From contig JAAVFV010000046.1 in NCBI GenBank assembly GCA_014800525.1, positions 1 through 59,720 of the forward strand: 59,720 nucleotides of DNA. Reading direction: 5' to 3'. The stretch comes from Bacteroidales bacterium (GTDB taxonomy: Bacteria; Bacteroidota; Bacteroidia; Bacteroidales; Muribaculaceae). The position numbers and the translations under genes are program-made. Shown here piece by piece: positions 1 through 59,720 of the stretch (position 1 is its first letter; every line of letters starts with the position of its first letter). The notes beneath the pieces were generated by a model, which did not search any database, had not been told where the DNA came from, and saw only the letters and a list, made by a program, of their open reading frames with translations.

Positions 1-2
1 CC

Positions 3-401
3 AGGGAATGGCATGAGTGCAAGAGTAAATTGGAAAGGATATTGTTTTTGATAAAGAATATAGATAAGATGGATAAGAATTCGATAGCATATAAAGAGGG
101 AGGCTATGAGGATCTGTTCAATTCTGCGGAGAGTGTGAATGTCGTGGGAGAGGATATGGTGCTCTACAGCCAATCGTTGGCTGCCCTCCGTGAGGTGCAG
201 GCGGGTCTTGACTTCCGATATGAAGAAGGCAGAGAGGAAGGCAGAGAGGAAGGCAGAGAGGAAGGTATTAGATTAGGTATGGAGAAGGGAATGGAAGAAG
301 GCATTGAAAAAGTTGCCCGTAAAATGAAGACAGCCGGAATGGATCCGGGTTCCATCTCGGAACTCACTGGTCTTTCTCCGGAAAGAATAAAAGAAATTTA
401 A
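3..401 (+). CDS. Rpn/PD-(D/E)XK family transposase-nuclease, C-terminal fragment cut by window edge
   Basis: The frame is open to the left edge, so this is the 3' end of a longer gene; the TTG at position 30 is only an internal codon. The visible part reads as a helical tail (KLERILFLIKNIDKM) followed by a highly charged EEGREEG repeat. This is the usual C-terminus of Rpn-type recombination-promoting nuclease/putative transposase proteins of Bacteroidales. The catalytic PD-(D/E)XK core lies outside the window, so activity cannot be judged. The charged tail is encoded by a 12-nt in-frame tandem repeat at about 228-264. Family assignment rests on the tail alone. Confidence 0.6.
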   Translation, partial: REWHECKSKLERILFLIKNIDKMDKNSIAYKEGGYEDLFNSAESVNVVGEDMVLYSQSLAALREVQAGLDFRYEEGREEGREEGREEGIRLGMEKGMEEGIEKVARKMKTAGMDPGSISELTGLSPERIKEI

Positions 402-442
402 CAGATTTTATGGGTTAGAAGGGGAATTGAATGAAATGAAAA

Positions 443-470
443 GAGGCCCGGACACTTATGTTCGGGCCTC
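443..470 (-). terminator. Terminator between convergent transposase fragment and DUF5723 gene
   Basis: Twelve-bp hairpin arms (gaggcccggaca / tgttcgggcctc, one G-T wobble) close a 4-nt loop. On the minus strand the stem is followed by a T-rich run, so it terminates the DUF5723 gene. It may also stop the plus-strand gene. Confidence 0.7.
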
Positions 471-494
471 TCGTGTATGGCATCAGGAGATGGA

Positions 495-1886
495 TCAGAA
501 GGGGAAGTTCATGCCGAAGTTGACACTGGCATTCGAGGAGAGGGGAACACCCTGCTTGGCCAGCTTTCCGAGCGTGTGGTCCATACCCAGGAAGAGATTG
601 AATCCCTTGGTGTGGAAATTGAGCATCCAGCCGAAGTCGGCACCGAATGTGCCCGCACCCAGATTGATGTCGGCTGAGAAGCATTTCACCGGAGCCACAT
701 TAGCCGAGAATCTCACATGCGAGCTTGAATAGCGACCGTAGATACGGGTAGAGCTCAACACCCCGAAATGGAGCTTACGATAGAGCGGGAACTCATAATC
801 GACACCGAAATTCATTGTGGCGGCAAGGCCATTGGTGTGGGAACCCTGTTCGCCCATATCACGGAGCTGATAGAGCTTTGAAAGATTATCCTTCATATTG
901 TCGAGCTCATTTGAGAATGAATTCGAGGCATCCCCATCCACATTGAAGGTATAGGCATCGGTGTTGATGGTCTGGGTGCCTTCGGTGGAAGCCCACTGAG
1001 TCTTACCCCAGGCAATGAAACCCATATCGAGCAGAGCCGCAGAGAATTTGAAATCGTTCCACTTATAAGTGGCACCCAAATCCAGAGCCATACCGAAACC
1101 ATTGATAGAGAAATTATCGATATTACCACCCGATACGTACTCATAGGGGAGCATGCCTGAATTACCCTTGGGATCGTAGGTCTTATGGTCGAAACGGAAC
1201 CCCCCGATGGAAGCGTAGATATTTCCGCGAGTACGTGCTATCCACGCATCCTGACCAAGAGTGAGGTCGGCCTCGTCGAGCTGGAAATCAATTCCGCCAA
1301 CACCGATGAGGAATTTCAGAGCCGCACCCACACGCAGACCGGGCACTTGCTTGATATCACGTGAATGATTGAGCGCAATCTGACCATAAGCAGCCGTACG
1401 AGCACTCATATGCTTGATCTCATAAGTCTTATTCTGAACTCCCTCTTTAGCCAGTTCAAAGAAAGCGCCCGGCACGGCAGCATCAGCATTGGCAATTGCT
1501 GAGATAGTGACTGTGTTATAACCACCCCAGGCCTTCCATCCTCCGGAGAGGATATTGATCTGGTTGTGGGTTCCGATACGATTCTTATCGTGGATGTGCT
1601 TCATTACTTCAGAAGAACTGATGTTGGGATTTGTGAACAGAGAAGTGCGCCCATCCACATTGTAGAGCACATCCTTCAGATGAAGATTACCCTGAAACCC
1701 GATGTTTAGATTACCCAGAGCAGGCATCGCCACGAAATTATCCTCATTATCCATGGCGGGGTTCATCTGATAACGATAGGTGTATCCATCAAGGAAATAC
1801 CCCGAATAGGTGTGTTGCTGAGCCAGCATTGCGGGAGCTGCGGCAAGGCAGACAGCCCCCAGAATCAGTCTATATATTGATTTCAT
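495..1886 (-). CDS. DUF5723 family outer-membrane protein
   Basis: A 463-residue protein with a clear signal peptide (MKSIYRLILGAVCLAAAPAMLA, cleavage near residue 22). The rest is a long run of alternating aromatic and polar beta-strands ending in a terminal Phe (NFGMNFPF), as in outer-membrane barrels. Length and N-terminal sequence (YFLDGYTYRYQMNPAMDN) fit the Bacteroidales DUF5723 family, whose function is unknown. It lies 14 nt downstream of the large lipoprotein gene on the same strand, so the two are almost certainly cotranscribed and may form a surface complex. The barrel topology and the partnership are inferences. Confidence 0.75.
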   Translation of the reverse strand: MKSIYRLILGAVCLAAAPAMLAQQHTYSGYFLDGYTYRYQMNPAMDNEDNFVAMPALGNLNIGFQGNLHLKDVLYNVDGRTSLFTNPNISSSEVMKHIHDKNRIGTHNQINILSGGWKAWGGYNTVTISAIANADAAVPGAFFELAKEGVQNKTYEIKHMSARTAAYGQIALNHSRDIKQVPGLRVGAALKFLIGVGGIDFQLDEADLTLGQDAWIARTRGNIYASIGGFRFDHKTYDPKGNSGMLPYEYVSGGNIDNFSINGFGMALDLGATYKWNDFKFSAALLDMGFIAWGKTQWASTEGTQTINTDAYTFNVDGDASNSFSNELDNMKDNLSKLYQLRDMGEQGSHTNGLAATMNFGVDYEFPLYRKLHFGVLSSTRIYGRYSSSHVRFSANVAPVKCFSADINLGAGTFGADFGWMLNFHTKGFNLFLGMDHTLGKLAKQGVPLSSNASVNFGMNFPF

Positions 1887-1900
1887 TGTGATAGATCGGA

Positions 1901-3664
1901 TTAGAAGTCAGTGGTATAACTGCCCGACACTTTAGCGCGGACTTTCTTGAGAGTGATCGACTGGTCGGGAGAGAGGGTTGTGGTGGAAGCTGACTTCACC
2001 ACAGCGCGGATACGTACGCCATCGAGATTGCGGATCGGATTCTCCTTCGAGGGAGTGATCACCACTTCAAGAGCCTCATCCTTAGCGTTAGCCGCAATCT
2101 GACCCGGAGTGATTACGATTCCCTCATATTCGTTGCCGAATTTATCGAACGGCACCACAGATACGGTGGCTCCGAGCGGGAGATCACTTGTGGCGAGCGC
2201 AGAGACAGTGAGGGAGGTGATAGTGATTTTATCCACATCCTCGTCGCTCCAGCCATCCTCAGTGGTGGAATACACAATCACCGAGGCATTGTCGCCGTCG
2301 GCCAAAGCAAGGGGAGCAAAGAATTCATATGAACCCTCCACCTTCCGGAGCTCCACACCTAAGGGGAAACCGCTTACAGTCTGGCTGGGCACACCGGGCT
2401 CGATAAGGCTGATATCGATAGAATAGGGGAGGCCTGCGCCGGCAAGCACATTTGAGAGCGACTTATAGCCTACGTGTGTGAGATTTGCCGCATACTCGGG
2501 GAGGGGAGTGGCAGGCATGGAGGGAGAGAGCACCACATTGTAAGGACCATCACCATGATTATGGCCGATCAGAATCTGCTGACCCGCATCGAGATTGAAG
2601 GTGCTGCTTTCATCCGTACGATGGGAGGTGAGCTCGATACCGGAAGTGATGTTAAGCTTCTCTGTTGCAAGAGGGTTATTGAGAGAAAGATAGATCTGAG
2701 GATTCACCAGGCGGATATCAGTCTCATCACCGGCTAGGAAATCCGGGATATCAGAAAGATCCACGGGATCAATATTGAGATCATCACCGCTGAGACTATA
2801 TTCGATACGGCCATCGATGGCGGTGGCATTAAGGTCGCCTACTGTAGTGGTGACATCGAATGTGATCGACTGCGGACGGTCGGATGGGCCGGGGTTTTCG
2901 GTTGTGGTCTGAAGGACGCCGCTCAACACATCAATCTCCGACGCATAAGCCAGAGAATGATCTTTCAGCTGCGAACCTGCCTGGGAAAGGTTGATAGCGG
3001 TAGCGGTCAGATTTATATCAGCATGATTGCCAGAGAAAGGAAGGTCGGTCACTTCCAGCAGACCTGATACGGGATTATATTTGAAGTTGGAGGGGAGGTT
3101 TGAGATGGTAAGACCCTTGAGGAAGTCGACATTGAGGGTCTCAAACTTCATGGAAGTATTCGCGCCAAGACCGGAAGCCTGAAAATGGATATTAATCACC
3201 ATCGGCACCACATCGAGAGCAGTGACCTCGAGGATGGCCTCATCAATATCCTCTGCCAGATACGACACGGTCTGAGGAGTAAAGCTCGAGAAAGAATAGA
3301 AGTCAGACACGGCAGTGCGGGTAGAGGCCTGAGACATTGCAAAAATGGCCTGAGAGGATTCCACCGCAGGAGCCGGGGCAGAGAAATCGCTGATGAAGAT
3401 AGGATCGGAAGAGATGGTGCCGGATTCCGTTACAGCATAGATCTTCCTGCCGTCAAGCTCTACGATTTTGATTTTTGAATCATCATCGATTTCGATGATA
3501 TCATCGAGACGGATGGAATCGAGATTCACAGGCAGAACAAGATCCTGAACTTTGAGCTCGCTGGTGGTGTCGATGTCGCTGAGGTCGTAATTATTGTCGA
3601 TACAACCTGTGAACAGACAAACCACACCTGCAGGCAAAGCCGCGCGAAGTAAAAATCTATTCAT
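1901..3664 (-). CDS. Large surface lipoprotein of unknown function
   Basis: The 587-residue product starts with a lipoprotein signal peptide (lipobox FTGC, Cys at about residue 21) and an acidic N-terminus (DNNYDLSDIDTT), as seen in Bacteroidota lipoproteins that are exported to the surface. The rest is Ser/Thr/Asp-rich and predicted beta-rich, with repeated segments like LxxxxNxTATAINLSQ and no catalytic motif I recognise. It precedes the DUF5723 barrel gene by 14 nt, making a two-gene operon. This lipoprotein plus DUF5723 pairing suggests that it is anchored at, or exposed through, the outer membrane. No specific function is assigned. Confidence 0.7.
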   Translation of the reverse strand: MNRFLLRAALPAGVVCLFTGCIDNNYDLSDIDTTSELKVQDLVLPVNLDSIRLDDIIEIDDDSKIKIVELDGRKIYAVTESGTISSDPIFISDFSAPAPAVESSQAIFAMSQASTRTAVSDFYSFSSFTPQTVSYLAEDIDEAILEVTALDVVPMVINIHFQASGLGANTSMKFETLNVDFLKGLTISNLPSNFKYNPVSGLLEVTDLPFSGNHADINLTATAINLSQAGSQLKDHSLAYASEIDVLSGVLQTTTENPGPSDRPQSITFDVTTTVGDLNATAIDGRIEYSLSGDDLNIDPVDLSDIPDFLAGDETDIRLVNPQIYLSLNNPLATEKLNITSGIELTSHRTDESSTFNLDAGQQILIGHNHGDGPYNVVLSPSMPATPLPEYAANLTHVGYKSLSNVLAGAGLPYSIDISLIEPGVPSQTVSGFPLGVELRKVEGSYEFFAPLALADGDNASVIVYSTTEDGWSDEDVDKITITSLTVSALATSDLPLGATVSVVPFDKFGNEYEGIVITPGQIAANAKDEALEVVITPSKENPIRNLDGVRIRAVVKSASTTTLSPDQSITLKKVRAKVSGSYTTDF

Positions 3665-4110
3665 TTAGATAAGACGTTAAGCTCTCCTGATAATGAAGGA
3701 GAAAAGTGAATAAATCATATAAAATTCCAGAGTATGGAGGTGCGAAAGATAGATCGCAAAACAAGTCAAAAGTCCCCAACCTTGGAACTTAATTGCAAAA
3801 TTAATATAATTTTAACATCATTCAAAAGGAATAAAGAAAATGGGTGAATTGGATTAATAAGGAATAAAAATTATTATAGGAATACTACTTTGCTTGCCAA
3901 TCGATGTAAAGGAGTGAAAGAGAGAAGAGTAAAAATTTTTAAGAGTTTTTTTTGATTTGAACCAAAAATTTAATTAACTTTGCGAATGCCGTGAAGAGCG
4001 GGGCAAGGGTCTGCCCTTCCTGTTTGCCTTCCATGAACTACTCATTCAGCCAATTTACCTACGAAAGAAAACATCGGGAGAGGATTCCCGGTGATTCTAA
4101 AATAACTAAC
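3665..4110. other. Divergent intergenic region upstream of the fimbrial operon
   Basis: AT-rich 446-bp gap between the divergent lipoprotein operon and the fimbrial operon. It contains the plus-strand promoter at 3951-3982 and then a leader of about 120 nt before the DUF3575 start. A possible minus-strand -7 box (gaaagata on the plus strand, around 3745-3752) is present, but I cannot find a well-spaced -33 box for it. No ORF looks real here. Confidence 0.6.
3951..3982 (+). promoter_or_regulatory. Bacteroidota-type promoter of the fimbrial operon
   Basis: TTTG (3951-3954), 20 nt, TAACTTTG (3975-3982) matches the Bacteroidota primary-sigma consensus TTTG/TAnnTTTG. Transcription should start near 3989, leaving a leader of about 120 nt before the first gene. 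Confidence 0.75.
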
Positions 4111-4701
4111 ATGAAAAGATCTACAATCCTCTCGACTTTACTGGGAGCTTTGGCTTTGGCCGTGCCTCAAGTTGAAGCGCAGAATGTTGCGGTCAAGACT
4201 AACCTGATCTACGATGCCCTGGCGAATATCAACCTTGGTATCGAAGGCAAGCTTGCTCCGCGCTGGACAATTGATGTCAATGGCAATTTCAACGACTGGA
4301 CATTCTCCGGCGGTAAGCGCTGGAAACACTGGATGGCCCAACCCGAAATCCGTTATTGGTTTTGTGAGGCCATGCATGGCAATTTCATTGGTCTCGAACT
4401 CCACGGAGGCCAGTATAACATCGGAAAGGTAAATACTAACTTCGATTTCTTAGGAACGAACTTCAAGAATCTTAAGGATACACGCTATCAGGGATGGTAT
4501 GCCGGTGCGGGTATCACCTACGGTCATGCCTGGATGCTTGCCAAACACTGGAATATAGAGGCAGAGCTCGGCATCGGCTGGAGCTACACACGTTTTGACC
4601 GTTATCCTTGTGCCAGTTGCGGCTCAAAGATCGAGGATAATGCCGTTCACAATTATTTCGGCCTCACCAAGGCGGCTCTAAACTTAGTATATATCTTCTA
4701 A
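4111..4701 (+). CDS. DUF3575 domain-containing protein, fimbrial operon
   Basis: 196 residues from the ATG at 4111. That start is chosen because it gives a clean signal peptide (MKRSTILSTLLGALALAVPQVEAQ); an upstream in-frame ATG at 3991 only adds a hydrophilic leader. The mature part begins NVAVKTNLIYDALANINLGIE, typical of DUF3575 proteins, which resemble small outer-membrane barrels. The C-terminus ends in aromatic Phe (LNLVYIF), again barrel-like. It is the first gene of the operon, 15 nt before the DUF3868 gene. In Bacteroidales this pair commonly precedes Mfa-type fimbrial genes and may assist assembly or anchoring; that role is an inference. Confidence 0.8.
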   Translation: MKRSTILSTLLGALALAVPQVEAQNVAVKTNLIYDALANINLGIEGKLAPRWTIDVNGNFNDWTFSGGKRWKHWMAQPEIRYWFCEAMHGNFIGLELHGGQYNIGKVNTNFDFLGTNFKNLKDTRYQGWYAGAGITYGHAWMLAKHWNIEAELGIGWSYTRFDRYPCASCGSKIEDNAVHNYFGLTKAALNLVYIF

Positions 4702-4716
4702 TCCGGACACTGACCC

Positions 4717-6156
4717 ATGATGAAACGTATATTTCTGATGGCAGCCTTATCCGCTGCCGCAGCAACGATGTCGGCCCGTATGCCGCAAGCTTCCGATGTG
4801 GTGATCCGCGACATCAAGGCCGCCCATACCGGCTCCAATCTCGACCTTTCTTTTATTCTCGATTTCCAGAAGATGCCCACCGTCACCAATATAGAAACAC
4901 GCCTCACTCCTGTGGTGAAATCCGCCTCAGATTCCGTGGTGCTTCCCAGCATCACTCTCGCCGGTCGCAATCGTCTGATTCAGGCTGAGCGTCTCGGAAT
5001 AATCGACAACCCCGGAAATACATATTATAAATCAGGCAAAATTGCCGAGCTTCCATATGAGGCTGCTCCTGCCTGGGAACCCTGGATGGAAAACGCCACA
5101 ATTGATCTTATATTGGAGAATGTGGGCTGCTGCCAGAGCCGTCGCACTATCGCCGACCGTGGCCTGGCCCGTCTCGATATGGGAGAGCGTCGCTTTGATG
5201 TGCCGATGGAATATATCACGCCCGTAGAGGAACGCGTAAAGATGCGTAACGCCAAGGGCGAGGCGTATATTGACTTCGTGGTAAACAAGACCGATATCCG
5301 TCCCGATTATCGTAACAACCCTGTGGAGCTCGCAAAGATCCGTGCCACAATCGACTCCATCAAGAGCGATCCCGATACCAAGATCACTAAACTCACCATC
5401 ACCGGTTACGCATCTCCTGAAGGTTCGTATGCCAACAATGAGCGTCTGGCAAAGGGCCGTACTGAAGCTTTGGCTGAATATGTGCGCCGTCTCTTCACAT
5501 TCCCCAAGGATCTGATGAAGACCTCCTGGGTGGCTGAGGACTGGGCCGGTCTGCGCACAAGAGTGGAGAACAGCAATCTTCCGCATAAGAAAGAGATTCT
5601 GGAAATAATCGATTCCAATCTCGCTCCCGATGCAAAGGATCAGAAGCTGCGCACGTCCTTCCCCTCCGACTATCAGTATATGCTTACTAACTTCTATCCC
5701 GCCCTCCGTCACTCGGATTATACGGTGGAATATGAGGTTCGTAAATACACCGACCCTGCTGAGATAGCCAAGGTATTCAGGAAGAACCCCAATAAGCTTT
5801 CGCTCCGTGAGCTCTTCATTTATGCCGAGACTCTGAATCCTTCGAGCCAGGAATATGCCGATGTGTTCGAGACCGCGGCGCGGATGTATCCCAAAGACCA
5901 GACAGCCAACCTGAATGCTGCAAATTCCGCAATTATGCACGGCGAATTCAAGGCGGCTGAAGTCTATCTTGGCAAGGCTGGAGATACTCCTCAGGCTAAC
6001 TATGCCCGTGGTGTCCTCGCTGCCAAAGAAGGGGATTACGCCAAGGCTGCGGGATTCTTTGCCAAAGCCAAGGCCGGCGGCATCAATACATCCACGGCAG
6101 AGGCTGCTCTCAAGAGAATGACTGAGCCTGAGGTAGTGATTCTTTCGCACGACTGA
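4717..6156 (+). CDS. DUF3868 protein with OmpA-like region, fimbrial operon
   Basis: 479 residues with a signal peptide (MMKRIFLMAALSAAAATMSA). The N-terminal half matches DUF3868 (VVIRDIKAAHTGSNLDLSFILD). At about residues 228-262 there is an OmpA-like motif (TITGYASPEGSYANNERLAK), the signature of a peptidoglycan-binding fold. The C-terminal third (about 390-470) is helical with TPR-like repeats. Together these suggest a periplasmic or outer-membrane protein that tethers the fimbrial machinery to the cell wall; this is inferred, not demonstrated. It lies 15 nt after DUF3575 and 65 nt before the major pilin gene. Confidence 0.8.
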   Translation: MMKRIFLMAALSAAAATMSARMPQASDVVIRDIKAAHTGSNLDLSFILDFQKMPTVTNIETRLTPVVKSASDSVVLPSITLAGRNRLIQAERLGIIDNPGNTYYKSGKIAELPYEAAPAWEPWMENATIDLILENVGCCQSRRTIADRGLARLDMGERRFDVPMEYITPVEERVKMRNAKGEAYIDFVVNKTDIRPDYRNNPVELAKIRATIDSIKSDPDTKITKLTITGYASPEGSYANNERLAKGRTEALAEYVRRLFTFPKDLMKTSWVAEDWAGLRTRVENSNLPHKKEILEIIDSNLAPDAKDQKLRTSFPSDYQYMLTNFYPALRHSDYTVEYEVRKYTDPAEIAKVFRKNPNKLSLRELFIYAETLNPSSQEYADVFETAARMYPKDQTANLNAANSAIMHGEFKAAEVYLGKAGDTPQANYARGVLAAKEGDYAKAAGFFAKAKAGGINTSTAEAALKRMTEPEVVILSHD

Positions 6157-6221
6157 TAGGAAACTGAGAATCAGAATAAATTAAAATCTAAATAAATACT
6201 AATCTAACTTTTTTCAGCAAT

Positions 6222-7781
6222 ATGAAAAAAATTTCTGCATTTGCCCTTATGAGCAGTGCGCTATTGTTGGGCGCATGCTCCAATGAGACTCCCGATATCG
6301 AGAACAACGAACTCGAGGGAGGTCTGGGCTACATTAGAATCGATTTTGAGGATCTGGCCACACGTGCCGGTTCAGATGCCAATGCCACAGCGGATGAGAG
6401 TGAGATTCAAAGTGCCGACTTCATTTTCTACGATGCAAGCGGTGCCGCTATCCACACATCACATATCACCGGTACGCCAAGCTCCAACGGCCGCTGGCTC
6501 ACTAACGAGGAAGGCAATACACACGGTGGGAATAAGTGCGCTATCGTTAAGCTTCCGAAGATGGCATCCAGCGTTGGCTGTGTGCTTAACTCCGCTACTC
6601 CGGTGACTACCAATCCTGATTATATGTCAAACTATGCTCAGGACATGGTGAATAACAAGCTCTTCTACATGAGTAGCTCGCGTTATTATGATGCTGCCGG
6701 CCACCGTGTATTCGCCAGCCCGATCGATGCTGCAACTCAGCTTTTCCGTGATGAGGCTGATGCTGTGAAGGCCACAGGCGATAATGCTGTTAAGGTATAT
6801 GTGGAGCGTTATGTGGCTCGCGTTGACGTGAAGTACGACCTTGGCAACACTATTAATGCCGGTGTGATCAATCCCGAATCAGAGGGCGATTTCATCAACG
6901 GTTCAATCGAATTCGTTCCTGAGTTCTCCTATCTCACAGCCGAGTGCCAGAAATCAACTCGCGTAAAGAGATTGCCTTCTCCCGTATGGGACTGGATGAA
7001 GAACTGGACTTACAATGATTTCACCAACCATCGTTCATATATCGTAGATTATACCACAGTGCCAGATGGCAGCAACATGAAGTATACTACGCTGAATAAG
7101 ATGAAAGAGGCGGGTGCCAACTTCAGCAATCCCAAGCCGATGTACGTAAACGAGAACTGCGAGAAGGATACAGTGCGTATGACTTCTCTGGTGGTCGCCG
7201 GTAAATATACGGTGAAAAAAGCCGATGGAACAGTGGTTGCCGCCGATGGCACCGGTTCTGATGCCGCAGGTACATTCTATCTCGTTGCTTTCGACAAGAA
7301 CTTTGATGCTTACGCCACTGAAGCTGAGGCTATCCAGGCTATGGGTGGCAATCCCGCAACTGATAAGCTCGTACCCGAGGGTGTAGGCGAGGGTGCCAAC
7401 AGTGTCATCACTCTTCCCGGTTATACAGATCAGGTGAAGTGGGAAGGCTGGAACGGCTGGATGAAGCTCGTCGATAAGACCACCGGTAAGGATAAAGAGA
7501 TCGTAACCCGTTGCGTGAAGTATTCAGGTGGTTACGGATACTATGCCAAGAAGATCAAACGTGCCACAATCGGTACTACCACTTACAATGCCATCGTACG
7601 TAACCACGTATATGAGCTTACCGTTAAGGGTATCGCAGGTATGGGCGTAGGTATTCCTGATCCCGATCAGCCTATCATTCCTATCGATGGTCCTGATCCC
7701 GCAAGTGAGAACTATTATCTCCACATGAACGTGAATATCAACCCCTGGACTTTGGTTAAGAACGACGTAATCTGGAAATAA
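6222..7781 (+). CDS. mfa1: Mfa1-family major fimbrial subunit (type V pilin)
   Basis: 519-residue prepilin. It has a lipoprotein signal peptide (LLLGAC, Cys19) and then a short N-terminal segment with a candidate Arg processing site (LATR|AG, Arg48), as in type V pilins that mature by Arg-specific cleavage. The body is beta-rich. The C-terminus ends in a long strand (NVNINPWTLVKNDVIWK) fitting the exchanged strand used in donor-strand polymerisation, which resembles the Mfa1 C-terminal family. The first subunit after the two accessory proteins is normally the shaft subunit. A double hairpin follows the gene (7807-7855), which could make its mRNA more abundant than that of the downstream subunits. 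Which protease performs maturation in this organism is unknown. Confidence 0.85.
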   Translation: MKKISAFALMSSALLLGACSNETPDIENNELEGGLGYIRIDFEDLATRAGSDANATADESEIQSADFIFYDASGAAIHTSHITGTPSSNGRWLTNEEGNTHGGNKCAIVKLPKMASSVGCVLNSATPVTTNPDYMSNYAQDMVNNKLFYMSSSRYYDAAGHRVFASPIDAATQLFRDEADAVKATGDNAVKVYVERYVARVDVKYDLGNTINAGVINPESEGDFINGSIEFVPEFSYLTAECQKSTRVKRLPSPVWDWMKNWTYNDFTNHRSYIVDYTTVPDGSNMKYTTLNKMKEAGANFSNPKPMYVNENCEKDTVRMTSLVVAGKYTVKKADGTVVAADGTGSDAAGTFYLVAFDKNFDAYATEAEAIQAMGGNPATDKLVPEGVGEGANSVITLPGYTDQVKWEGWNGWMKLVDKTTGKDKEIVTRCVKYSGGYGYYAKKIKRATIGTTTYNAIVRNHVYELTVKGIAGMGVGIPDPDQPIIPIDGPDPASENYYLHMNVNINPWTLVKNDVIWK

Positions 7782-7806
7782 TCCATATACCGACCAACTC
7801 CGTAGC

Positions 7807-7855
7807 GGGTTCCGGACTGAACCCGACAGCCGGAAAGGGGTGAGACCCTTTCCGG
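7807..7855 (+). other. Intercistronic double hairpin between mfa1 and mfa2
   Basis: Two adjacent perfect hairpins: gggttc/gaaccc with a 6-nt loop (7807-7824), then ccggaaaggg/ccctttccgg with a 6-nt loop (7830-7855). No U-run follows, so this looks more like an mRNA-stabilising or processing element than a full terminator. Confidence 0.7.
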
Positions 7856-7880
7856 TTCCCAACTAATAATAACATCTAAT

Positions 7881-8915
7881 ATGTTTCGATTTAACCTATC
7901 ATATAAGAAATGGAGCACGCTCCTGATAGCCGGTGCTATGGCTGCCGGGTTGTCTTCGTGCAACGACTCCATTGTGTTCGACGATCTGCCGGAATGCGTT
8001 CCGGAGTATCGTGTGCGGCTGTCGTATGATCACAACATGGCATTTGAGGAGAGAGTCAATAAAGTTGAGGCAGCTGAAGTGTATGCGTTCGACGCTGACG
8101 GAAATCTTGCAGCTACGGCCACAGCCGATCTGGAGACCCTGAAGGAGAACGACTGGACTCTGCCTCTGAAATTAAACCGTAATCAGGAATATCAGCTTGT
8201 GATCTGGGGAGGCCTTACCATGGAATCTCCTTTCAGACTTGACGGTTCGAGAGCTTTCAGTAGTTTCGGGGATGTGATATGCCGTCTGGGCACCGAAACT
8301 GACGGCGAGGGCCACGCCACCTCTTCCTCACGTCTTCCGGCATTGTTCCACGGCACCACCACCGTGACCTATACAAAGGAGGATGGCTATGAGGAATATA
8401 CGGCGAAGTTGGTAAAGAATACCAACCAACTCGATGTCGTGATGCGTCGTAAGGCAGGCAGTCCGGTAGGGGTATCGGAATATAAAGTGAAAGTGACAGA
8501 CGCTAACGGAGTGATGGATCATACCAATAGCGTATCCGGTGACGATATCCATTATCTGCCGGTGGAAATCGTGGAAGGCGACCGTCGCCTGCCCGATGGA
8601 CAGGGAGGCCAGAGCCAATACACCACACAAGCCGTTACAGCCGAAATGCATGTGGCCCGACTGATGAAGGATTCTCCGGCGCGCCTTATTGTGAATGAGG
8701 CTACCTCGGGCAAGGAGATGTTCAATGTGGCATTGGTGGATCTTCTGCTTGCCGCCAAGGAAAATATTGCTCCGAATATGGATGACCAGGAATTTCTCGA
8801 CCGCCAGGATGAATATGATGTGGAGCTGATTCTTCCTTCGGATGAAACCTGGCACGGCCTGGAGATTTATATCAATAACTGGGTGATAGTGTATAACGAT
8901 ATCGAGTGGAAATAA
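7881..8915 (+). CDS. mfa2: FimB/Mfa2-family fimbrial anchor subunit
   Basis: 344 residues with a lipoprotein signal (AGLSSC, Cys27) followed by DDLPECVPEYRVRLSYDHNM, the hallmark start of FimB/Mfa2 anchor subunits. In this family the acylated N-terminus is retained, fixing the pilus base in the outer membrane and limiting its length. Consistent with that, this is the only one of the five subunits here that lacks a T-R-A cleavage motif near the N-terminus. The C-terminus (IYINNWVIVYNDIEWK) matches the terminal strand of the Mfa1 protein in this operon (NPWTLVKNDVIWK). It lies 5 nt from the next gene. Confidence 0.85.
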   Translation: MFRFNLSYKKWSTLLIAGAMAAGLSSCNDSIVFDDLPECVPEYRVRLSYDHNMAFEERVNKVEAAEVYAFDADGNLAATATADLETLKENDWTLPLKLNRNQEYQLVIWGGLTMESPFRLDGSRAFSSFGDVICRLGTETDGEGHATSSSRLPALFHGTTTVTYTKEDGYEEYTAKLVKNTNQLDVVMRRKAGSPVGVSEYKVKVTDANGVMDHTNSVSGDDIHYLPVEIVEGDRRLPDGQGGQSQYTTQAVTAEMHVARLMKDSPARLIVNEATSGKEMFNVALVDLLLAAKENIAPNMDDQEFLDRQDEYDVELILPSDETWHGLEIYINNWVIVYNDIEWK

Positions 8916-8920
8916 AAGAG

Positions 8921-10051
8921 ATGAAAGAGATGAAAAAGATAATGAGACTATCGGCAGTGCTTCCTATGGCGCTGTTCATCGCCGGCTGTTCATCGGATAA
9001 GGAACAGCCAGTTGCTCCGCTCGAAGGCGACTTTGATGTGGTTATGACCGTCGTGCCCTCCGAAGCCGAGACCAGGGCATCAACTCAGGTCGGGAGCGAT
9101 GCAGAAAATAGAATCAACAATAATCGTCTTTTCTTCGGCACATTCGAAGCCGGTGGAGTTCTTAAACACCCTCTCTATGAAGCCGGAGATAAGAATGCGA
9201 ATGTGAAAGCTCATTTCTTTATCCCGAGCTGGGGTCCCTCTGTGGCTGCCAAACTCCCGAAAGAGGATTATAAGAACGGCTTCTATACGGCGGCTTTCTC
9301 GATTCCCGAGAAAATGAACGGCACAAAAAAGCTTAATAACTTAAACGATGCCGCCTTCACTACTCTCAGCTGGCCCGACAAAACAATAATCTGGACTCCC
9401 GGAGGGGAGGATGAGGATAATAATATTCCTATGGCCGCCGTGAATCACATCACGGCTCAGTATATGGCGGAATATTATAATAGCCTGGTCTATGATGATA
9501 ACAATCCGCTGAGGCTCCCGGAGCTGAAACTCACCCGCGCCATGGCCAAAGTGATTGTGGAAGATGTCGATGGAATCATCCAGAACATTACTCTGACCTC
9601 GAAAGATAAGGGTTCGATTCTTCCGAATATCGACGATCTCCTTAATGGTGCTGCCATAGTGCGCCCCGTGACTGCGGCAGGTGCTACGGATATGAAGCAG
9701 ACCATAAGCGCCACCGGGGTGGCTGGAGCTGTATATGTGTTCTATGCTTTCGAGCAGTCTTTCTATAATGCCGACGGAACCCTGGCGGTTGCCGATGATC
9801 CGGCAAGAAAGCTGATCTCGCTGGAGCCCAAGGATTCGCGACTTGGAACAGCGACTGTCGCGATAGCTCCTTATGCCGGTGGATATGTCAATACCGAGGC
9901 TGCGCTGTCCACTCTCGATGGAGGAGCATGGCAGGGATTGAAGCGAAACACAATCTATCACTTCCGGGTTAAGAAGCCGGCCGTAGGTGGAATCGAGATT
10001 GAGGTCAAGCCCGGAGAATGGCAGACTCACAAGGAATTTTTTGAATTTTAA
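8921..10051 (+). CDS. Minor fimbrial subunit (Mfa3/Mfa4-like lipoprotein)
   Basis: 376 residues from the ATG at 8921, five nt after the mfa2 stop; ATGs at 8930 and 8942 are alternatives, and a GTG at 8906 overlaps mfa2 and is less likely. The lipobox is IAGC (Cys23). A T-R-A motif (EAETRAST, Arg52) follows, as in the other exported subunits. The protein is beta-rich and ends in PGEWQTHKEFFEF. Size and position fit the small accessory tip or adaptor subunits (Mfa3/Mfa4 type), which link the shaft to the tip protein. Sequence identity to those proteins cannot be judged here, so the specific name is left open. Confidence 0.65.
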   Translation: MKEMKKIMRLSAVLPMALFIAGCSSDKEQPVAPLEGDFDVVMTVVPSEAETRASTQVGSDAENRINNNRLFFGTFEAGGVLKHPLYEAGDKNANVKAHFFIPSWGPSVAAKLPKEDYKNGFYTAAFSIPEKMNGTKKLNNLNDAAFTTLSWPDKTIIWTPGGEDEDNNIPMAAVNHITAQYMAEYYNSLVYDDNNPLRLPELKLTRAMAKVIVEDVDGIIQNITLTSKDKGSILPNIDDLLNGAAIVRPVTAAGATDMKQTISATGVAGAVYVFYAFEQSFYNADGTLAVADDPARKLISLEPKDSRLGTATVAIAPYAGGYVNTEAALSTLDGGAWQGLKRNTIYHFRVKKPAVGGIEIEVKPGEWQTHKEFFEF

Positions 10052-10077
10052 ATTAACACTAACAGCACATCAATAAC

Positions 10078-13000
10078 ATGAAACTCCTTACAAGAAACGC
10101 ATTCGCGCTTTTCGCCGCCTCCGCGACGTTGCTGACGTCGTGTAGCGACGATGTGCTGAATCGTGAGACTCCTGAAGGGGACAATTATTCGGTAACGGTC
10201 TATGTGCCCAATACCGCCGATGGTATCCCTCAGGGAACCGGCACCCGAGCTCTCGGCTCAATGGCCGATTGGAACAAGGCCGAGTCGCAGATTCATAGCC
10301 TGATGCTCATCGCATATCCTATCAAGAATGACCAGACTCTGGATCCGGTGGCAATTGATCTTCTGGATACCGGGAATGTAACCGTGACTTCCGGATCGAA
10401 CGATGATTACAAGGCATATTCTTTCCAGATTGACAATGGCGACTACCGTATGTATGTGGTTGCCAACTCGAATGTCACCGGAACTGAGAGTGAGACCATA
10501 CTCAAGCAGCAGACCGCAGTGGTTCCCACAGATGTCGAGGCTCAGGGAATCCCTATGGCATGTGCCCACAACGAACTGATTGTGAATGGTTCATCGATAG
10601 GAGATGCCAATGTGATAACAGTTTCCTCCACCGGTGCGACAGCTAAGGTAAGGGCTGACCTGAAGTTTGCTGTCTCCAAGGTGCGCGTGACACTTCTCAA
10701 CGACCTCCGTATCTCGGAAGGGGTGACTGACGTGGCCGTATCGGGCCATGCCGCTCATTCCTCGCTCTTTACCAATACATCATATTCCGCTCCGGTAGCT
10801 ACCGGGCAGTTCACTCCGGCTAACGCATATTATGATATGCCGGCTAAGAGCGATACGCTTAAAAATACCAATGTGGATGCTCTGACCGGTAAGTCGTCTA
10901 CACTTCCTGCTAAAGAGTGGGCATGGCAGACAATCTTTTATGTACCGGAGCGTCTGGTGCAGAGTGCCGGTGACAACACCCATATGGATTATAAGATCGG
11001 TACTCAGCCAAGGAAACTCGAGATTGGAGAAGTGGCCGGAACCACACGTAAGATCGAGCGTTCACACTTCTATGATTATGTCGGTACTCCTGAGGGTAAG
11101 TTCTATCTTACGGTTCAGAAATGGGATCCGGCCATCATTGCCGGTGCTCTCCATGGCCCGACATTCCTCCATGTGGATCAGACATCAATTGATATAGAGG
11201 CAGGGGAGGAGACAGCGATCTGGTGTGAAAGCAACGCTATCTCGCTGAAAGGCTTATCCGAGTCCTTTACTAATACCGCTGCTGACGGTAGCACTACGGA
11301 GGAACCGATCTATACCTTCCGCTATAGCCAGAATAACGATACTATCTATGTATCGCTTAATCGCCAGATCGATGCAAAGGAAATTGAGAATGTGAAGGCT
11401 GAGGGTAAATGGAAAAGCTTCACCATCACAGCCGGCACCATCAATAAGAAGATAGAAGTAAGGGATATCATCTTCGAAGAGTATATCACTGTTTCCCCGA
11501 AGATCATGACCATCGACGTGGCCGAGAATAAGGAATCGGGAGATTACAATGGAACATTGCCTATCCGTATCACTACGAATATGGCTACTGTGGATCTGAA
11601 GAAATTCTATAACGACCTCCTCGATAATAACACTCGCAAAGAGGGTTGGGTGGCAGATGCCGATGAGGAGATTGACAATAAGAAATCGCTTTATCTCACA
11701 GATAAGGAAGGTAATGTGATTGGAGATGAAGCCTCATATACAGTTCCTGAGAGCGGTATCTTGGATCTGATTGTCAACTTCAATGATCTTAACTCTAATC
11801 GTACGCTTTGGAATAAGGATGCCGAACTCCTTCTGAGTGTATCCGGCAATAAGGTTAATGGTGAGAAGGAGACGGAGGATGTGACAATCTATGTGCGTCC
11901 CTCTTACGATACATATAAGATTCATTTCAAGGCACCGGGCTGGGTAGCTCCCCACATCTATGTATATCAGTGTCTCGAACTTCCCGCCGATCATCCCACT
12001 CATCCGAATGCACCTGTCGGAGCTGATGACGGCCATGAAGGAAAAACAGCGGCTCTTGAATATTCATTCACCGGAAAGGTGGCTTTCAAGGGTTGGTATA
12101 CAGATGAATATAACAATCCGAATGCATCGGGAAGTTTCCATGATAAATTCTGGTATTTCGACTATAATGATGACAGCTGGAATGAGAATAACCCTGACAC
12201 CAGAAAGGTAGGGAAACATTATGTTCTCGACATGGACTTTTGTCCCTCCCACCGTGAGGCTCAACCTTGCGGAACATGTAAAGGTGATGGTTATGCAAAG
12301 GGCTGGCCGGGTATCTGTATGAAGAAAACTCCTGCTAATGAGGCACCTAACGGGGAGACTGACTGGTGGGAATTCGAACTCTCCGGAGTGGCAACTCCCG
12401 GAAAGGCGTTGATTATGTTCCAGGATATGTTTGTGGATCAGAATGGAAATGTCTATCACGAGAGCTATGCTAATGATAGCCGTCGTTATCCTGATAATGA
12501 GGAGCCGGGTATTCCTCTTTTCGATTATCCGACTAAAGAGGGATGGCTGGTCTATGAGGGTCGGGATGGGTCCGGTAAGTTGAAACCTATCAAGTTCACT
12601 TCTCAGCGTCCCGGTACAGCTGACGTATACAATACCTATCGTATCTATTGGCCGTATAACGCATCAAATTGGACCGGTATCAATGTATGGCAGGATAATA
12701 ATGTCTGGGGTAACAAGGTTTATACCAACTTTGCATCCGGAGCCGAGCAGTCGTTCCGCGGATTCAAGTACGGCAAGTTCAACAACAGCTATGCATATCT
12801 TGAGTTCCAGACAGTGAACACGGTTCTCAGAGGCCAGTTCAACTACCAGAGCCAGAAGGGTGAAGGTCAGGGCGACTACAGCGCTGAATATAAAGCCAAC
12901 TTCAATAATTTTGTGAAGGTTGACGGTGTATACTGCTATACGCTGACTGCTCGCGGAGCCGGTAAAGCCGGTAAACCTGATGGCGAGGAAATTATCGTTA

Positions 13001-13368
13001 CACCATCCACCGGCGCTTATCGGATTCAATGGAACTCAACTCAGGATGGCACATCCGAGAAGTTTGACGCAATCAATGTCTTTGGATTCACCAATATCAA
13101 GAATGGTCTTTCCGGCATATTTGATGCCTCATCTGAATCGGGTTCCGACATCCGTTACTATCAATTCGAGCCTGACAATGCTAACTCGGACTTCAGCTTC
13201 TCTTTCAACCTGAAGAACGCCGGAACCGATTGGAAAGCGCAGACCGGGAATATTGAAGTCAGCAAGAATGATTTTAACGGAAAGAAAAAACTCATGATCA
13301 CAATCCGTAAGAGTGATCCCAATAACGATAAATCGTATGTCCTGGTATCTAAGACACCTGTGGACTGA
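10078..13368 (+). CDS. Giant fimbrial adhesin lipoprotein 1 (putative tip subunit)
   Basis: 1,096 residues. N-terminus: lipobox LTSC (Cys22), T-R-A processing motif (GTGTRALG, Arg57), then an Mfa-like beta domain (about 35-350). The middle has repeated Ig-like segments (ITVSPKIMTIDVAENKESG). From about residue 610 there are apparently related modules starting DTYKIHFKAPGW, NTYRIYWPYN and GAYRIQWN, each with IYVYQ/INVWQD/INVFGF-type strands, like small carbohydrate-binding beta-sandwiches. A Cys-rich stretch (CPSHREAQPCGTC) lies near residue 725. A large lipoprotein at this operon position is typical of tip adhesins such as Mfa5. Ligand unknown; the glycan-binding idea is inferred from module shape. 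Confidence 0.6.
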   Translation: MKLLTRNAFALFAASATLLTSCSDDVLNRETPEGDNYSVTVYVPNTADGIPQGTGTRALGSMADWNKAESQIHSLMLIAYPIKNDQTLDPVAIDLLDTGNVTVTSGSNDDYKAYSFQIDNGDYRMYVVANSNVTGTESETILKQQTAVVPTDVEAQGIPMACAHNELIVNGSSIGDANVITVSSTGATAKVRADLKFAVSKVRVTLLNDLRISEGVTDVAVSGHAAHSSLFTNTSYSAPVATGQFTPANAYYDMPAKSDTLKNTNVDALTGKSSTLPAKEWAWQTIFYVPERLVQSAGDNTHMDYKIGTQPRKLEIGEVAGTTRKIERSHFYDYVGTPEGKFYLTVQKWDPAIIAGALHGPTFLHVDQTSIDIEAGEETAIWCESNAISLKGLSESFTNTAADGSTTEEPIYTFRYSQNNDTIYVSLNRQIDAKEIENVKAEGKWKSFTITAGTINKKIEVRDIIFEEYITVSPKIMTIDVAENKESGDYNGTLPIRITTNMATVDLKKFYNDLLDNNTRKEGWVADADEEIDNKKSLYLTDKEGNVIGDEASYTVPESGILDLIVNFNDLNSNRTLWNKDAELLLSVSGNKVNGEKETEDVTIYVRPSYDTYKIHFKAPGWVAPHIYVYQCLELPADHPTHPNAPVGADDGHEGKTAALEYSFTGKVAFKGWYTDEYNNPNASGSFHDKFWYFDYNDDSWNENNPDTRKVGKHYVLDMDFCPSHREAQPCGTCKGDGYAKGWPGICMKKTPANEAPNGETDWWEFELSGVATPGKALIMFQDMFVDQNGNVYHESYANDSRRYPDNEEPGIPLFDYPTKEGWLVYEGRDGSGKLKPIKFTSQRPGTADVYNTYRIYWPYNASNWTGINVWQDNNVWGNKVYTNFASGAEQSFRGFKYGKFNNSYAYLEFQTVNTVLRGQFNYQSQKGEGQGDYSAEYKANFNNFVKVDGVYCYTLTARGAGKAGKPDGEEIIVTPSTGAYRIQWNSTQDGTSEKFDAINVFGFTNIKNGLSGIFDASSESGSDIRYYQFEPDNANSDFSFSFNLKNAGTDWKAQTGNIEVSKNDFNGKKKLMITIRKSDPNNDKSYVLVSKTPVD

Positions 13369-13412
13369 TCAGATGAGTTAACCTCCATAATATCTTTGAA
13401 CGATTACAAACC

Positions 13413-16400
13413 ATGATAAAGAAATCATTAACATACGGCGCGCTACTGATGGCTATGACGGCCTGTAGCGTAGACGACTTCAACGCTCCGTCGGAATTCG
13501 GTTCCGACGGAGAAATGAAGGTGACTCTTTCGGTGCCCGACCTTGACAAGGTCGGCACCCGGGCAGTCGATGAGTTTGCGGTCAACGACCTGACAATGCT
13601 CATCTTCTCCTCGGCAGGATTCCAGAAGGCCGTGCCTAATTCCGAGCTGACCACAGCTCAGGATGGCAACAATATCACAGTGTCTTATCAACTCGATCAG
13701 AGACTCCGCACCATGGATGGCCTTGAATTCTATTTCGTGGCCAATGCTCCATCTGCATCCTATACCGGAATCACCAACTCGGCCGGTCTGAAGGAGAAGA
13801 TGCTCGATGAGCAGTGGTCGGCCAGCAATATGGTGATGAGTGCCTATGCGCCCGTATCGATCATTAAGTCGGGAAGCAGCGTGGCCTTGAAGCGAAATGC
13901 CGCTAAGGTAGTGGTGAATAATGCTGTGGCTGATGGAGATGGATGGGTTCCTGGAAATACCTGGTATCCCTTCGATGTGTATGGCACTGCCGTAAAGTCG
14001 AGCATCGTTTCTTCCACAATCACCGACGGCTCCAATCTTGGAAAAGCTACTTTGAGCAATGCCTCTACATTCGCCGGAAAGGAAGAGGCAGTTTATGTGC
14101 ATCCCACAAAGAATCCCGGACGTACGGAAGAGGGCCGTCCATTTGTGATTGTAAAAGCCGACTATGACAGTAAGCCTTACTTCTACCGTGTCGAGTTTGA
14201 GAAAGTGGCAGCTGATGGAAAGGTGACTGTGCTTGATATCAACTCCAACTATGAATACCGCGTATTGGTGAAGGAAGTGTTGGGGCCGGGTGAAACCACT
14301 TCGGAGGCTGCTGCCAAGAATCCTTCTTCATTCGAGAAGCTTGATGTGGTGATCTATGATGTCGCTCCCGAGAGCTACAATATGATCACCGACGGTCTGC
14401 GTGAGCTTGGAGTGAACCATACTCTTGTTCATCGCGGTAATCCCTCGGATGCTGCTGATCCTGACTCGTTCGAAAGCCTCTACGTTAAGCTGTTCACTCC
14501 GAATACTGACGAGTATCAGCTCACCGCCGCCAATTTCAGCTCCGATTGTGATTGGCTGGAGTTTGGAACTCCGGTGGAAGTGACTGATGAGGCTATCATC
14601 GGTACTCCTAATTCGACTGAGAATGCAACTTCCGGTAAAGTATATCGTATCCCTGTCAACTTTAAGGCTAATCCAAATCCCGGGACATTGACAGGTATGC
14701 TCCGTGTCTACTGGCAGGGTCTAAGCCGCGAGGTGCCGGTTGAGTGGATTCGCGACTTCAATGGTGCTGATCTCTGCTCTGTGAAGATGGAAATCCAAAA
14801 TGAGGCCGGTACGTCTATGGCCGTAATCGATGATTACTGGGCATTCATGCAGAATGGAGTGTCTGGCGTGAAAACTTCACAGAATAATAACCAGGTTCGT
14901 AATTCAGGCCTTCACTTTCCCCTTGCATACGGTGTCGATGAAAACCATTGGTGGAAATATAAATATGACATTACCTTCAAGGATCTTAATGATGGAGCTC
15001 CATTCGACTGGAAGATCACAACAACCGGCGTAACCGGACTGACCCTTTCTAAAACAGAAGGTACTAATACCACAGGAAGTGTGTCACTGTCAATCACGTT
15101 TGATCCGAAAGTGGCAGGTTGGGATTATCAGACCGGTACATTGACTTTCATGATCAAGAAGGCCGGCGAGCGTGATAGCGAGTATACCCGCTATTCAATG
15201 TCGCTCTATCACACAGGTTTCTTTGATAATCCGAAGAAATTCCGTCTCGATAATCAGGGTAAGGTATTGGGAACTATCGAGGATCATCGTGCCGATATGG
15301 CTGAGCAGGACCGTTATTACTATTATGAGGTGCGTCAGGGACCGGCTGGTAAATATCACTGGCTCGACCGTAACCTTGGAGCCGAATCCGCTGCCTATTA
15401 TATCGAGGCAACCGGGGAGCTTACCTATTACGGTGATCCTGCTGCCGCTGGAGGTTATTATCGCTGTGCGACATATAATAACGCTGATGGTCGGGGAACT
15501 CCAATCCAGTATACCGATCTTTGTCCTCCGGGATATGAGGTTCCTCGTGATGATATCTGGAATACGCTGCGTAACTCGGCAGGATTCACCACCGGTCAAT
15601 CGTCTAACGGCTCCTACTTCCTGGCACAGTTCACCGATATTAATGGTCTGCCGGTCTATTTCCCCCGTGCACTCTATTATGATAGCAATGATATGAAGAC
15701 CGGAGAGTCCCGTTCGGGCTATTACTGGTCGCAGACCGCGGCTACCGGATATGAGAAGGATCAGATCGGTAACTGGCTCCGTTATCTGAAATTCTCCGGC
15801 TCCATCGCCACTTACGATAACGGTGAGGTTTACGGTTACAGAAAGGATGGCAACGGTGAATTACATAAGGGAATTGCGATGTCGGTGCGTTGCGTAAGCA
15901 AGAGCGTTACTCCTAATGTTACCTCAAGAACCTACTTCCGCGTTCAGGGAGTAACTCATGTCTATCTCTATTCATTAGATGAAGAGGGCAACCGAAATGC
16001 GGTCACCAACTGGCCCGGCACACCGATCGGTAACTATGAGACTATGAAGGATGGCCGTATCGCCAGCTTTGCATACGAATCGAAGACCACAACACCGGAG
16101 CAATTCTACGTGATGTTCACATGGCGTGATCAGGCCGGTATCTGGCATACGATGTCTAAGGGAGACGATAACCAGACTCTCTATACTACAGATAAGGCAC
16201 CCCGTGATCTGAAGGGCTGGAAGGTAGTGGGAGATACCTGGGTGGATCCTTCCGGTGCAGAGGTCACCACCGCTCTGGGCGGTCTCTGGAGCTGTTCTGC
16301 CGACCACAGCAAGACCACCTTCACCGAGGGAACCGGCCCGACACCTGATCCGACACCAGGCCCGACACCAGAACCGACAGACCGCACATACCGTGTTTAC

Positions 16401-16718
16401 TGGGGAAGCGAATATCCCTGGAATGACTATGGTTGGATATATGTATTCAATGCTCCTGGTATCTCTATCACCCATGATGGCGGTGAGACAGTGTGTGCAC
16501 AATCAGCAAACTGGCTCAAGGCGCTTCAGGATGGAAATGGATATTATATAGAATTTAAGGCAGCCGCAAATCAATCTGTTAGCTTTACCACAATTGCGGT
16601 TAAGGGACGGGATAATTGGTCTGGACAGTCAAAAGATTGTCCCATCTTCACTGACCAGGCTACGGAAAATTCAGCCACTGGGATCTGGGAAATCAAACCC
16701 AATTTTGAAATCAAATAA
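13413..16718 (+). CDS. Giant fimbrial adhesin lipoprotein 2 with FISUMP and CBM26-like modules
   Basis: 1,101 residues. Order: lipobox MTAC (Cys18); T-R-A motif (VGTRAVDE, Arg50); Mfa-like N-terminal domain to about 310; Ig/BACON-like strands (about 340-620); a FISUMP-type domain (about 640-827) shown by WLDRNLGA, CPPGYEVPRDDIWNTL, GYYWSQT and SVRCVSK; a module at about 837-960 resembling starch-binding CBM26 (YLYSLDEEGN, NWPGTPIG, FYVMFTWRD); a Pro/Thr linker (PTPDPTPGPTPEPT); and a final module (TYRVYWGSEYPW) like those ending adhesin 1. The domain set suggests a glycan- or mucin-binding pilus tip. A lone -7-like box (TATCTTTG, 13391-13398) precedes it without a good -33 partner. Domain names are by eye. 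Confidence 0.65.
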   Translation: MIKKSLTYGALLMAMTACSVDDFNAPSEFGSDGEMKVTLSVPDLDKVGTRAVDEFAVNDLTMLIFSSAGFQKAVPNSELTTAQDGNNITVSYQLDQRLRTMDGLEFYFVANAPSASYTGITNSAGLKEKMLDEQWSASNMVMSAYAPVSIIKSGSSVALKRNAAKVVVNNAVADGDGWVPGNTWYPFDVYGTAVKSSIVSSTITDGSNLGKATLSNASTFAGKEEAVYVHPTKNPGRTEEGRPFVIVKADYDSKPYFYRVEFEKVAADGKVTVLDINSNYEYRVLVKEVLGPGETTSEAAAKNPSSFEKLDVVIYDVAPESYNMITDGLRELGVNHTLVHRGNPSDAADPDSFESLYVKLFTPNTDEYQLTAANFSSDCDWLEFGTPVEVTDEAIIGTPNSTENATSGKVYRIPVNFKANPNPGTLTGMLRVYWQGLSREVPVEWIRDFNGADLCSVKMEIQNEAGTSMAVIDDYWAFMQNGVSGVKTSQNNNQVRNSGLHFPLAYGVDENHWWKYKYDITFKDLNDGAPFDWKITTTGVTGLTLSKTEGTNTTGSVSLSITFDPKVAGWDYQTGTLTFMIKKAGERDSEYTRYSMSLYHTGFFDNPKKFRLDNQGKVLGTIEDHRADMAEQDRYYYYEVRQGPAGKYHWLDRNLGAESAAYYIEATGELTYYGDPAAAGGYYRCATYNNADGRGTPIQYTDLCPPGYEVPRDDIWNTLRNSAGFTTGQSSNGSYFLAQFTDINGLPVYFPRALYYDSNDMKTGESRSGYYWSQTAATGYEKDQIGNWLRYLKFSGSIATYDNGEVYGYRKDGNGELHKGIAMSVRCVSKSVTPNVTSRTYFRVQGVTHVYLYSLDEEGNRNAVTNWPGTPIGNYETMKDGRIASFAYESKTTTPEQFYVMFTWRDQAGIWHTMSKGDDNQTLYTTDKAPRDLKGWKVVGDTWVDPSGAEVTTALGGLWSCSADHSKTTFTEGTGPTPDPTPGPTPEPTDRTYRVYWGSEYPWNDYGWIYVFNAPGISITHDGGETVCAQSANWLKALQDGNGYYIEFKAAANQSVSFTTIAVKGRDNWSGQSKDCPIFTDQATENSATGIWEIKPNFEIK

Positions 16719-16752
16719 TGGAATCGGGAAATCCTGATTCGGGCCGATAAAG

Positions 16753-16785
16753 AGAGAGCCCCGGCAATTGCCGGGGCTCTCTTGT
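16753..16785 (+). terminator. Terminator of the fimbrial operon
   Basis: Perfect inverted repeat with 15-bp arms (agagagccccggcaa / ttgccggggctct, with the flanking bases), followed by ttgtgatttt. It ends the operon that starts at 3951 and faces the 3' end of galE. Confidence 0.85.
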
Positions 16786-16816
16786 GATTTTGGCATTGAA
16801 GTATCCAGAGTGTGAG

Positions 16817-16848
16817 CCGACAGAGTCGGGACGGAAACAGCTTCGCGA
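16817..16848 (+). repeat. Dispersed intergenic repeat, copy A
   Basis: Contains the 28-bp core shared by five places in this window (starts acagagtcgggacggaaaca). The first 13 bp form a small hairpin (ccgac-aga-gtcgg). It sits between the fimbrial operon terminator and the galE stop codon. Confidence 0.8.
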
Positions 16849-16870
16849 CTGCGGGGGCGATAAGCGGGGA

Positions 16871-17896
16871 TTAGTGCTTGGTGACATGCTGCTGCCAGGC
16901 CCAGGCGTTACGCATGGTGTCTTCGATGTCGGCTTCGGCTTTCCAGCCGAGAACTTCGTTGGCACGCTTCGGGTCGGCCCAGATCTTTTCGATGTCGCCT
17001 GCACGACGAGGACCAATCTTGTGGGGTACCTTCACACCGGTGGCACGCTCGAAGGCTGATATCAGCTCAAGCACTGACAGACCACGACCTGTGCCGAGAT
17101 TGAAGACTTCCACCGGTTCGGTATCCTTACCGTCGAGCATACGCTCCATGGCGATCACATGTGCCTTGGCAAGATCCACAACGTCGATATAATCGCGGAT
17201 ACATGAGCCATCGGGAGTGTTGTAATCATCTCCGAATACGGTAAGCTCCGGACGGATTCCGGCAGCTGCCTGAGTGAGGTAAGGCACGAGATTTTGCGGA
17301 ACACCTAACGGAAGCTCGCCTATAAGAGCCGACGGATGCGCACCAACGGGATTGAAGTAGCGGAGCAAGATACTCTTGATCGGTGCACCCGAAGCCACGT
17401 AATCGCGGATTATCTCTTCCGAAATCTGCTTCGTATTGCCGTAAGGAGAGGTAGCAGGCTTGATAGGTGCGGTCTCATCAATAGGATTGCGGTCGGGTTC
17501 GCCATAGACAGTGCAGGATGACGAGAACACCACACCCTTGACATCAAACTCCGGCATGAGGGTGAGGAGATTGATGAGGGTGACGAGATTATTGCGATAA
17601 TAGAGGAGAGGTTTCTGTACGGATTCTCCTACAGCCTTAGAGGCGGCGAAATTGATGATACCCTTAATTCCGGGATGCTCACGGAAGAGAGTGCGGAGAG
17701 TATCGAGATCAGTACAATCTCCTTCCACAAAGGCAGGTCGTATGCCAGTGATAGCCTCAATGCCGTCGACAACCGCAGCATTGGAATTCGAAAGATTGTC
17801 GATGATTACGACATCATACCCGGCCTGCTGAAGCTCTACAACGGTGTGGGATCCGATATAACCGGTACCGCCGGTGACAAGAATTTTAGTTTTCAT
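16871..17896 (-). CDS. galE: UDP-glucose 4-epimerase
   Basis: 341 residues from the ATG at 17896; the longer open frame upstream (to 17971) overlaps the preceding gene and lacks homologous character. Extended short-chain dehydrogenase: NAD-binding GGTGYIGSH at the N-terminus, catalytic Ser in SSSCTVYGEPD and the YxxxK pair in YGNTKQISEE, then the substrate loop YFNPVGAHPS. It interconverts UDP-glucose and UDP-galactose in the cytoplasm, feeding galactose use and surface polysaccharide synthesis. Third gene of the holB-nucleotidyltransferase-galE operon, 25 nt after its neighbour. Confidence 0.95.
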   Translation of the reverse strand: MKTKILVTGGTGYIGSHTVVELQQAGYDVVIIDNLSNSNAAVVDGIEAITGIRPAFVEGDCTDLDTLRTLFREHPGIKGIINFAASKAVGESVQKPLLYYRNNLVTLINLLTLMPEFDVKGVVFSSSCTVYGEPDRNPIDETAPIKPATSPYGNTKQISEEIIRDYVASGAPIKSILLRYFNPVGAHPSALIGELPLGVPQNLVPYLTQAAAGIRPELTVFGDDYNTPDGSCIRDYIDVVDLAKAHVIAMERMLDGKDTEPVEVFNLGTGRGLSVLELISAFERATGVKVPHKIGPRRAGDIEKIWADPKRANEVLGWKAEADIEDTMRNAWAWQQHVTKH

Positions 17897-17921
17897 AGAA
17901 TAGGATTTTAAGCTACCGGAA

Positions 17922-18824
17922 TTACTTGAAGAGGGGAGTGGGATAGACGCCATCCTCAACGAGCTTGGCAAATTGAGCCACAGTGGCGGGACGGTCGGCG
18001 GCGTATGTTACGCCAAACCATTTCGATGGAGTGCCGATCACTTTGAGAGTGGCTGTCCCATCCTGAATCAGATCGTTGACAACAGATGGGATATAGAATT
18101 CAGCTTTCAGGTCATCTTTATTTTTATCAAGGAATTTAATGAAAGCTTTCTCTGAATAATCGAAATAGTCGGGAGTGAAGCCCCACATATTCATAGAAAC
18201 ATTAGCATCCTCCGGGAAGGGGACCTCCTCTCCTTCCACCACCTGAATAAGTTTGCCATCCTTGCGCTCGATACCATGACACTCACGGCAATCGGAGAGG
18301 AAACCATTGGCATCCACTTCGCAGAAACCACGGCTTACACCGCCGTTCTCACTCAGAGTGTTCTCGATGTTGAATCCGATCATACACCAGGAATTCTTCT
18401 TACCCTCTACGGAGCGAAGGAAATCTGCCAGAAGCTTGAAGCTCTCGGCTCCATAATAATCATCGGCATTGATAACGCCGAACGGTTCCTTGATCACTTC
18501 CTTACCCATGAGGACAGCATGGTTGGTGCCCCAGGGTTTGGTACGCTCGGGGTTGGGAGTGTAGCCTTCGGGAAGCTTGTCGACAGCCTGGAACACTACC
18601 TCTACGGGCACATGGCCCTCATACTTGGAGATGATTTTCTCGCGGAACTCAGCCTCGAAATCCTTACGGATCACGAAAACGATCTTGCCGAATCCGGCAC
18701 GCAGAGCGTCGAATACGGAATAGTCCATAATAGTCTCGCCGCTTGGGCCGAGACCATCGAGCTGCTTGAGACCGCCATAACGGCTTCCCATCCCTGCAGC
18801 TAAGATAAATAAGGTTGGTTTCAT
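17922..18824 (-). CDS. Sugar-phosphate nucleotidyltransferase family protein
   Basis: 300 residues. The N-terminus carries the nucleotidyltransferase signature AAGMGSRYGG followed by KQLDGLGPSGETIMDY, and a metal-binding INADDYYG loop, as in glucose-1-phosphate uridylyl/thymidylyltransferase-like enzymes. The Bacteroidota members of this branch are usually annotated only to family level, and the sugar is not identifiable from sequence alone. Adjacent galE makes a UDP-hexose role plausible (making UDP-glucose for the epimerase), but that is inference. Same strand, 37 nt after holB and 25 nt before galE. Confidence 0.8.
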   Translation of the reverse strand: MKPTLFILAAGMGSRYGGLKQLDGLGPSGETIMDYSVFDALRAGFGKIVFVIRKDFEAEFREKIISKYEGHVPVEVVFQAVDKLPEGYTPNPERTKPWGTNHAVLMGKEVIKEPFGVINADDYYGAESFKLLADFLRSVEGKKNSWCMIGFNIENTLSENGGVSRGFCEVDANGFLSDCRECHGIERKDGKLIQVVEGEEVPFPEDANVSMNMWGFTPDYFDYSEKAFIKFLDKNKDDLKAEFYIPSVVNDLIQDGTATLKVIGTPSKWFGVTYAADRPATVAQFAKLVEDGVYPTPLFK

Positions 18825-18861
18825 GGTTTATTGTATTTTCTTTTGGGTTTTAAGTAACTAC

Positions 18862-19995
18862 TTATTTTGGAATTCGGGTGAGAGCTGTGATGAGGAGGAG
18901 AAAGAAATCGAACATCACAATTTTGGGGTTGGCATTCCTCGCCACATCATTAGAAGCCCGGCCGGTCTGGGATATTATCTCTTCCACATTGGAATGATGA
19001 ATAAAAGGAGCGAACCGGCGGGAGAATTCGGCTTCGGAACGTGTGAGGCGTGAGAGTTCGGGCATATGAAGATTATAAATGAAGTTCTCGCGGATCATGC
19101 GTGAAAAATAATTCAGGAAGCGAATCAGTTTTTCACGCCCGAAAGCAGCGCAATCCTCGCTATAATTCTTGAGTAAAAGAAGTTTGCGGGCATAGACGGC
19201 GCGCATTACATCGCGGAAAAGTTTCTCAAATTCCTCAGCCTCATCGGAATGACCTCCCAATTCATCGGCCTTCGAAAGACGTCCTTCAGCGAGGGCTGAG
19301 AGTTCGAGGGCCTGATAATCGGGAAGCCCATAGCGGCGCATCAGATACTTCTCTATCTCCGGGCGTGGGAGCGGGGAGAGGGGGTAGGATTGGGTGCGGG
19401 AGATTATGGTGGGGAGCACTTTCGACGGATCGTTGGAGACGAACAGGAAGATGGTTCCTTCCGGGGGTTCCTCCACCACTTTCAGAAGCTTATTGGCAGC
19501 CTCCACCTGCATTCTTTCCGGGAGCCATATAATGAATATCTTATATTTCGAAGAATACGCCGGGAGCGACTCGCTGCGGACGATAGCATCGGCATCCTCC
19601 ACATATATGCGAGGCTGGGAATTGCCGGCGTCTATGATATCGAGCCATTTCTCAGTCGGCATTGCCGGATAAGTCTGGAGCATCTCTTTCCATTGGGGGA
19701 TGAGATCATCGGAGACAATGATTTTCCTGGTCTTGCTTTTTACAAAAGGAAAAACAAAATGAAGGTCAGGATGGTTGAAGTTGCGATGTTGGAGGCATGC
19801 CTGGCAATGGCCGCAAGGTTCGCCATCCCGGGGCTCCTGACAATGTAGATAATTTGCAAAAGCACGGGCCAACATCATCTTTCCGACGCCGGAGGGTCCG
19901 GAGAGCATCATGGCATGAGGAATGCGGTCGGTATCGACCATCATTCTGAGTGCGTGTTTTGTGCTGTCATGTCCCGGGATATCTGCAAATTTCAT
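18862..19995 (-). CDS. holB: DNA polymerase III subunit delta'
   Basis: 377 residues of the clamp-loader AAA+ family. An N-terminal GHDSTKHALRMMVDTDRIPHAMM is followed by a P-loop-like GPSGVGKMML (about 33-42), in which the usual Thr/Ser after Lys is Met, compatible with a non-ATPase delta' subunit. Then comes a zinc-binding cysteine set (CQEPRDGEPCGHCQAC), and a sensor region with KLLKVVEEPPEGTIFLFVSN and ISRTQSY (SRC-like) at 170-230. It helps load the beta clamp during replication. First gene of the minus-strand operon; divergent from the AddB-like gene. Confidence 0.9.
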   Translation of the reverse strand: MKFADIPGHDSTKHALRMMVDTDRIPHAMMLSGPSGVGKMMLARAFANYLHCQEPRDGEPCGHCQACLQHRNFNHPDLHFVFPFVKSKTRKIIVSDDLIPQWKEMLQTYPAMPTEKWLDIIDAGNSQPRIYVEDADAIVRSESLPAYSSKYKIFIIWLPERMQVEAANKLLKVVEEPPEGTIFLFVSNDPSKVLPTIISRTQSYPLSPLPRPEIEKYLMRRYGLPDYQALELSALAEGRLSKADELGGHSDEAEEFEKLFRDVMRAVYARKLLLLKNYSEDCAAFGREKLIRFLNYFSRMIRENFIYNLHMPELSRLTRSEAEFSRRFAPFIHHSNVEEIISQTGRASNDVARNANPKIVMFDFFLLLITALTRIPK

Positions 19996-20025
19996 AGTAG
20001 CCTGTGTCTCTGAATGCCTATATTA

Positions 20026-20033
20026 CAAAGATA
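20026..20033 (-). promoter_or_regulatory. Putative -7 box for holB operon
   Basis: TATCTTTG on the minus strand, 30 nt upstream of the holB ATG. No clear TTTG at -33, so this is a weak call. Confidence 0.4.
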
Positions 20034-20106
20034 ATAAAAATAATTGGGATGTAGCCACTCCGATATATTACCCATAGACTCTTAATGAAGTTATAGTGAA
20101 ATTAGC

Positions 20107-20114
20107 TATCTTTG
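20107..20114 (+). promoter_or_regulatory. Putative -7 box for the AddB-like gene
   Basis: TATCTTTG about 45 nt before the ATG at 20159. The -33 position reads TTAATG rather than TTTG. Confidence 0.4.
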
Positions 20115-20158
20115 TGGAATATATTCAGCATGGAATGATAACTAACTTCTGAAGACAA

Positions 20159-23100
20159 ATGACTAAAGCAAAACAGGGAATGGCACGACCGTTTCTGGAG
20201 GCTGTGGCCCGGGCGTATGCCGGACACTATTCCGATCTATCGGAATTCTGTTTCGTATTTCCGAATAAGCGCGCCGGAACATTCTTTCTAAAGTATCTGG
20301 GAGAAGCCCGTAAGACGAGGACGCTGGCTCCGGAGGTGATCGCTATCTCGGATTTCGTGGCAAGAGTGGCCGATCATGATGTGGCTTCCCGAATCGACCT
20401 CCTTTTCCGCCTCTATAATATCTATCGTAACAATCCTGATTTCTCAGCTGATGAGAAGGCATATAAGGATTTTGATGCGTTCCGAAACTGGGGAGAGACC
20501 TTACTGTCGGATTTCAGTGAAGTGGATCAATATCTGGTGGATGCCGATGCCCTATTCTCGAATGTGCGCAACTTTAAGGAGATCCGCGCCAATTATCTGA
20601 GCGATGAGCAGATTCGGCTTATTGAGAAATATTTCGGCTATGCCCCCCCACGATCGGAAGTGGATAACTTCTGGGCTCATCTGGCTACCGAGTCCCCGCT
20701 GAAAAACCAGTTCCTATACCTCTGGCAGCAGATGGGCCCTCTATATCATGCCCTTAACGAATCTCTGGAAAAAGAACAACTCTGCACATCCGGAGGCGCT
20801 TACCGGCTTGCCCTTGAGCGGCTCAAGGAGCACGGCCGCGAGATATTGCCTTGGAAAAAGATTGTGATTGTCGGATTCAACGCCCTCTCTACTGCCGAGG
20901 CAGCTATATTCGAACTCCTGCAGCAACTCCCCGCGGATGATGACATTGACGGCGACTATGCCGAATTCTATTGGGATGGCACAGGCCCTGTGCTGGGGGG
21001 AGAGAATGGGAAACAGCAAGGGGACCCCCACACCGTATCCGATGGCATGGGTAGGGATAGAGAGGTGGGTCGCAGCGAAGCCATGGCATTCCTTCGGTAT
21101 AATAGAAAGAACTTCCCTTCTCCGGAATGGGCGGAGGAAGAATTGGCGGCCACAGAGACCGATGAGATGCCGCCGCGGATGCGTGTGATAGCGGCTCCTT
21201 CAAATACAGCACAGGCCAAGATCGCAGGCACAATAGCGGGGGAATGGGTCGACACAATCGGTGTCGACCGGATCGAGGATGCGCGTGCTGCCATTGTGCT
21301 TCCCGATGAAGGCCTCCTTATGCCTCTTCTATACTCACTGCCTGAGGAAACGGAAAAGGGAAATAAACTGGAGAGTATCAACCTTACAATGGGCTATCCG
21401 TTGAAGTCGACCTCCGTGATATCCTTTATTCATCATTTGCGCCGTCTTCATACCACGGCACGGGTGCGTGGAGAAGAAATTAAATTCTATCATGAAGACC
21501 TCCGGATATTCCTCTCTCATCCCTATGTGCATGCCATGATAGGGAGTGCCGGAGTTTCGGCAATAAAAGGATGGCTCAATAAGCACCATAAGATAATGGT
21601 GAGCGGCGAAGAACTCGCCGAACAGAATCCGGAGTTGGGCGCGATGCTGAAACCGCTGCGGAATGATTCCCCTGTGGCTGAGACAATATCGTATATCGAA
21701 GAGCTGTTGAAGAAAGCTTCGGTGGCTCTCGATAAGGCCGAGCATACGATGTTGGTGAAGAGTAAGTTAGACAGGGATCATATCGAAACTTATCGTAATG
21801 CGCTGCATCAGCTGGAGGATGCGTGCCGCGAACATGGAGTGGAGATGAGTGTGCAGGGTGTGTTTGCGATGGCTGATAAATTGCTGGCCGGAGAGAATAC
21901 CTCATTTGAGGGGACTCCATTGAAGGGATTGCAGGTGATGGGCCTTCTGGAGACGCGAGCGCTTGACTTCGAGCGTCTGATGATTCTCTCGCTCAACGAC
22001 AGCATCATGCCGCGTAAGGCTTCGGCCCGCACCTTCATACCTGATGCCCTGCGCCATGGCTATGGCCTCCCGTTCTCCAATTATCGGGAGGAGCTGTTCT
22101 CATATTATTTCTATCGTATGATCTCGCGTGCAAAGGAGGTGATTCTGCTTTATGATGCGCGCGCATCGGAGGGAATGCGCAGCGGGGGAATGTCGCGCTA
22201 TCTCATGCAGCTGAAATATCTTCATGCGCCGGATTCAATACGCTGGGAGAAATGGAAGTATAAGACGGCCAATCATCCTGCACCTTTGGCCGCTCCTGTT
22301 CCGAAGACTGAGGATATAATGAATCAGCTGAAACCCTATCTGCAGAAAGATTCCGAGAAGAAACTTTCTGCGTCGGTGTTGAAGAATTATCTTGTATGCC
22401 CGGTGAAGTTCTATTATCAGAATGTCGGCGGCCTGAGGCCCGACGAGGAATCCTCGGAATTCATGGATGAGATCGCGCAGGGAAATGTGATTCATGATGT
22501 GATGCTCTATCTCTATTTTCCGAAAGGGAAGCGCAAGGTATATCTGACCGGTCAACCCGGATTGGAACCGGAAGTGATGACCGAGGCGCGTATCGATGCG
22601 ATGATAATGGATACTGACCATATCGATAAGCTGATCCGGGAATCAATCAACCGGAAATATTATAACAATTCGAAGGATTCGACTGCCGATACCGGAAGCG
22701 TTCCCTTTGAGGATGAGGCCACTGAGATGCTTGCGCGGGAATATCGCGACCGGATAATCGAGATACTGGAATACGACAAGAGCATAGCTCCCTTCACGCT
22801 TATCGGAGGGGAGATCACTCGGACTGTGACCCTTCCGTTGTCGGGAAACCGTAGGGTAAACATGACCTATTCGATCGACCGGCTTGACCGTGTGCGCACC
22901 GCAGTAGGAGAACGTTATCGGGTGGTTGACTACAAGACCGGAGCGCCGCATGTGGAAGCGAAGAGTCATGAGGCGATGTTCAATGGCGACAGTGAATCGA
23001 TAAATTTCTTTCAGCTGATGCTTTATGCCAACATGGTCCATACCGATTTGAGGTTGCCTGATGGAGAAGGAGTGAAGATGTCGATATATGGCCTGACAGA

Positions 23101-23326
23101 TCTTCCGCGTCATGGCGAGACGATTCCGAAAATCGGGAGGGCGAATGGAAAACGGACACAGAAAGAGCTTGTCCGCGATCATCTGGAGGAGAATGAAGAA
23201 TTCTACTCACGTCTGCAACAGACGATGGAGGATATCTTCGATCCGGAGAAGCCCTTCGAAGCCGCCAACGACGACACCAAGTGCAAGTATTGCCAATGGC
23301 AATACCTCTGTGGCCGCTCCAAATAA
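20159..23326 (+). CDS. AddB-like helicase/exonuclease with PD-(D/E)XK nuclease and Fe-S cysteines
   Basis: 1,055 residues. The N-terminal half is helicase-like but has PNKRAGTFF where a Walker A loop is expected, suggesting an inactivated ATPase as in AddB-type subunits. The C-terminal nuclease (about 735-1055) has the RecB-family motif VVDYKTGAPH (about 918-930), with Cys746 (LVCPVKFYY) and the cluster CKYCQWQYLC (Cys1042, 1045, 1051), i.e. the four cysteines that in AddB hold a 4Fe-4S cluster. Expected role: double-strand break end processing for RecA loading. The usual AddA partner is not in the window. Three 22-bp imperfect repeats begin at its stop codon. Confidence 0.8.
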   Translation: MTKAKQGMARPFLEAVARAYAGHYSDLSEFCFVFPNKRAGTFFLKYLGEARKTRTLAPEVIAISDFVARVADHDVASRIDLLFRLYNIYRNNPDFSADEKAYKDFDAFRNWGETLLSDFSEVDQYLVDADALFSNVRNFKEIRANYLSDEQIRLIEKYFGYAPPRSEVDNFWAHLATESPLKNQFLYLWQQMGPLYHALNESLEKEQLCTSGGAYRLALERLKEHGREILPWKKIVIVGFNALSTAEAAIFELLQQLPADDDIDGDYAEFYWDGTGPVLGGENGKQQGDPHTVSDGMGRDREVGRSEAMAFLRYNRKNFPSPEWAEEELAATETDEMPPRMRVIAAPSNTAQAKIAGTIAGEWVDTIGVDRIEDARAAIVLPDEGLLMPLLYSLPEETEKGNKLESINLTMGYPLKSTSVISFIHHLRRLHTTARVRGEEIKFYHEDLRIFLSHPYVHAMIGSAGVSAIKGWLNKHHKIMVSGEELAEQNPELGAMLKPLRNDSPVAETISYIEELLKKASVALDKAEHTMLVKSKLDRDHIETYRNALHQLEDACREHGVEMSVQGVFAMADKLLAGENTSFEGTPLKGLQVMGLLETRALDFERLMILSLNDSIMPRKASARTFIPDALRHGYGLPFSNYREELFSYYFYRMISRAKEVILLYDARASEGMRSGGMSRYLMQLKYLHAPDSIRWEKWKYKTANHPAPLAAPVPKTEDIMNQLKPYLQKDSEKKLSASVLKNYLVCPVKFYYQNVGGLRPDEESSEFMDEIAQGNVIHDVMLYLYFPKGKRKVYLTGQPGLEPEVMTEARIDAMIMDTDHIDKLIRESINRKYYNNSKDSTADTGSVPFEDEATEMLAREYRDRIIEILEYDKSIAPFTLIGGEITRTVTLPLSGNRRVNMTYSIDRLDRVRTAVGERYRVVDYKTGAPHVEAKSHEAMFNGDSESINFFQLMLYANMVHTDLRLPDGEGVKMSIYGLTDLPRHGETIPKIGRANGKRTQKELVRDHLEENEEFYSRLQQTMEDIFDPEKPFEAANDDTKCKYCQWQYLCGRSK

Positions 23327-23387
23327 TCCTCTGCGCTTCGTCCAATGATTCTCTGTGCTGCACCCAATAATCCTCTGTGTGGCGCTA
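23322..23387 (+). repeat. Three imperfect 22-bp tandem repeats overlapping the AddB-like stop
   Basis: Units begin aataatcctctgcgcttcgt, aatgattctctgtgctgcac and aataatcctctgtgtggcgc at 23322, 23344 and 23366. The first contains the stop codon. Confidence 0.65.
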
Positions 23388-23412
23388 AATGGTAGATAAA
23401 TGATGTAGCGGA

Positions 23413-23444
23413 TTTGGCGGAGTCGGGGAAAAGTGTTAAATTTG
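23413..23444 (+). promoter_or_regulatory. Bacteroidota-type promoter of rplY
   Basis: TTTG (23413-23416), 20 nt, TAAATTTG (23437-23444). Start of transcription should be near 23451, giving a leader of about 130 nt. Confidence 0.8.
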
Positions 23445-23508
23445 CAAGGATAATGCGTTCCGATTTCAGTGATGGAGGAGGAATGTTGGTGTGATGGGAA
23501 ATTTGTTG

Positions 23509-23553
23509 GCCCCGTGCATAACTAATTGTTAGCCCAGCGCATAACTAATTTTG
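23509..23553 (+). repeat. Two 22-23-bp direct repeats in the rplY leader
   Basis: gccccgtgcataactaattg at 23509 and gcccagcgcataactaattt at 23532, both inside the predicted 5' untranslated region of rplY. Confidence 0.6.
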
Positions 23554-23579
23554 AGTAACACAAACAATTCGACACAAAC

Positions 23580-24227
23580 ATGAAGAAGTATGTATTGGCC
23601 GCTGAGCCCCGTGTGGAGTGCGGCAAGAAGTCTGTAAAGGCTTTGCGTAAGGAGGGTAAGATTCCCGCAGTGATTAATGGTGGTATTATCGTAGAGCTTC
23701 CTTACACCGCAGAGCTCAAGCCCGGTGAGAAGGTAGTGGCAATCGACGACAAGCGCGGTCTGATCACAACTGACATCACTGTGAAGGCAGAAGACGTTCG
23801 TAAGCTCATCTATACTCCCGACATCTTTGAGGTAGACCTCACAGTGAATGGCGAGGAGAAGAAGGTAGTGATGAAAGATCTTCAGTTCCAGCCTGTAAAG
23901 GATGATGTTCTTCACATCGACTTCCTTGAGGTATATCCTGAGAAGCCCATCGTAATGGAGGTTCCCGTTAAGATTGAGGGTCACGCTGAGGGTGTGAAGG
24001 CCGGTGGTAAGCTCACTCTTTCAATGCGTAAGCTGAAAGTTAAGGCTCCTTATACTGAGATTCCCGAGCGTCTCGTAGTAAACGTAGACAGCCTTGGTCT
24101 TGGCAAGTCAATGGCCGTAGGCGACCTTAACTTCGAGGGTCTTGAGCTGATGAATGCTAAGAATGCAGTGGTTTGCGCCGTACAGCTCACTCGTGCAGCT
24201 CGTGGTGCAATGGCAAAGCAGCAGTAA
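23580..24227 (+). CDS. rplY: 50S ribosomal protein L25/general stress protein Ctc
   Basis: 215 residues, the long (Ctc-type) form: an N-terminal L25 5S rRNA-binding barrel (KKSVKALRKEGKIPAVINGG) followed by the TL5/Ctc C-terminal beta domain. It binds 5S rRNA in the large subunit. Codon choice is strongly biased (GTAGAC, CGT, AAG), as in highly expressed genes. It has its own promoter (23413-23444) and its own terminator (24253-24285), so it looks monocistronic. It ends with an AMAKQQ tail. Confidence 0.95.
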   Translation: MKKYVLAAEPRVECGKKSVKALRKEGKIPAVINGGIIVELPYTAELKPGEKVVAIDDKRGLITTDITVKAEDVRKLIYTPDIFEVDLTVNGEEKKVVMKDLQFQPVKDDVLHIDFLEVYPEKPIVMEVPVKIEGHAEGVKAGGKLTLSMRKLKVKAPYTEIPERLVVNVDSLGLGKSMAVGDLNFEGLELMNAKNAVVCAVQLTRAARGAMAKQQ

Positions 24228-24252
24228 GCGGCTCCCACTATGCAGATATCGG

Positions 24253-24285
24253 AAGACACTATGCTTCGGCATGGTGTCTTTTGCT
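24253..24285 (+). terminator. rplY terminator
   Basis: Twelve-bp stem (aagacactatgc / gcatggtgtctt, one wobble pair) with a TTCG tetraloop, followed by ttgctttt. Confidence 0.9.
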
Positions 24286-24354
24286 TTTTAGGCGCCGGAT
24301 TTGCTTGGATGAGGAAAATTGGCGGCGGAGGTGTTAATAAAGAAGGGCGGGGGG

Positions 24355-24602
24355 CCGACAGAGTCGGGACGGAAACAGCTTCGCGCTGATTGGGAGCATT
24401 GAGGGCTTCAATCCCCTCCGGGGCTTGCACAGAACGAGCTTCGCGCCGGTGGGGGAGGGCCGACAGAGTCGGGACGGAAACAGCTTCGCGCTGATTGGGA
24501 GCATTGAGAGCTTCAATCCCCTCCGGGGCTTGCACAGAACGAGCTTCGCGCCGATGGGGGAGGGCCGACAGAGTCGGGACGGAAACAGCTTCGCGCTGAT
24601 TG
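24355..24602 (+). repeat. 105-bp tandem repeat carrying dispersed repeat copies B, C and D
   Basis: The repeat core starts at 24355, 24460 and 24565, an exact 105-bp period. The first two units are full and differ at only a few positions; the third is partial. Each unit also contains a second, related half-element ending agcttcgcgcc. Confidence 0.9.
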
Positions 24603-24702
24603 GGGAAATAAAAAATGAGCTGATTGGGGAAATAAAAAATGAGCTGATTGGGGATGACGGGAGCTGATAAGGGAAATAAAAAATGAGCTGGATTGGGGAA
24701 TT
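24597..24702 (+). repeat. 24-bp tandem repeat array upstream of pth
   Basis: Unit tgattggggaaataaaaaat plus gagc, two perfect copies at 24597-24644, then degenerate copies to about 24702. It directly abuts the 105-bp repeat and ends next to the pth start. Confidence 0.8.
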
Positions 24703-24707
24703 ATCAA

Positions 24708-25331
24708 ATGGGAATATTGAAATGGTTAGGGATTGGCCGTGAGAGGGTCAAGCCTGATGAAGAGAATATGAAAAAATATCTTATAGTGTGTCTGGGAAAT
24801 ATAGGCCCGGAATATGTGGACACTCGTCATAACATTGGCTTTATGGCCGGAAATGCGTTGGCTGCTTCTGCTGATGCGGAATGGAAATCATGCCGATATG
24901 GTGATATGGCCGTGATGAGGGTAAAAAACTGTGAGCTGATGCTTCTTAAGCCTTCTACATTTATGAATCTCAGCGGAGTGGCTGTGAGATATTGGATGAA
25001 TAAGGAAAAGCTTCCGTTGGAGAATCTTCTGGTGATTGTGGATGATATAGCTCTTCCTTTCGGAGCCGTGCGTCTGCGGAAGCAGGGTTCGGATGCCGGC
25101 CATAACGGGCTGAAGAATATTGCTTCCGAACTCGGTACTCAGGCTTATGCACGCCTGCGTGTGGGAGTGGGTAACGACTTCCCGAAGGGGGGACAGGTGG
25201 ATTATGTCTTAGGTAAATTTCCGCCGGCAGAGATGGCTAAGATGCCGGAATTGCTGAAACATGTGGGAGAGGCCGTGAAAGCCTATTGTCTTTCAGGTGC
25301 GGATTTCGCGATGACGCATTATAATAAATAG
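24708..25331 (+). CDS. pth: Peptidyl-tRNA hydrolase
   Basis: 207 residues from the ATG at 24708; a TTG at 24693 in the same frame falls in the tandem repeats and is rejected. An N-terminal extension of about 20 residues precedes the core [15 protein letters not shown], as in many Bacteroidota homologues. Catalytic elements: Asn31 (GNIG), His41 (TRHNIGF), Asp in VDDIALPFG, and substrate-binding FMNLSG and GHNGLKNI. It releases tRNA from peptidyl-tRNA that has dropped off ribosomes. The stop is at 25329-25331, with the next start 3 nt later, so it is translationally linked to the S4-domain gene. Confidence 0.95.
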
Positions 25332-25333
25332 TG

Positions 25334-25759
25334 ATGGAAGAAGTAAGAATTGATAAATGGCTATGGTCGATGAGAGTGTTCAAGACACGAACCATTGCCA
25401 CTGATGCCTGCAAGAAGGGACGCGTAATGATGGGCGGCACAGCCGTAAAGCCGAGCCGCGCCATAAAGGTGGGAGATATAATCGAGGTGAAAAAGCCGCC
25501 CATCACCTACACCTTCCGGGTGAAACAGCTGACCGGCAACCGGTTGGGGGCCAAACTCGTGCCCGACTATCTGGAGAATCTTACTCCCCAGTCGCAGTAT
25601 GATATTCTGGAGATGACCAAGATATCGGGATTTGTGGATCGCCGCAAGGGACTTGGCCGACCTACCAAGCGCGACGGCCGCGAACTCTCCCGCTTCAAGG
25701 AAGATAGCTATACGGCAGATGAATTCTTCCTCGACTGGGAGGATGACGAGGAGGAATAA
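25334..25759 (+). CDS. S4-domain RNA-binding protein (Hsp15/HslR-like)
   Basis: 141 residues from the ATG at 25334, immediately after the pth stop. The S4 domain (about 4-60: VRIDKWLWSMRVFKTRT, ACKKGRVMMGG, KVGDIIEV) is the Hsp15 type, which binds 50S subunits carrying stalled nascent chains. The C-terminus is basic and then very acidic (DWEDDEEE). Coupling to pth makes functional sense, since both deal with peptidyl-tRNA after aborted translation; that link is inferred from gene order. A hairpin terminator follows. Confidence 0.85.
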   Translation: MEEVRIDKWLWSMRVFKTRTIATDACKKGRVMMGGTAVKPSRAIKVGDIIEVKKPPITYTFRVKQLTGNRLGAKLVPDYLENLTPQSQYDILEMTKISGFVDRRKGLGRPTKRDGRELSRFKEDSYTADEFFLDWEDDEEE

Positions 25760-25776
25760 TTCGGCATTAAAGAACT

Positions 25777-25813
25777 CAGGCTCCATTCGATACCATTTAT
25801 CGGATGGAGCCTG
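25777..25813. terminator. Bidirectional terminator between convergent genes
   Basis: Sixteen-bp near-perfect stem (caggctccattcgata / tatcggatggagcctg) lying between the S4-domain gene (plus) and the META lipoprotein gene (minus). Confidence 0.8.
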
Positions 25814-25838
25814 ATTATATATCAGATGATGGGAAGTC

Positions 25839-26738
25839 TTACTGGTCGGTGGTACGGGTGAGACGAAGCACCTGCTTGCCGGCGGCATCGAAGAGCACAA
25901 CCTCATCCTTTGCGATCGGCTTGGCAGCCGAAACCTCCTCAAGAGCCACTACAAGAGCTGTCTCATGGTTTGGTTCGGGACATGCCATCCGGGTGAGGGC
26001 GATATTGCTGAAGGATATACTGTTGGCAGCCTCCATATCTATCTCAAAAGCCCCGTTGAAAAGGTTGCATCCCGTATTACCGTGGATCTTCCCTTCATCC
26101 ACATCCATGACAATCTTCATTTCCGGATCATTCACAGGAGTATCATTGATGTCGCGGACAAGCCATGTGCCGTTGAGAAAATCAAAATTCTGATGCATAA
26201 GGGTCATGATACGCGTGCCCTCGGCATTATACAGATAGAGATAATAATCATTATCCTTAGCCTCCCAATCGTAGGAAACCACCTTGGAGAGGGCAAGGTT
26301 GATCTCATAGTCAGTGAGATTATCTCCCTGACATATTCTCATTGTCGAGGCCATATCTCCGAAGCTGAGCGACTTCTCCTCCGGATTGTAGGAATAAGGC
26401 CCGTTAAGGAAATTACACCCATTGTAGCCATAGGCCATCTTGTTGGAAGGAGAGAAACGGAGGTAAGGAGCTTTCTCTCCGACTGCGGGCTTACCGTTGA
26501 TTTCCTCTATTGCCCAATCTCCTTTTACAACGCCCCGCTTGATATCTTCGGAGGTGTAGGTCCGCAGCTCCTCTTCAGCGGCGAGCTGTTCGCGGTCGCG
26601 CGGGAGCACCATTTCAGCATCTTTCTCGGCCTTGGCACGCGAAGGTTTCGATCCGGAATTCAACATTGAGCATCCTCCGAGCATTCCTCCGAGAGCCATA
26701 ATAGAACAGACCACTAACGTATGTTTTAATATATTCAT
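25839..26738 (-). CDS. Lipoprotein with two META domains
   Basis: 299 residues. Lipobox LGGC (Cys at about 23). Two tandem META (HslJ-like) domains follow: about 75-165 (YNGCNFLNGPYSY, SFGDMASTMRIC) and about 185-285 (GNTGCNLFNGAFEI, SFSNIALTRMACPEPN). Each has the family's G-x-x-G-C-N-x-F-N-G motif. META-domain proteins are periplasmic or outer-membrane lipoproteins linked to stress or motility in other bacteria; the biochemical activity is unknown. It lies 60 nt after the NADH dehydrogenase-like gene on the same strand, so probably an operon. Confidence 0.85.
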   Translation of the reverse strand: MNILKHTLVVCSIMALGGMLGGCSMLNSGSKPSRAKAEKDAEMVLPRDREQLAAEEELRTYTSEDIKRGVVKGDWAIEEINGKPAVGEKAPYLRFSPSNKMAYGYNGCNFLNGPYSYNPEEKSLSFGDMASTMRICQGDNLTDYEINLALSKVVSYDWEAKDNDYYLYLYNAEGTRIMTLMHQNFDFLNGTWLVRDINDTPVNDPEMKIVMDVDEGKIHGNTGCNLFNGAFEIDMEAANSISFSNIALTRMACPEPNHETALVVALEEVSAAKPIAKDEVVLFDAAGKQVLRLTRTTDQ

Positions 26739-26798
26739 TTTTCAATTATTTTATATCCCCGGTATAATATTATTAGATGAGATAAATCATGGGATGGT

Positions 26799-28061
26799 TT
26801 AATGGCTCCAGTGACGGCGTAAAGGATACTTCGTAGGCCGCAGGAGAAGGCGGAGGGAAGTGGAGTAAAACACGTAGTTCCAAAACCAATTGACGAGCAC
26901 ACTCAGTTTATTTCTCATTCCTAAGATAGAAATCAGATGGATGAAAAGCCATACAAACCAGGCAAAGAAACCGGAGAAGGAGAACTTCGGGAGATCGGCC
27001 ACGGCACGATTCTTACCGATTGTGGCCATCGAACCCTTATCATGATACCGGAAGGGGGTCTTGAATTCTCCGATATTCAGATTCCTGGCGAGATTACGCG
27101 CCTGCTGAATGGCAGGTTGCGCCATCTGAGGATGACCCTTCGGAGAAGCCTCGCTCTGAATAAGAGCGATATCTCCTACAGCGAATACATCATCCAGCCC
27201 CTTGACACGGTTGAAATCATCGCACACAATGCGGTTGCCGCGGCCGATCACCTCCTGAGGAAGTCCGGGAATGGGTTCACCCTTCACACCGGCAGTCCAT
27301 ATGAGGGTTTCGTAATATTCCTTATGGCCATCAGCGAAAGTGACCTGCTTATCGCTGTAGCTCTTCATAGTGGTGTTGAGGCGGACGTTGACCATCAGAT
27401 CCTGCAAACCCTTCAGAGCATTATCCTGCGACTTTTTACTCATAGCGCCTAACAGCGAAGGAGCACCCTCCACCAGAGTGATCGTGATATCATCCTGGGA
27501 AAGCTCCGGATACTCCTTAGGCACGATATACTTCTTCATCTCCCCGAGCGCACCGGCAATCTCAACACCCGAAGGTCCGCCACCGACCACAAGAAATGAC
27601 AGCAACTCCCGGCGGCGTACAGGATCCTTCTCCAGAGCACCGCGCTCAAGACGGTCGAGAACTTCATCACGGGTATGGGCCGCTTCAGCTATGGTCTTTA
27701 TTCCGAAAGTCTCCTTAGCCAGATTTTCCATCCCGAAATAATTGTTGGTGGCTCCGGCGGCTATAATCAGTTTATCATAAGGAATGGTTTCATAGCTGGT
27801 GGTGATAGTCTTATTGGCAAGATCCACATCCTTCACATGACCCATATGATACTCCACATTCTTCATCTTCTTCATCTCCCGGCGGAAGGGGAAACAGATA
27901 TTGGATTCTACCAGACCCGAAGAAGCAATCTGATAGAAGAGCGGAGGGAAAGCATGGAAATTATTTCGGTCGACAAGCGCGATCTCATATTTCGACTTAT
28001 CGAGATATTTACAAAGATTCAATCCGGCGAAACCGCCTCCAATTATCACTACTTTTTCCAT
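26799..28061 (-). CDS. Type II NADH dehydrogenase-like FAD oxidoreductase
   Basis: 420 residues from the ATG at 28061; the open frame extends further upstream, but the FAD-binding N-terminus MEKVVIIGGGFAGLNLCKYL marks the start. A second Rossmann motif VVGGGPSGVEIAGALGEM binds NAD(P)H, and the FAD site FAVGDIA occurs near residue 290. The C-terminal tail is aromatic and hydrophobic (FAWFVWLFIHLI), fitting monotopic membrane attachment. Expected reaction: transfer of electrons from NADH to menaquinone without proton pumping. Substrate identity is inferred from family resemblance. Upstream partner of the META lipoprotein gene. Confidence 0.85.
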   Translation of the reverse strand: MEKVVIIGGGFAGLNLCKYLDKSKYEIALVDRNNFHAFPPLFYQIASSGLVESNICFPFRREMKKMKNVEYHMGHVKDVDLANKTITTSYETIPYDKLIIAAGATNNYFGMENLAKETFGIKTIAEAAHTRDEVLDRLERGALEKDPVRRRELLSFLVVGGGPSGVEIAGALGEMKKYIVPKEYPELSQDDITITLVEGAPSLLGAMSKKSQDNALKGLQDLMVNVRLNTTMKSYSDKQVTFADGHKEYYETLIWTAGVKGEPIPGLPQEVIGRGNRIVCDDFNRVKGLDDVFAVGDIALIQSEASPKGHPQMAQPAIQQARNLARNLNIGEFKTPFRYHDKGSMATIGKNRAVADLPKFSFSGFFAWFVWLFIHLISILGMRNKLSVLVNWFWNYVFYSTSLRLLLRPTKYPLRRHWSH

Positions 28062-28254
28062 AAATAAGCAAGAATGAAAATCAGTAAGAAAGTGACAGGG
28101 TAAGCATCGGGCAGAGAAGTCTGACTGACACTTGCTCCCATCGGTAATTTCTATCGGCAGGGCATGATGCCCCACTAAATTCTAACATTTCTTAAACGGG
28201 AAATGTTGCAGGGAGTGGGAGGGAATAATCATGAGGGCGGAGGACTGAGGGAAA

Positions 28255-28290
28255 CCTACAGAGTCGGGACGGAAACAGCTTCGCGCTGAT
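28255..28290 (+). repeat. Dispersed intergenic repeat, copy E
   Basis: Same 28-bp core as copies A-D; the leading base block reads cctac instead of ccgac, so the small 5' hairpin is weakened here. Confidence 0.8.
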
Positions 28291-28377
28291 GGGAGAGAGT
28301 GGAGGGCGGTGAGCAGAGGCAAAGAGGGCGGAGTGGAAGGAAATATGAAGGATGGGAGATAAATTAAAAAAAGATTG

Positions 28378-28385
28378 TAAATTTG
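28378..28385 (+). promoter_or_regulatory. -7 box right before the TPR gene
   Basis: TAAATTTG ends 4 nt before the GTG start codon. The -33 region is not a good TTTG. If functional, transcription starts at or just after the start codon, giving an almost leaderless mRNA. Confidence 0.45.
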
Positions 28386-28389
28386 CGGT

Positions 28390-30477
28390 GTGAAATCTAT
28401 CTCCAAACAACATATAATCTCCAGCCTGAAAAACAGACTGCGTATCGGCGTGGCCACCGCACTTGCAATGTCGGCTATTGTCGGAGGGGCTCTGACCGCT
28501 GAAGCCCAAGTGAATGCCGAGCAATGTCTGACGATAGGAAAGAATGTACTTTCCATGGACGACTACATGCTCTCGATCCAATACTTCAATCAGGCTATAA
28601 AAGCAAAACCATATCTATCCGACCCTTACTTCTTCCGGGGGCTCGCAAAGCTCTATCTTGAAGACTATAAAGGGGCCGAAGAAGACTGCACTCTCGCTAT
28701 TGAACGCAATAAATTCAAGACTGAGAGCTATAAAGTGCGGGGCTTCGCGCGGCAATATCTCGGTAAAGACTCCCTTGCCATCGAAGACTATAAAATCGGC
28801 CTCGAATCCAATCCTCAAGATAAATATTTCCTCTTCTACAAAGCTGTGGCAGAGACTGAATTGCGTCGGCTAAAGGATGCTGACTCCACATTCTCCACCC
28901 TTCTGCGTCTATATCCCCGCTTTGATGAAGGAATAGGAGCCAGAGGAATGATGCGGGCCATAGCCGGAGATACCATCGGGGCATTGGCCGATCTTGATGA
29001 ATCGATCCGACTTTCGCCGGCCACCCTGAATCCCCGCCTTCAACGAGCCGAGATATTATCACGTCAGAAAAAATGGTCGGAAGCCATTGAGGATATGAAT
29101 CAGGCCATCATTCTCAAACCCCAGGAGACCGACTATTATCTCAACCGCGCCTACCTGCGTTATAACAACGATGACTTCTTCGGAGCCATGGCCGACTATA
29201 ACTATGCCCTGGAGTTACAACCATATAATTCCGCGGCCCTCTTCAACCGCGCCCTGCTCCGCTATGAAGTGAGAGACCTCGACCGGGCGGCCGCAGACTT
29301 CAAGGAAGTGTTGCGACTTGACCCCGACAACTTCCATGCCCGCTATAACCTCGGACTCGTGGATCTCGACCGTGCCAAATATCGTGAGGCCCTGGGGCAG
29401 TTTGGTGAGATTCTTAAGAAATACCCCCGATTCTATCCTGCCTACTATGCCCGGGCCGAAGCTTTCCAGAAGCTCGGTGACATGCGTTCGGCAATCCAGA
29501 ACGCAAATGAAGCGGAGACCCTCATCAAAAGATATGTCAAGAATCCCAAAGGATATAAACTCGACCGCCCGACGATTGTGGCCGGAAAGACAAATACCTC
29601 CGGGCATCTGGCCGGAGCAGATGATGACGAATCGGAGATGGAGGTGATGGAGCGATTCAATCAGCTTGTCACCGTAGGGGCTTCGGAGAATGCCCAGCTG
29701 TCGTATAACGAAAAGATAAAAGGACGGGTGCAGGACCGGGATTTACTTGTCCGTCCTGAGGACTCCTTCTCCCTGACATTCATAGCAGGGCCCCTGACCT
29801 TGCAGAACAGCTCGGCATACTTCCGCGAACTTGACGACTTCAACCGGCCCGGATACGTGAACGGCACGCTATATCTCGGATCCGGAGATCCCACACCCAA
29901 GGAGGAGAGTGATATGACGGCCATCTTCAATAAAGCCACATATTATCAGACCGTCATAAAGGAAGGCCAGGCCCAGCCGGCCGACTACCTTGCAGCAGCC
30001 GTGGCGCTGACTATGCTCCGCAACTATGATGAAGCGCTCGCGCTACTGGATGAAGTGATAGGGAAAGATCCGCGGTTTACCCTGGCCTATATTGCACGTG
30101 CATACGCAAGGACAGCCCGTGCCTCGATGATTCCCTCCGAAGCAGAGACAAAAAGCGATCCGCTGAGTCAGCAGATTGAGGCCCGACGTATTCAGGCCGC
30201 ACTCGCCGATTATGAAACGGCCCTCTCGCTTAATCCAAGACTGATATATGCGCGTTATAATCAGGGAAACATCTATTATAACCTGCACGACTATACCTCG
30301 GCCTTGCAATGCTATAGCGAAGCGTTGCGCCTTGATCCCGAATTCGGACAGGCCCTCTATAACCGAGGCCTGTGTTATCTCCAGATGGGGAATAAACGTC
30401 AGGCGTTCCTGGATCTCAGCAAAGCCGGAGAACTTGGCGTGCTGGCCAGCTACAATCTTCTGAAACGCATGAAATAA
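28390..30477 (+). CDS. Secreted tetratricopeptide repeat protein
   Basis: 695 residues from a GTG start, chosen because an in-frame stop lies at 28378-28380 and this start restores a full signal peptide (basic n-region, core IGVATALAMSAIVGGAL, cleavage after AEA). At least ten TPR units cover residues 45-400 and 520-690 (for example YYLNRAYLRYNNDDFFGAMADYN-type units). A region at about 405-500 without TPRs includes an acidic ADDDESE patch. It is probably a periplasmic scaffold for protein-protein contacts. No enzymatic motif. It stands alone between the repeat region and thrS. Confidence 0.75.
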   Translation: MKSISKQHIISSLKNRLRIGVATALAMSAIVGGALTAEAQVNAEQCLTIGKNVLSMDDYMLSIQYFNQAIKAKPYLSDPYFFRGLAKLYLEDYKGAEEDCTLAIERNKFKTESYKVRGFARQYLGKDSLAIEDYKIGLESNPQDKYFLFYKAVAETELRRLKDADSTFSTLLRLYPRFDEGIGARGMMRAIAGDTIGALADLDESIRLSPATLNPRLQRAEILSRQKKWSEAIEDMNQAIILKPQETDYYLNRAYLRYNNDDFFGAMADYNYALELQPYNSAALFNRALLRYEVRDLDRAAADFKEVLRLDPDNFHARYNLGLVDLDRAKYREALGQFGEILKKYPRFYPAYYARAEAFQKLGDMRSAIQNANEAETLIKRYVKNPKGYKLDRPTIVAGKTNTSGHLAGADDDESEMEVMERFNQLVTVGASENAQLSYNEKIKGRVQDRDLLVRPEDSFSLTFIAGPLTLQNSSAYFRELDDFNRPGYVNGTLYLGSGDPTPKEESDMTAIFNKATYYQTVIKEGQAQPADYLAAAVALTMLRNYDEALALLDEVIGKDPRFTLAYIARAYARTARASMIPSEAETKSDPLSQQIEARRIQAALADYETALSLNPRLIYARYNQGNIYYNLHDYTSALQCYSEALRLDPEFGQALYNRGLCYLQMGNKRQAFLDLSKAGELGVLASYNLLKRMK

Positions 30478-30558
30478 TCAGTCGGAAGATAAAATATAGA
30501 TGAAAGAAAAGGGATGGAAGTGAAGAGATGTGAAATAAGGGAATGATAGGGGATATAT

Positions 30559-30590
30559 TTTGGTTATGTGGTAAACTTTTATTATATTTG
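30559..30590 (+). promoter_or_regulatory. Bacteroidota-type promoter of thrS-infC-rpmI-rplT
   Basis: TTTG (30559-30562), 20 nt, TATATTTG (30583-30590). It predicts a start near 30597 and a leader of about 90 nt before thrS. Confidence 0.8.
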
Positions 30591-30687
30591 CGCGATTTAG
30601 TGTCGCTGCATCTGAAATAAATGAAATAGAGTGGAGGATTCAGCGCGCGAATCAAAGTCAAAAAGACCACAGATAAGAGAAATCAAT

Positions 30688-32640
30688 ATGATTAATATAA
30701 CTTTCCCCGACGGCAGCGTCAAGCAATTTGAGGCAGGTATCACTCCTTTTCAGGTAGCGGAGAGCATTTCACCGCGTTTTGCGGCTGATGTTCTTGCCGC
30801 TAAAGTAAACGGAGCGGAATGGGATATCTCGCGTCCGATCTCCGAAGATGCATCAATAGAGCTCTTTAAATGGGATTCCCCCGAAGGGAAACATGCCTTC
30901 TGGCATTCATCAGCGCATCTTCTGGCTGAAGCACTTCAGGAACTCTATCCGGGAGTGAAATTCGGTATCGGTCCGGCCATTGAAAACGGCTTCTATTATG
31001 ATATCGATCCGGGAGAGCATAAGATCACATCGGAGGATTTTCCGAAGATTGAGAAGAAGATGGCGGAGATTGTGCAGCGTAAGGAAAATATCGTACGCTC
31101 CGATATCTCCAAGGCCGACGCCCTGAAAGCCTTCGGCGACAGAGGCGAGACATATAAATGTGAGCTCATCAGCGAGCTTGAGGATGGAAAGATCACTACC
31201 TATACACAGGGAGCCTTTACAGACCTCTGCCGTGGCCCGCACCTTCCCAATACTGCTCCGATCAAGGCCGTTAAGATTCTTTCACTCGCCGGAGCCTACT
31301 GGCGTGGCGATGAGAAGCGCGATCAGCTCGTGCGTGTATATGGTATTTCCTTCCCGAAGAAGAAGATGCTCGACGAATATCTCGCTCTTCTTGAGGAGGC
31401 AAAGAAGCGCGACCACCGCAAACTTGGTAAGGAGATGGAACTTTTCGCCTTCTCCCAGACCGTAGGCCAGGGTCTTCCTTTGTGGTTGCCCAAGGGAGCT
31501 GCGCTTCGCGACCGTCTGGAGCAGTTTCTTCGCAAGATTCAGAAGGAATACGGCTATCTGCAGGTGATCACTCCCCATATCGGTAACAAGCAGCTTTATG
31601 TCACTTCCGGCCACTGGGCAAAATATGGTAAGGATTCCTTCCAGCCCATTCATACTCCGGAGGAAGGCGAAGAATATATGCTCAAACCGATGAACTGTCC
31701 TCACCATTGTGAAATCTACAAGACTTCACCCCGAAGCTACCGCGACCTTCCGTTGCGACTTGCAGAATTCGGTACCGTCTACCGCTATGAGCAGAGTGGT
31801 GAGCTCCACGGCCTGACACGTGTGCGCGGATTTACTCAGGATGATGCTCATATCTTCTGCGCTCCCGAGCAGATTAAGGATGAGTTCCTGAAGGTGATGG
31901 ATATTATCCTCTACATCTTCAATGCACTTGATTTCAAGAACTTCGAGGCCCAGATTTCACTTCGCGACCCGAAGAATACTTCAAAATATATCGGCTCTGA
32001 CGAAAACTGGCACCTTGCCGAGCAGGCAATCATCGAGGCATGTGCGGAGAAGGGCCTGAATGCCCGTCAGGTGGAAGGCGAGGCTGCCTTCTATGGCCCG
32101 AAACTCGACTTTATGGTTAAGGATGCCATCGGGCGCCGCTGGCAGCTCGGAACAATTCAGGTGGATTACAATCTTCCGGAGCGTTTCGGCCTGGAATATA
32201 CCGGCTCCGACAACCAGAAGCATCGTCCGGTGATGATTCATCGTGCGCCGTTCGGTTCGATGGAACGCTTTGTGGCCGTTCTTCTTGAGCATACAGCAGG
32301 AAAACTTCCCCTCTGGCTCATTCCGGAGCAGTGTGTGGTGCTTCCGATCAGCGAGAAGTACAACGATTATGCCCGTAAGGTAGTGAAAGAACTCGACCGT
32401 GAGGGAGTACGTGCCATTATCGACGACCGTAACGAGAAAATCGGTAAGAAGATTCGCGACAACGAGCTTAAAAAGATTCCCTATCTGCTCATTGTAGGAG
32501 AGAAAGAGGCCGAAAATGGAGAGGTAGCCGTAAGAAAACAGGGCGAAGGTGATAAAGGAACGATGAAAATTCGTAACTTTGCAGACGAAATTAACGCAGA
32601 GGTCGTAGCGAGCACCACAATGCCGGGGTCCGAGGACTAA
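30688..32640 (+). CDS. thrS: Threonyl-tRNA synthetase
   Basis: 650 residues from the ATG at 30688 ([10 protein letters not shown]), which matches the usual start of the TGS domain; an upstream in-frame start at 30631 only adds a charged extension. Order: TGS (1-62); editing domain with HSSAH (His73, His77) and DLCRGPH; class II core with zinc ligand Cys337 in [10 protein letters not shown], motif 2 around [13 protein letters not shown], motif 3 [11 protein letters not shown]; anticodon-binding domain (about 545-640). It charges tRNA-Thr and edits Ser-tRNA-Thr. It heads a thrS-infC-rpmI-rplT cluster, a classic translation operon. Confidence 0.97.
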
Positions 32641-32711
32641 ACCGTGGCGCCGATGTGGAGATAGATACGATCCGGCACAAACATAAGAATAAGAACACAG
32701 AGAGACACTGA

Positions 32712-33425
32712 ATGGAGAAAAAACCGCAATTCAGCGGCCCTCGCCGTCCGATGGGCGGAGGGGGAACGCGACCGGGTCAGCGCAACCGCCGAGGTAACGA
32801 CAAGAATAGCCGCGACCCTTATGTGATCAACGAGCATATCCGCGCCCGCGAGGTGCGTTTGGTAGGCGATAATGTCGAACAGGGGATCTATCCTCTTGAT
32901 AAGGCATTGAAGATAGCTGCCGAACAGGAGCTCGACCTGATCGAGATTTCTCCGAATGCGGAGCCCCCCGTGTGCCGGATCCTCGACTATCAGAAGTTCC
33001 TCTATCAGCAGAAGAAGCGCCAGAAGGAGCAGAAAGCCAAGGCTGCCAAGGTGGTGGTTAAAGAGATCCGTTTCGGACCTCAGACTGATGACCATGACTA
33101 TAATTTCAAGCTCAAGCATGCCGTGGGCTTCCTTAAGGAGGGTTCCAAGGTTAAGGCATATGTATTCTTCCGTGGCCGTTCGATTCTCTTCAAGGAACAG
33201 GGAGAAGTGTTGCTTCTCCGCTTTGCCAATGATCTTGAGGAATATGGCAAGGTAGAGATGATGCCTGTGCTTGAGGGTAAGCGTATGACCATCATGCTCA
33301 CGCCCCTGAAGCCCGCCGTGAAGAAAGAGACTCCGAAGGAGGACGGCGAGAAGAAAGCCAAGGGAAACAAGGCTCCTAAGGAGGAAACTCCGAAAGAAGC
33401 CGAGAAGACCGACGGAGCTGAATAA
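32712..33425 (+). CDS. infC: Translation initiation factor IF-3
   Basis: 237 residues with an ordinary ATG start (not the AUU/AUC autoregulatory start known from E. coli). A basic Gly/Arg N-terminal extension of about 35 residues precedes the N-domain ([16 protein letters not shown]) and C-domain ([33 protein letters not shown]). A long Lys/Glu/Pro tail (about 200-237) extends past the usual end and is common in Bacteroidota. It binds the 30S subunit and checks start-codon pairing. It lies 71 nt after thrS. A hairpin follows at 33446-33479. Confidence 0.95.
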
Positions 33426-33445
33426 AACAGACCATAAAACGGTTT

Positions 33446-33479
33446 CGTGTTCCTGAGTCTCTACCGACTCGGGAACACG
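33446..33479 (+). other. Hairpin between infC and rpmI
   Basis: Fourteen-bp arms cgtgttcctgagtc / gactcgggaacacg (one G-T pair) with loop tctacc. No U-run follows, so it is more likely an mRNA processing or stability element than a terminator. Confidence 0.7.
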
Positions 33480-33563
33480 GAGCTGGATTTGAGAAATAAA
33501 AAATAGGGACCGTAGGCACACCGTGCCGAGGTGCGATTAGAAACAACTAAATTTTTTTCAAAA

Positions 33564-33761
33564 ATGCCAAAGGTAAAGACCAATGCCGCGTCAAAGAAGC
33601 GTTTTGCGCTCACCGGCACAGGGAAAATCAAGCGTAAACACGCTTATCACAGCCACATCCTTACAAAGAAGACCAAGAAGCGTAAGCGTAACCTTGATCA
33701 CACTACTCTCGTAGCAGACGCTAACATCAAGCAGGTTCGCGAGCTCCTTAACCTTCGCTAA
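33564..33761 (+). CDS. rpmI: 50S ribosomal protein L35
   Basis: 65 residues from the ATG at 33564 ([20 protein letters not shown]), the family's invariant start; a GTG at 33531 in the same frame is rejected. Very basic, with [19 protein letters not shown]. It sits between infC and rplT, as in most bacteria. Confidence 0.97.
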
Positions 33762-33916
33762 GGAATGGTCGATCCCTTCTACAGGAGGGGGAAGGCCGAA
33801 AGCTGGTAAGATACCCTATCAAGCTTTACAAATTTTTTTATTAACCGAATGCGCAGCTTTGAAAGAGCAAATTAAAGAATAGAAATTGCCGCTGACATTC
33901 AAAAAATCAAAAAAAG
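33762..33916 (+). other. rpmI-rplT spacer with weak hairpin and T-run
   Basis: 155 nt, unusually long for two ribosomal genes of one operon. It includes aaagct/aagcttt arms (about 33798-33828) followed by a T7 run, which could act as an attenuator or an L20-responsive site. Only suggestive. Confidence 0.35.
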
Positions 33917-34264
33917 ATGCCAAGATCAGTAAATCACGTAGCTTCCAGAGCTAAAAGAAAGAAAATCCTCAAACTTACCCGCGGTTATTATGGCAGCCGC
34001 CGCAATGTATGGACTGTAGCCAAGAACACTTGGGAGAAAGGTCTTACTTATGCTTACCGCGACCGTAAGCAGAAGAAGCGTAACTTCCGCGCTCTCTGGA
34101 TCCAGCGTATCAACGCTGCAGCCAGAATGGAGGATCTCTCTTATTCTAAGCTCATGGGCCTTATCCACAAGGCAGGTATCGAGATCAACCGTAAGGTTCT
34201 CGCTGAGCTCGCAGTAAATAATCCCGCAGCTTTCAAGGCTATCGTGGATCAGGTGAAGAAGTAA
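33917..34264 (+). CDS. rplT: 50S ribosomal protein L20
   Basis: 115 residues: [20 protein letters not shown], then [20 protein letters not shown] and RRINAAAR-type ([19 protein letters not shown]) helices of L20. It binds 23S rRNA early in 50S assembly and in other bacteria represses its own operon. It is followed by a strong terminator. Confidence 0.97.
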
Positions 34265-34285
34265 TATTGCTTCCACCGTCACTCA

Positions 34286-34331
34286 AAGCCAGGAATCATC
34301 CCACGAGGGATATTTCCTGGCTTCTTTTTTA
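34286..34331 (+). terminator. Terminator of the thrS-rplT operon
   Basis: aagccaggaa / ttcctggctt arms with an internal small hairpin, followed by cttttttat. Two 23-24-bp direct repeats (ttatctcctcaccc, aacctcata) follow at 34329-34375. Confidence 0.85.
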
Positions 34332-34427
34332 TCTCCTCACCCAACCTCATATTATCTCCTCACCCCAACCTCATAATTCAATGCAGCGGCTTTAGAGTGG
34401 CTGCAAAACACGACTAATCTTAACACC

Positions 34428-35078
34428 ATGAATCTGAGATGTATCACGCGCGACCCTTTTGAATTGCCGGATGATATTGTGAATTATCTCGAGGAGAAAG
34501 CGGAGATAGTGACTTTCCGGAAGAATGAATCAATCATTACTCCCGGAGAGGAAAACACTCCTGTCTATTTTCTAAGCGCCGGACTGTCAAGAATGGTTTA
34601 TCCTCCTAAAGTTGCCGGAGAAAGAGAAGAGACCATATTATTCGGAGAGGCCGGAAATATGGCTACTTCTGTTTCAAATTTCATATTAGGACTTCCCGCG
34701 GTGATGGGAGTAATGGCCGTGACACCGGTGAAGGCATATAAGATAGATGCTAATGTGATTAAAGACCTATATAACAGAAATCATATATTTTGCAGGTGGA
34801 TGATGGAGATAGCCATAAAACAGCTGGCACATCTTGAAATCCGGCATACCTACTTTACCTCAAACGACCCCTACCAACGTTTCATAGACTTCATTCGATT
34901 CAAGCCTAAATCTTATCTCCGACGCGTACCAGGCTATATGATTGCATCCTATCTCTCTATTCCTCCTAATGAATATTCAAGAATTAAAGAAAGATATGAA
35001 GCGGAACATCTGAATGTTTCATACGATAAGGAGTTCCTGGATGCAGTCGGTCTTACAGGATTTGCTCCGGAAGAATAA
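34428..35078 (+). CDS. Crp/Fnr family transcriptional regulator
   Basis: 216 residues. A cyclic-nucleotide-binding-like beta domain (about 15-115; ESIITPGEENTPVYFLSAG, then FGEAGNMATS) lacks the Arg-Ser/Thr phosphate-binding pair typical of cAMP binders, so the ligand is unclear. It is followed by a dimer helix and a winged-helix DNA-binding end (about 165-195; VPGYMIASYLSIPPNEYSRIK). Bacteroidota have many such regulators of unknown inducer. It stands alone, 185 nt before the C10 peptidase, whose upstream palindrome (35165-35210) could be a target; that is speculation. Confidence 0.85.
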   Translation: MNLRCITRDPFELPDDIVNYLEEKAEIVTFRKNESIITPGEENTPVYFLSAGLSRMVYPPKVAGEREETILFGEAGNMATSVSNFILGLPAVMGVMAVTPVKAYKIDANVIKDLYNRNHIFCRWMMEIAIKQLAHLEIRHTYFTSNDPYQRFIDFIRFKPKSYLRRVPGYMIASYLSIPPNEYSRIKERYEAEHLNVSYDKEFLDAVGLTGFAPEE

Positions 35079-35155
35079 CACTGTTAACGAAGTTTAAAAC
35101 GCAATGATATGTGTTAAAATCCTCATTAATTAACATATATTAACTGACATTTATT

Positions 35156-35185
35156 TTTGAATATTGCCCGGCTTGTGTAATTTTA
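35156..35185 (+). promoter_or_regulatory. Possible promoter of the C10 peptidase-LRR pair
   Basis: TTTG (35156-35159), 18 nt, TAATTTTA (35178-35185). Spacing is slightly short and the -7 box deviates at its last base. The -7 box lies inside the loop side of the palindrome at 35165-35210. Confidence 0.4.
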
Positions 35186-35210
35186 GTCTACCAAATTAAC
35201 AAGCCGGGCA
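35165..35210. promoter_or_regulatory. Long palindrome upstream of the C10 peptidase
   Basis: Twelve-bp perfect arms (tgcccggcttgt / acaagccgggca) enclose a further 6-bp pairing (taattt/aaatta) after one bulged G, loop tagtctacc. It could be an operator or, if transcribed, a strong mRNA hairpin. No U-run follows. Confidence 0.7.
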
Positions 35211-35263
35211 CTGGTGTGTGCCGGCGATTTGGAATATGACTAACTACTTATATTACCGCGCAC

Positions 35264-37612
35264 ATGACCAAAAGATACCTGACATTATCAATCGCAATAT
35301 CATTAGGATTGTTGCCCCTGCAGGCCGCTTCATTAACTCATGAAGCCGCTTTAGCACGATTAGTGGCAAAAGATTACGGCATTCCCGCTACCGGAAAGTC
35401 ATCAGCAGCAGAATATACATTAGCTAATGTGGCAGAAGGAGCATCGGAGTGGTATGCATTCAATAAGAAAGATGGAGGTTGGGTGATTTTATCCGGAGAT
35501 GATCAAGGGCCTTGTCTCTTAGGATATTCGGATAGCGGATCTTTTGAATATGAAAGGATACCGGAGGCATTTAAATGGTGGTTGAGTCAATATTCCCGGG
35601 AAATCAGAGAGATGCGTACCGGGAAGGTGGCAGGGCCATTAGATGGCGGGTCGCGAAAAACTGCGGAAAAACTTTCAGAGACTGGTGACCGGAAACCGAT
35701 AGTTCCGATGTTGAACACTGCATGGGATCAGAATGCTCCATTTAATCAGTATACCCCGGAGATTGATGGAACCCATGCGCCCACTGGTTGTGTGGCAACA
35801 GCAATGGCGCAGTTGATGAAATTTTACGATTACCCGGCGAAAGGAGAAGGAGTGCTGGAATATTCGATGAATGGATCTAATCTGACTCTGTCCCTTGACA
35901 CGATATCCTTCCGATGGGATAAGATGCTTCCTATCTATGGCTCATCCGCAACAGAGGAGCAGAAGGAGGCCGTGAGCCGACTTATGCAGGCGTGTGGATA
36001 CTCGGTGGAGAGTATCTATGAGAAGAATGTTACAAGTGCATCGGTCTATCTATGGCTTAAAGCCCTTATTCAGAATTTCGGATATGCTCCATCCTCGCGA
36101 CTTGTGAGCCGGATATACCTGAATAATGATGACTGGGACAGGGAGATTTATAATTCTTTGGCTGCCGGGAACCCGGTATTATATTCGGGTCTGGGTAGTA
36201 GCGGAGGTCATGCTTTTGTCTGCGATGGATATTCAGGAGATGGATATTATCATTTTAACTGGGGATGGGCCGGACTGAGTAATGGCTATTTTCTACTTTC
36301 GGCCTTAAATCCCACGGCTTTGGGAACGGGTGGAGGAGCCGGAGGGTTCAATATGGGTCAGATAGCAGTGGTGGATTGTCGTCCTGATTTTGAAGGTTCG
36401 GAGATGAAGCTGCAAATGGGAGTGTTGGAGGGTACGGAGATCACATATTCTAACGTGTCAAGAAATCTCTCCATCACTAACGGGGGCTTGATGAATCTCT
36501 CGGCAATCGCATTCTCTGCGCGTCCCGGATTTGAGATAGAATCCTCTGCGGGAGAGAAAATATATGCCGGCGAGACTAACTCTACTTTGGAATTTCCTGT
36601 GGCATTCACCTTGACAACATATGCCAGAAAGTCAACAGCTACATTGGCTGACGGTGTATATAAGGTGAGACCGGCATTTGGAATTGAGAAAGATGGTAAG
36701 ACTGAATGGTACCGTGCTAATGTACCGGTTTCCTCCTCTCCTTATTGGACATTGGTGATATCAGGAGGGAAAGGAACAATGGAATCAAATGCGCCTAATA
36801 GCGAAATGGAGGTGACAGAGTTCGGACCCGTTACGGGGGTATATGCCTCTACTCAGTTTAAGGTCGGGGCTTCGATTGAAAATAAGGGGGATCGTGAACT
36901 GATGACCAATGTCTATGTGCTGGTATACAAGAAAGATGGTAACCTGGCCATGAAGAGCACTCCCAATCCGATAGATATGATGGCCGGGGAGAAAGACAGA
37001 TTTGACTTCACTGTAGTTCCCACTAATATCTCAGCGGGAGAATATATGTTGGGACTTGGAGTGGCTGTATCCGCGGATGGGAAGGATATTAAAGAGATCA
37101 CTCCCAGAATTCCCCTTGAGGTAAAACCCTTTCAGGCAGAGGTGGAGATGAAGGCCTCGGAGTTCTATGTAAAGAATTCGGAGAATGTGGATGCGGAAAA
37201 TGTTACCCTATGCTTCACTATGAGTTGCCTGAAGGGTAATTATGCCTATCCGGTAAGATTATGGATCCGACCTTCAAGCGTGACTGAAGGAAGCTGGGGC
37301 CAGATGCTTCAGACTAATTACATCTATATGAATCAGGGAGATACCGGAGAATTTGAATACCAATTTGAATATCCCAAAGGAGAACCCGGAGAGACATATA
37401 CGTTGACAGCCAATTATGTGATACCTCAGAGTCAGGCTTGGTTAGGAACCTGCGAATTTACGCTGGGAACCCCATCGGCCATAGAGACCATATCAGAAAA
37501 GGATGATGAGGTGGTCAGATATTATACATTGCAAGGCATCGAAGTTAAAAACCCTTCTAAAGGAATGTTTATCAGAGTAAAAGGGGGGATTATAGATAAA
37601 GTGATTCTATGA
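35264..37612 (+). CDS. Secreted C10 (streptopain-like) cysteine peptidase
   Basis: 782 residues with a signal peptide (MTKRYLTLSIAISLGLLPLQA). The inhibitory propeptide spans about 25-140 (GGWVILSGDDQGPCLLGYSDSG), and the C10 catalytic domain follows: nucleophile Cys176 in TGCVATAMAQLMKFYDYP, His316 in SSGGHAFVCDGY and the HFNWGWAG motif. After about residue 380 come beta-rich Ig-like modules. The C-terminus (YYTLQGIEVKNPSKGMFIRV) resembles a type IX secretion sorting tail, implying cell-surface or extracellular delivery. Relatives include SpeB and interpain. Substrates unknown. Followed by the LRR gene after 59 nt, probably cotranscribed. Confidence 0.85.
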   Translation: MTKRYLTLSIAISLGLLPLQAASLTHEAALARLVAKDYGIPATGKSSAAEYTLANVAEGASEWYAFNKKDGGWVILSGDDQGPCLLGYSDSGSFEYERIPEAFKWWLSQYSREIREMRTGKVAGPLDGGSRKTAEKLSETGDRKPIVPMLNTAWDQNAPFNQYTPEIDGTHAPTGCVATAMAQLMKFYDYPAKGEGVLEYSMNGSNLTLSLDTISFRWDKMLPIYGSSATEEQKEAVSRLMQACGYSVESIYEKNVTSASVYLWLKALIQNFGYAPSSRLVSRIYLNNDDWDREIYNSLAAGNPVLYSGLGSSGGHAFVCDGYSGDGYYHFNWGWAGLSNGYFLLSALNPTALGTGGGAGGFNMGQIAVVDCRPDFEGSEMKLQMGVLEGTEITYSNVSRNLSITNGGLMNLSAIAFSARPGFEIESSAGEKIYAGETNSTLEFPVAFTLTTYARKSTATLADGVYKVRPAFGIEKDGKTEWYRANVPVSSSPYWTLVISGGKGTMESNAPNSEMEVTEFGPVTGVYASTQFKVGASIENKGDRELMTNVYVLVYKKDGNLAMKSTPNPIDMMAGEKDRFDFTVVPTNISAGEYMLGLGVAVSADGKDIKEITPRIPLEVKPFQAEVEMKASEFYVKNSENVDAENVTLCFTMSCLKGNYAYPVRLWIRPSSVTEGSWGQMLQTNYIYMNQGDTGEFEYQFEYPKGEPGETYTLTANYVIPQSQAWLGTCEFTLGTPSAIETISEKDDEVVRYYTLQGIEVKNPSKGMFIRVKGGIIDKVIL

Positions 37613-37671
37613 TTCGATTGGCGGTCAATACTTATAGAAGTTGTCTATTCAAACTATAAAACAACCATATT

Positions 37672-39975
37672 ATGAACGGAAAAATTTACGCATTCCTGCT
37701 TACAGCCGTATCTTTTGCCCTTGGAGCTTCCGCGACTTCAAGAAATGTGGAGATACGTCAGCCGGCCAGTATCGGAGCGAATGATGCTGTGGTCTATCAT
37801 GATCTGTCGCTTGATCCGGTTCCGGCAAGTGTAGATCTCAGTCACCTCATTTCTGTAGGTCAAAATTCAACCACCGGAGAATTAAAGAGACTGGCAACTG
37901 ATCCGAGCGCATTCACCATGGCGTTGGATACCCTTAAAAAGGAGGTATGGATCATAAAATGTAACAGCACGGATGCATCTGTGACAATTCCTGATGAAAT
38001 CACTGTAGGCGATGCAACATATCCTGTGGCTGTGATTAATACCAATGCGTTCAGTGCGTTACCGATGATGAAGGACATCACTTTTGGTAAGAATATCCGC
38101 ACTATCATGCCGAAGGCGTTTTTGGTATGTATGAACCTTACGACTGTAAACCTTAATGAGGGTCTGGTTGAGATTCAGGAGCAGGCATTCTCCACATTCA
38201 CTAACAAGATTACAAGTATCGAATTGCCTTCCACAGTGGAGATCCTTGGCGAACGGTGTTTTTCAGGAACAAGTCTCAGCGGAGAGTTTCTGATCAATAA
38301 GGCCCTTCGACAGATTGGCGGAGGGGCTTTTGCCGGTAAGAAAATCACGGGCTTCTACATAGGGGAGGAGGGAAACAATTATTTCCAGAGTGTAGATGGT
38401 GCGTTGTTCACCAAAGACGGAGAAACCCTCGTGGTATATCCTCCGGCATTGGTGGAGCCGACATTAGTGGTGCCCTCAAGTGTCAAGAAACTTGCTCCTT
38501 ACGCATTTGCTTACTGTAATACGGTGACAAAGGTGGTATTGCCCGAGAATCTTACGGAAATCGGCGATTTTGCATTCAGCGGATGTAAATTGACCGAATT
38601 CACCGTAGGAAAGAATGTCACAAAGTTTGGCGAGGGTGTATTGAAAGATAATACCGGCCTTGCATCAATCGTATTGGAAGAGGGAAATACACATTTTACC
38701 CTTAGGGATGGAATGCTGATTGATAATGCAACCAAGCATCTTCTTGCCGTACCCTATACTAAGACTGAGATTCAGGTTCCGGATGGAGTGACCAAAATCA
38801 GCAGTTATCTATGTTATAATAATCAGAAGGTCACCTCTGTCTCCACTCCGGCCTCGGTGAAAGAAATCGGAGATAATGCTTTCTATGGCTGTCAGGGTAT
38901 AGCCTCGATCGAGATGAAAGGCGTGGAGCGAATTGGTATCAACAGCTTCTACGGAGTAAAGAAGACCCAGAAGGTGGAGTTCCCCTCAACGCTGAAAATG
39001 ATTGATAACTTAGCATTTGCCACAGGCGAGATCGGAGAGTTCGTATTACCTGAAGGAGTTGATTCAATCGGATATGGGGCGTTTATGAACTCCAAGATAG
39101 AGAAGATTAATATCCCGGGAAGTGCAAAAGCATTGGGATCTGCCCTGTTCTATCAGTGTCCGTCTTTGAGCACACTCACAATGGGAGAAGGAATCACTTA
39201 CATTCCGGCCACAATGTGTTATGGATGCGAGAAACTCTATTTCTTTGATTTCCCCTCCACAATCAAGGAGGTCAAAGCGAGTGCTTTCTCATTCTCATGG
39301 TTGCAGATAGCGGATCTTCCGGAAGGGTGTGTGAAGGTGGAAGCAAGTGCATTTCAGTTGGCACCGCTCCATTATATCAACATGCCTAATAGTCTTGAGG
39401 AGGTTGGTGACTTCGGGTTCTCTATTACCAATGCTGAATATGTGAAGTGTGGATCAGGATTGAAGCGTCTGGGTCAGAATGCTTTACAGTCGCAAAAGAA
39501 AGCGGAGACCATCACACTGAATGAAGGCTTGGAATATATCGGTTTCAGAGCTCTATATGGAGAGAGCAACATCACAGAGATGACTATCCCATCCACCGTG
39601 ACACACATTGGAGATAGTGCATTTATCCTTACTCCTCTTACACGGCTGGTGAATCTCTCCAAGACTCCTCAACCTCTGACATCCGCCATCACCGGCAATC
39701 CTTATGATCCGTTCCCGGTGGTGAAACCGATATATGATACCTGCACTCTGGCAGTGCCTTATGGTTGTGCCGAGGCATATCGTGCGGCCGACATATGGAA
39801 ACTCTACGAGAAGATCGAGGAACTTCCCACTACTGAAATTAAGGAAATAGAGGATGCTGAGGAGATTCGGATTGTAAGGATATATGGTTCGGATGGTTAT
39901 CTTAGAAAGGAATTGGGAGATGGTTTGAATATATGCGTGATGTCTGATGGAAGTGTGGTCAAGACCATGAAATAA
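37672..39975 (+). CDS. BspA-like leucine-rich repeat surface protein
   Basis: 767 residues with a signal peptide (MNGKIYAFLLTAVSFALGASA). Residues about 90-690 hold around 20 Treponema/BspA-type LRRs (LRR_5 pattern, e.g. ITSIELPSTVEILGERCFSG). A C-terminal tail (VRIYGSDGYLRKELGDGLNI) resembles a degenerate type IX sorting domain. BspA-type proteins commonly bind host matrix proteins or other bacteria. It follows the C10 peptidase by 59 nt, pairing a protease with a putative adhesin, and ends before a strong terminator (40031-40070). Confidence 0.8.
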   Translation: MNGKIYAFLLTAVSFALGASATSRNVEIRQPASIGANDAVVYHDLSLDPVPASVDLSHLISVGQNSTTGELKRLATDPSAFTMALDTLKKEVWIIKCNSTDASVTIPDEITVGDATYPVAVINTNAFSALPMMKDITFGKNIRTIMPKAFLVCMNLTTVNLNEGLVEIQEQAFSTFTNKITSIELPSTVEILGERCFSGTSLSGEFLINKALRQIGGGAFAGKKITGFYIGEEGNNYFQSVDGALFTKDGETLVVYPPALVEPTLVVPSSVKKLAPYAFAYCNTVTKVVLPENLTEIGDFAFSGCKLTEFTVGKNVTKFGEGVLKDNTGLASIVLEEGNTHFTLRDGMLIDNATKHLLAVPYTKTEIQVPDGVTKISSYLCYNNQKVTSVSTPASVKEIGDNAFYGCQGIASIEMKGVERIGINSFYGVKKTQKVEFPSTLKMIDNLAFATGEIGEFVLPEGVDSIGYGAFMNSKIEKINIPGSAKALGSALFYQCPSLSTLTMGEGITYIPATMCYGCEKLYFFDFPSTIKEVKASAFSFSWLQIADLPEGCVKVEASAFQLAPLHYINMPNSLEEVGDFGFSITNAEYVKCGSGLKRLGQNALQSQKKAETITLNEGLEYIGFRALYGESNITEMTIPSTVTHIGDSAFILTPLTRLVNLSKTPQPLTSAITGNPYDPFPVVKPIYDTCTLAVPYGCAEAYRAADIWKLYEKIEELPTTEIKEIEDAEEIRIVRIYGSDGYLRKELGDGLNICVMSDGSVVKTMK

Positions 39976-40030
39976 AAGCATCATCTGAAATCTCAATATC
40001 ATAAGGATAAATAAATATCCTTATATTTGA

Positions 40031-40070
40031 AGAGACCGATTTGAATTTTGCGTTCAAGTCGGTCTCTTTA
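40031..40070 (+). terminator. Terminator of the C10 peptidase-LRR operon
   Basis: Fifteen-bp arms agagaccgatttgaa / ttcaagtcggtctct (one wobble) with a 7-nt loop, followed by ttta. Confidence 0.85.
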
Positions 40071-40136
40071 TCGGATGGAGTCTAAATGGGGAAGAGAAAA
40101 GTATGGCTCATAAGAGAGGAGAAAGAGGGTGGGGAA

Positions 40137-40168
40137 TTTGGAAATTCAAACATTATGATTTATCTTTG
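40137..40168 (+). promoter_or_regulatory. Promoter of the structured RNA candidate
   Basis: TTTG (40137-40140), exactly 20 nt, TATCTTTG (40161-40168): a full match to the Bacteroidota consensus with no ORF starting downstream for about 320 nt. Confidence 0.85.
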
Positions 40169-40174
40169 TGTTGT

Positions 40175-40415
40175 AATAACAGAGATGAAAGTTTTACCAC
40201 ATCAAAGAAAATTGGGAAACTCATCAAATCTTATGAAATGCCGAGACTAACCTGTAGGTTAATGGCGGGCCCCAACACCTTTTAGGTGTCAACTTCGGTT
40301 GCAGGGGATTACAAAGATCTATGGGAACTCAAATCCTGTCAATCGGAGTTTCGTCACAATACTTTGATGTGGGCCTTATACGAGCCGGCGGAACTGGATT
40401 CCGCCGGCTTTTTTT
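40175..40415 (+). ncRNA. Candidate structured noncoding RNA or riboswitch-like leader
   Basis: About 240 nt bounded by a consensus promoter and a strong terminator. Visible pairings: an 11-bp closing stem (40197-40207 with 40362-40372, ccacatcaaag/ctttgatgtgg); a 7-bp stem (40242-40248 with 40347-40353); local hairpins at 40248-40261, 40275-40289 and 40290-40301 (TTCG tetraloop); and a stem 40302-40310/40332-40338. A ggccc/gggcc pairing (40268-40272 with 40371-40375) would compete with or extend these. I do not recognise the family: it lacks tmRNA, RNase P, SRP or FMN-riboswitch hallmarks. It could be a free sRNA or a terminator-controlled leader of the nitroreductase gene. Confidence 0.65.
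40383..40415 (+). terminator. Terminator of the structured RNA candidate
   Basis: Eleven-bp GC-rich stem agccggcggaa / ttccgccggct, 5-nt loop, directly followed by a run of T. Classic intrinsic terminator, 80 nt before the nitroreductase ATG. Confidence 0.92.
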
Positions 40416-40495
40416 CTCCCACTCCGGGTGATAGGTAGTTGCTTATCAAATCACAGAGTGCCGATTATATAACCCCCAATATTCTATACCATACG

Positions 40496-41248
40496 ATGGA
40501 AGATATTAGAAAGACATTGCTCGAACGCACAAGTGTGCGCCGTTATGAGAGAGAACGGATTCCTGAAGATCAGATGGAATTTATCCGTGAGGCTGTGCGA
40601 AATACACCGACTTCATACAATGGTCAGCAGTTTTCTGTAATTGAGATTGATGATCAGGAACTTAAGGAAAAACTCTATGAGCTGACCGGTCAGAAGCAGA
40701 TAAAGACGTGCAACCGTTTCATGGCCTTCCTCTCCGATTATAATAAGATTATGGCTCTGGCAGAGGCTAAGGGCATTGATCGTCCGGATATAACATCGAC
40801 AATGGATGGCGTGATGATCGGAGTGATCGATGCTTCGTTGGCAATGATGAGTGCTGTGGTGGCTGCTCAAGCCTGCGGATTGGGAAGCAACTGTATAGGA
40901 TATCTGCGGACAGTGGATCCCGCTAAGGTGGCGGAGATATTGAAACTACCGAAAGGCGTGTTTGTGGTCTGTGGATTGGCAATCGGTATTCCCCGAGAGC
41001 ATCCCGACCTGAAGCCTAAGCAGCCGACTTCCCTGGTGTTCCATAAGAATGAATACCGTCAGGACAGAGAGGCGATGATTGAAGAATTGGAGAAATATGA
41101 TGCAGAGGTGAAGGAATACAATGCTCATCGCTCAGGAGGCACCACCACCAATGATTGGGTATCTCATATCCTGGATTATTATCGTCATGCAGTAGACTAT
41201 AAGATTCTCGATTACCTGAAGGCACAGGGCTATAACATCACACATTAA
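40496..41248 (+). CDS. Nitroreductase family FMN-dependent oxidoreductase
   Basis: 250 residues from the ATG at 40496 (MEDIRKTLLERTSVRRYERE); the upstream in-frame start at 40439 adds a non-homologous leader. Hallmarks: RTSVRRYE at the N-terminus (FMN phosphate contact), PTSYNGQQF (about 40-48), and GLGSNCIGYLR in the C-terminal half. It matches NfsA/FRP-like enzymes that reduce nitro, quinone or flavin substrates with NAD(P)H. No promoter of its own is visible after the terminator at 40415, so expression may depend on readthrough from the RNA promoter at 40137-40168. Confidence 0.9.
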   Translation: MEDIRKTLLERTSVRRYERERIPEDQMEFIREAVRNTPTSYNGQQFSVIEIDDQELKEKLYELTGQKQIKTCNRFMAFLSDYNKIMALAEAKGIDRPDITSTMDGVMIGVIDASLAMMSAVVAAQACGLGSNCIGYLRTVDPAKVAEILKLPKGVFVVCGLAIGIPREHPDLKPKQPTSLVFHKNEYRQDREAMIEELEKYDAEVKEYNAHRSGGTTTNDWVSHILDYYRHAVDYKILDYLKAQGYNITH

Positions 41249-41294
41249 TAAGGATATAAAATCCACATATTAATTGTTATTCCCATATTAATCT

Positions 41295-41346
41295 AAGGCT
41301 CCGACCAATATCCATCTTAAGGTTTATTGGTCGGGGCCTTATATTT
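41295..41346 (+). terminator. Nitroreductase terminator
   Basis: Sixteen-bp arms aaggctccgaccaata / tattggtcggggcctt (one wobble), followed by atatttt. Confidence 0.85.
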
Positions 41347-41478
41347 TGAAGGTTAATACAATAGTTCGAAAATACAATCTATAGATTAATGTTAGGGTCT
41401 TCTGTTCCGGTACTCTTTATGGCAATTGGGGTAAGGAGCTAATGAGAATGAAAGGGGGTGGAGAAGAAAAAATTAGAT

Positions 41479-41486
41479 TAAATTTG
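41479..41486 (+). promoter_or_regulatory. Possible -7 box for the 41570 gene
   Basis: TAAATTTG, followed by a leader of about 80 nt. No convincing TTTG at the -33 position. Confidence 0.4.
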
Positions 41487-41569
41487 CATAGGGATTGAAA
41501 AGTTGTTAAATTAGTGGTATTGTTGGGGGAATTTCCATAATAACGATGATTGAGGGTAAGTAAACTCAT

Positions 41570-42991
41570 ATGAAAGGTCAAAAATCAGAAATTATGCGAG
41601 TTGAGAAAATTCGGATAGCAATATTCTCTATTCTGGCTATCATTATCTCTATAGCGTCATGGGGACAGATTATGGTATTACGGCAGACGGATGGTACTGA
41701 GCGCCGTTTTTTTGCCGGAAATATAAAGGAAATAGTTTTTGAATCAGAACCCGAAGTGATTGAAGGAGTGTACGACCGCCTGGAAGTCAAAGCTTTTACC
41801 GGAAATTTCATCCTGAGTTTCTCCGGAGAAGGAATGCCGGATCTATCTTTGGATGTCTATACAGACCGTACCTCCTATCTTCCTGAGGGATTGTATCCGG
41901 TCAGTCATGAGTCCTCTGTGGTGAATGCCATAAGTGGAAAATTCACCACGACTTATGTTTCTCTTCCTACCGGGCGACAGAAGCTCCAGGATGGCTATAT
42001 GAAGGTAAGTGATGCTGAGGGGGATTATACTATCACGATGGAATTCGAAGCTGAGGACGGTACGGTGATTGCCGCCTCTTATAGTGGAGCTTTATACGAT
42101 GCTTCCCGATATGTGAAGTTGCTGATGCATCAGGCAAGTTGGAAGCCGATGGAGCCGGAAGCCATGGGAGGTCAAATCATTAATATGGTATCTGCCGACG
42201 GGAATGCGGAAGTGGAGATTTCAATATACAGTGAGCCCGAAATTGAAGGACCCGGACCGGGAATCTATACTCCATCCGAAGAAATGATGATCGGAACTTA
42301 TCTTCCGGAACAGTCAGTTCTGACAATACGTTATCCTCACAGAGTTTGTCCGCTACAGGGGGATGTGGAAATTGGAGGCCATAAGACCGCAGACTCGGTG
42401 GTGTGTCGTGCGGGAGGCTCGGATGGCCGGATATATCTGATCAGTTATAGCGGCAATATTAATCCGGACAGCGGTGAAGAAGATGAACCCACCGGAGATG
42501 AAGAAACCGGCGGAAGACCATTGATGCTTGGCAATCCGGCTCCATCCGGAGAGAAAGGAGAAGGGGATTGGGAGTATTCGGTAAATGTGATATGTAGCAA
42601 TGGCAATATCTTCAGGTTATCTTTTGATGAGATGCCCAAGGTAGAGTTGAAAGAGGGGGAAGTCTGCATATCCGCCGGCGATAAGGATATAATCCGTGGT
42701 GAACGGGATATTTTACATAAACTCACCATATCTCGTGAAGAACGTTCCGGATTACGTGAAGTAGAAATGGCAGGCTCTCCGACTGTGAAAATAATCGGGT
42801 CAGAATTGCGTGTAGAGGGCTTGAGAGCCGGTGAGACGCTGATGTGTTATACAATGGAGGGAATATTGGTTGGACGTGCTTCGGCCGATGAGACCGGGGC
42901 TGTCATAGTCGCTATGAATGTCGGAGATCGGGGGCCATTGGCGGTACACATTCCGGAGCGAGGAATATCATTCAGAATCATGGGAATGTAG
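41570..42991 (+). CDS. Secreted protein of unknown function
   Basis: 473 residues; ATG at 41570, or at 41594 (MRVEKIRIAIFSIL), either giving a hydrophobic signal segment ending near SIASWGQ. The mature N-terminus (MVLRQTDGTERRFFAGNIKEIVFE) is a short beta segment often seen at the start of secreted Bacteroidales proteins. Two similar beta-rich halves follow, separated by an acidic linker (SGEEDEPTGDEETGG, about 303-318). The first half repeats elements such as LYPVSHESS and GIYTPSEE. The last 80 residues (LRAGETLMCYTMEGILVGRA) look like a type IX sorting-domain tail. No enzyme motif is recognised. It converges on the PagL-like gene. Confidence 0.6.
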   Translation: MKGQKSEIMRVEKIRIAIFSILAIIISIASWGQIMVLRQTDGTERRFFAGNIKEIVFESEPEVIEGVYDRLEVKAFTGNFILSFSGEGMPDLSLDVYTDRTSYLPEGLYPVSHESSVVNAISGKFTTTYVSLPTGRQKLQDGYMKVSDAEGDYTITMEFEAEDGTVIAASYSGALYDASRYVKLLMHQASWKPMEPEAMGGQIINMVSADGNAEVEISIYSEPEIEGPGPGIYTPSEEMMIGTYLPEQSVLTIRYPHRVCPLQGDVEIGGHKTADSVVCRAGGSDGRIYLISYSGNINPDSGEEDEPTGDEETGGRPLMLGNPAPSGEKGEGDWEYSVNVICSNGNIFRLSFDEMPKVELKEGEVCISAGDKDIIRGERDILHKLTISREERSGLREVEMAGSPTVKIIGSELRVEGLRAGETLMCYTMEGILVGRASADETGAVIVAMNVGDRGPLAVHIPERGISFRIMGM

Positions 42992-43070
42992 AGATGGAAT
43001 GCAGAGATGGAAGGGTATCAGAATAAACGACATAAAATACTATGGAGCTATACAGCTGCAAAAATAAAAA

Positions 43071-43098
43071 ACGGACTGAGGCCTCGACCTCGGTCCGT
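43071..43098. terminator. Bidirectional terminator between convergent genes
   Basis: acggactgagg / cctcggtccgt arms flanked by A-run and T-run on either side, so it works in both directions: for the 41570 gene (plus) and the PagL-like gene (minus). Confidence 0.9.
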
Positions 43099-43217
43099 TT
43101 TTGTCGCGATAGCATTGTTTTATTATTCCGGCAATGTCTGCGACAATTACCAATGTTAAGACACTCAAGGAGGGGATAAGGTTTAATTACGAGGGTGTTA
43201 ATATATGTTAAGGGTAT

Positions 43218-44435
43218 TTATTGGGTGGTTCTAAACGTATATCCGAGTCCGAGCATAAGATTACTCTGGGTTTTGAAATCGCGGAGCATATATCCGATAT
43301 TCAGGAATAGGCCCCGGATAACAGCTATTTTCAGATTAGCCATCTGATAAGAGCGGCGGTTTTCTTCCGGAGCGAATATATTCCAACCGATTCCGACATT
43401 GACTGAAAAGATAGGCATCACCAGTTCGGCGCGTGCTGCCAAGCCTCCGGAAATCTGACTTAAGAAAGGAGGGCGGGAGAAGCAGGGATTTTCAAGAGAA
43501 AAATCCTCGGCTTGATACCGACGGAGATTCGAGCTGCCATCCCATTGGAAATCTGCGGCTAGGCCGGCGCGGAAAGTAGGCGCCACATCCCACATCGGAG
43601 CAAAACTCAGACCGGCCACACCATAATTGCCTTTAAGCAGTATCGGCTCATCTCCCCCTCGATAAACCCGTCGGCGCCAGGCCCCGTATCCAGCGATATC
43701 ATAGCTGATGGGTAGACGATGTTTCACACTATCCCTCTCGCCTTGAAAAGGGGTGAGAAGAGGAGAGGAAGCAGGAGAGTGGGATAGATCGTATCTGACC
43801 CCGACACGGAGGCCAAGCTGGTTTACTCCGGGGTTAGGGAAGGAGGTGTTGCCGTCGGAAAAATGTGTCAGGATCAGCCTTCCGGTAAGAGATACCCGTC
43901 GTGAGAGGTGCCATTCCATTCCTATGCCTAAGTTGATATACGCATTCATTCTGGAGCCAACGATGAGGTCGGAAGAGGGGGTGGTGCCATAACAGGGTTT
44001 CCAGCCTGTGGATAGTCCGAAGTTCCATTCATAATCGAGAGCCAAGTTACGCGAAATATTCCATATCGGCGCTCCTTGAAAAGCATAAACGAGGAGAGGA
44101 GTGCCGATAGAGGAAGGATGGGCATAGCGTTGGATTCCGACTCCTAAGCCTTGACGCACACCCGGAAAGCGGCGTCCCTCTTTGGAATCGGAGGAAAAGC
44201 GGAATCCACCATTCAGGGAGAATGAAGTGGCGGAACGCGACTTTACCGCACCTGCCATATCTAATGATTCACTGAGCACATCATCGAGAAAGGATGGTAC
44301 GGCGTATTCCTCACCGAGTTCCGTTTCTATAAAAGGGAGGAGATTGGAGCCTATGGATAGGGGAACAGTGGATACGAACAATGTCAGAAAGAACAGAATC
44401 TTTCTGACATTGAGTTTTAAGAGTGATATCCGCAT
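43218..44435 (-). CDS. PagL-like lipid A 3-O-deacylase (acyloxyacyl hydrolase family)
   Basis: 405 residues from the ATG at 44435 (MRISLLKLNVRKILFFLTLF, signal peptide); the open frame continues upstream only as a shadow of prfC. The catalytic motif LTHFSDGNTSFPNPG places His191 and Ser193 in the PagL HxS arrangement, with the downstream GVNQLGLRVGVRY strand typical of this outer-membrane barrel. At more than twice the length of Pseudomonas PagL, it belongs to the long Bacteroidota form with extra barrel strands. It would remove an acyl chain from lipid A. It is the last gene of the rfbD-prfC-pagL order, 46 nt after prfC. Confidence 0.75.
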   Translation of the reverse strand: MRISLLKLNVRKILFFLTLFVSTVPLSIGSNLLPFIETELGEEYAVPSFLDDVLSESLDMAGAVKSRSATSFSLNGGFRFSSDSKEGRRFPGVRQGLGVGIQRYAHPSSIGTPLLVYAFQGAPIWNISRNLALDYEWNFGLSTGWKPCYGTTPSSDLIVGSRMNAYINLGIGMEWHLSRRVSLTGRLILTHFSDGNTSFPNPGVNQLGLRVGVRYDLSHSPASSPLLTPFQGERDSVKHRLPISYDIAGYGAWRRRVYRGGDEPILLKGNYGVAGLSFAPMWDVAPTFRAGLAADFQWDGSSNLRRYQAEDFSLENPCFSRPPFLSQISGGLAARAELVMPIFSVNVGIGWNIFAPEENRRSYQMANLKIAVIRGLFLNIGYMLRDFKTQSNLMLGLGYTFRTTQ

Positions 44436-44481
44436 GATTGGAGCCTTATAACCGGAAATCAGATTCCTGAATAAAAACAGA

Positions 44482-46065
44482 TCAGAATTCTGATGAGAAA
44501 TGGAATTTGATCTTCGGGAAGTCGTTACGAGCCATCTGGAGCACATACCCGCTATCAGCCAGGAACACATCGCGCCCTTCCTTATCCACGGCCATAAACT
44601 GATGTTTGCGCTTCTTGAAAGCAGCCAGGGCTTCCTCATCATCGCTTTCAATCCAACAGGCCTTGTGGAGGCTTATCGGCTCCCAGCGGCATTGAGCACC
44701 ATACTCATGGAGGAGGCGATACTGGATTACCTCAAACTGAAGTTGTCCTACTGTACCGATAATCTTGCGCCCATTGAAGGAGTTGGTGAAAATCTGAGCA
44801 ACGCCCTCATCCATCAACTGATTGATTCCCTTCTCAAGCTGCTTCTGCTTCATCGGATCGGCGTTCTCGATATATTTGAACATCTCCGGCGAGAACGACG
44901 GGAGACCCTTGAAATGGAGTTCCTCTCCGGAAGTGAGGGTATCGCCGATCTTGAAATTGCCTGTGTCGGGAATACCGACAATATCTCCCGGGAAAGCCTC
45001 GTCGACTATATTCTTCTTTTGGGCCATGAAGGCAGTCGGGGCTGCGAAACGCATCATCTTATTATGGCGCACATGGCGATAGTTGACATTGCGTTCGAAC
45101 TTTCCGGAGCAGATCTTTACAAACGCGATACATGAACGATGGTTAGGATCCATGTTGGCATGGATCTTGAATACGAAACCGGTGAAACCCTCCTCTTCGG
45201 GACGTACCTCGCGTTCGACAGCCTGAATTGGGCGTGGTGCGGGAGCAATCTTAACGAAAGTGTCGAGCAGCTCCTTCACACCGAATGTATTGAGTGCCGA
45301 ACCGAAGAACACCGGGGCCATCTCGCCCGCAAGATACTCCTTTTCATCAAAATCGGGATACACTCCCTCGATAAGTTCAAGATCCTCGCGGAGCTTATCG
45401 GCATCCTCCTTTCCTACGATCTCATCGATTTCTTCGGAATTGATATCCTTGATTTCGATACGCTCGCTGATGGTCTGTTTAGAAGGCGTGAAGAGATCGA
45501 GACCTTTCTCATAGATGTTGTAGACACCTTTGAATCGATCGCCCATATTTATAGGCCATGTGAGCGGGCGGACACCGATCTTGAGTTCCTTCTCGAGTTC
45601 ATCGAGGATATCAAACGGATCGCGTCCCTCGCGGTCCATCTTATTTACGAAGATGATCACGGGAGTATTGCGCATGCGGCACACTTCCATCAGTCGTCGG
45701 GTCTGAGTCTCGACACCCTTGGCGGCATCGACCACGATGATTACGGAATCGACGGCAGTGAGAGTGCGGAATGTATCCTCGGCGAAATCCTGGTGACCCG
45801 GGGTATCGAGGATATTGATTTTATAATCGCCATAATTGAAACCCATCACGGATGTAGCCACAGAGATGCCACGCTGTTTCTCTATTTCCATCCAGTCGGA
45901 AGTGGCGGTCTTTTTAATCTTATTGCTTTTTACGGCACCGGCCACATGGATAGCTCCACCGAAAAGCAGGAGCTTCTCGGTGAGAGTGGTCTTACCGGCA
46001 TCAGGGTGAGAGATGATGGCGAATGTGCGTCGCCTTGCTATTTCTTTATTCAGTTCGTCAGACAT
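44482..46065 (-). CDS. prfC: Peptide chain release factor 3
   Basis: 527 residues from the ATG at 46065 ([18 protein letters not shown]). Translational GTPase with G1 [12 protein letters not shown], switch [14 protein letters not shown]3 DTPGHQDF and G4 [12 protein letters not shown], then domain II and the RF3 C-terminal domain ([20 protein letters not shown]). It recycles RF1/RF2 after peptide release. It begins 2 nt after the rfbD stop, so the two are translationally linked despite unrelated functions. Confidence 0.95.
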
Positions 46066-46067
46066 AA

Positions 46068-46922
46068 TCACTTCAATAGGGAGAGGCAACGTTCCAGCGA
46101 CTCACGCCAGTAGGGGATATCAAGCTTATATGTGTTTTTGATTTTATTTTTGCTCAATACGGAATACTGCGGGCGTTTCGCCGGAGTGGGGAACTGCGAA
46201 GTGGTGATGGGATTGACCTTCACATTTCTCTTCTGTATCTCGAAGATAGCTTTAGTGAGGTCGTACCATGAAGCCACACCCTCATTGGTATAATGATATA
46301 TACCGGGCACCCACTTCGGATTTCGGAGGATATCGTAGATGGCCTGCGCGAGATCGCCGGCATATGTGGGAGTACCGATCTGATCGGCCACAACATTGAT
46401 TTCCTTATTTTCGTTGGCCAGCCGGAGCATTGTCTTAACGAAATTGGAACCATACTGTGAATAAAGCCATGCCGTGCGGATAATCAGCGCATTCTGACAG
46501 AAGGAAGTGAGGAGTCCCTCACCTTCAAGCTTCGTGCGGCCATAGATGCTGCGGGGATATGGCTCATCGTTCTCCTCGTAGGGACGGTATCCATTGCCGG
46601 GGAAGACGTAATCGGTGGAGATGTGTATCACTCTGACACCGTTGCGGTCGGCGGCTTGAGCGAGATTGCCTACCGCGCCCGTGTTGACGGCTGCAGCACG
46701 GAGATCATCGGTCTCGGCTTTATCGACAGCGGTATATGCGGCGCAGTTGATGATATAATCAAATTTATTCTCGCGTATGAAGTGGTCCACTTCTTCGCGG
46801 TCAGTGATATCAAGAGTTTCAGAGTCGGTATAGGTCACGTCCAGATCGGGGTCTTTGGCGAGGACATCGTGCAGGCACTGGCCGAGCTGGCCTCTGGCTC
46901 CGGTAACGAGTATACGTGTCAT
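46068..46922 (-). CDS. rfbD: dTDP-4-dehydrorhamnose reductase
   Basis: 284 residues of the extended SDR family: NAD(P)-binding [10 protein letters not shown] at the N-terminus, [13 protein letters not shown], the catalytic STDYVFPG and YGRTKLEGE (Tyr/Lys pair). It reduces dTDP-4-keto-L-rhamnose to dTDP-L-rhamnose for surface polysaccharides. The rfbA/B/C partners are not in the window. A large imperfect palindrome (46921-47036) covers its start and upstream region. Confidence 0.9.
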
Positions 46923-47036
46923 AAGAAGTATTCAAAATTAAATGATTCAAAGTAAGTGGATTATCTTTTATACTATCCGTGGATCCAAAAATAATCCTCA
47001 GATATAGTATAAATTAATTTTGAACACTTACTTATA
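46921..47036. repeat. Imperfect palindrome upstream of rfbD
   Basis: Outer arms 46921-46941 (ataagaagtattcaaaatta plus a) and 47014-47035 (its reverse complement with one insertion and one change); inner arms tttatactat 46967-46976 and atagtataaa 47004-47013; centre near ggatcc (46981-46986). The left outer arm overlaps the rfbD start codon. Confidence 0.6.
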
Positions 47037-47076
47037 TTCGGTTTTATTCTTTTATGTTGTTGAAGTGAGCTCTGTT

Positions 47077-47631
47077 TTAATCCTCATCGAGGTCAAGCTC
47101 ATTGTTATAATCGTCCTTATAATATTTGGAGAGGAGGGCAAGGAATCGCGATATCTGAGTGGTGGCCTCAAGGGTATCCTTTGAGATTTCTTTTCCCTGC
47201 AGCCGGAGCATAAGGATTCCGTAAAGAGCATCGAAGCAAGATTCGAGTTCATCTTTCTTATTTTCCCCTGCCTTGGAACGTATCTCCACTATATAAGGGA
47301 GTGTATTGTAATATTCGGCTGCATATCTTGCGAACTTGGAATTACGTAGGAGCCGGGCATGAAGATGATTCAGATCGAGGAGGACATTTTTATTGAGCTG
47401 GATATGTCCTGATTTTTCCACGCCCTCGCGACGCATCATGTCGATAAGGGATTCATACCAGTCTTTCATTTCCTTTTTCTGTTCGGGAGTGAGGTTGGTA
47501 TGGCGATCTATAATATCGTGTTCGATGCGGTCGAGATCGAAATTATAAGCGCGGATCATATCTTCAATCTGCCACATATAGAGGAGATATTCGGCTATGT
47601 TCTCGCGTTTTTTTTGAGATGCAGTAATCAT
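47077..47631 (-). CDS. DUF4924 family protein
   Basis: 184 residues, soluble and largely helical, with an acidic C-terminus (YNNELDLDED). The N-terminus (ASQKKRENIAEYLLYMWQIE) and the motif HLHARLLRNSKFA match the Bacteroidales DUF4924 family, which is conserved but uncharacterised. No signal peptide, so cytoplasmic. It is same-strand with, but separate from, rfbD (154 nt apart, with the palindrome between). Confidence 0.75.
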   Translation of the reverse strand: MITASQKKRENIAEYLLYMWQIEDMIRAYNFDLDRIEHDIIDRHTNLTPEQKKEMKDWYESLIDMMRREGVEKSGHIQLNKNVLLDLNHLHARLLRNSKFARYAAEYYNTLPYIVEIRSKAGENKKDELESCFDALYGILMLRLQGKEISKDTLEATTQISRFLALLSKYYKDDYNNELDLDED

Positions 47632-47716
47632 AGATTTCGAAATTTCTGGGCAGGGATTTTCCCGGGGGATTATCCCTAATGCAAAATTACTAAAAATAAT
47701 ATAAGTAACAATATTT

Positions 47717-48577
47717 TTATAATGAAGAGGCGACCCTGCCGTATGGGGCGAGCGGGCCGATTATGGTGGATTCCTTCCCGGCGGGCAGGTAGAGATTGGC
47801 CTGTGCGGCATCCCGGCGACGCCGAAGCTGCTCGGCATCGTCTCCGAGACCGAAGTGCATTGGGAAGAAATTCTTTATGTTAAAGCGCTGGAGAAATAGC
47901 CGCGCGCCTGTAAAATAATCCGATCCGATGCGGGAGTCGACTGGAAAGAAGCAGATGTCAATGGGTCGGGATTCTACATATTCGGCGATTGTATCCAATA
48001 TATGATTAAAGTCGCCCAGAGCTTTGTTCACTTCCTGTTGTGTGGATTCGTCTTTCCATATCCAGGCATTGAGGTCGCCGGCATGAAATATCCGTAGAGC
48101 CGGAGTTTCCACAATCCATGAATTTCCTATATCTGTGGAGCCAAAGGCCCTGACTATAAGAGAATCTGGTGATTCAGAGGAATTGACATGATCCGGTGTA
48201 TCGTGAGCCGATGAGGTGGTAAGAGGGAAAACGGTGTGCTCCGAAGGTCGGAGCGTCGCGACAGAATCAGAGGTCGGACGAGGTCCGGCATAGATTGAAT
48301 TCGGAGATAGGATATGGCGGCAGAAGCGGGCCGTATCGTTGCTGAGAATATAATGAATATACGGGAAGCGGTCAGCCCATCCGAATATATATTTGGAATA
48401 ATGATCCTTATGGTGATGGCTCACGAAGACAAAGAAAGGCTTATCTTGAGGAATGAGGGATAAGAATTGAGGATAGGCCGGATCGGGGGAAAGGGGGTCG
48501 GTCCAGTAATCGAAAAGGAGAGAGAATCGGGAAGTGAGCACGAGGAAACAATCGTGATGTATATAAATTATCTGCAT
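47717..48577 (-). CDS. MBL-fold metallo-hydrolase
   Basis: 286 residues from the ATG at 48577 (MQIIYIHHDCFLVLT); the frame extends upstream, but this start matches the usual beta-strand that opens the fold. The metal-binding motif HHHKDH (about 73-78) and FHAGDLNAW (about 173-181) supply the two-metal site. A low-complexity segment lies between about 100 and 150. It resembles UlaG-like or RNase Z-like small hydrolases, which Bacteroidota carry in many copies. The substrate cannot be named. Confidence 0.8.
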   Translation of the reverse strand: MQIIYIHHDCFLVLTSRFSLLFDYWTDPLSPDPAYPQFLSLIPQDKPFFVFVSHHHKDHYSKYIFGWADRFPYIHYILSNDTARFCRHILSPNSIYAGPRPTSDSVATLRPSEHTVFPLTTSSAHDTPDHVNSSESPDSLIVRAFGSTDIGNSWIVETPALRIFHAGDLNAWIWKDESTQQEVNKALGDFNHILDTIAEYVESRPIDICFFPVDSRIGSDYFTGARLFLQRFNIKNFFPMHFGLGDDAEQLRRRRDAAQANLYLPAGKESTIIGPLAPYGRVASSL

Positions 48578-48601
48578 GATAAAAGTAGATAAAACTATAT
48601 G

Positions 48602-48631
48602 AAAAAAGGGAAGCGGATTCATCCGCTTCCC
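48602..48631 (-). terminator. Terminator of the first ECF sigma gene (minus strand)
   Basis: Perfect 10-bp stem gggaagcgga / tccgcttccc with loop ttca, followed on the minus strand by a T6 run. Confidence 0.88.
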
Positions 48632-48746
48632 GGTGTATTTTTCAGTAATTTCTGTCGCGGCGAGGCCGTGGAGTTATTGGCGCGGAGAAAAAGGATTGAT
48701 TCCCGATATTGACTCCGCAGGGGTTGTCTATAATTTTGGGATATAT

Positions 48747-49253
48747 TTATCGATAATCCTTAAGCATTCCCTGGAGACGCTTGCGGGCGAAGAAGATTCG
48801 GCTTTTGATTGTGCCTAAAGGAAGATTCATCTTCTCGGCGATTTCCGCATACTTGTAACCGGCCACATACATAGTGAAGGGCTGTTTGTACTCATCGGAG
48901 AATTCATTGATGGCCTCGGAAATTTCTTTAGCGGCGAATGAACCCTCGGGAGTGGCGAGGCCGGATTCCTGGGAAATGTTGAGATGGTAGAGATCTTCAG
49001 TCTGATCAATTACTGTGGCGCTGCGCACCTGACGACGGTAATTGTTGATGAAGATATTACGCATGATTGTGAATACCCATCCCTTGAAGTTGACGTTATC
49101 AACATACTTTGATTCGTTGTCAAGGACCTTAAGGGTAGTATCCTGGACCAGATCCTGGGCTGCCTCCTTATTAGTGGTGAGTTGATATGCGAAACTAAGA
49201 AGATTACCTTGTAATCCTAAAAGTCTCTTTCTAAATGTAGCGGATTCAGCCAT
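48747..49253 (-). CDS. ECF-type RNA polymerase sigma factor (paralog 1)
   Basis: 168 residues: sigma region 2 (LLSFAYQLTTNKEAAQDLVQ, then NFKGWVFTIMRNIFINNYRR) and region 4 (AEIAEKMNLPLGTIKSRIFF). No anti-sigma gene is adjacent. It is divergent from the divIC-like gene and about 57% identical by eye to the sigma factor at 54709-55215, including the C-terminal KDYR. Such lone ECF factors in Bacteroidota are probably controlled at the level of transcription or by a distant regulator. It has its own terminator. Confidence 0.9.
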   Translation of the reverse strand: MAESATFRKRLLGLQGNLLSFAYQLTTNKEAAQDLVQDTTLKVLDNESKYVDNVNFKGWVFTIMRNIFINNYRRQVRSATVIDQTEDLYHLNISQESGLATPEGSFAAKEISEAINEFSDEYKQPFTMYVAGYKYAEIAEKMNLPLGTIKSRIFFARKRLQGMLKDYR

Positions 49254-49466
49254 AATGATCGGTTTTTAGTGGAATTAGGGTCTTGGGCCGGGGCCCTCAA
49301 CCGTTAGGTATACTAATATAACAACGTGGAGAGAAATTGTTCCGGGAAAAGCGAATTTTTTTTAAATTTTTTTTTGCGGAATGGAATTTCAAGATTTTAT
49401 AATTAATTTTGCAACGTGGAGAAGGATTGTATGGCAGCAACTGAGCTGAAATCCCTCCGAATGAAG

Positions 49467-49484
49467 TTTAGACAACTTCAATAA
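49467..49484 (+). repeat. 18-bp copy of the coaX 3' end upstream of divIC
   Basis: tttagacaacttcaataa, identical to the last 18 nt of coaX including its stop (51122-51139). Confidence 0.7.
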
Positions 49485-49516
49485 GTAGAATCTCTCTCAA
49501 CACCATATAATATTAA

Positions 49517-49822
49517 ATGAGTGGTAAAATCAAGAGATTGAGTTTCTGGGTGAGGCGACGCTCTCATCTGGCTCTATTCCTTATCTTAGGCGTTGTAGTG
49601 GTGGTGCTGTTCTTTAATGAGGAGACATCCTATAAACTTAATATGGAATATCAGGCCCGTATCAACGAACTCCAGAAGGAGATTGCCGAATGTGAGGATT
49701 CAGCGGCCTTCTATAGGAGCCGTAGGGAGGCACTGCTCACCGGAACCGAGGATCTCGAACACATCGCCCGCGAGGAATATCATATGCAGAAACCGACTGA
49801 AGACGTCTATGTTCTGCGGTAG
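49517..49822 (+). CDS. Septum formation initiator (FtsB/DivIC family)
   Basis: 101 residues: a basic cytoplasmic start (SGKIKRLSFWVRRR), one transmembrane helix (HLALFLILGVVVVVLFF, about 17-33), a coiled coil (about 45-75, EYQARINELQKEIAECEDSA) and a C-terminal EHIAREEYHMQKPTEDVYVL segment typical of the family. It is part of the divisome, bridging with FtsL and FtsQ. It lies 56 nt before the next membrane protein gene. A TAATTTTG -7-like box at 49404-49411 may drive it. Confidence 0.9.
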   Translation: MSGKIKRLSFWVRRRSHLALFLILGVVVVVLFFNEETSYKLNMEYQARINELQKEIAECEDSAAFYRSRREALLTGTEDLEHIAREEYHMQKPTEDVYVLR

Positions 49823-49878
49823 ATCGATACACCGGGTATCAGATTATCCGATATTGCGGGAAATAATAAAGGATAGTA

Positions 49879-50385
49879 ATGAAGCAAAGAAAAAATAACA
49901 GCCCCGATCACGGGGCAACCTTCAATTATGAAGCTCTGACGCGTCGCCGGCGTGTCGCGGAATCTCTTTCCACATTGGGCCTCTTCTTTTTGGCTCTGTC
50001 GCTGGTGGTGCCTTTTGCCCAGATAGGTAACGGAGCCTTCCAGGGAGCCTTCAAATGGGTGTTTGCCGCGGCGGCACTTCTCTATACCGGAGCGCGACTG
50101 ATTCCGGTGAATGCCCCCGACGATAGCTTGCGTCTCAAGAGAATGCGCCGGCTTGAAGTATGGGCCGGAATCCTATTTTGCGTGGCGTCATTCTTCTGGT
50201 TCTATAAATCAGCACGCCTCGGAGAATTCGGTTTCTCTCTGGCTCTTATTCATGATACCATCCTCTTTACCCTTGCCGGGGCAATTATTCAGATTATCGC
50301 ATCCTGGATGATAGCCTATCGTATGAAGAAGGAAGAGAAGAATCGTAGGGCCTCTGACTCCGCTGCAGATGATACTGGCGATTGA
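49879..50385 (+). CDS. Small membrane protein of unknown function, four TM helices
   Basis: 168 residues with four probable membrane helices (about 32-50, 58-75, 93-111, 122-146), a basic N-terminus (NYEALTRRRRVAE) and an acidic, disordered end (RASDSAADDTGD). It lies between the divisome gene and coaX, overlapping coaX by 17 nt, so it is translationally coupled to it. No family is recognised with confidence. Confidence 0.75.
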   Translation: MKQRKNNSPDHGATFNYEALTRRRRVAESLSTLGLFFLALSLVVPFAQIGNGAFQGAFKWVFAAAALLYTGARLIPVNAPDDSLRLKRMRRLEVWAGILFCVASFFWFYKSARLGEFGFSLALIHDTILFTLAGAIIQIIASWMIAYRMKKEEKNRRASDSAADDTGD

Positions 50386-51139
50386 TCTTGGCAATACGCT
50401 TGCAAAAGGTGTCCTGATAGAGGAGCAGCCTACTGATTTGCGGTTTTGTGCCCCCGATCTTCCCGATCTTCTGCAGATAGTGGAATCCACAGGAGAAGAT
50501 ATAGAGGGAATTGTATTTTGCAGCGTGAGACGCGATTCAGGAGAAATGGAACTTCTCAGCCGCTACTCCGCCTTGAAACCGGGTGGAAGAGTAGTGAAAG
50601 TGGATGGTGACAGTCCATTGCCTATACGTCTGGACTATCTTCCTGCGGGTTCGTTAGGTGCCGACAGGATAGCTGCCGCCGTGGGCGCATGGCATCTTTT
50701 TGGGGAGCGGTGTGTAGTGGCTGATGCCGGTACAGCTTTAACCGTGGATGTGGTGGAACCCTCGGTGGGGGATACCGTTGATTCTCCGGGAGTCTTTGCC
50801 GGAGGAACAATCTCCCCGGGTCTCCGACTTCGTTTCGAATCGTTGGGCCGGCACACAGATCTTCTTCCGTTGCTTGAAGCGCAGGGAATGGTCGGTGTTC
50901 TCGGAAATACTACGGCTGAGGCCATACGCGCGGGAGTGATAGGAGGTGCGGCCTCGGAAATCGAAGGAATATGGCGACATATCCAATCCGAAAAGGGCCA
51001 CTGCCGGCTGGTGATCACCGGTGGCGACGGGCCGTTGCTGGCTGAAATCCTCCTCGATCGGGGAATCGAATCTTCTATTGTGTCCGACCTTGTTTTTATA
51101 GGCCTGGCCGCAATATTCGAATTTAGACAACTTCAATAA
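50369..51139 (+). CDS. coaX: Type III pantothenate kinase
   Basis: 256 residues: the ATP-binding DLGNTLAKG, the central GADRIAAAVGAW, DAGTALTVDVV (catalytic Asp) and GGTISPGLRLRFESL, all diagnostic of CoaX. It catalyses the first step of coenzyme A synthesis and, unlike CoaA, is not feedback inhibited by CoA. The start ATG lies within the last codons of the preceding gene. Its last 18 nt are repeated exactly upstream of the divIC-like gene. Confidence 0.93.
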   Translation: MILAIDLGNTLAKGVLIEEQPTDLRFCAPDLPDLLQIVESTGEDIEGIVFCSVRRDSGEMELLSRYSALKPGGRVVKVDGDSPLPIRLDYLPAGSLGADRIAAAVGAWHLFGERCVVADAGTALTVDVVEPSVGDTVDSPGVFAGGTISPGLRLRFESLGRHTDLLPLLEAQGMVGVLGNTTAEAIRAGVIGGAASEIEGIWRHIQSEKGHCRLVITGGDGPLLAEILLDRGIESSIVSDLVFIGLAAIFEFRQLQ

Positions 51140-51224
51140 TAATATCAACGAGTCGGAATTAAGATGGGGAGACTGCAGATTGTAGTTCATTCGTCGTAAG
51201 ATTCCGGCTTACTGACTGACCATA

Positions 51225-52481
51225 ATGAAAAGACTAAGCATAGCGTTGGCTTCGCTCGCAATTGCGGGGGCTGCCATGGCGCAGAATCAGACATCCCCGT
51301 ATTCTCTTTATGGATATGGTATTATCGGCGACCGTGCCACATCAATGCAACGCCAGATGGGTGGAGTGGGGTATGCAATGAATTCGGGACGCCAGATCAA
51401 TGTGATGAATCCCGCCTCTTACGCGGCAATCGATTCACTGACATTCCTTTTCGATATAGGTGCGGATGTGTCGTTGCTATGGAGTAAGGATGATAACAGC
51501 ACGCAACGTACCACCGGTGGTGGCGTCGATTATATCACGATGCAATTCCCGATTTCCAAGAATATGGGTATGTCGGTAGGTCTGGTACCCTATACTTCGG
51601 TAGGTTATGCGTTCGGAACCGATATTGCTCATGGCACGATGTCAAATCAGGGTCAGGGCGGTATCAACGAACTCTATCTCGGATGGAGCGGAAAAATCAA
51701 GGGATTCTCGTTGGGTTTCAACGTCAGCTATGACTTCGGAAATATAATTAACGATGTATTCACCGAAACCAACACTAATGCCCAGGCTAAATTTGAGCAT
51801 GTGATGGAGATCCGCGACTGGAATATCAATATTGGTGCCCAGTACACCCATAAATGGAATAAATACAATAAGGCTGTGGTCGGAGTGACCTATTCTCCGA
51901 AGAAAACCCTCCTTGGAAAGACATGGATGACTGTGCAGGAGACCACTCAGGATCAGGTGCCCGATACGCTTGGATACATGAAGATGCGCGGCAACTACTT
52001 CACTCCCAATACAGTCGGCGTAGGCCTTAGCTATACCTATGAGAAAGCTTCCAGAATAATGGTGGAGGCCGACATGACATGGCAGCAATGGTCGAAGGCG
52101 ACATATTCTCCCCTCTATGACCGCGATAATCCCGGCGAAGTCTTGTTTCAGGGAATGAATTTCAAAGACCGCACGCGCTTCGCCATCGGAGGAGAATATA
52201 TTCCGAAGATACGAGGAAACTATGGTCAGCGAATGGCCTACCGTCTGGGGGCCTATCATACAGCTGATTACATCAGCGTCCGCGGCAACAGAGTGAAGGA
52301 AATGGGTATAACGTGCGGATTCGGTCTTCCCACTTACGAAGGAAAGACAATGCTCAACCTTGGCTTCGAATGGAAACGACGCTGGGCATCGCCTCAGGCA
52401 TTGCTGAGCGAGAATTATTTCAATATCACGCTCGGAATCAATTTCAACGAGGTATGGTTCTGGCAGCGTAAGATACGCTAA
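51225..52481 (+). CDS. Outer-membrane beta-barrel protein
   Basis: 418 residues with a signal peptide (MKRLSIALASLAIAGAAMA). The N-terminus (QTSPYSLYGYGIIGDRATSM) and many alternating strands ending in NFNEVWFWQRKIR indicate an outer-membrane barrel common to Bacteroidota and somewhat FadL-like at its start (RQMGGVGYAMNSGRQINVMN). It precedes lptC, a conserved order in Bacteroidales that hints at a role in outer-membrane or LPS biogenesis, though the function is unknown. A 13-bp direct repeat (cgtaagatacgct) bridges its stop and the lptC start. Confidence 0.8.
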   Translation: MKRLSIALASLAIAGAAMAQNQTSPYSLYGYGIIGDRATSMQRQMGGVGYAMNSGRQINVMNPASYAAIDSLTFLFDIGADVSLLWSKDDNSTQRTTGGGVDYITMQFPISKNMGMSVGLVPYTSVGYAFGTDIAHGTMSNQGQGGINELYLGWSGKIKGFSLGFNVSYDFGNIINDVFTETNTNAQAKFEHVMEIRDWNINIGAQYTHKWNKYNKAVVGVTYSPKKTLLGKTWMTVQETTQDQVPDTLGYMKMRGNYFTPNTVGVGLSYTYEKASRIMVEADMTWQQWSKATYSPLYDRDNPGEVLFQGMNFKDRTRFAIGGEYIPKIRGNYGQRMAYRLGAYHTADYISVRGNRVKEMGITCGFGLPTYEGKTMLNLGFEWKRRWASPQALLSENYFNITLGINFNEVWFWQRKIR

Positions 52482-52499
52482 CCGTAAGATACGCTGAAT

Positions 52500-53162
52500 A
52501 TGAAGCGGTTGCGTGACATGGCGCTCGGGAGCGTCCTGATTCTGAGCCTCTGGAGTTGCACGGAAGGACGGAAGGTGGATATCGCAAGCAAGCTCGACCC
52601 CGGGCATATGGCTACGATGACCACCCATAACATATCGACCCTGATATCCGATTCGGGAGTGATACAGTATAAGATTGTCTCTCCGATGTGGCAGGTATTC
52701 GATCAGGTGGAGACACCGTATTGGTTATTCCCCAAAGGGCTTTACCTGGAGAAATATGATCCCTATTTTCAAGTGATAGCCACAGTAGCTGCCGATTCGG
52801 CCCGATATTACAAGAATCAGCGCCTTTGGCGACTGATGGGGAATGTCGAGATGACCAAGGTGCCCAAAGATCTGTTCCAGTCGCAGGAACTCTATTGGGA
52901 TCAGAAGACGAACCGTATCTATAGTGATTCGTTTATCCATATAGAGACAGCCACGCATGTGCTTGAAGGAATGGGGTTTGTGAGTAACGACCGTCTGACC
53001 GACTACCGTGTGATCCGTCCGCAGGGAATTTTCCCCGTAAACCGGGAGAATATCAGCAGTCCGGCTCCTGCCCCGGACTCCTCACCGGTAGCAGCCGGTG
53101 AAGCATCAGCCGTCTTCGGCTCAGCTCCGGGGGCTGAATCTGCATCCCAGGCTGCCAATTAA
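52500..53162 (+). CDS. lptC: LPS export periplasmic protein LptC
   Basis: 220 residues. A short hydrophobic lead (MALGSVLILSLWSC) carries a possible lipobox Cys20, as in Bacteroidota LptC. The LptC beta-jellyroll is recognisable from TLISDSGVIQYKIVSPMWQVF through YDPYFQVIATVAADSARYY and NVEMTKVPKDLFQSQELYWDQ. It ferries LPS from the LptBFG transporter to LptA. The C-terminal 40 residues are Ala/Ser/Pro-rich and dispensable-looking. It sits 18 nt after the barrel gene and 21 nt before the CNNM-type gene. Confidence 0.9.
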   Translation: MKRLRDMALGSVLILSLWSCTEGRKVDIASKLDPGHMATMTTHNISTLISDSGVIQYKIVSPMWQVFDQVETPYWLFPKGLYLEKYDPYFQVIATVAADSARYYKNQRLWRLMGNVEMTKVPKDLFQSQELYWDQKTNRIYSDSFIHIETATHVLEGMGFVSNDRLTDYRVIRPQGIFPVNRENISSPAPAPDSSPVAAGEASAVFGSAPGAESASQAAN

Positions 53163-53183
53163 TAAGTAGCTACTTATCAAATT

Positions 53184-54470
53184 ATGGAATTATCGTTAGC
53201 AATCGTAATAGCTATAATAGCCGTAATCCTTTCCGGACTCTTCTCGGGTTCGGAAATTGCATTTGTACAATCGAGTAAGGTGCGGATGGAAATAGACGGT
53301 GCCCGAGGCGGAATGATCAATCGGATCATCCGCGGCTTCTCGCGCCATGAGGATATGTTTATCTCCACTCTTCTGGTAGGAAACAATGTCGTCCTTGTAA
53401 TCTACGGTATTGCTTTCTCTGCCATTGTCAACCCATGGCTCCAGACCGTGTTCGATAACGAGGCTCTCGTGCTGATCTCCAATACCCTGATATCGACTCT
53501 CATCATCCTCATATGTGGGGAATTTATGCCTAAAACCACATTCCGAATCAATCCGAACTTCATGATCCGGGTTGTGGCTTTGCCGTTGTATCTTGTATAT
53601 CTGCTGATTTATCCTATTTCATGGTTTGTGTCAGTGTTGTCCAATGGCCTCATGAGACTCTTCGGACTTGAATCGGCCAAATATTCCGGAGGACACCTCA
53701 CTATGGAGGAACTGGATGACTATCTGCAGCGGTCGATAGATGATGGGCCGAGTAATGAGGAGGTAGAGAATGAAGTTAAGATTTTCCGACGTGCCATAGA
53801 TTTTAAGGATACACCGATATCCAAGTGCATGACACCGCGTAATGAGATTACGGCCGTACCGATTGAGGGAACCACCCGCGAGAAACTTCTGAAGGTGTTT
53901 GTCGCCACCGGATTGTCCAAGATTGTGGTCTATCGGGAAGATATAGACGATATCGAAGGGTATATTCATGTTTCCGAGATGTTCACCACCACAGAGGGAG
54001 AATGGCAGAGCCGGATCAAGCCGGTACTATTCACACCGGAAACGATGCTGGCCAACAAGATGATGAGCCGTATGCTCAATGAGAAGAAGAGCCTGGTGAT
54101 AGTGGTGGATGAATTCGGAGGGACAGCCGGTCTGGTCACGCTTGAGGATCTTGTGGAGGAGATATTCGGAGAGATAGAAGATGAACACGACAAGAAGCGC
54201 GTGATAGGCCGCAAGCTTCCGGATGGAAGTTATGAATTTCCCGGTCGCATGGAGATATCGGCAATAGATGAAAACTTTGGATTGCATATAAAGGAATCCG
54301 AGGAATATCACACCCTTGCCGGATATCTTATAGAGAATCTTCAGGCTCTTCCCCGGCAGGGAGAGACGTTTGATATAGAAGGGTTGCGATTTACAATCCT
54401 AAGGATGTCGACCACCCGTATCGAGCTTGTGCGGGTGGAGAAGATTGAAGAAGGAGCCTTAAAGAAATGA
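53184..54470 (+). CDS. CNNM/CBS-domain membrane protein (hemolysin/CorC-like)
   Basis: 428 residues: a DUF21/CNNM membrane domain (about 1-190, three to four helices, opening AIVIAIIAVILSGLFSGSEI), two CBS domains (about 205-335, MTPRNEITAVPIEG and VVDEFGGTAGLVTLEDLVEE) and a CorC_HlyC transporter-associated domain (about 345-420). Members are Mg/Co efflux-type transporters; in gliding Bacteroidota a homologue is GldE. The precise substrate is unknown. Last gene of the coaX-to-lptC block. Confidence 0.88.
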   Translation: MELSLAIVIAIIAVILSGLFSGSEIAFVQSSKVRMEIDGARGGMINRIIRGFSRHEDMFISTLLVGNNVVLVIYGIAFSAIVNPWLQTVFDNEALVLISNTLISTLIILICGEFMPKTTFRINPNFMIRVVALPLYLVYLLIYPISWFVSVLSNGLMRLFGLESAKYSGGHLTMEELDDYLQRSIDDGPSNEEVENEVKIFRRAIDFKDTPISKCMTPRNEITAVPIEGTTREKLLKVFVATGLSKIVVYREDIDDIEGYIHVSEMFTTTEGEWQSRIKPVLFTPETMLANKMMSRMLNEKKSLVIVVDEFGGTAGLVTLEDLVEEIFGEIEDEHDKKRVIGRKLPDGSYEFPGRMEISAIDENFGLHIKESEEYHTLAGYLIENLQALPRQGETFDIEGLRFTILRMSTTRIELVRVEKIEEGALKK

Positions 54471-54537
54471 TTAAGGATTAGATAAGAAGGGGGGCTACTC
54501 AAAATTATTGTTAATTCGGAAATAAAATCAGGAAATA

Positions 54538-54569
54538 TTTGGAATTGGCTCGAAAATTATGTAACTTTA
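54538..54569 (+). promoter_or_regulatory. Promoter of the second ECF sigma gene
   Basis: TTTG (54538-54541), 20 nt, TAACTTTA (54562-54569). The leader to the ATG at 54709 is long, about 130 nt. Confidence 0.7.
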
Positions 54570-54708
54570 CAATGAAAATCTGATGGAGAGACGTTAGAGT
54601 CGCAAGATTAGTATGTCAGGAAGTCAGGTAATCATGTAGTGTTGGCCTAACGGCTTCCGCGAAATTGTGACCCATAATTAACAAAAATCACTCCTAACCA
54701 AAACTGCG

Positions 54709-55215
54709 ATGAGTCAGAAAAGCAATTTTGAGAGCTCTGTATTGGGAATGCAGAGCAATCTCCTTTCTTTCGCTCTTAAGTTGACGCAGAATAAGGATGA
54801 GGCTATGGATCTTGTGCAGGACACCACTCTTAAGGCCCTCAACAATGAGGACAAGTTTGTAGACAATACAAACTTTAAGGGATGGATGCTCACTATCATG
54901 CGCAATATTTTCATCAACAACTATCGCAAGACAGTTCGTGAAAATACTGTGGTTGATACAACAGAGAACCTCTACCACGTCAACTTATGTCAGGATTCGG
55001 GATTGGCAGCTCCTGATGGAGCGTATGCGGTGAGTGAAATTTCGCAGATCATAGCGGAGTTCCCCGCCGATTACCGTCAGCCCTTCTCTATGCACGTAGC
55101 TGGCTACAAGTACGAAGAGATTTCCCAGAAACTGGGAATGCCTCTCGGCACGGTTAAGAGCCGTATCTTCTTTACCCGTCAGAAGCTTCGTGAAATCCTG
55201 AAGGACTACCGTTGA
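54709..55215 (+). CDS. ECF-type RNA polymerase sigma factor (paralog 2)
   Basis: 168 residues, exactly the length of the sigma factor at 48747-49253 and collinear with it throughout: NLLSFALKLTQNKDEAMDLV, NFKGWMLTIMRNIFINNYRK, region 4 EEISQKLGMPLGTVKSRIFF and the ending ILKDYR. No anti-sigma gene is adjacent on either side. It is preceded by a long leader and followed by a strong terminator, so it is transcribed alone. The two genes are likely products of an old duplication 6 kb apart. Confidence 0.92.
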   Translation: MSQKSNFESSVLGMQSNLLSFALKLTQNKDEAMDLVQDTTLKALNNEDKFVDNTNFKGWMLTIMRNIFINNYRKTVRENTVVDTTENLYHVNLCQDSGLAAPDGAYAVSEISQIIAEFPADYRQPFSMHVAGYKYEEISQKLGMPLGTVKSRIFFTRQKLREILKDYR

Positions 55216-55235
55216 TCCCTTATGATTACACTATT

Positions 55236-55265
55236 AAGCCGACTCATTTCTGAGTCGGCTTTTTG
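55236..55265 (+). terminator. Terminator of the second ECF sigma gene
   Basis: Perfect 10-bp stem agccgactca / tgagtcggct, loop tttc, then a T run. Confidence 0.92.
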
Positions 55266-55292
55266 TGTTTTAGAGTGGAGGGTGTCACTGGC

Positions 55293-55733
55293 TCAATCTT
55301 CTACCCGTAAAAATTTCCCGGAGCGGTCGAAGCGTAGCTCAAGCCCGTTTTGTAATTCCACTTCATAGCTGCGCGAAGCCCGCTCGATCTGGATGATACG
55401 CTGTCCTTTATAATTTTTCGATACATAATCGCTGATCTCCGGAATTACAAAATATTTCGGCACTGCACGATGGCCGCAGTCGACTTCAATCCATTCTCCC
55501 TTCGACCCGAATTCAATCTCTGTACCATCTGAGAGAGTCACCTCATATTGATCTCCGCGCAAGGCATGAGAGTCAACTTTCACGCGGTTCACATCCTGCT
55601 TCGGAAATTGTTCCTTCAGAATTGTGCGGGCAGGTGCCGGAAGGGGATTTGCGTTGTGGTAGACGCGTGTGCGCGCTGCAACCGGAAGAATCGCCAGAAT
55701 GGTAAGCAGCAGAGTCGTTATTAATTTCTTCAT
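55293..55733 (-). CDS. PepSY-like domain periplasmic protein
   Basis: 146 residues from the ATG at 55733 (MKKLITTLLLTILAILPVAA, signal peptide); an upstream in-frame start is not preceded by homologous sequence. Two PepSY-like repeats, about 50-85 (VKVDSHALRGDQYEVTLSDG) and 110-146 (IQIERASRSYEVELQNG), each with the D-G-x-E/R-x-x-F core. Such small secreted proteins are common in Bacteroidota; the proposed role is modulating other secreted proteins, not shown here. Confidence 0.8.
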   Translation of the reverse strand: MKKLITTLLLTILAILPVAARTRVYHNANPLPAPARTILKEQFPKQDVNRVKVDSHALRGDQYEVTLSDGTEIEFGSKGEWIEVDCGHRAVPKYFVIPEISDYVSKNYKGQRIIQIERASRSYEVELQNGLELRFDRSGKFLRVED

Positions 55734-55867
55734 ATAAGTATTTAGTAATAAAGTTAGTATCAGAGTTAAGTTCCCATTTGAAATAACAAATCCATTGGAG
55801 GTTTGTTCCACATGTCTGGTGCCTATACTTCAGCCGGAATGCTGGACATTCCGTGTAAGGAGGAGGT

Positions 55868-56725
55868 TCATGAAGTTTTATTTGATGGATGGATTATCAC
55901 CATTGTCGCTCCGAATCCAAATCTTACGAAAGAAGCGTCCTGGAGTTCATAACCCCGAAACTCACGTCTCACCAGATCATGAAGCGCTTTACGTAACACT
56001 CCTTCTCCCTTGCCGTGGATAAATATAATCTTCTGGCCTGCTCGACGGCAATGTTCTTTAAGAGTTGTCCTCACGGTATCGAGCTGATGGAGAAGCATAT
56101 CTGTATTACTCATCCCGACGGTGGAATCAAGGAGAGCCCCGATATGGAGATCGATTTCTATCGGTGGAAGGAGTTTGGTGGGATTCACTGTAGAAGAAGG
56201 ATGGTTTTTCTTAAGTCTGCGGTCGGAAGAATATTTGGCGAGGAGTTCCTGCATGGCTGAATCGGGTGCCCCTCCCATCGCTAATTTAAGACGTCTCGGG
56301 TCAGGTCGGTCGGGTCGAATTCCTTCTCCATCCTTAGCCAACTCCACTTCCATGGCAGGTCTGTCCGAATAAAGAGGATGCTGATACTCCTGTTCTCGAC
56401 GCCAGAATCCCGTCCCTAAGTCCAGTATAGCCGTTACAGGGGGTAGGGGATCGGTAGATAAGTTTCCCTTAATGGAATGTATTCCGAAGAATACTATCTT
56501 TTGCCAGCGTACAAGATTCCGGGCCTTGACCACTTCAAGAGTAAGCGATGTTCCGGCCTCGACTTGACCCGTATGAAGGAGAGTCCCGCGGTTGTCTGCC
56601 CCCTCTTCTGCACTAATGAAAGAGAAGAGGAGATCCGAATCAGTATCATTAATGAGAGAAACGCTGAAATCGCCTGTTGAAAGACGGCGGGAATCATGCG
56701 GTTCGAAGCTCAATACAATATACAT
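55868..56725 (-). CDS. DUF2027-like protein with C-terminal Smr domain, apparently N-terminally short
   Basis: 285 residues from the ATG at 56725; a GTG at 56779 is the only upstream alternative. The C-terminal Smr domain (about 200-285) is clear: EIDLHIGALLDS and IFIHGKGEGVLRKAL, the DLH and HGxGxG motifs of MutS2-type nicking or RNA-cleaving domains. The N-terminal part (YIVLSFEPHDS, SVSLINDTDSDLLFSF) resembles the middle domain of DUF2027 proteins, but the N-terminal domain I expect in full-length members is missing. Upstream sequence shows no remnant. It could be a natural short variant. It is divergent from the subtilase gene. Confidence 0.65.
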   Translation of the reverse strand: MYIVLSFEPHDSRRLSTGDFSVSLINDTDSDLLFSFISAEEGADNRGTLLHTGQVEAGTSLTLEVVKARNLVRWQKIVFFGIHSIKGNLSTDPLPPVTAILDLGTGFWRREQEYQHPLYSDRPAMEVELAKDGEGIRPDRPDPRRLKLAMGGAPDSAMQELLAKYSSDRRLKKNHPSSTVNPTKLLPPIEIDLHIGALLDSTVGMSNTDMLLHQLDTVRTTLKEHCRRAGQKIIFIHGKGEGVLRKALHDLVRREFRGYELQDASFVRFGFGATMVIIHPSNKTS

Positions 56726-56867
56726 ACGAACATGATTTAGAATTCTATTCACCAGAACGTAAACTCCAAAGTGTGTCACGATTGAAGCCTCTGGATGTTT
56801 CAGAATACTAAGTTACAAAATTTTTAAGTCTTACTCGTCAGCTATATCGTGGAGGAAACAAAACTAT

Positions 56868-56898
56868 TTTGTGATTACCCGAAATATAATTATCTTTA
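56868..56898 (+). promoter_or_regulatory. Promoter of the subtilase gene
   Basis: TTTG (56868-56871), 19 nt, TATCTTTA (56891-56898). The leader is about 100 nt. Confidence 0.6.
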
Positions 56899-56948
56899 CA
56901 TATTAAATTTTGGAATATTATTTCGTAAATTCCGTTTATAATTTAGCT

Positions 56949-56967
56949 ACACATACTATGTATGTGT
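56949..56967. promoter_or_regulatory. Palindrome in the subtilase leader
   Basis: acacatac-tat-gtatgtgt, 8-bp perfect arms, about 50 nt downstream of the predicted start of transcription. Operator or mRNA hairpin candidate. Confidence 0.45.
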
Positions 56968-57005
56968 GAACTCGACATCTATACCACACGCATAACCATC
57001 ACGAA

Positions 57006-59207
57006 ATGAAATACAAATTATATACAGGACTCGCTTTTGGTGTCATAGCTTTAGGAGCATCGGCCCAATGCAAGCTTAATATTGGCGACCGTGTAATCCT
57101 CCGGGAGCTGATGGAATCCTCAGGTGCCGTTTCGACACGTGGGGCCGAAATGGCCGGATTGGAGGATGGTCGTGTTGACCTGATCTTACGCTATACCTCC
57201 GAGGAGGCTCTTTCGCAGATTGAAGCAGCCGGCGGAGAAGTAATTTCCCGAGTGGGCTATTCCGGGGCGATTGTACGCGTGGCTCCTGAAATGGCGGAAG
57301 CTATGGCAGCCACCCGTGGCATACTCACTGCCCGCCTTTCCGTGAAAGCCGCTACGAAAAATGATAAGGCACGCCCGATGAGCGGTGTGGAATCCGTTTG
57401 GAATGGCGAAAGTCTGCCAGCTTCATTCAGAGGTAAGGGAGTAATCGCCGGTATCTATGATGTGGGGATGGACCCCAATCATATCACATTCCGTAATCCT
57501 GACAATAGTCTACGTTCGGAAGTGGTCTGGGGATATTCGGGTTCGTCAAGTAAGCCGACTGTGTATGATACCCCTGAGTTAATCAGTAAATTCACCACCG
57601 ACTCCCGGAGCGATTCCCACGGCACCCACGTGCTTGGAATTATGGCCGGATCCTTCCGTGATACAATTTCTTCCGGAGCGGCCGATTATAGGGGAGTGGC
57701 GCCGGATGCCCGTCTGGCAGTGGCCGGAGGGGCCGGATACCTGTCGCAGATTCTGGATGCAATGGAGAGAGTGGGACAATATGCAGAGCAACAGCAGGTT
57801 CCCTGTGTGGCAAATCTTTCATTTGGTGACAATGTCGGCCCCCATGATGGCAGCGACACATTCACTGCATTGCTCAATGAAATCGCCGACAAATATAACA
57901 TGGTGTTGTGTCTGGCGGCAGGCAACGAACGAGGGGATAACGTAGCTGTGGTTAAGACTTTAACCGAGGAGACACCTTCCTTCGCCACTGTCCTCAAGCG
58001 TGGCTACCGATCCACTAATTCCTCGCAGGCCAATGGCGAGCTGCAGGTATGGAGTTCCGATTCCCGGCCTCTCGATGTTACATTTGAACTGGTCAGCAGT
58101 GAGAATCCCGATTCAGTACTGGCTTCATATAAGGTGACCGACAAGGAACAATACCTTGTTACTTCCGATGCGACCCAAAGCCAGTTCACCGGAGCAACCC
58201 TTATTCGTGACACAGAAAATTTCTCCACTCATTATTCACGCAGTGGAGTAGGGGGAATAGGATATGTGGATAAGGCCAATGGAAGATACGTGGCTGATTG
58301 CAATGTCATCCTCTCCACCCGTAATTTCCTCAATGCCACTTCCTATTCCACTTATTTCCGTGTCGTGGTAAAAGGAGCTCCAGGTCAGAAAGCTTATGTC
58401 TACGTGGATGGTATATATATGACGGTCGGAGGCCACAATCAGGCTGTAGACCGGTATGAGGTTCCCGACGGATATGGTTCCAACAGTAATATGTCGGGCG
58501 GCAAGAACACATTGTGTGTAGGCAGTTATGTGTCGGCCAATCGTCCCGGATCCGGTTATCCTAACGGTATTGTAGGCGACCCCAGCTATTTCTCCTCCTA
58601 TGGAGAGGCAGGAGATGGCCGTGAGATGCCGGATGTCTGTGCTCCCGGACAGGTGATAATGAGTGCGCGGAACACCTACTGTTCTTCCAGCTCCTATCCT
58701 AAATCCTATTCATACCGTGATCCGGATTCGGCTACCACATATAGCTGGACCACAATGGCCGGAACCTCTCAGGCCTCACCACACGCAGCCGGAGTTGCAG
58801 CATTGATTAGATCGGTTAATCCGACGCTTGACTATAAGGAAGTGAAGGAGATCATGCGATCCACAGCCGTACTCCCCACCGAAGGTAAGGGCTGGGGCCG
58901 CGGAATGCTGGATGCATATGCAGCAGTAAAGAAAACCCTGACCACTACTTCGGTCTACGACCTGGTGGCTAATGGCACGGAAGGCACCATCATCCGTCCG
59001 GTCGGTATCAATAACTGGGAGATCAGCGTTCCTGCAGAAGATGGCTTCAAGATCAATGTGTATGGCATGGATGGATCCATGATGGTGGGCCATAGCGTAG
59101 AAGGTCCTGAATATACCCTTGAAGGGAATACTCTTCCGAAAGGCCTATATATTCTGACTGTGCAGACACGTCAAGGCGTGAAAAGCCAGAAAATCATGAT
59201 ACAGTAA
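57006..59207 (+). CDS. Secreted subtilisin-like (S8) serine peptidase with type IX-like sorting tail
   Basis: 733 residues with a signal peptide (MKYKLYTGLAFGVIALGASA). The inhibitor-like prodomain is at about 25-115 and the catalytic domain at about 140-640, with Asp152 (IYDVGMDPNH), His205 (DSHGTHVLGIMAG) and Ser588 (AGTSQASPHAAGVAAL). A large insert (about 340-520) separates His and Ser. The last 75 residues (ISVPAEDGFKINVYGMDGSM, LPKGLYILTVQTRQGVKSQK) match the type A sorting domain of the type IX secretion system. Expected to be exported and held on the surface. Monocistronic, ended by a long palindromic terminator. Confidence 0.92.
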   Translation: MKYKLYTGLAFGVIALGASAQCKLNIGDRVILRELMESSGAVSTRGAEMAGLEDGRVDLILRYTSEEALSQIEAAGGEVISRVGYSGAIVRVAPEMAEAMAATRGILTARLSVKAATKNDKARPMSGVESVWNGESLPASFRGKGVIAGIYDVGMDPNHITFRNPDNSLRSEVVWGYSGSSSKPTVYDTPELISKFTTDSRSDSHGTHVLGIMAGSFRDTISSGAADYRGVAPDARLAVAGGAGYLSQILDAMERVGQYAEQQQVPCVANLSFGDNVGPHDGSDTFTALLNEIADKYNMVLCLAAGNERGDNVAVVKTLTEETPSFATVLKRGYRSTNSSQANGELQVWSSDSRPLDVTFELVSSENPDSVLASYKVTDKEQYLVTSDATQSQFTGATLIRDTENFSTHYSRSGVGGIGYVDKANGRYVADCNVILSTRNFLNATSYSTYFRVVVKGAPGQKAYVYVDGIYMTVGGHNQAVDRYEVPDGYGSNSNMSGGKNTLCVGSYVSANRPGSGYPNGIVGDPSYFSSYGEAGDGREMPDVCAPGQVIMSARNTYCSSSSYPKSYSYRDPDSATTYSWTTMAGTSQASPHAAGVAALIRSVNPTLDYKEVKEIMRSTAVLPTEGKGWGRGMLDAYAAVKKTLTTTSVYDLVANGTEGTIIRPVGINNWEISVPAEDGFKINVYGMDGSMMVGHSVEGPEYTLEGNTLPKGLYILTVQTRQGVKSQKIMIQ

Positions 59208-59211
59208 ATTT

Positions 59212-59263
59212 AAATGGATAAGACCCCATTCCATCAATTGATGGAATGGGGTCTTATCCATTT
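59212..59263. terminator. 52-bp perfect palindrome downstream of the subtilase gene
   Basis: Two 26-bp arms, exact reverse complements with no spacer (left arm begins aaatggataagaccccattc). Flanking T/A runs inside the arms make it a terminator on both strands. Far longer than other terminators here. Confidence 0.85.
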
Positions 59264-59720
59264 GTACATAGTCTGTTTCTATTGTCCGGCTAATCTAATA
59301 ATTGACAATAGGGCCTTTGTAATATAAGAATTGGCTTGCAGACCGTATGATTGGAAGATTAAAGCATCGGCTATAGAGGGAATAAAAGAAGGAAGAGGAG
59401 ATTAATTGTATCCTTTGGTTATTTCATAAACCATCCTATAACATAAACAAATAAGAAACGAATTTGTAAATTAATATTTCGAAAGAGATTTTAACATTTG
59501 TTGATTTAGTTGAGAATCAGAATGTTGTGTTTTGAAAATATGTTTTTCAGCATCTTTTTCTCAAAAAGTCTTGACAAGGGGATTTGAAACATATAACTTT
59601 GCATCCGCAATCGGGAAACACCCCGGGGCCGCTGAAAAGCGGTCGGGAGGGCCCGGAAGCGCAAGAACAATGACATTTTGCCACAGGACAAGCAGCGGGC
59701 GTCGCTTCATAATAATGGAG
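59264..59720. other. Intergenic region and leader at the window end
   Basis: AT-rich sequence without genes until about 59570, then a strong promoter (59571-59601) and a GC-rich transcribed leader to the edge. An ATG at 59715-59717 near the edge could begin a gene, but only two codons are visible. Confidence 0.5.
59571..59601 (+). promoter_or_regulatory. Strong promoter at the window end
   Basis: TTGACA (59571-59576) and TAACTTTG (59594-59601), with 20 nt between TTG and the -7 box. The combination resembles strongly expressed Bacteroidota promoters such as those of translation genes. The leader contains a ccgct-gaaa-agcgg hairpin (59627-59640). Confidence 0.75.

Follow-up and report, generated by a model that had tools for sequence, protein, structure and literature searches.

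The interval 40137–40415 of the window, the whole analysed stretch of 59,720 nucleotides, carries a promoter, a structured region and an intrinsic terminator on the plus strand, closely followed by a nitroreductase gene. It raises the question of whether the structured region is a leader of the nitroreductase or an RNA gene of its own, and of the class to which such an RNA belongs. The promoter (40137–40168), the structured RNA and the terminator (stem 40382–40410) lie where the initial annotation had placed them, and the features are as follows.

40137..40168, plus strand: promoter TTTG-20 nt-TATCTTTG (TTTG at 40137–40140, TATCTTTG at 40161–40168), which we take to be of the Bacteroidota −33/−7 type
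40169..40196, plus strand: 5′ leader from the −7 box to the closing stem, with a putative start site near 40174
40195..40380, plus strand: core of the Bacteroidales-1 RNA, predicted to be of 6S type (full RF01693 model, positions 1–179; 106.2 bits, gathering cut-off 60)
40197..40207, plus strand: 5′ strand of the closing stem, CCACAUCAAAG, paired with 40362–40372 over 11 bp
40216..40222, plus strand: 5′ strand of the inner helix, GAAACUC, paired with 40346–40352 over 7 bp, with weak covariation
40251..40325, plus strand: apical arm, a covarying stem (40251–40260 with 40316–40325) carrying AAUGGCGGGCC, two hairpins and GGAUUACAAAG
40275..40289, plus strand: hairpin ACACC-UUUUA-GGUGU, read from the sequence and the fold
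40290..40301, plus strand: hairpin with a UUCG loop, read from the sequence and the RF01693 alignment
40346..40352, plus strand: 3′ strand of the inner helix, GAGUUUC; in the alternative pairing 40343–40352 pairs with 40235–40244
40362..40372, plus strand: 3′ strand of the closing stem, CUUUGAUGUGG, covered by the same covariation test
40382..40415, plus strand: intrinsic terminator, stem 40382–40410 and T tail

The RNA had been annotated as belonging to no known family, which a search of the whole window with cmscan against Rfam 15 corrects. RF01693 (Bacteroidales-1, "6S-Bacteroidales RNA suggested") was the sole match over its cut-off, and the whole model was matched at 40195–40380. Its conserved blocks GGGAAACUCAUCA, CCGAGAC, AAUGGCGGGCC, GGAUUACAAAG and GGAGUUU are all present in the window (row L001 of the alignment). 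The score is lower than that of the best family members, which reach up to 184.4 bits. Low-threshold matches to other Rfam models near the interval (rli52, DdR4, asR3, OmrA-B and four more) were far below their cut-offs and were rejected as chance. The structured RNA is therefore a member of an already catalogued family and is not new. Weinberg et al. listed Bacteroidales-1 in 2010 as a probable RNA and entered "?" under both cis-regulation and switch in their table (PMC2864571), and Porphyromonas gingivalis strains carry a Bacteroidales-1 annotation (PMC5771137). In two further papers, the passages that bear on the subject refer to E. coli, to Eubacterium or to genera without affiliation, and not to the family of the window (PMC7160235, PMC6749105).

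RF01693 occurs once in the genome assembly of the window (76.5% complete). Within the same taxonomic family it was found in 73 of 79 genomes, with one match each and all over the cut-off, and in 62 of the 63 genomes of good quality. G069, which belongs to the same genus and is listed as 99% complete, gave no RF01693 match with strict filters; an assembly gap, divergence or loss would each account for this. With the same filters, 39 of 148 genomes in the order sample were matched (30 over the cut-off), and 4 of 148 in the phylum-wide sample, where only the window's own match exceeded the cut-off. A covariance model of our own that includes the closing stem (R1, whose training loci came in part from genomes that were also searched) matched 45 of the 148 order genomes versus 39 for RF01693, which is a small gain, and missed G229, G320 and G343, three genomes that RF01693 matches weakly. 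At an E-value of 0.001, 58 of the 148 order genomes are matched by one or more of the models RF01693, 6S-Flavo and R1. The other 90 match none of the three models with strict filters at this threshold, so 6S RNAs are either lacking there or have diverged beyond the reach of these models.

The fold was then compared with chance expectation. The region 40178–40415, terminator included, folds with −78.6 kcal/mol versus −58.3 kcal/mol (sd 4.35) for shuffled sequences (z = −4.67), and none of 200 shuffles was as stable, which agrees with the earlier claim of more structure than expected at random. The compact hairpins described before, one of them with the TTCG loop, are also found, at 40275–40289 and 40290–40301. 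For covariation, 103 oriented loci were reduced to 99 by removing three duplicates of other loci (L078, L068 and L069) and L075, whose anchor motif was weak and in the wrong place. From these, 85 distinct relatives entered the alignment A1, 65 of them from the taxonomic family (window included) and the remaining 20 from elsewhere in the order. L084 (identical to L082) was left out, as were L097, L102, L109, L112, L113, L116 and L117, whose long insertions meant that the 3′ strand was lost or at risk in a fixed-length cut, and L070–L074 and L076, which were divergent or cut. The alignment was made by sequence and was not fitted to the structure.

The 11-bp closing stem proposed at 40197–40207/40362–40372 is present in the minimum-energy fold predicted from the window sequence by itself and passed the test for compensatory changes. 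Among the 85 relatives, 94.6% of its cells are paired and both sides have changed in 10 of the 11 pairs. There are 73 double-change cells versus a shuffle mean of 14.1, and none of 500 shuffles reached any of the five measures. Relatedness alone can beat shuffles, for which reason the pair-counting measure is safer; it too was reached by 0/500 shuffles for the closing stem. When the partner strand was slid by 1–3 columns, pairing fell to 37–44%. When the apical arm, the inner helix and the closing stem are taken as one structure, double changes occurred in 26 of 34 pairs (0/500 shuffles), and unconstrained RNAalifold recovered all but two of the 11 closing pairs as well as the greater part of the apical arm. 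These results show that the closing stem and the apical arm are supported by covariation. The consensus printed by Rfam for RF01693 pairs only the apical arm and leaves the outer positions unpaired, so the closing stem, which covaries in the window RNA and its relatives, is an addition to the Rfam drawing.

The region between the two arms behaves differently from them. The 7-bp inner stem GAAACUC/GAGUUUC of the initial annotation holds as a complementarity at 40216–40222/40346–40352, but it is absent from the single-sequence lowest-energy fold. In the 85 relatives 97.5% of its cells are paired, four of the seven pairs are invariant, and three double-change cells are found. Its covariation score was reached by 84 of 500 shuffles and its number of pair types by all 500, and sliding the partner by +1 to +3 gave 5, 4 and 3 double-change cells versus 3 without sliding. 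RNAalifold on A1 omits this helix and gives part of its bases local partners; the inner helix thus rests on complementarity, conservation and the three double-change cells. An alternative pairing of GAAAUGCCGA (40235–40244) with UCGGAGUUUC (40343–40352) keeps 95.0% of its cells and likewise shows three double-change cells (5, 4 and 4 for slid partners). The two pairings are mutually exclusive, and both are kept (at least 6/7 pairs of the first and at least 8/9 of the second) in 72 of the 85 relatives; neither is whole in the RNAalifold prediction. A local pairing of GAGUUUC with 40324–40330, seen in the window, was rejected, as its full seven pairs are not conserved (19/85 and 12/85 at two positions). 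The two conserved pairings may represent alternative states of a switch, or their conservation may reflect protein contacts. A large open central bubble between two arms is typical of 6S RNAs; in the window RNA the corresponding region holds these two pairings.

The 6S label of RF01693 is worded as "suggested" in Rfam, and its relation to 6S-Flavo (RF01685) was examined through genomes that match both models. RF01693 and RF01685 fell at one locus in all five such genomes (G090, G131, G173, G261 and G296). Three of these are the non-window RF01693 genomes of the phylum sample, where RF01693 scored 38–41 bits (cut-off 60) and 6S-Flavo matched at the same place; cmscan of these three loci gave both families on the same strand, with 6S-Flavo at 96.8 bits in one (over its cut-off of 85) and at 49.8 and 49.3 bits in the other two. 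The two from the order sample, G261 and G296, have one locus each, with 6S-Flavo over its cut-off in neither. Among all five, RF01685 is over the cut-off in G131 only and RF01693 in G261 only, the rest being sub-threshold matches with E ≤ 0.001. R1 and RF01685 also coincided in the four order genomes that match both (G261, G269, G270 and G296). In addition, RF01693 and RF01685 have ACUC...GGAGUUU at corresponding places and share a GCC...GGAU core.

In the genome of the window (76.5% complete), neither RF00013 (6S) nor RF01685 gave a match at E 0.001, and at the RNA interval neither matched up to E 10. RF01693 is consequently the only 6S model that recognises the window directly, and no other 6S candidate was detected in this 76.5% of the genome. 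In the phylum sample RF00013 matched 15 of 148 genomes, none of which also matches RF01693 or RF01685 (E 0.001). Compared with the RF00013 RNAs (E. coli ssrS, B. subtilis 6S-1 and 6S-2), the window RNA is of similar size and also has a closing stem below an apical arm, whereas its central region is long and of nearly invariant sequence. E. coli 6S RNA resembles it in size and shape, and its gene sits before a co-transcribed gene. At the sequence level, the window RNA shows features of the 6S class: covariation of the closing stem, one or few copies per genome, its own promoter and no fixed downstream gene. A dRNA-seq study of B. thetaiotaomicron reports the Bacteroides 6S RNA and, made from it, product RNAs of two classes (PMC7366714); this 6S RNA is assumed here to be the RF01693 counterpart, and a 6S RNA was detected in Flavobacterium psychrophilum (PMC9723704).

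Taken together, the structured RNA is probably a 6S-type RNA of Bacteroidales, predicted to bind RNA polymerase, and we give this reading a probability of about 0.88. It might instead be a conserved free RNA of the Bacteroidales with a non-6S function, such as base-pairing with mRNAs or binding to a different protein. The missing RF00013 match and the strong sequence conservation outside the covarying stems would suit such a function, but the shared locus of RF01693 and 6S-Flavo and the product RNAs reported in B. thetaiotaomicron argue against it, and we consider it improbable.

The layout of the locus bears on whether the RNA is transcribed by itself. The assignment of the promoter presumes the Bacteroidota −33/−7 consensus; a scan with a sigma-70 model found no promoter. 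Of the 73 family loci, 69 have a TAnnTTTG box 5′ of the RNA, where order-1 Markov resampling predicts 4.8; of the 26 order loci, 24 have it, where 1.8 are predicted. This makes 93 of 99 loci when both sets are pooled, with the window's own locus included. The fuller promoter, with TTTG 17–22 nt before TAnnTTTG, was found in 38 of 73 family loci (0.6 expected) and 13 of 26 order loci (0.2 expected). At the other end, the terminator stem has 12 pairs, a loop of 5 and a following T run; the terminator scan of the 700-base region found one terminator versus 0.6 expected in shuffles. The distance from the −7 box to the closing stem is about 9–79 nt in the taxonomic family (median 39, 69 loci); in 24 loci from the order's remaining families its median is 21. 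A small hairpin resembling GCAAGAGAGC is seen by eye in the 5′ leader of several family members, and in 12 of 69 by strict search. The variable 5′ leader is possibly a processed leader.

Upstream of the RNA, the gene at 37672–39975 encodes a BspA-type leucine-rich-repeat protein (PF13306). A strong hairpin at 40030–40068 (AAGAGACCGATTTGAA ... TTCAAGTCGGTCTCTT) lies directly 3′ of its stop; it is probably the terminator of this gene or a repeat, and it is absent from the output of the terminator scan. Further upstream, an ORF of 782 aa at 35264–37612 presumably resembles secreted C10-type cysteine peptidases.

Downstream, the gene on the same strand is a nitroreductase (PF00881). As noted earlier, it starts close after the terminator without an evident promoter: its likely ATG is at 40496, 85 nt past the terminator stem, and no TAnnTTTG lies between the two in the window, so readthrough into the nitroreductase is possible at this locus. 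The initial annotation had offered two readings of the RNA, a ligand-sensing leader that controls this gene by terminator readthrough and a free regulatory RNA. Besides the short distance, the question marks in the 2010 table are compatible with a leader. However, when the count is limited to loci with 900 nt or more of downstream sequence, a nitroreductase lies within 600 nt downstream on the strand of the RNA in only 2 of 28 family loci (the window's own and L018 of the same genus) and 0 of 28 order loci. For named loci chosen by DNA pattern, the count is 10 of 88 among the matches listed, and in L191 the nitroreductase is on the opposite strand. Within one kilobase downstream, the longest ORF shares the strand of the RNA in 13 of 28 family loci, 13 of 28 order loci and, among the matches listed, 49 of 88 named loci, which is about even. 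In these counts the named set (at least 119 loci) overlaps the family set (for example, L183 and L018), and the order group of 29 still includes the family loci L068 and L069 and the misplaced-anchor locus L075. A riboswitch or leader of the nitroreductase is contradicted as a function of the RNA family by this neighbourhood, with no conserved same-strand gene downstream, and we regard such a leader as very improbable. Because the neighbour is not conserved, its strand is about even and the RNA has its own TAnnTTTG box, the RNA element is an independent gene. The reading as a free regulatory RNA, with its own promoter and terminator and no fixed downstream gene, is supported.

The interval had also been described as free of ORFs, which is inexact, as four plus-strand ORFs overlap it (three of 50–60 aa and one of 36 aa), although their frames are broken by indels among relatives. 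These ORFs would be the basis for regarding the locus as the start of a short coding gene, or its structure as due to chance, but the stability of the fold, the covariation of the stems and the frame breaks make this the least probable reading, and a short coding gene is rejected.

For the preferred reading as a 6S-type RNA, the following mode of action is proposed. Transcription would begin at the RNA's own promoter and end at its own terminator, both of which are seen in the sequence, and would yield a free RNA of about 240 nt. This RNA would fold as a long interrupted hairpin made of the closing stem, a conserved open or switchable centre and the covarying apical arm. Homology to 6S-Flavo and to 6S RNAs in general suggests that this rod may mimic an open promoter and occupy the housekeeping RNA polymerase holoenzyme, and transcription would be lowered in this way when growth slows. 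The RNA would be released, again by homology, once it has served the polymerase as template for a short product RNA. More tentatively, a built-in switch between the two GAGUUUC pairings might release the RNA on polymerase loading or product RNA synthesis, and RF01693 and 6S-Flavo might be a single family whose members have the core in common, together with a closing stem that the Rfam drawing lacks; we consider this combined proposal possible but rather doubtful.

These findings remove a false lead, since the locus holds neither a new riboswitch nor a new RNA class. The annotation of the RNA gains a closing stem that is missing from the printed RF01693 structure and is supported by covariation. 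Judged from sequence, the co-location of RF01693 and 6S-Flavo in the five genomes that match both lends support to the 6S label that Rfam suggests for this family.
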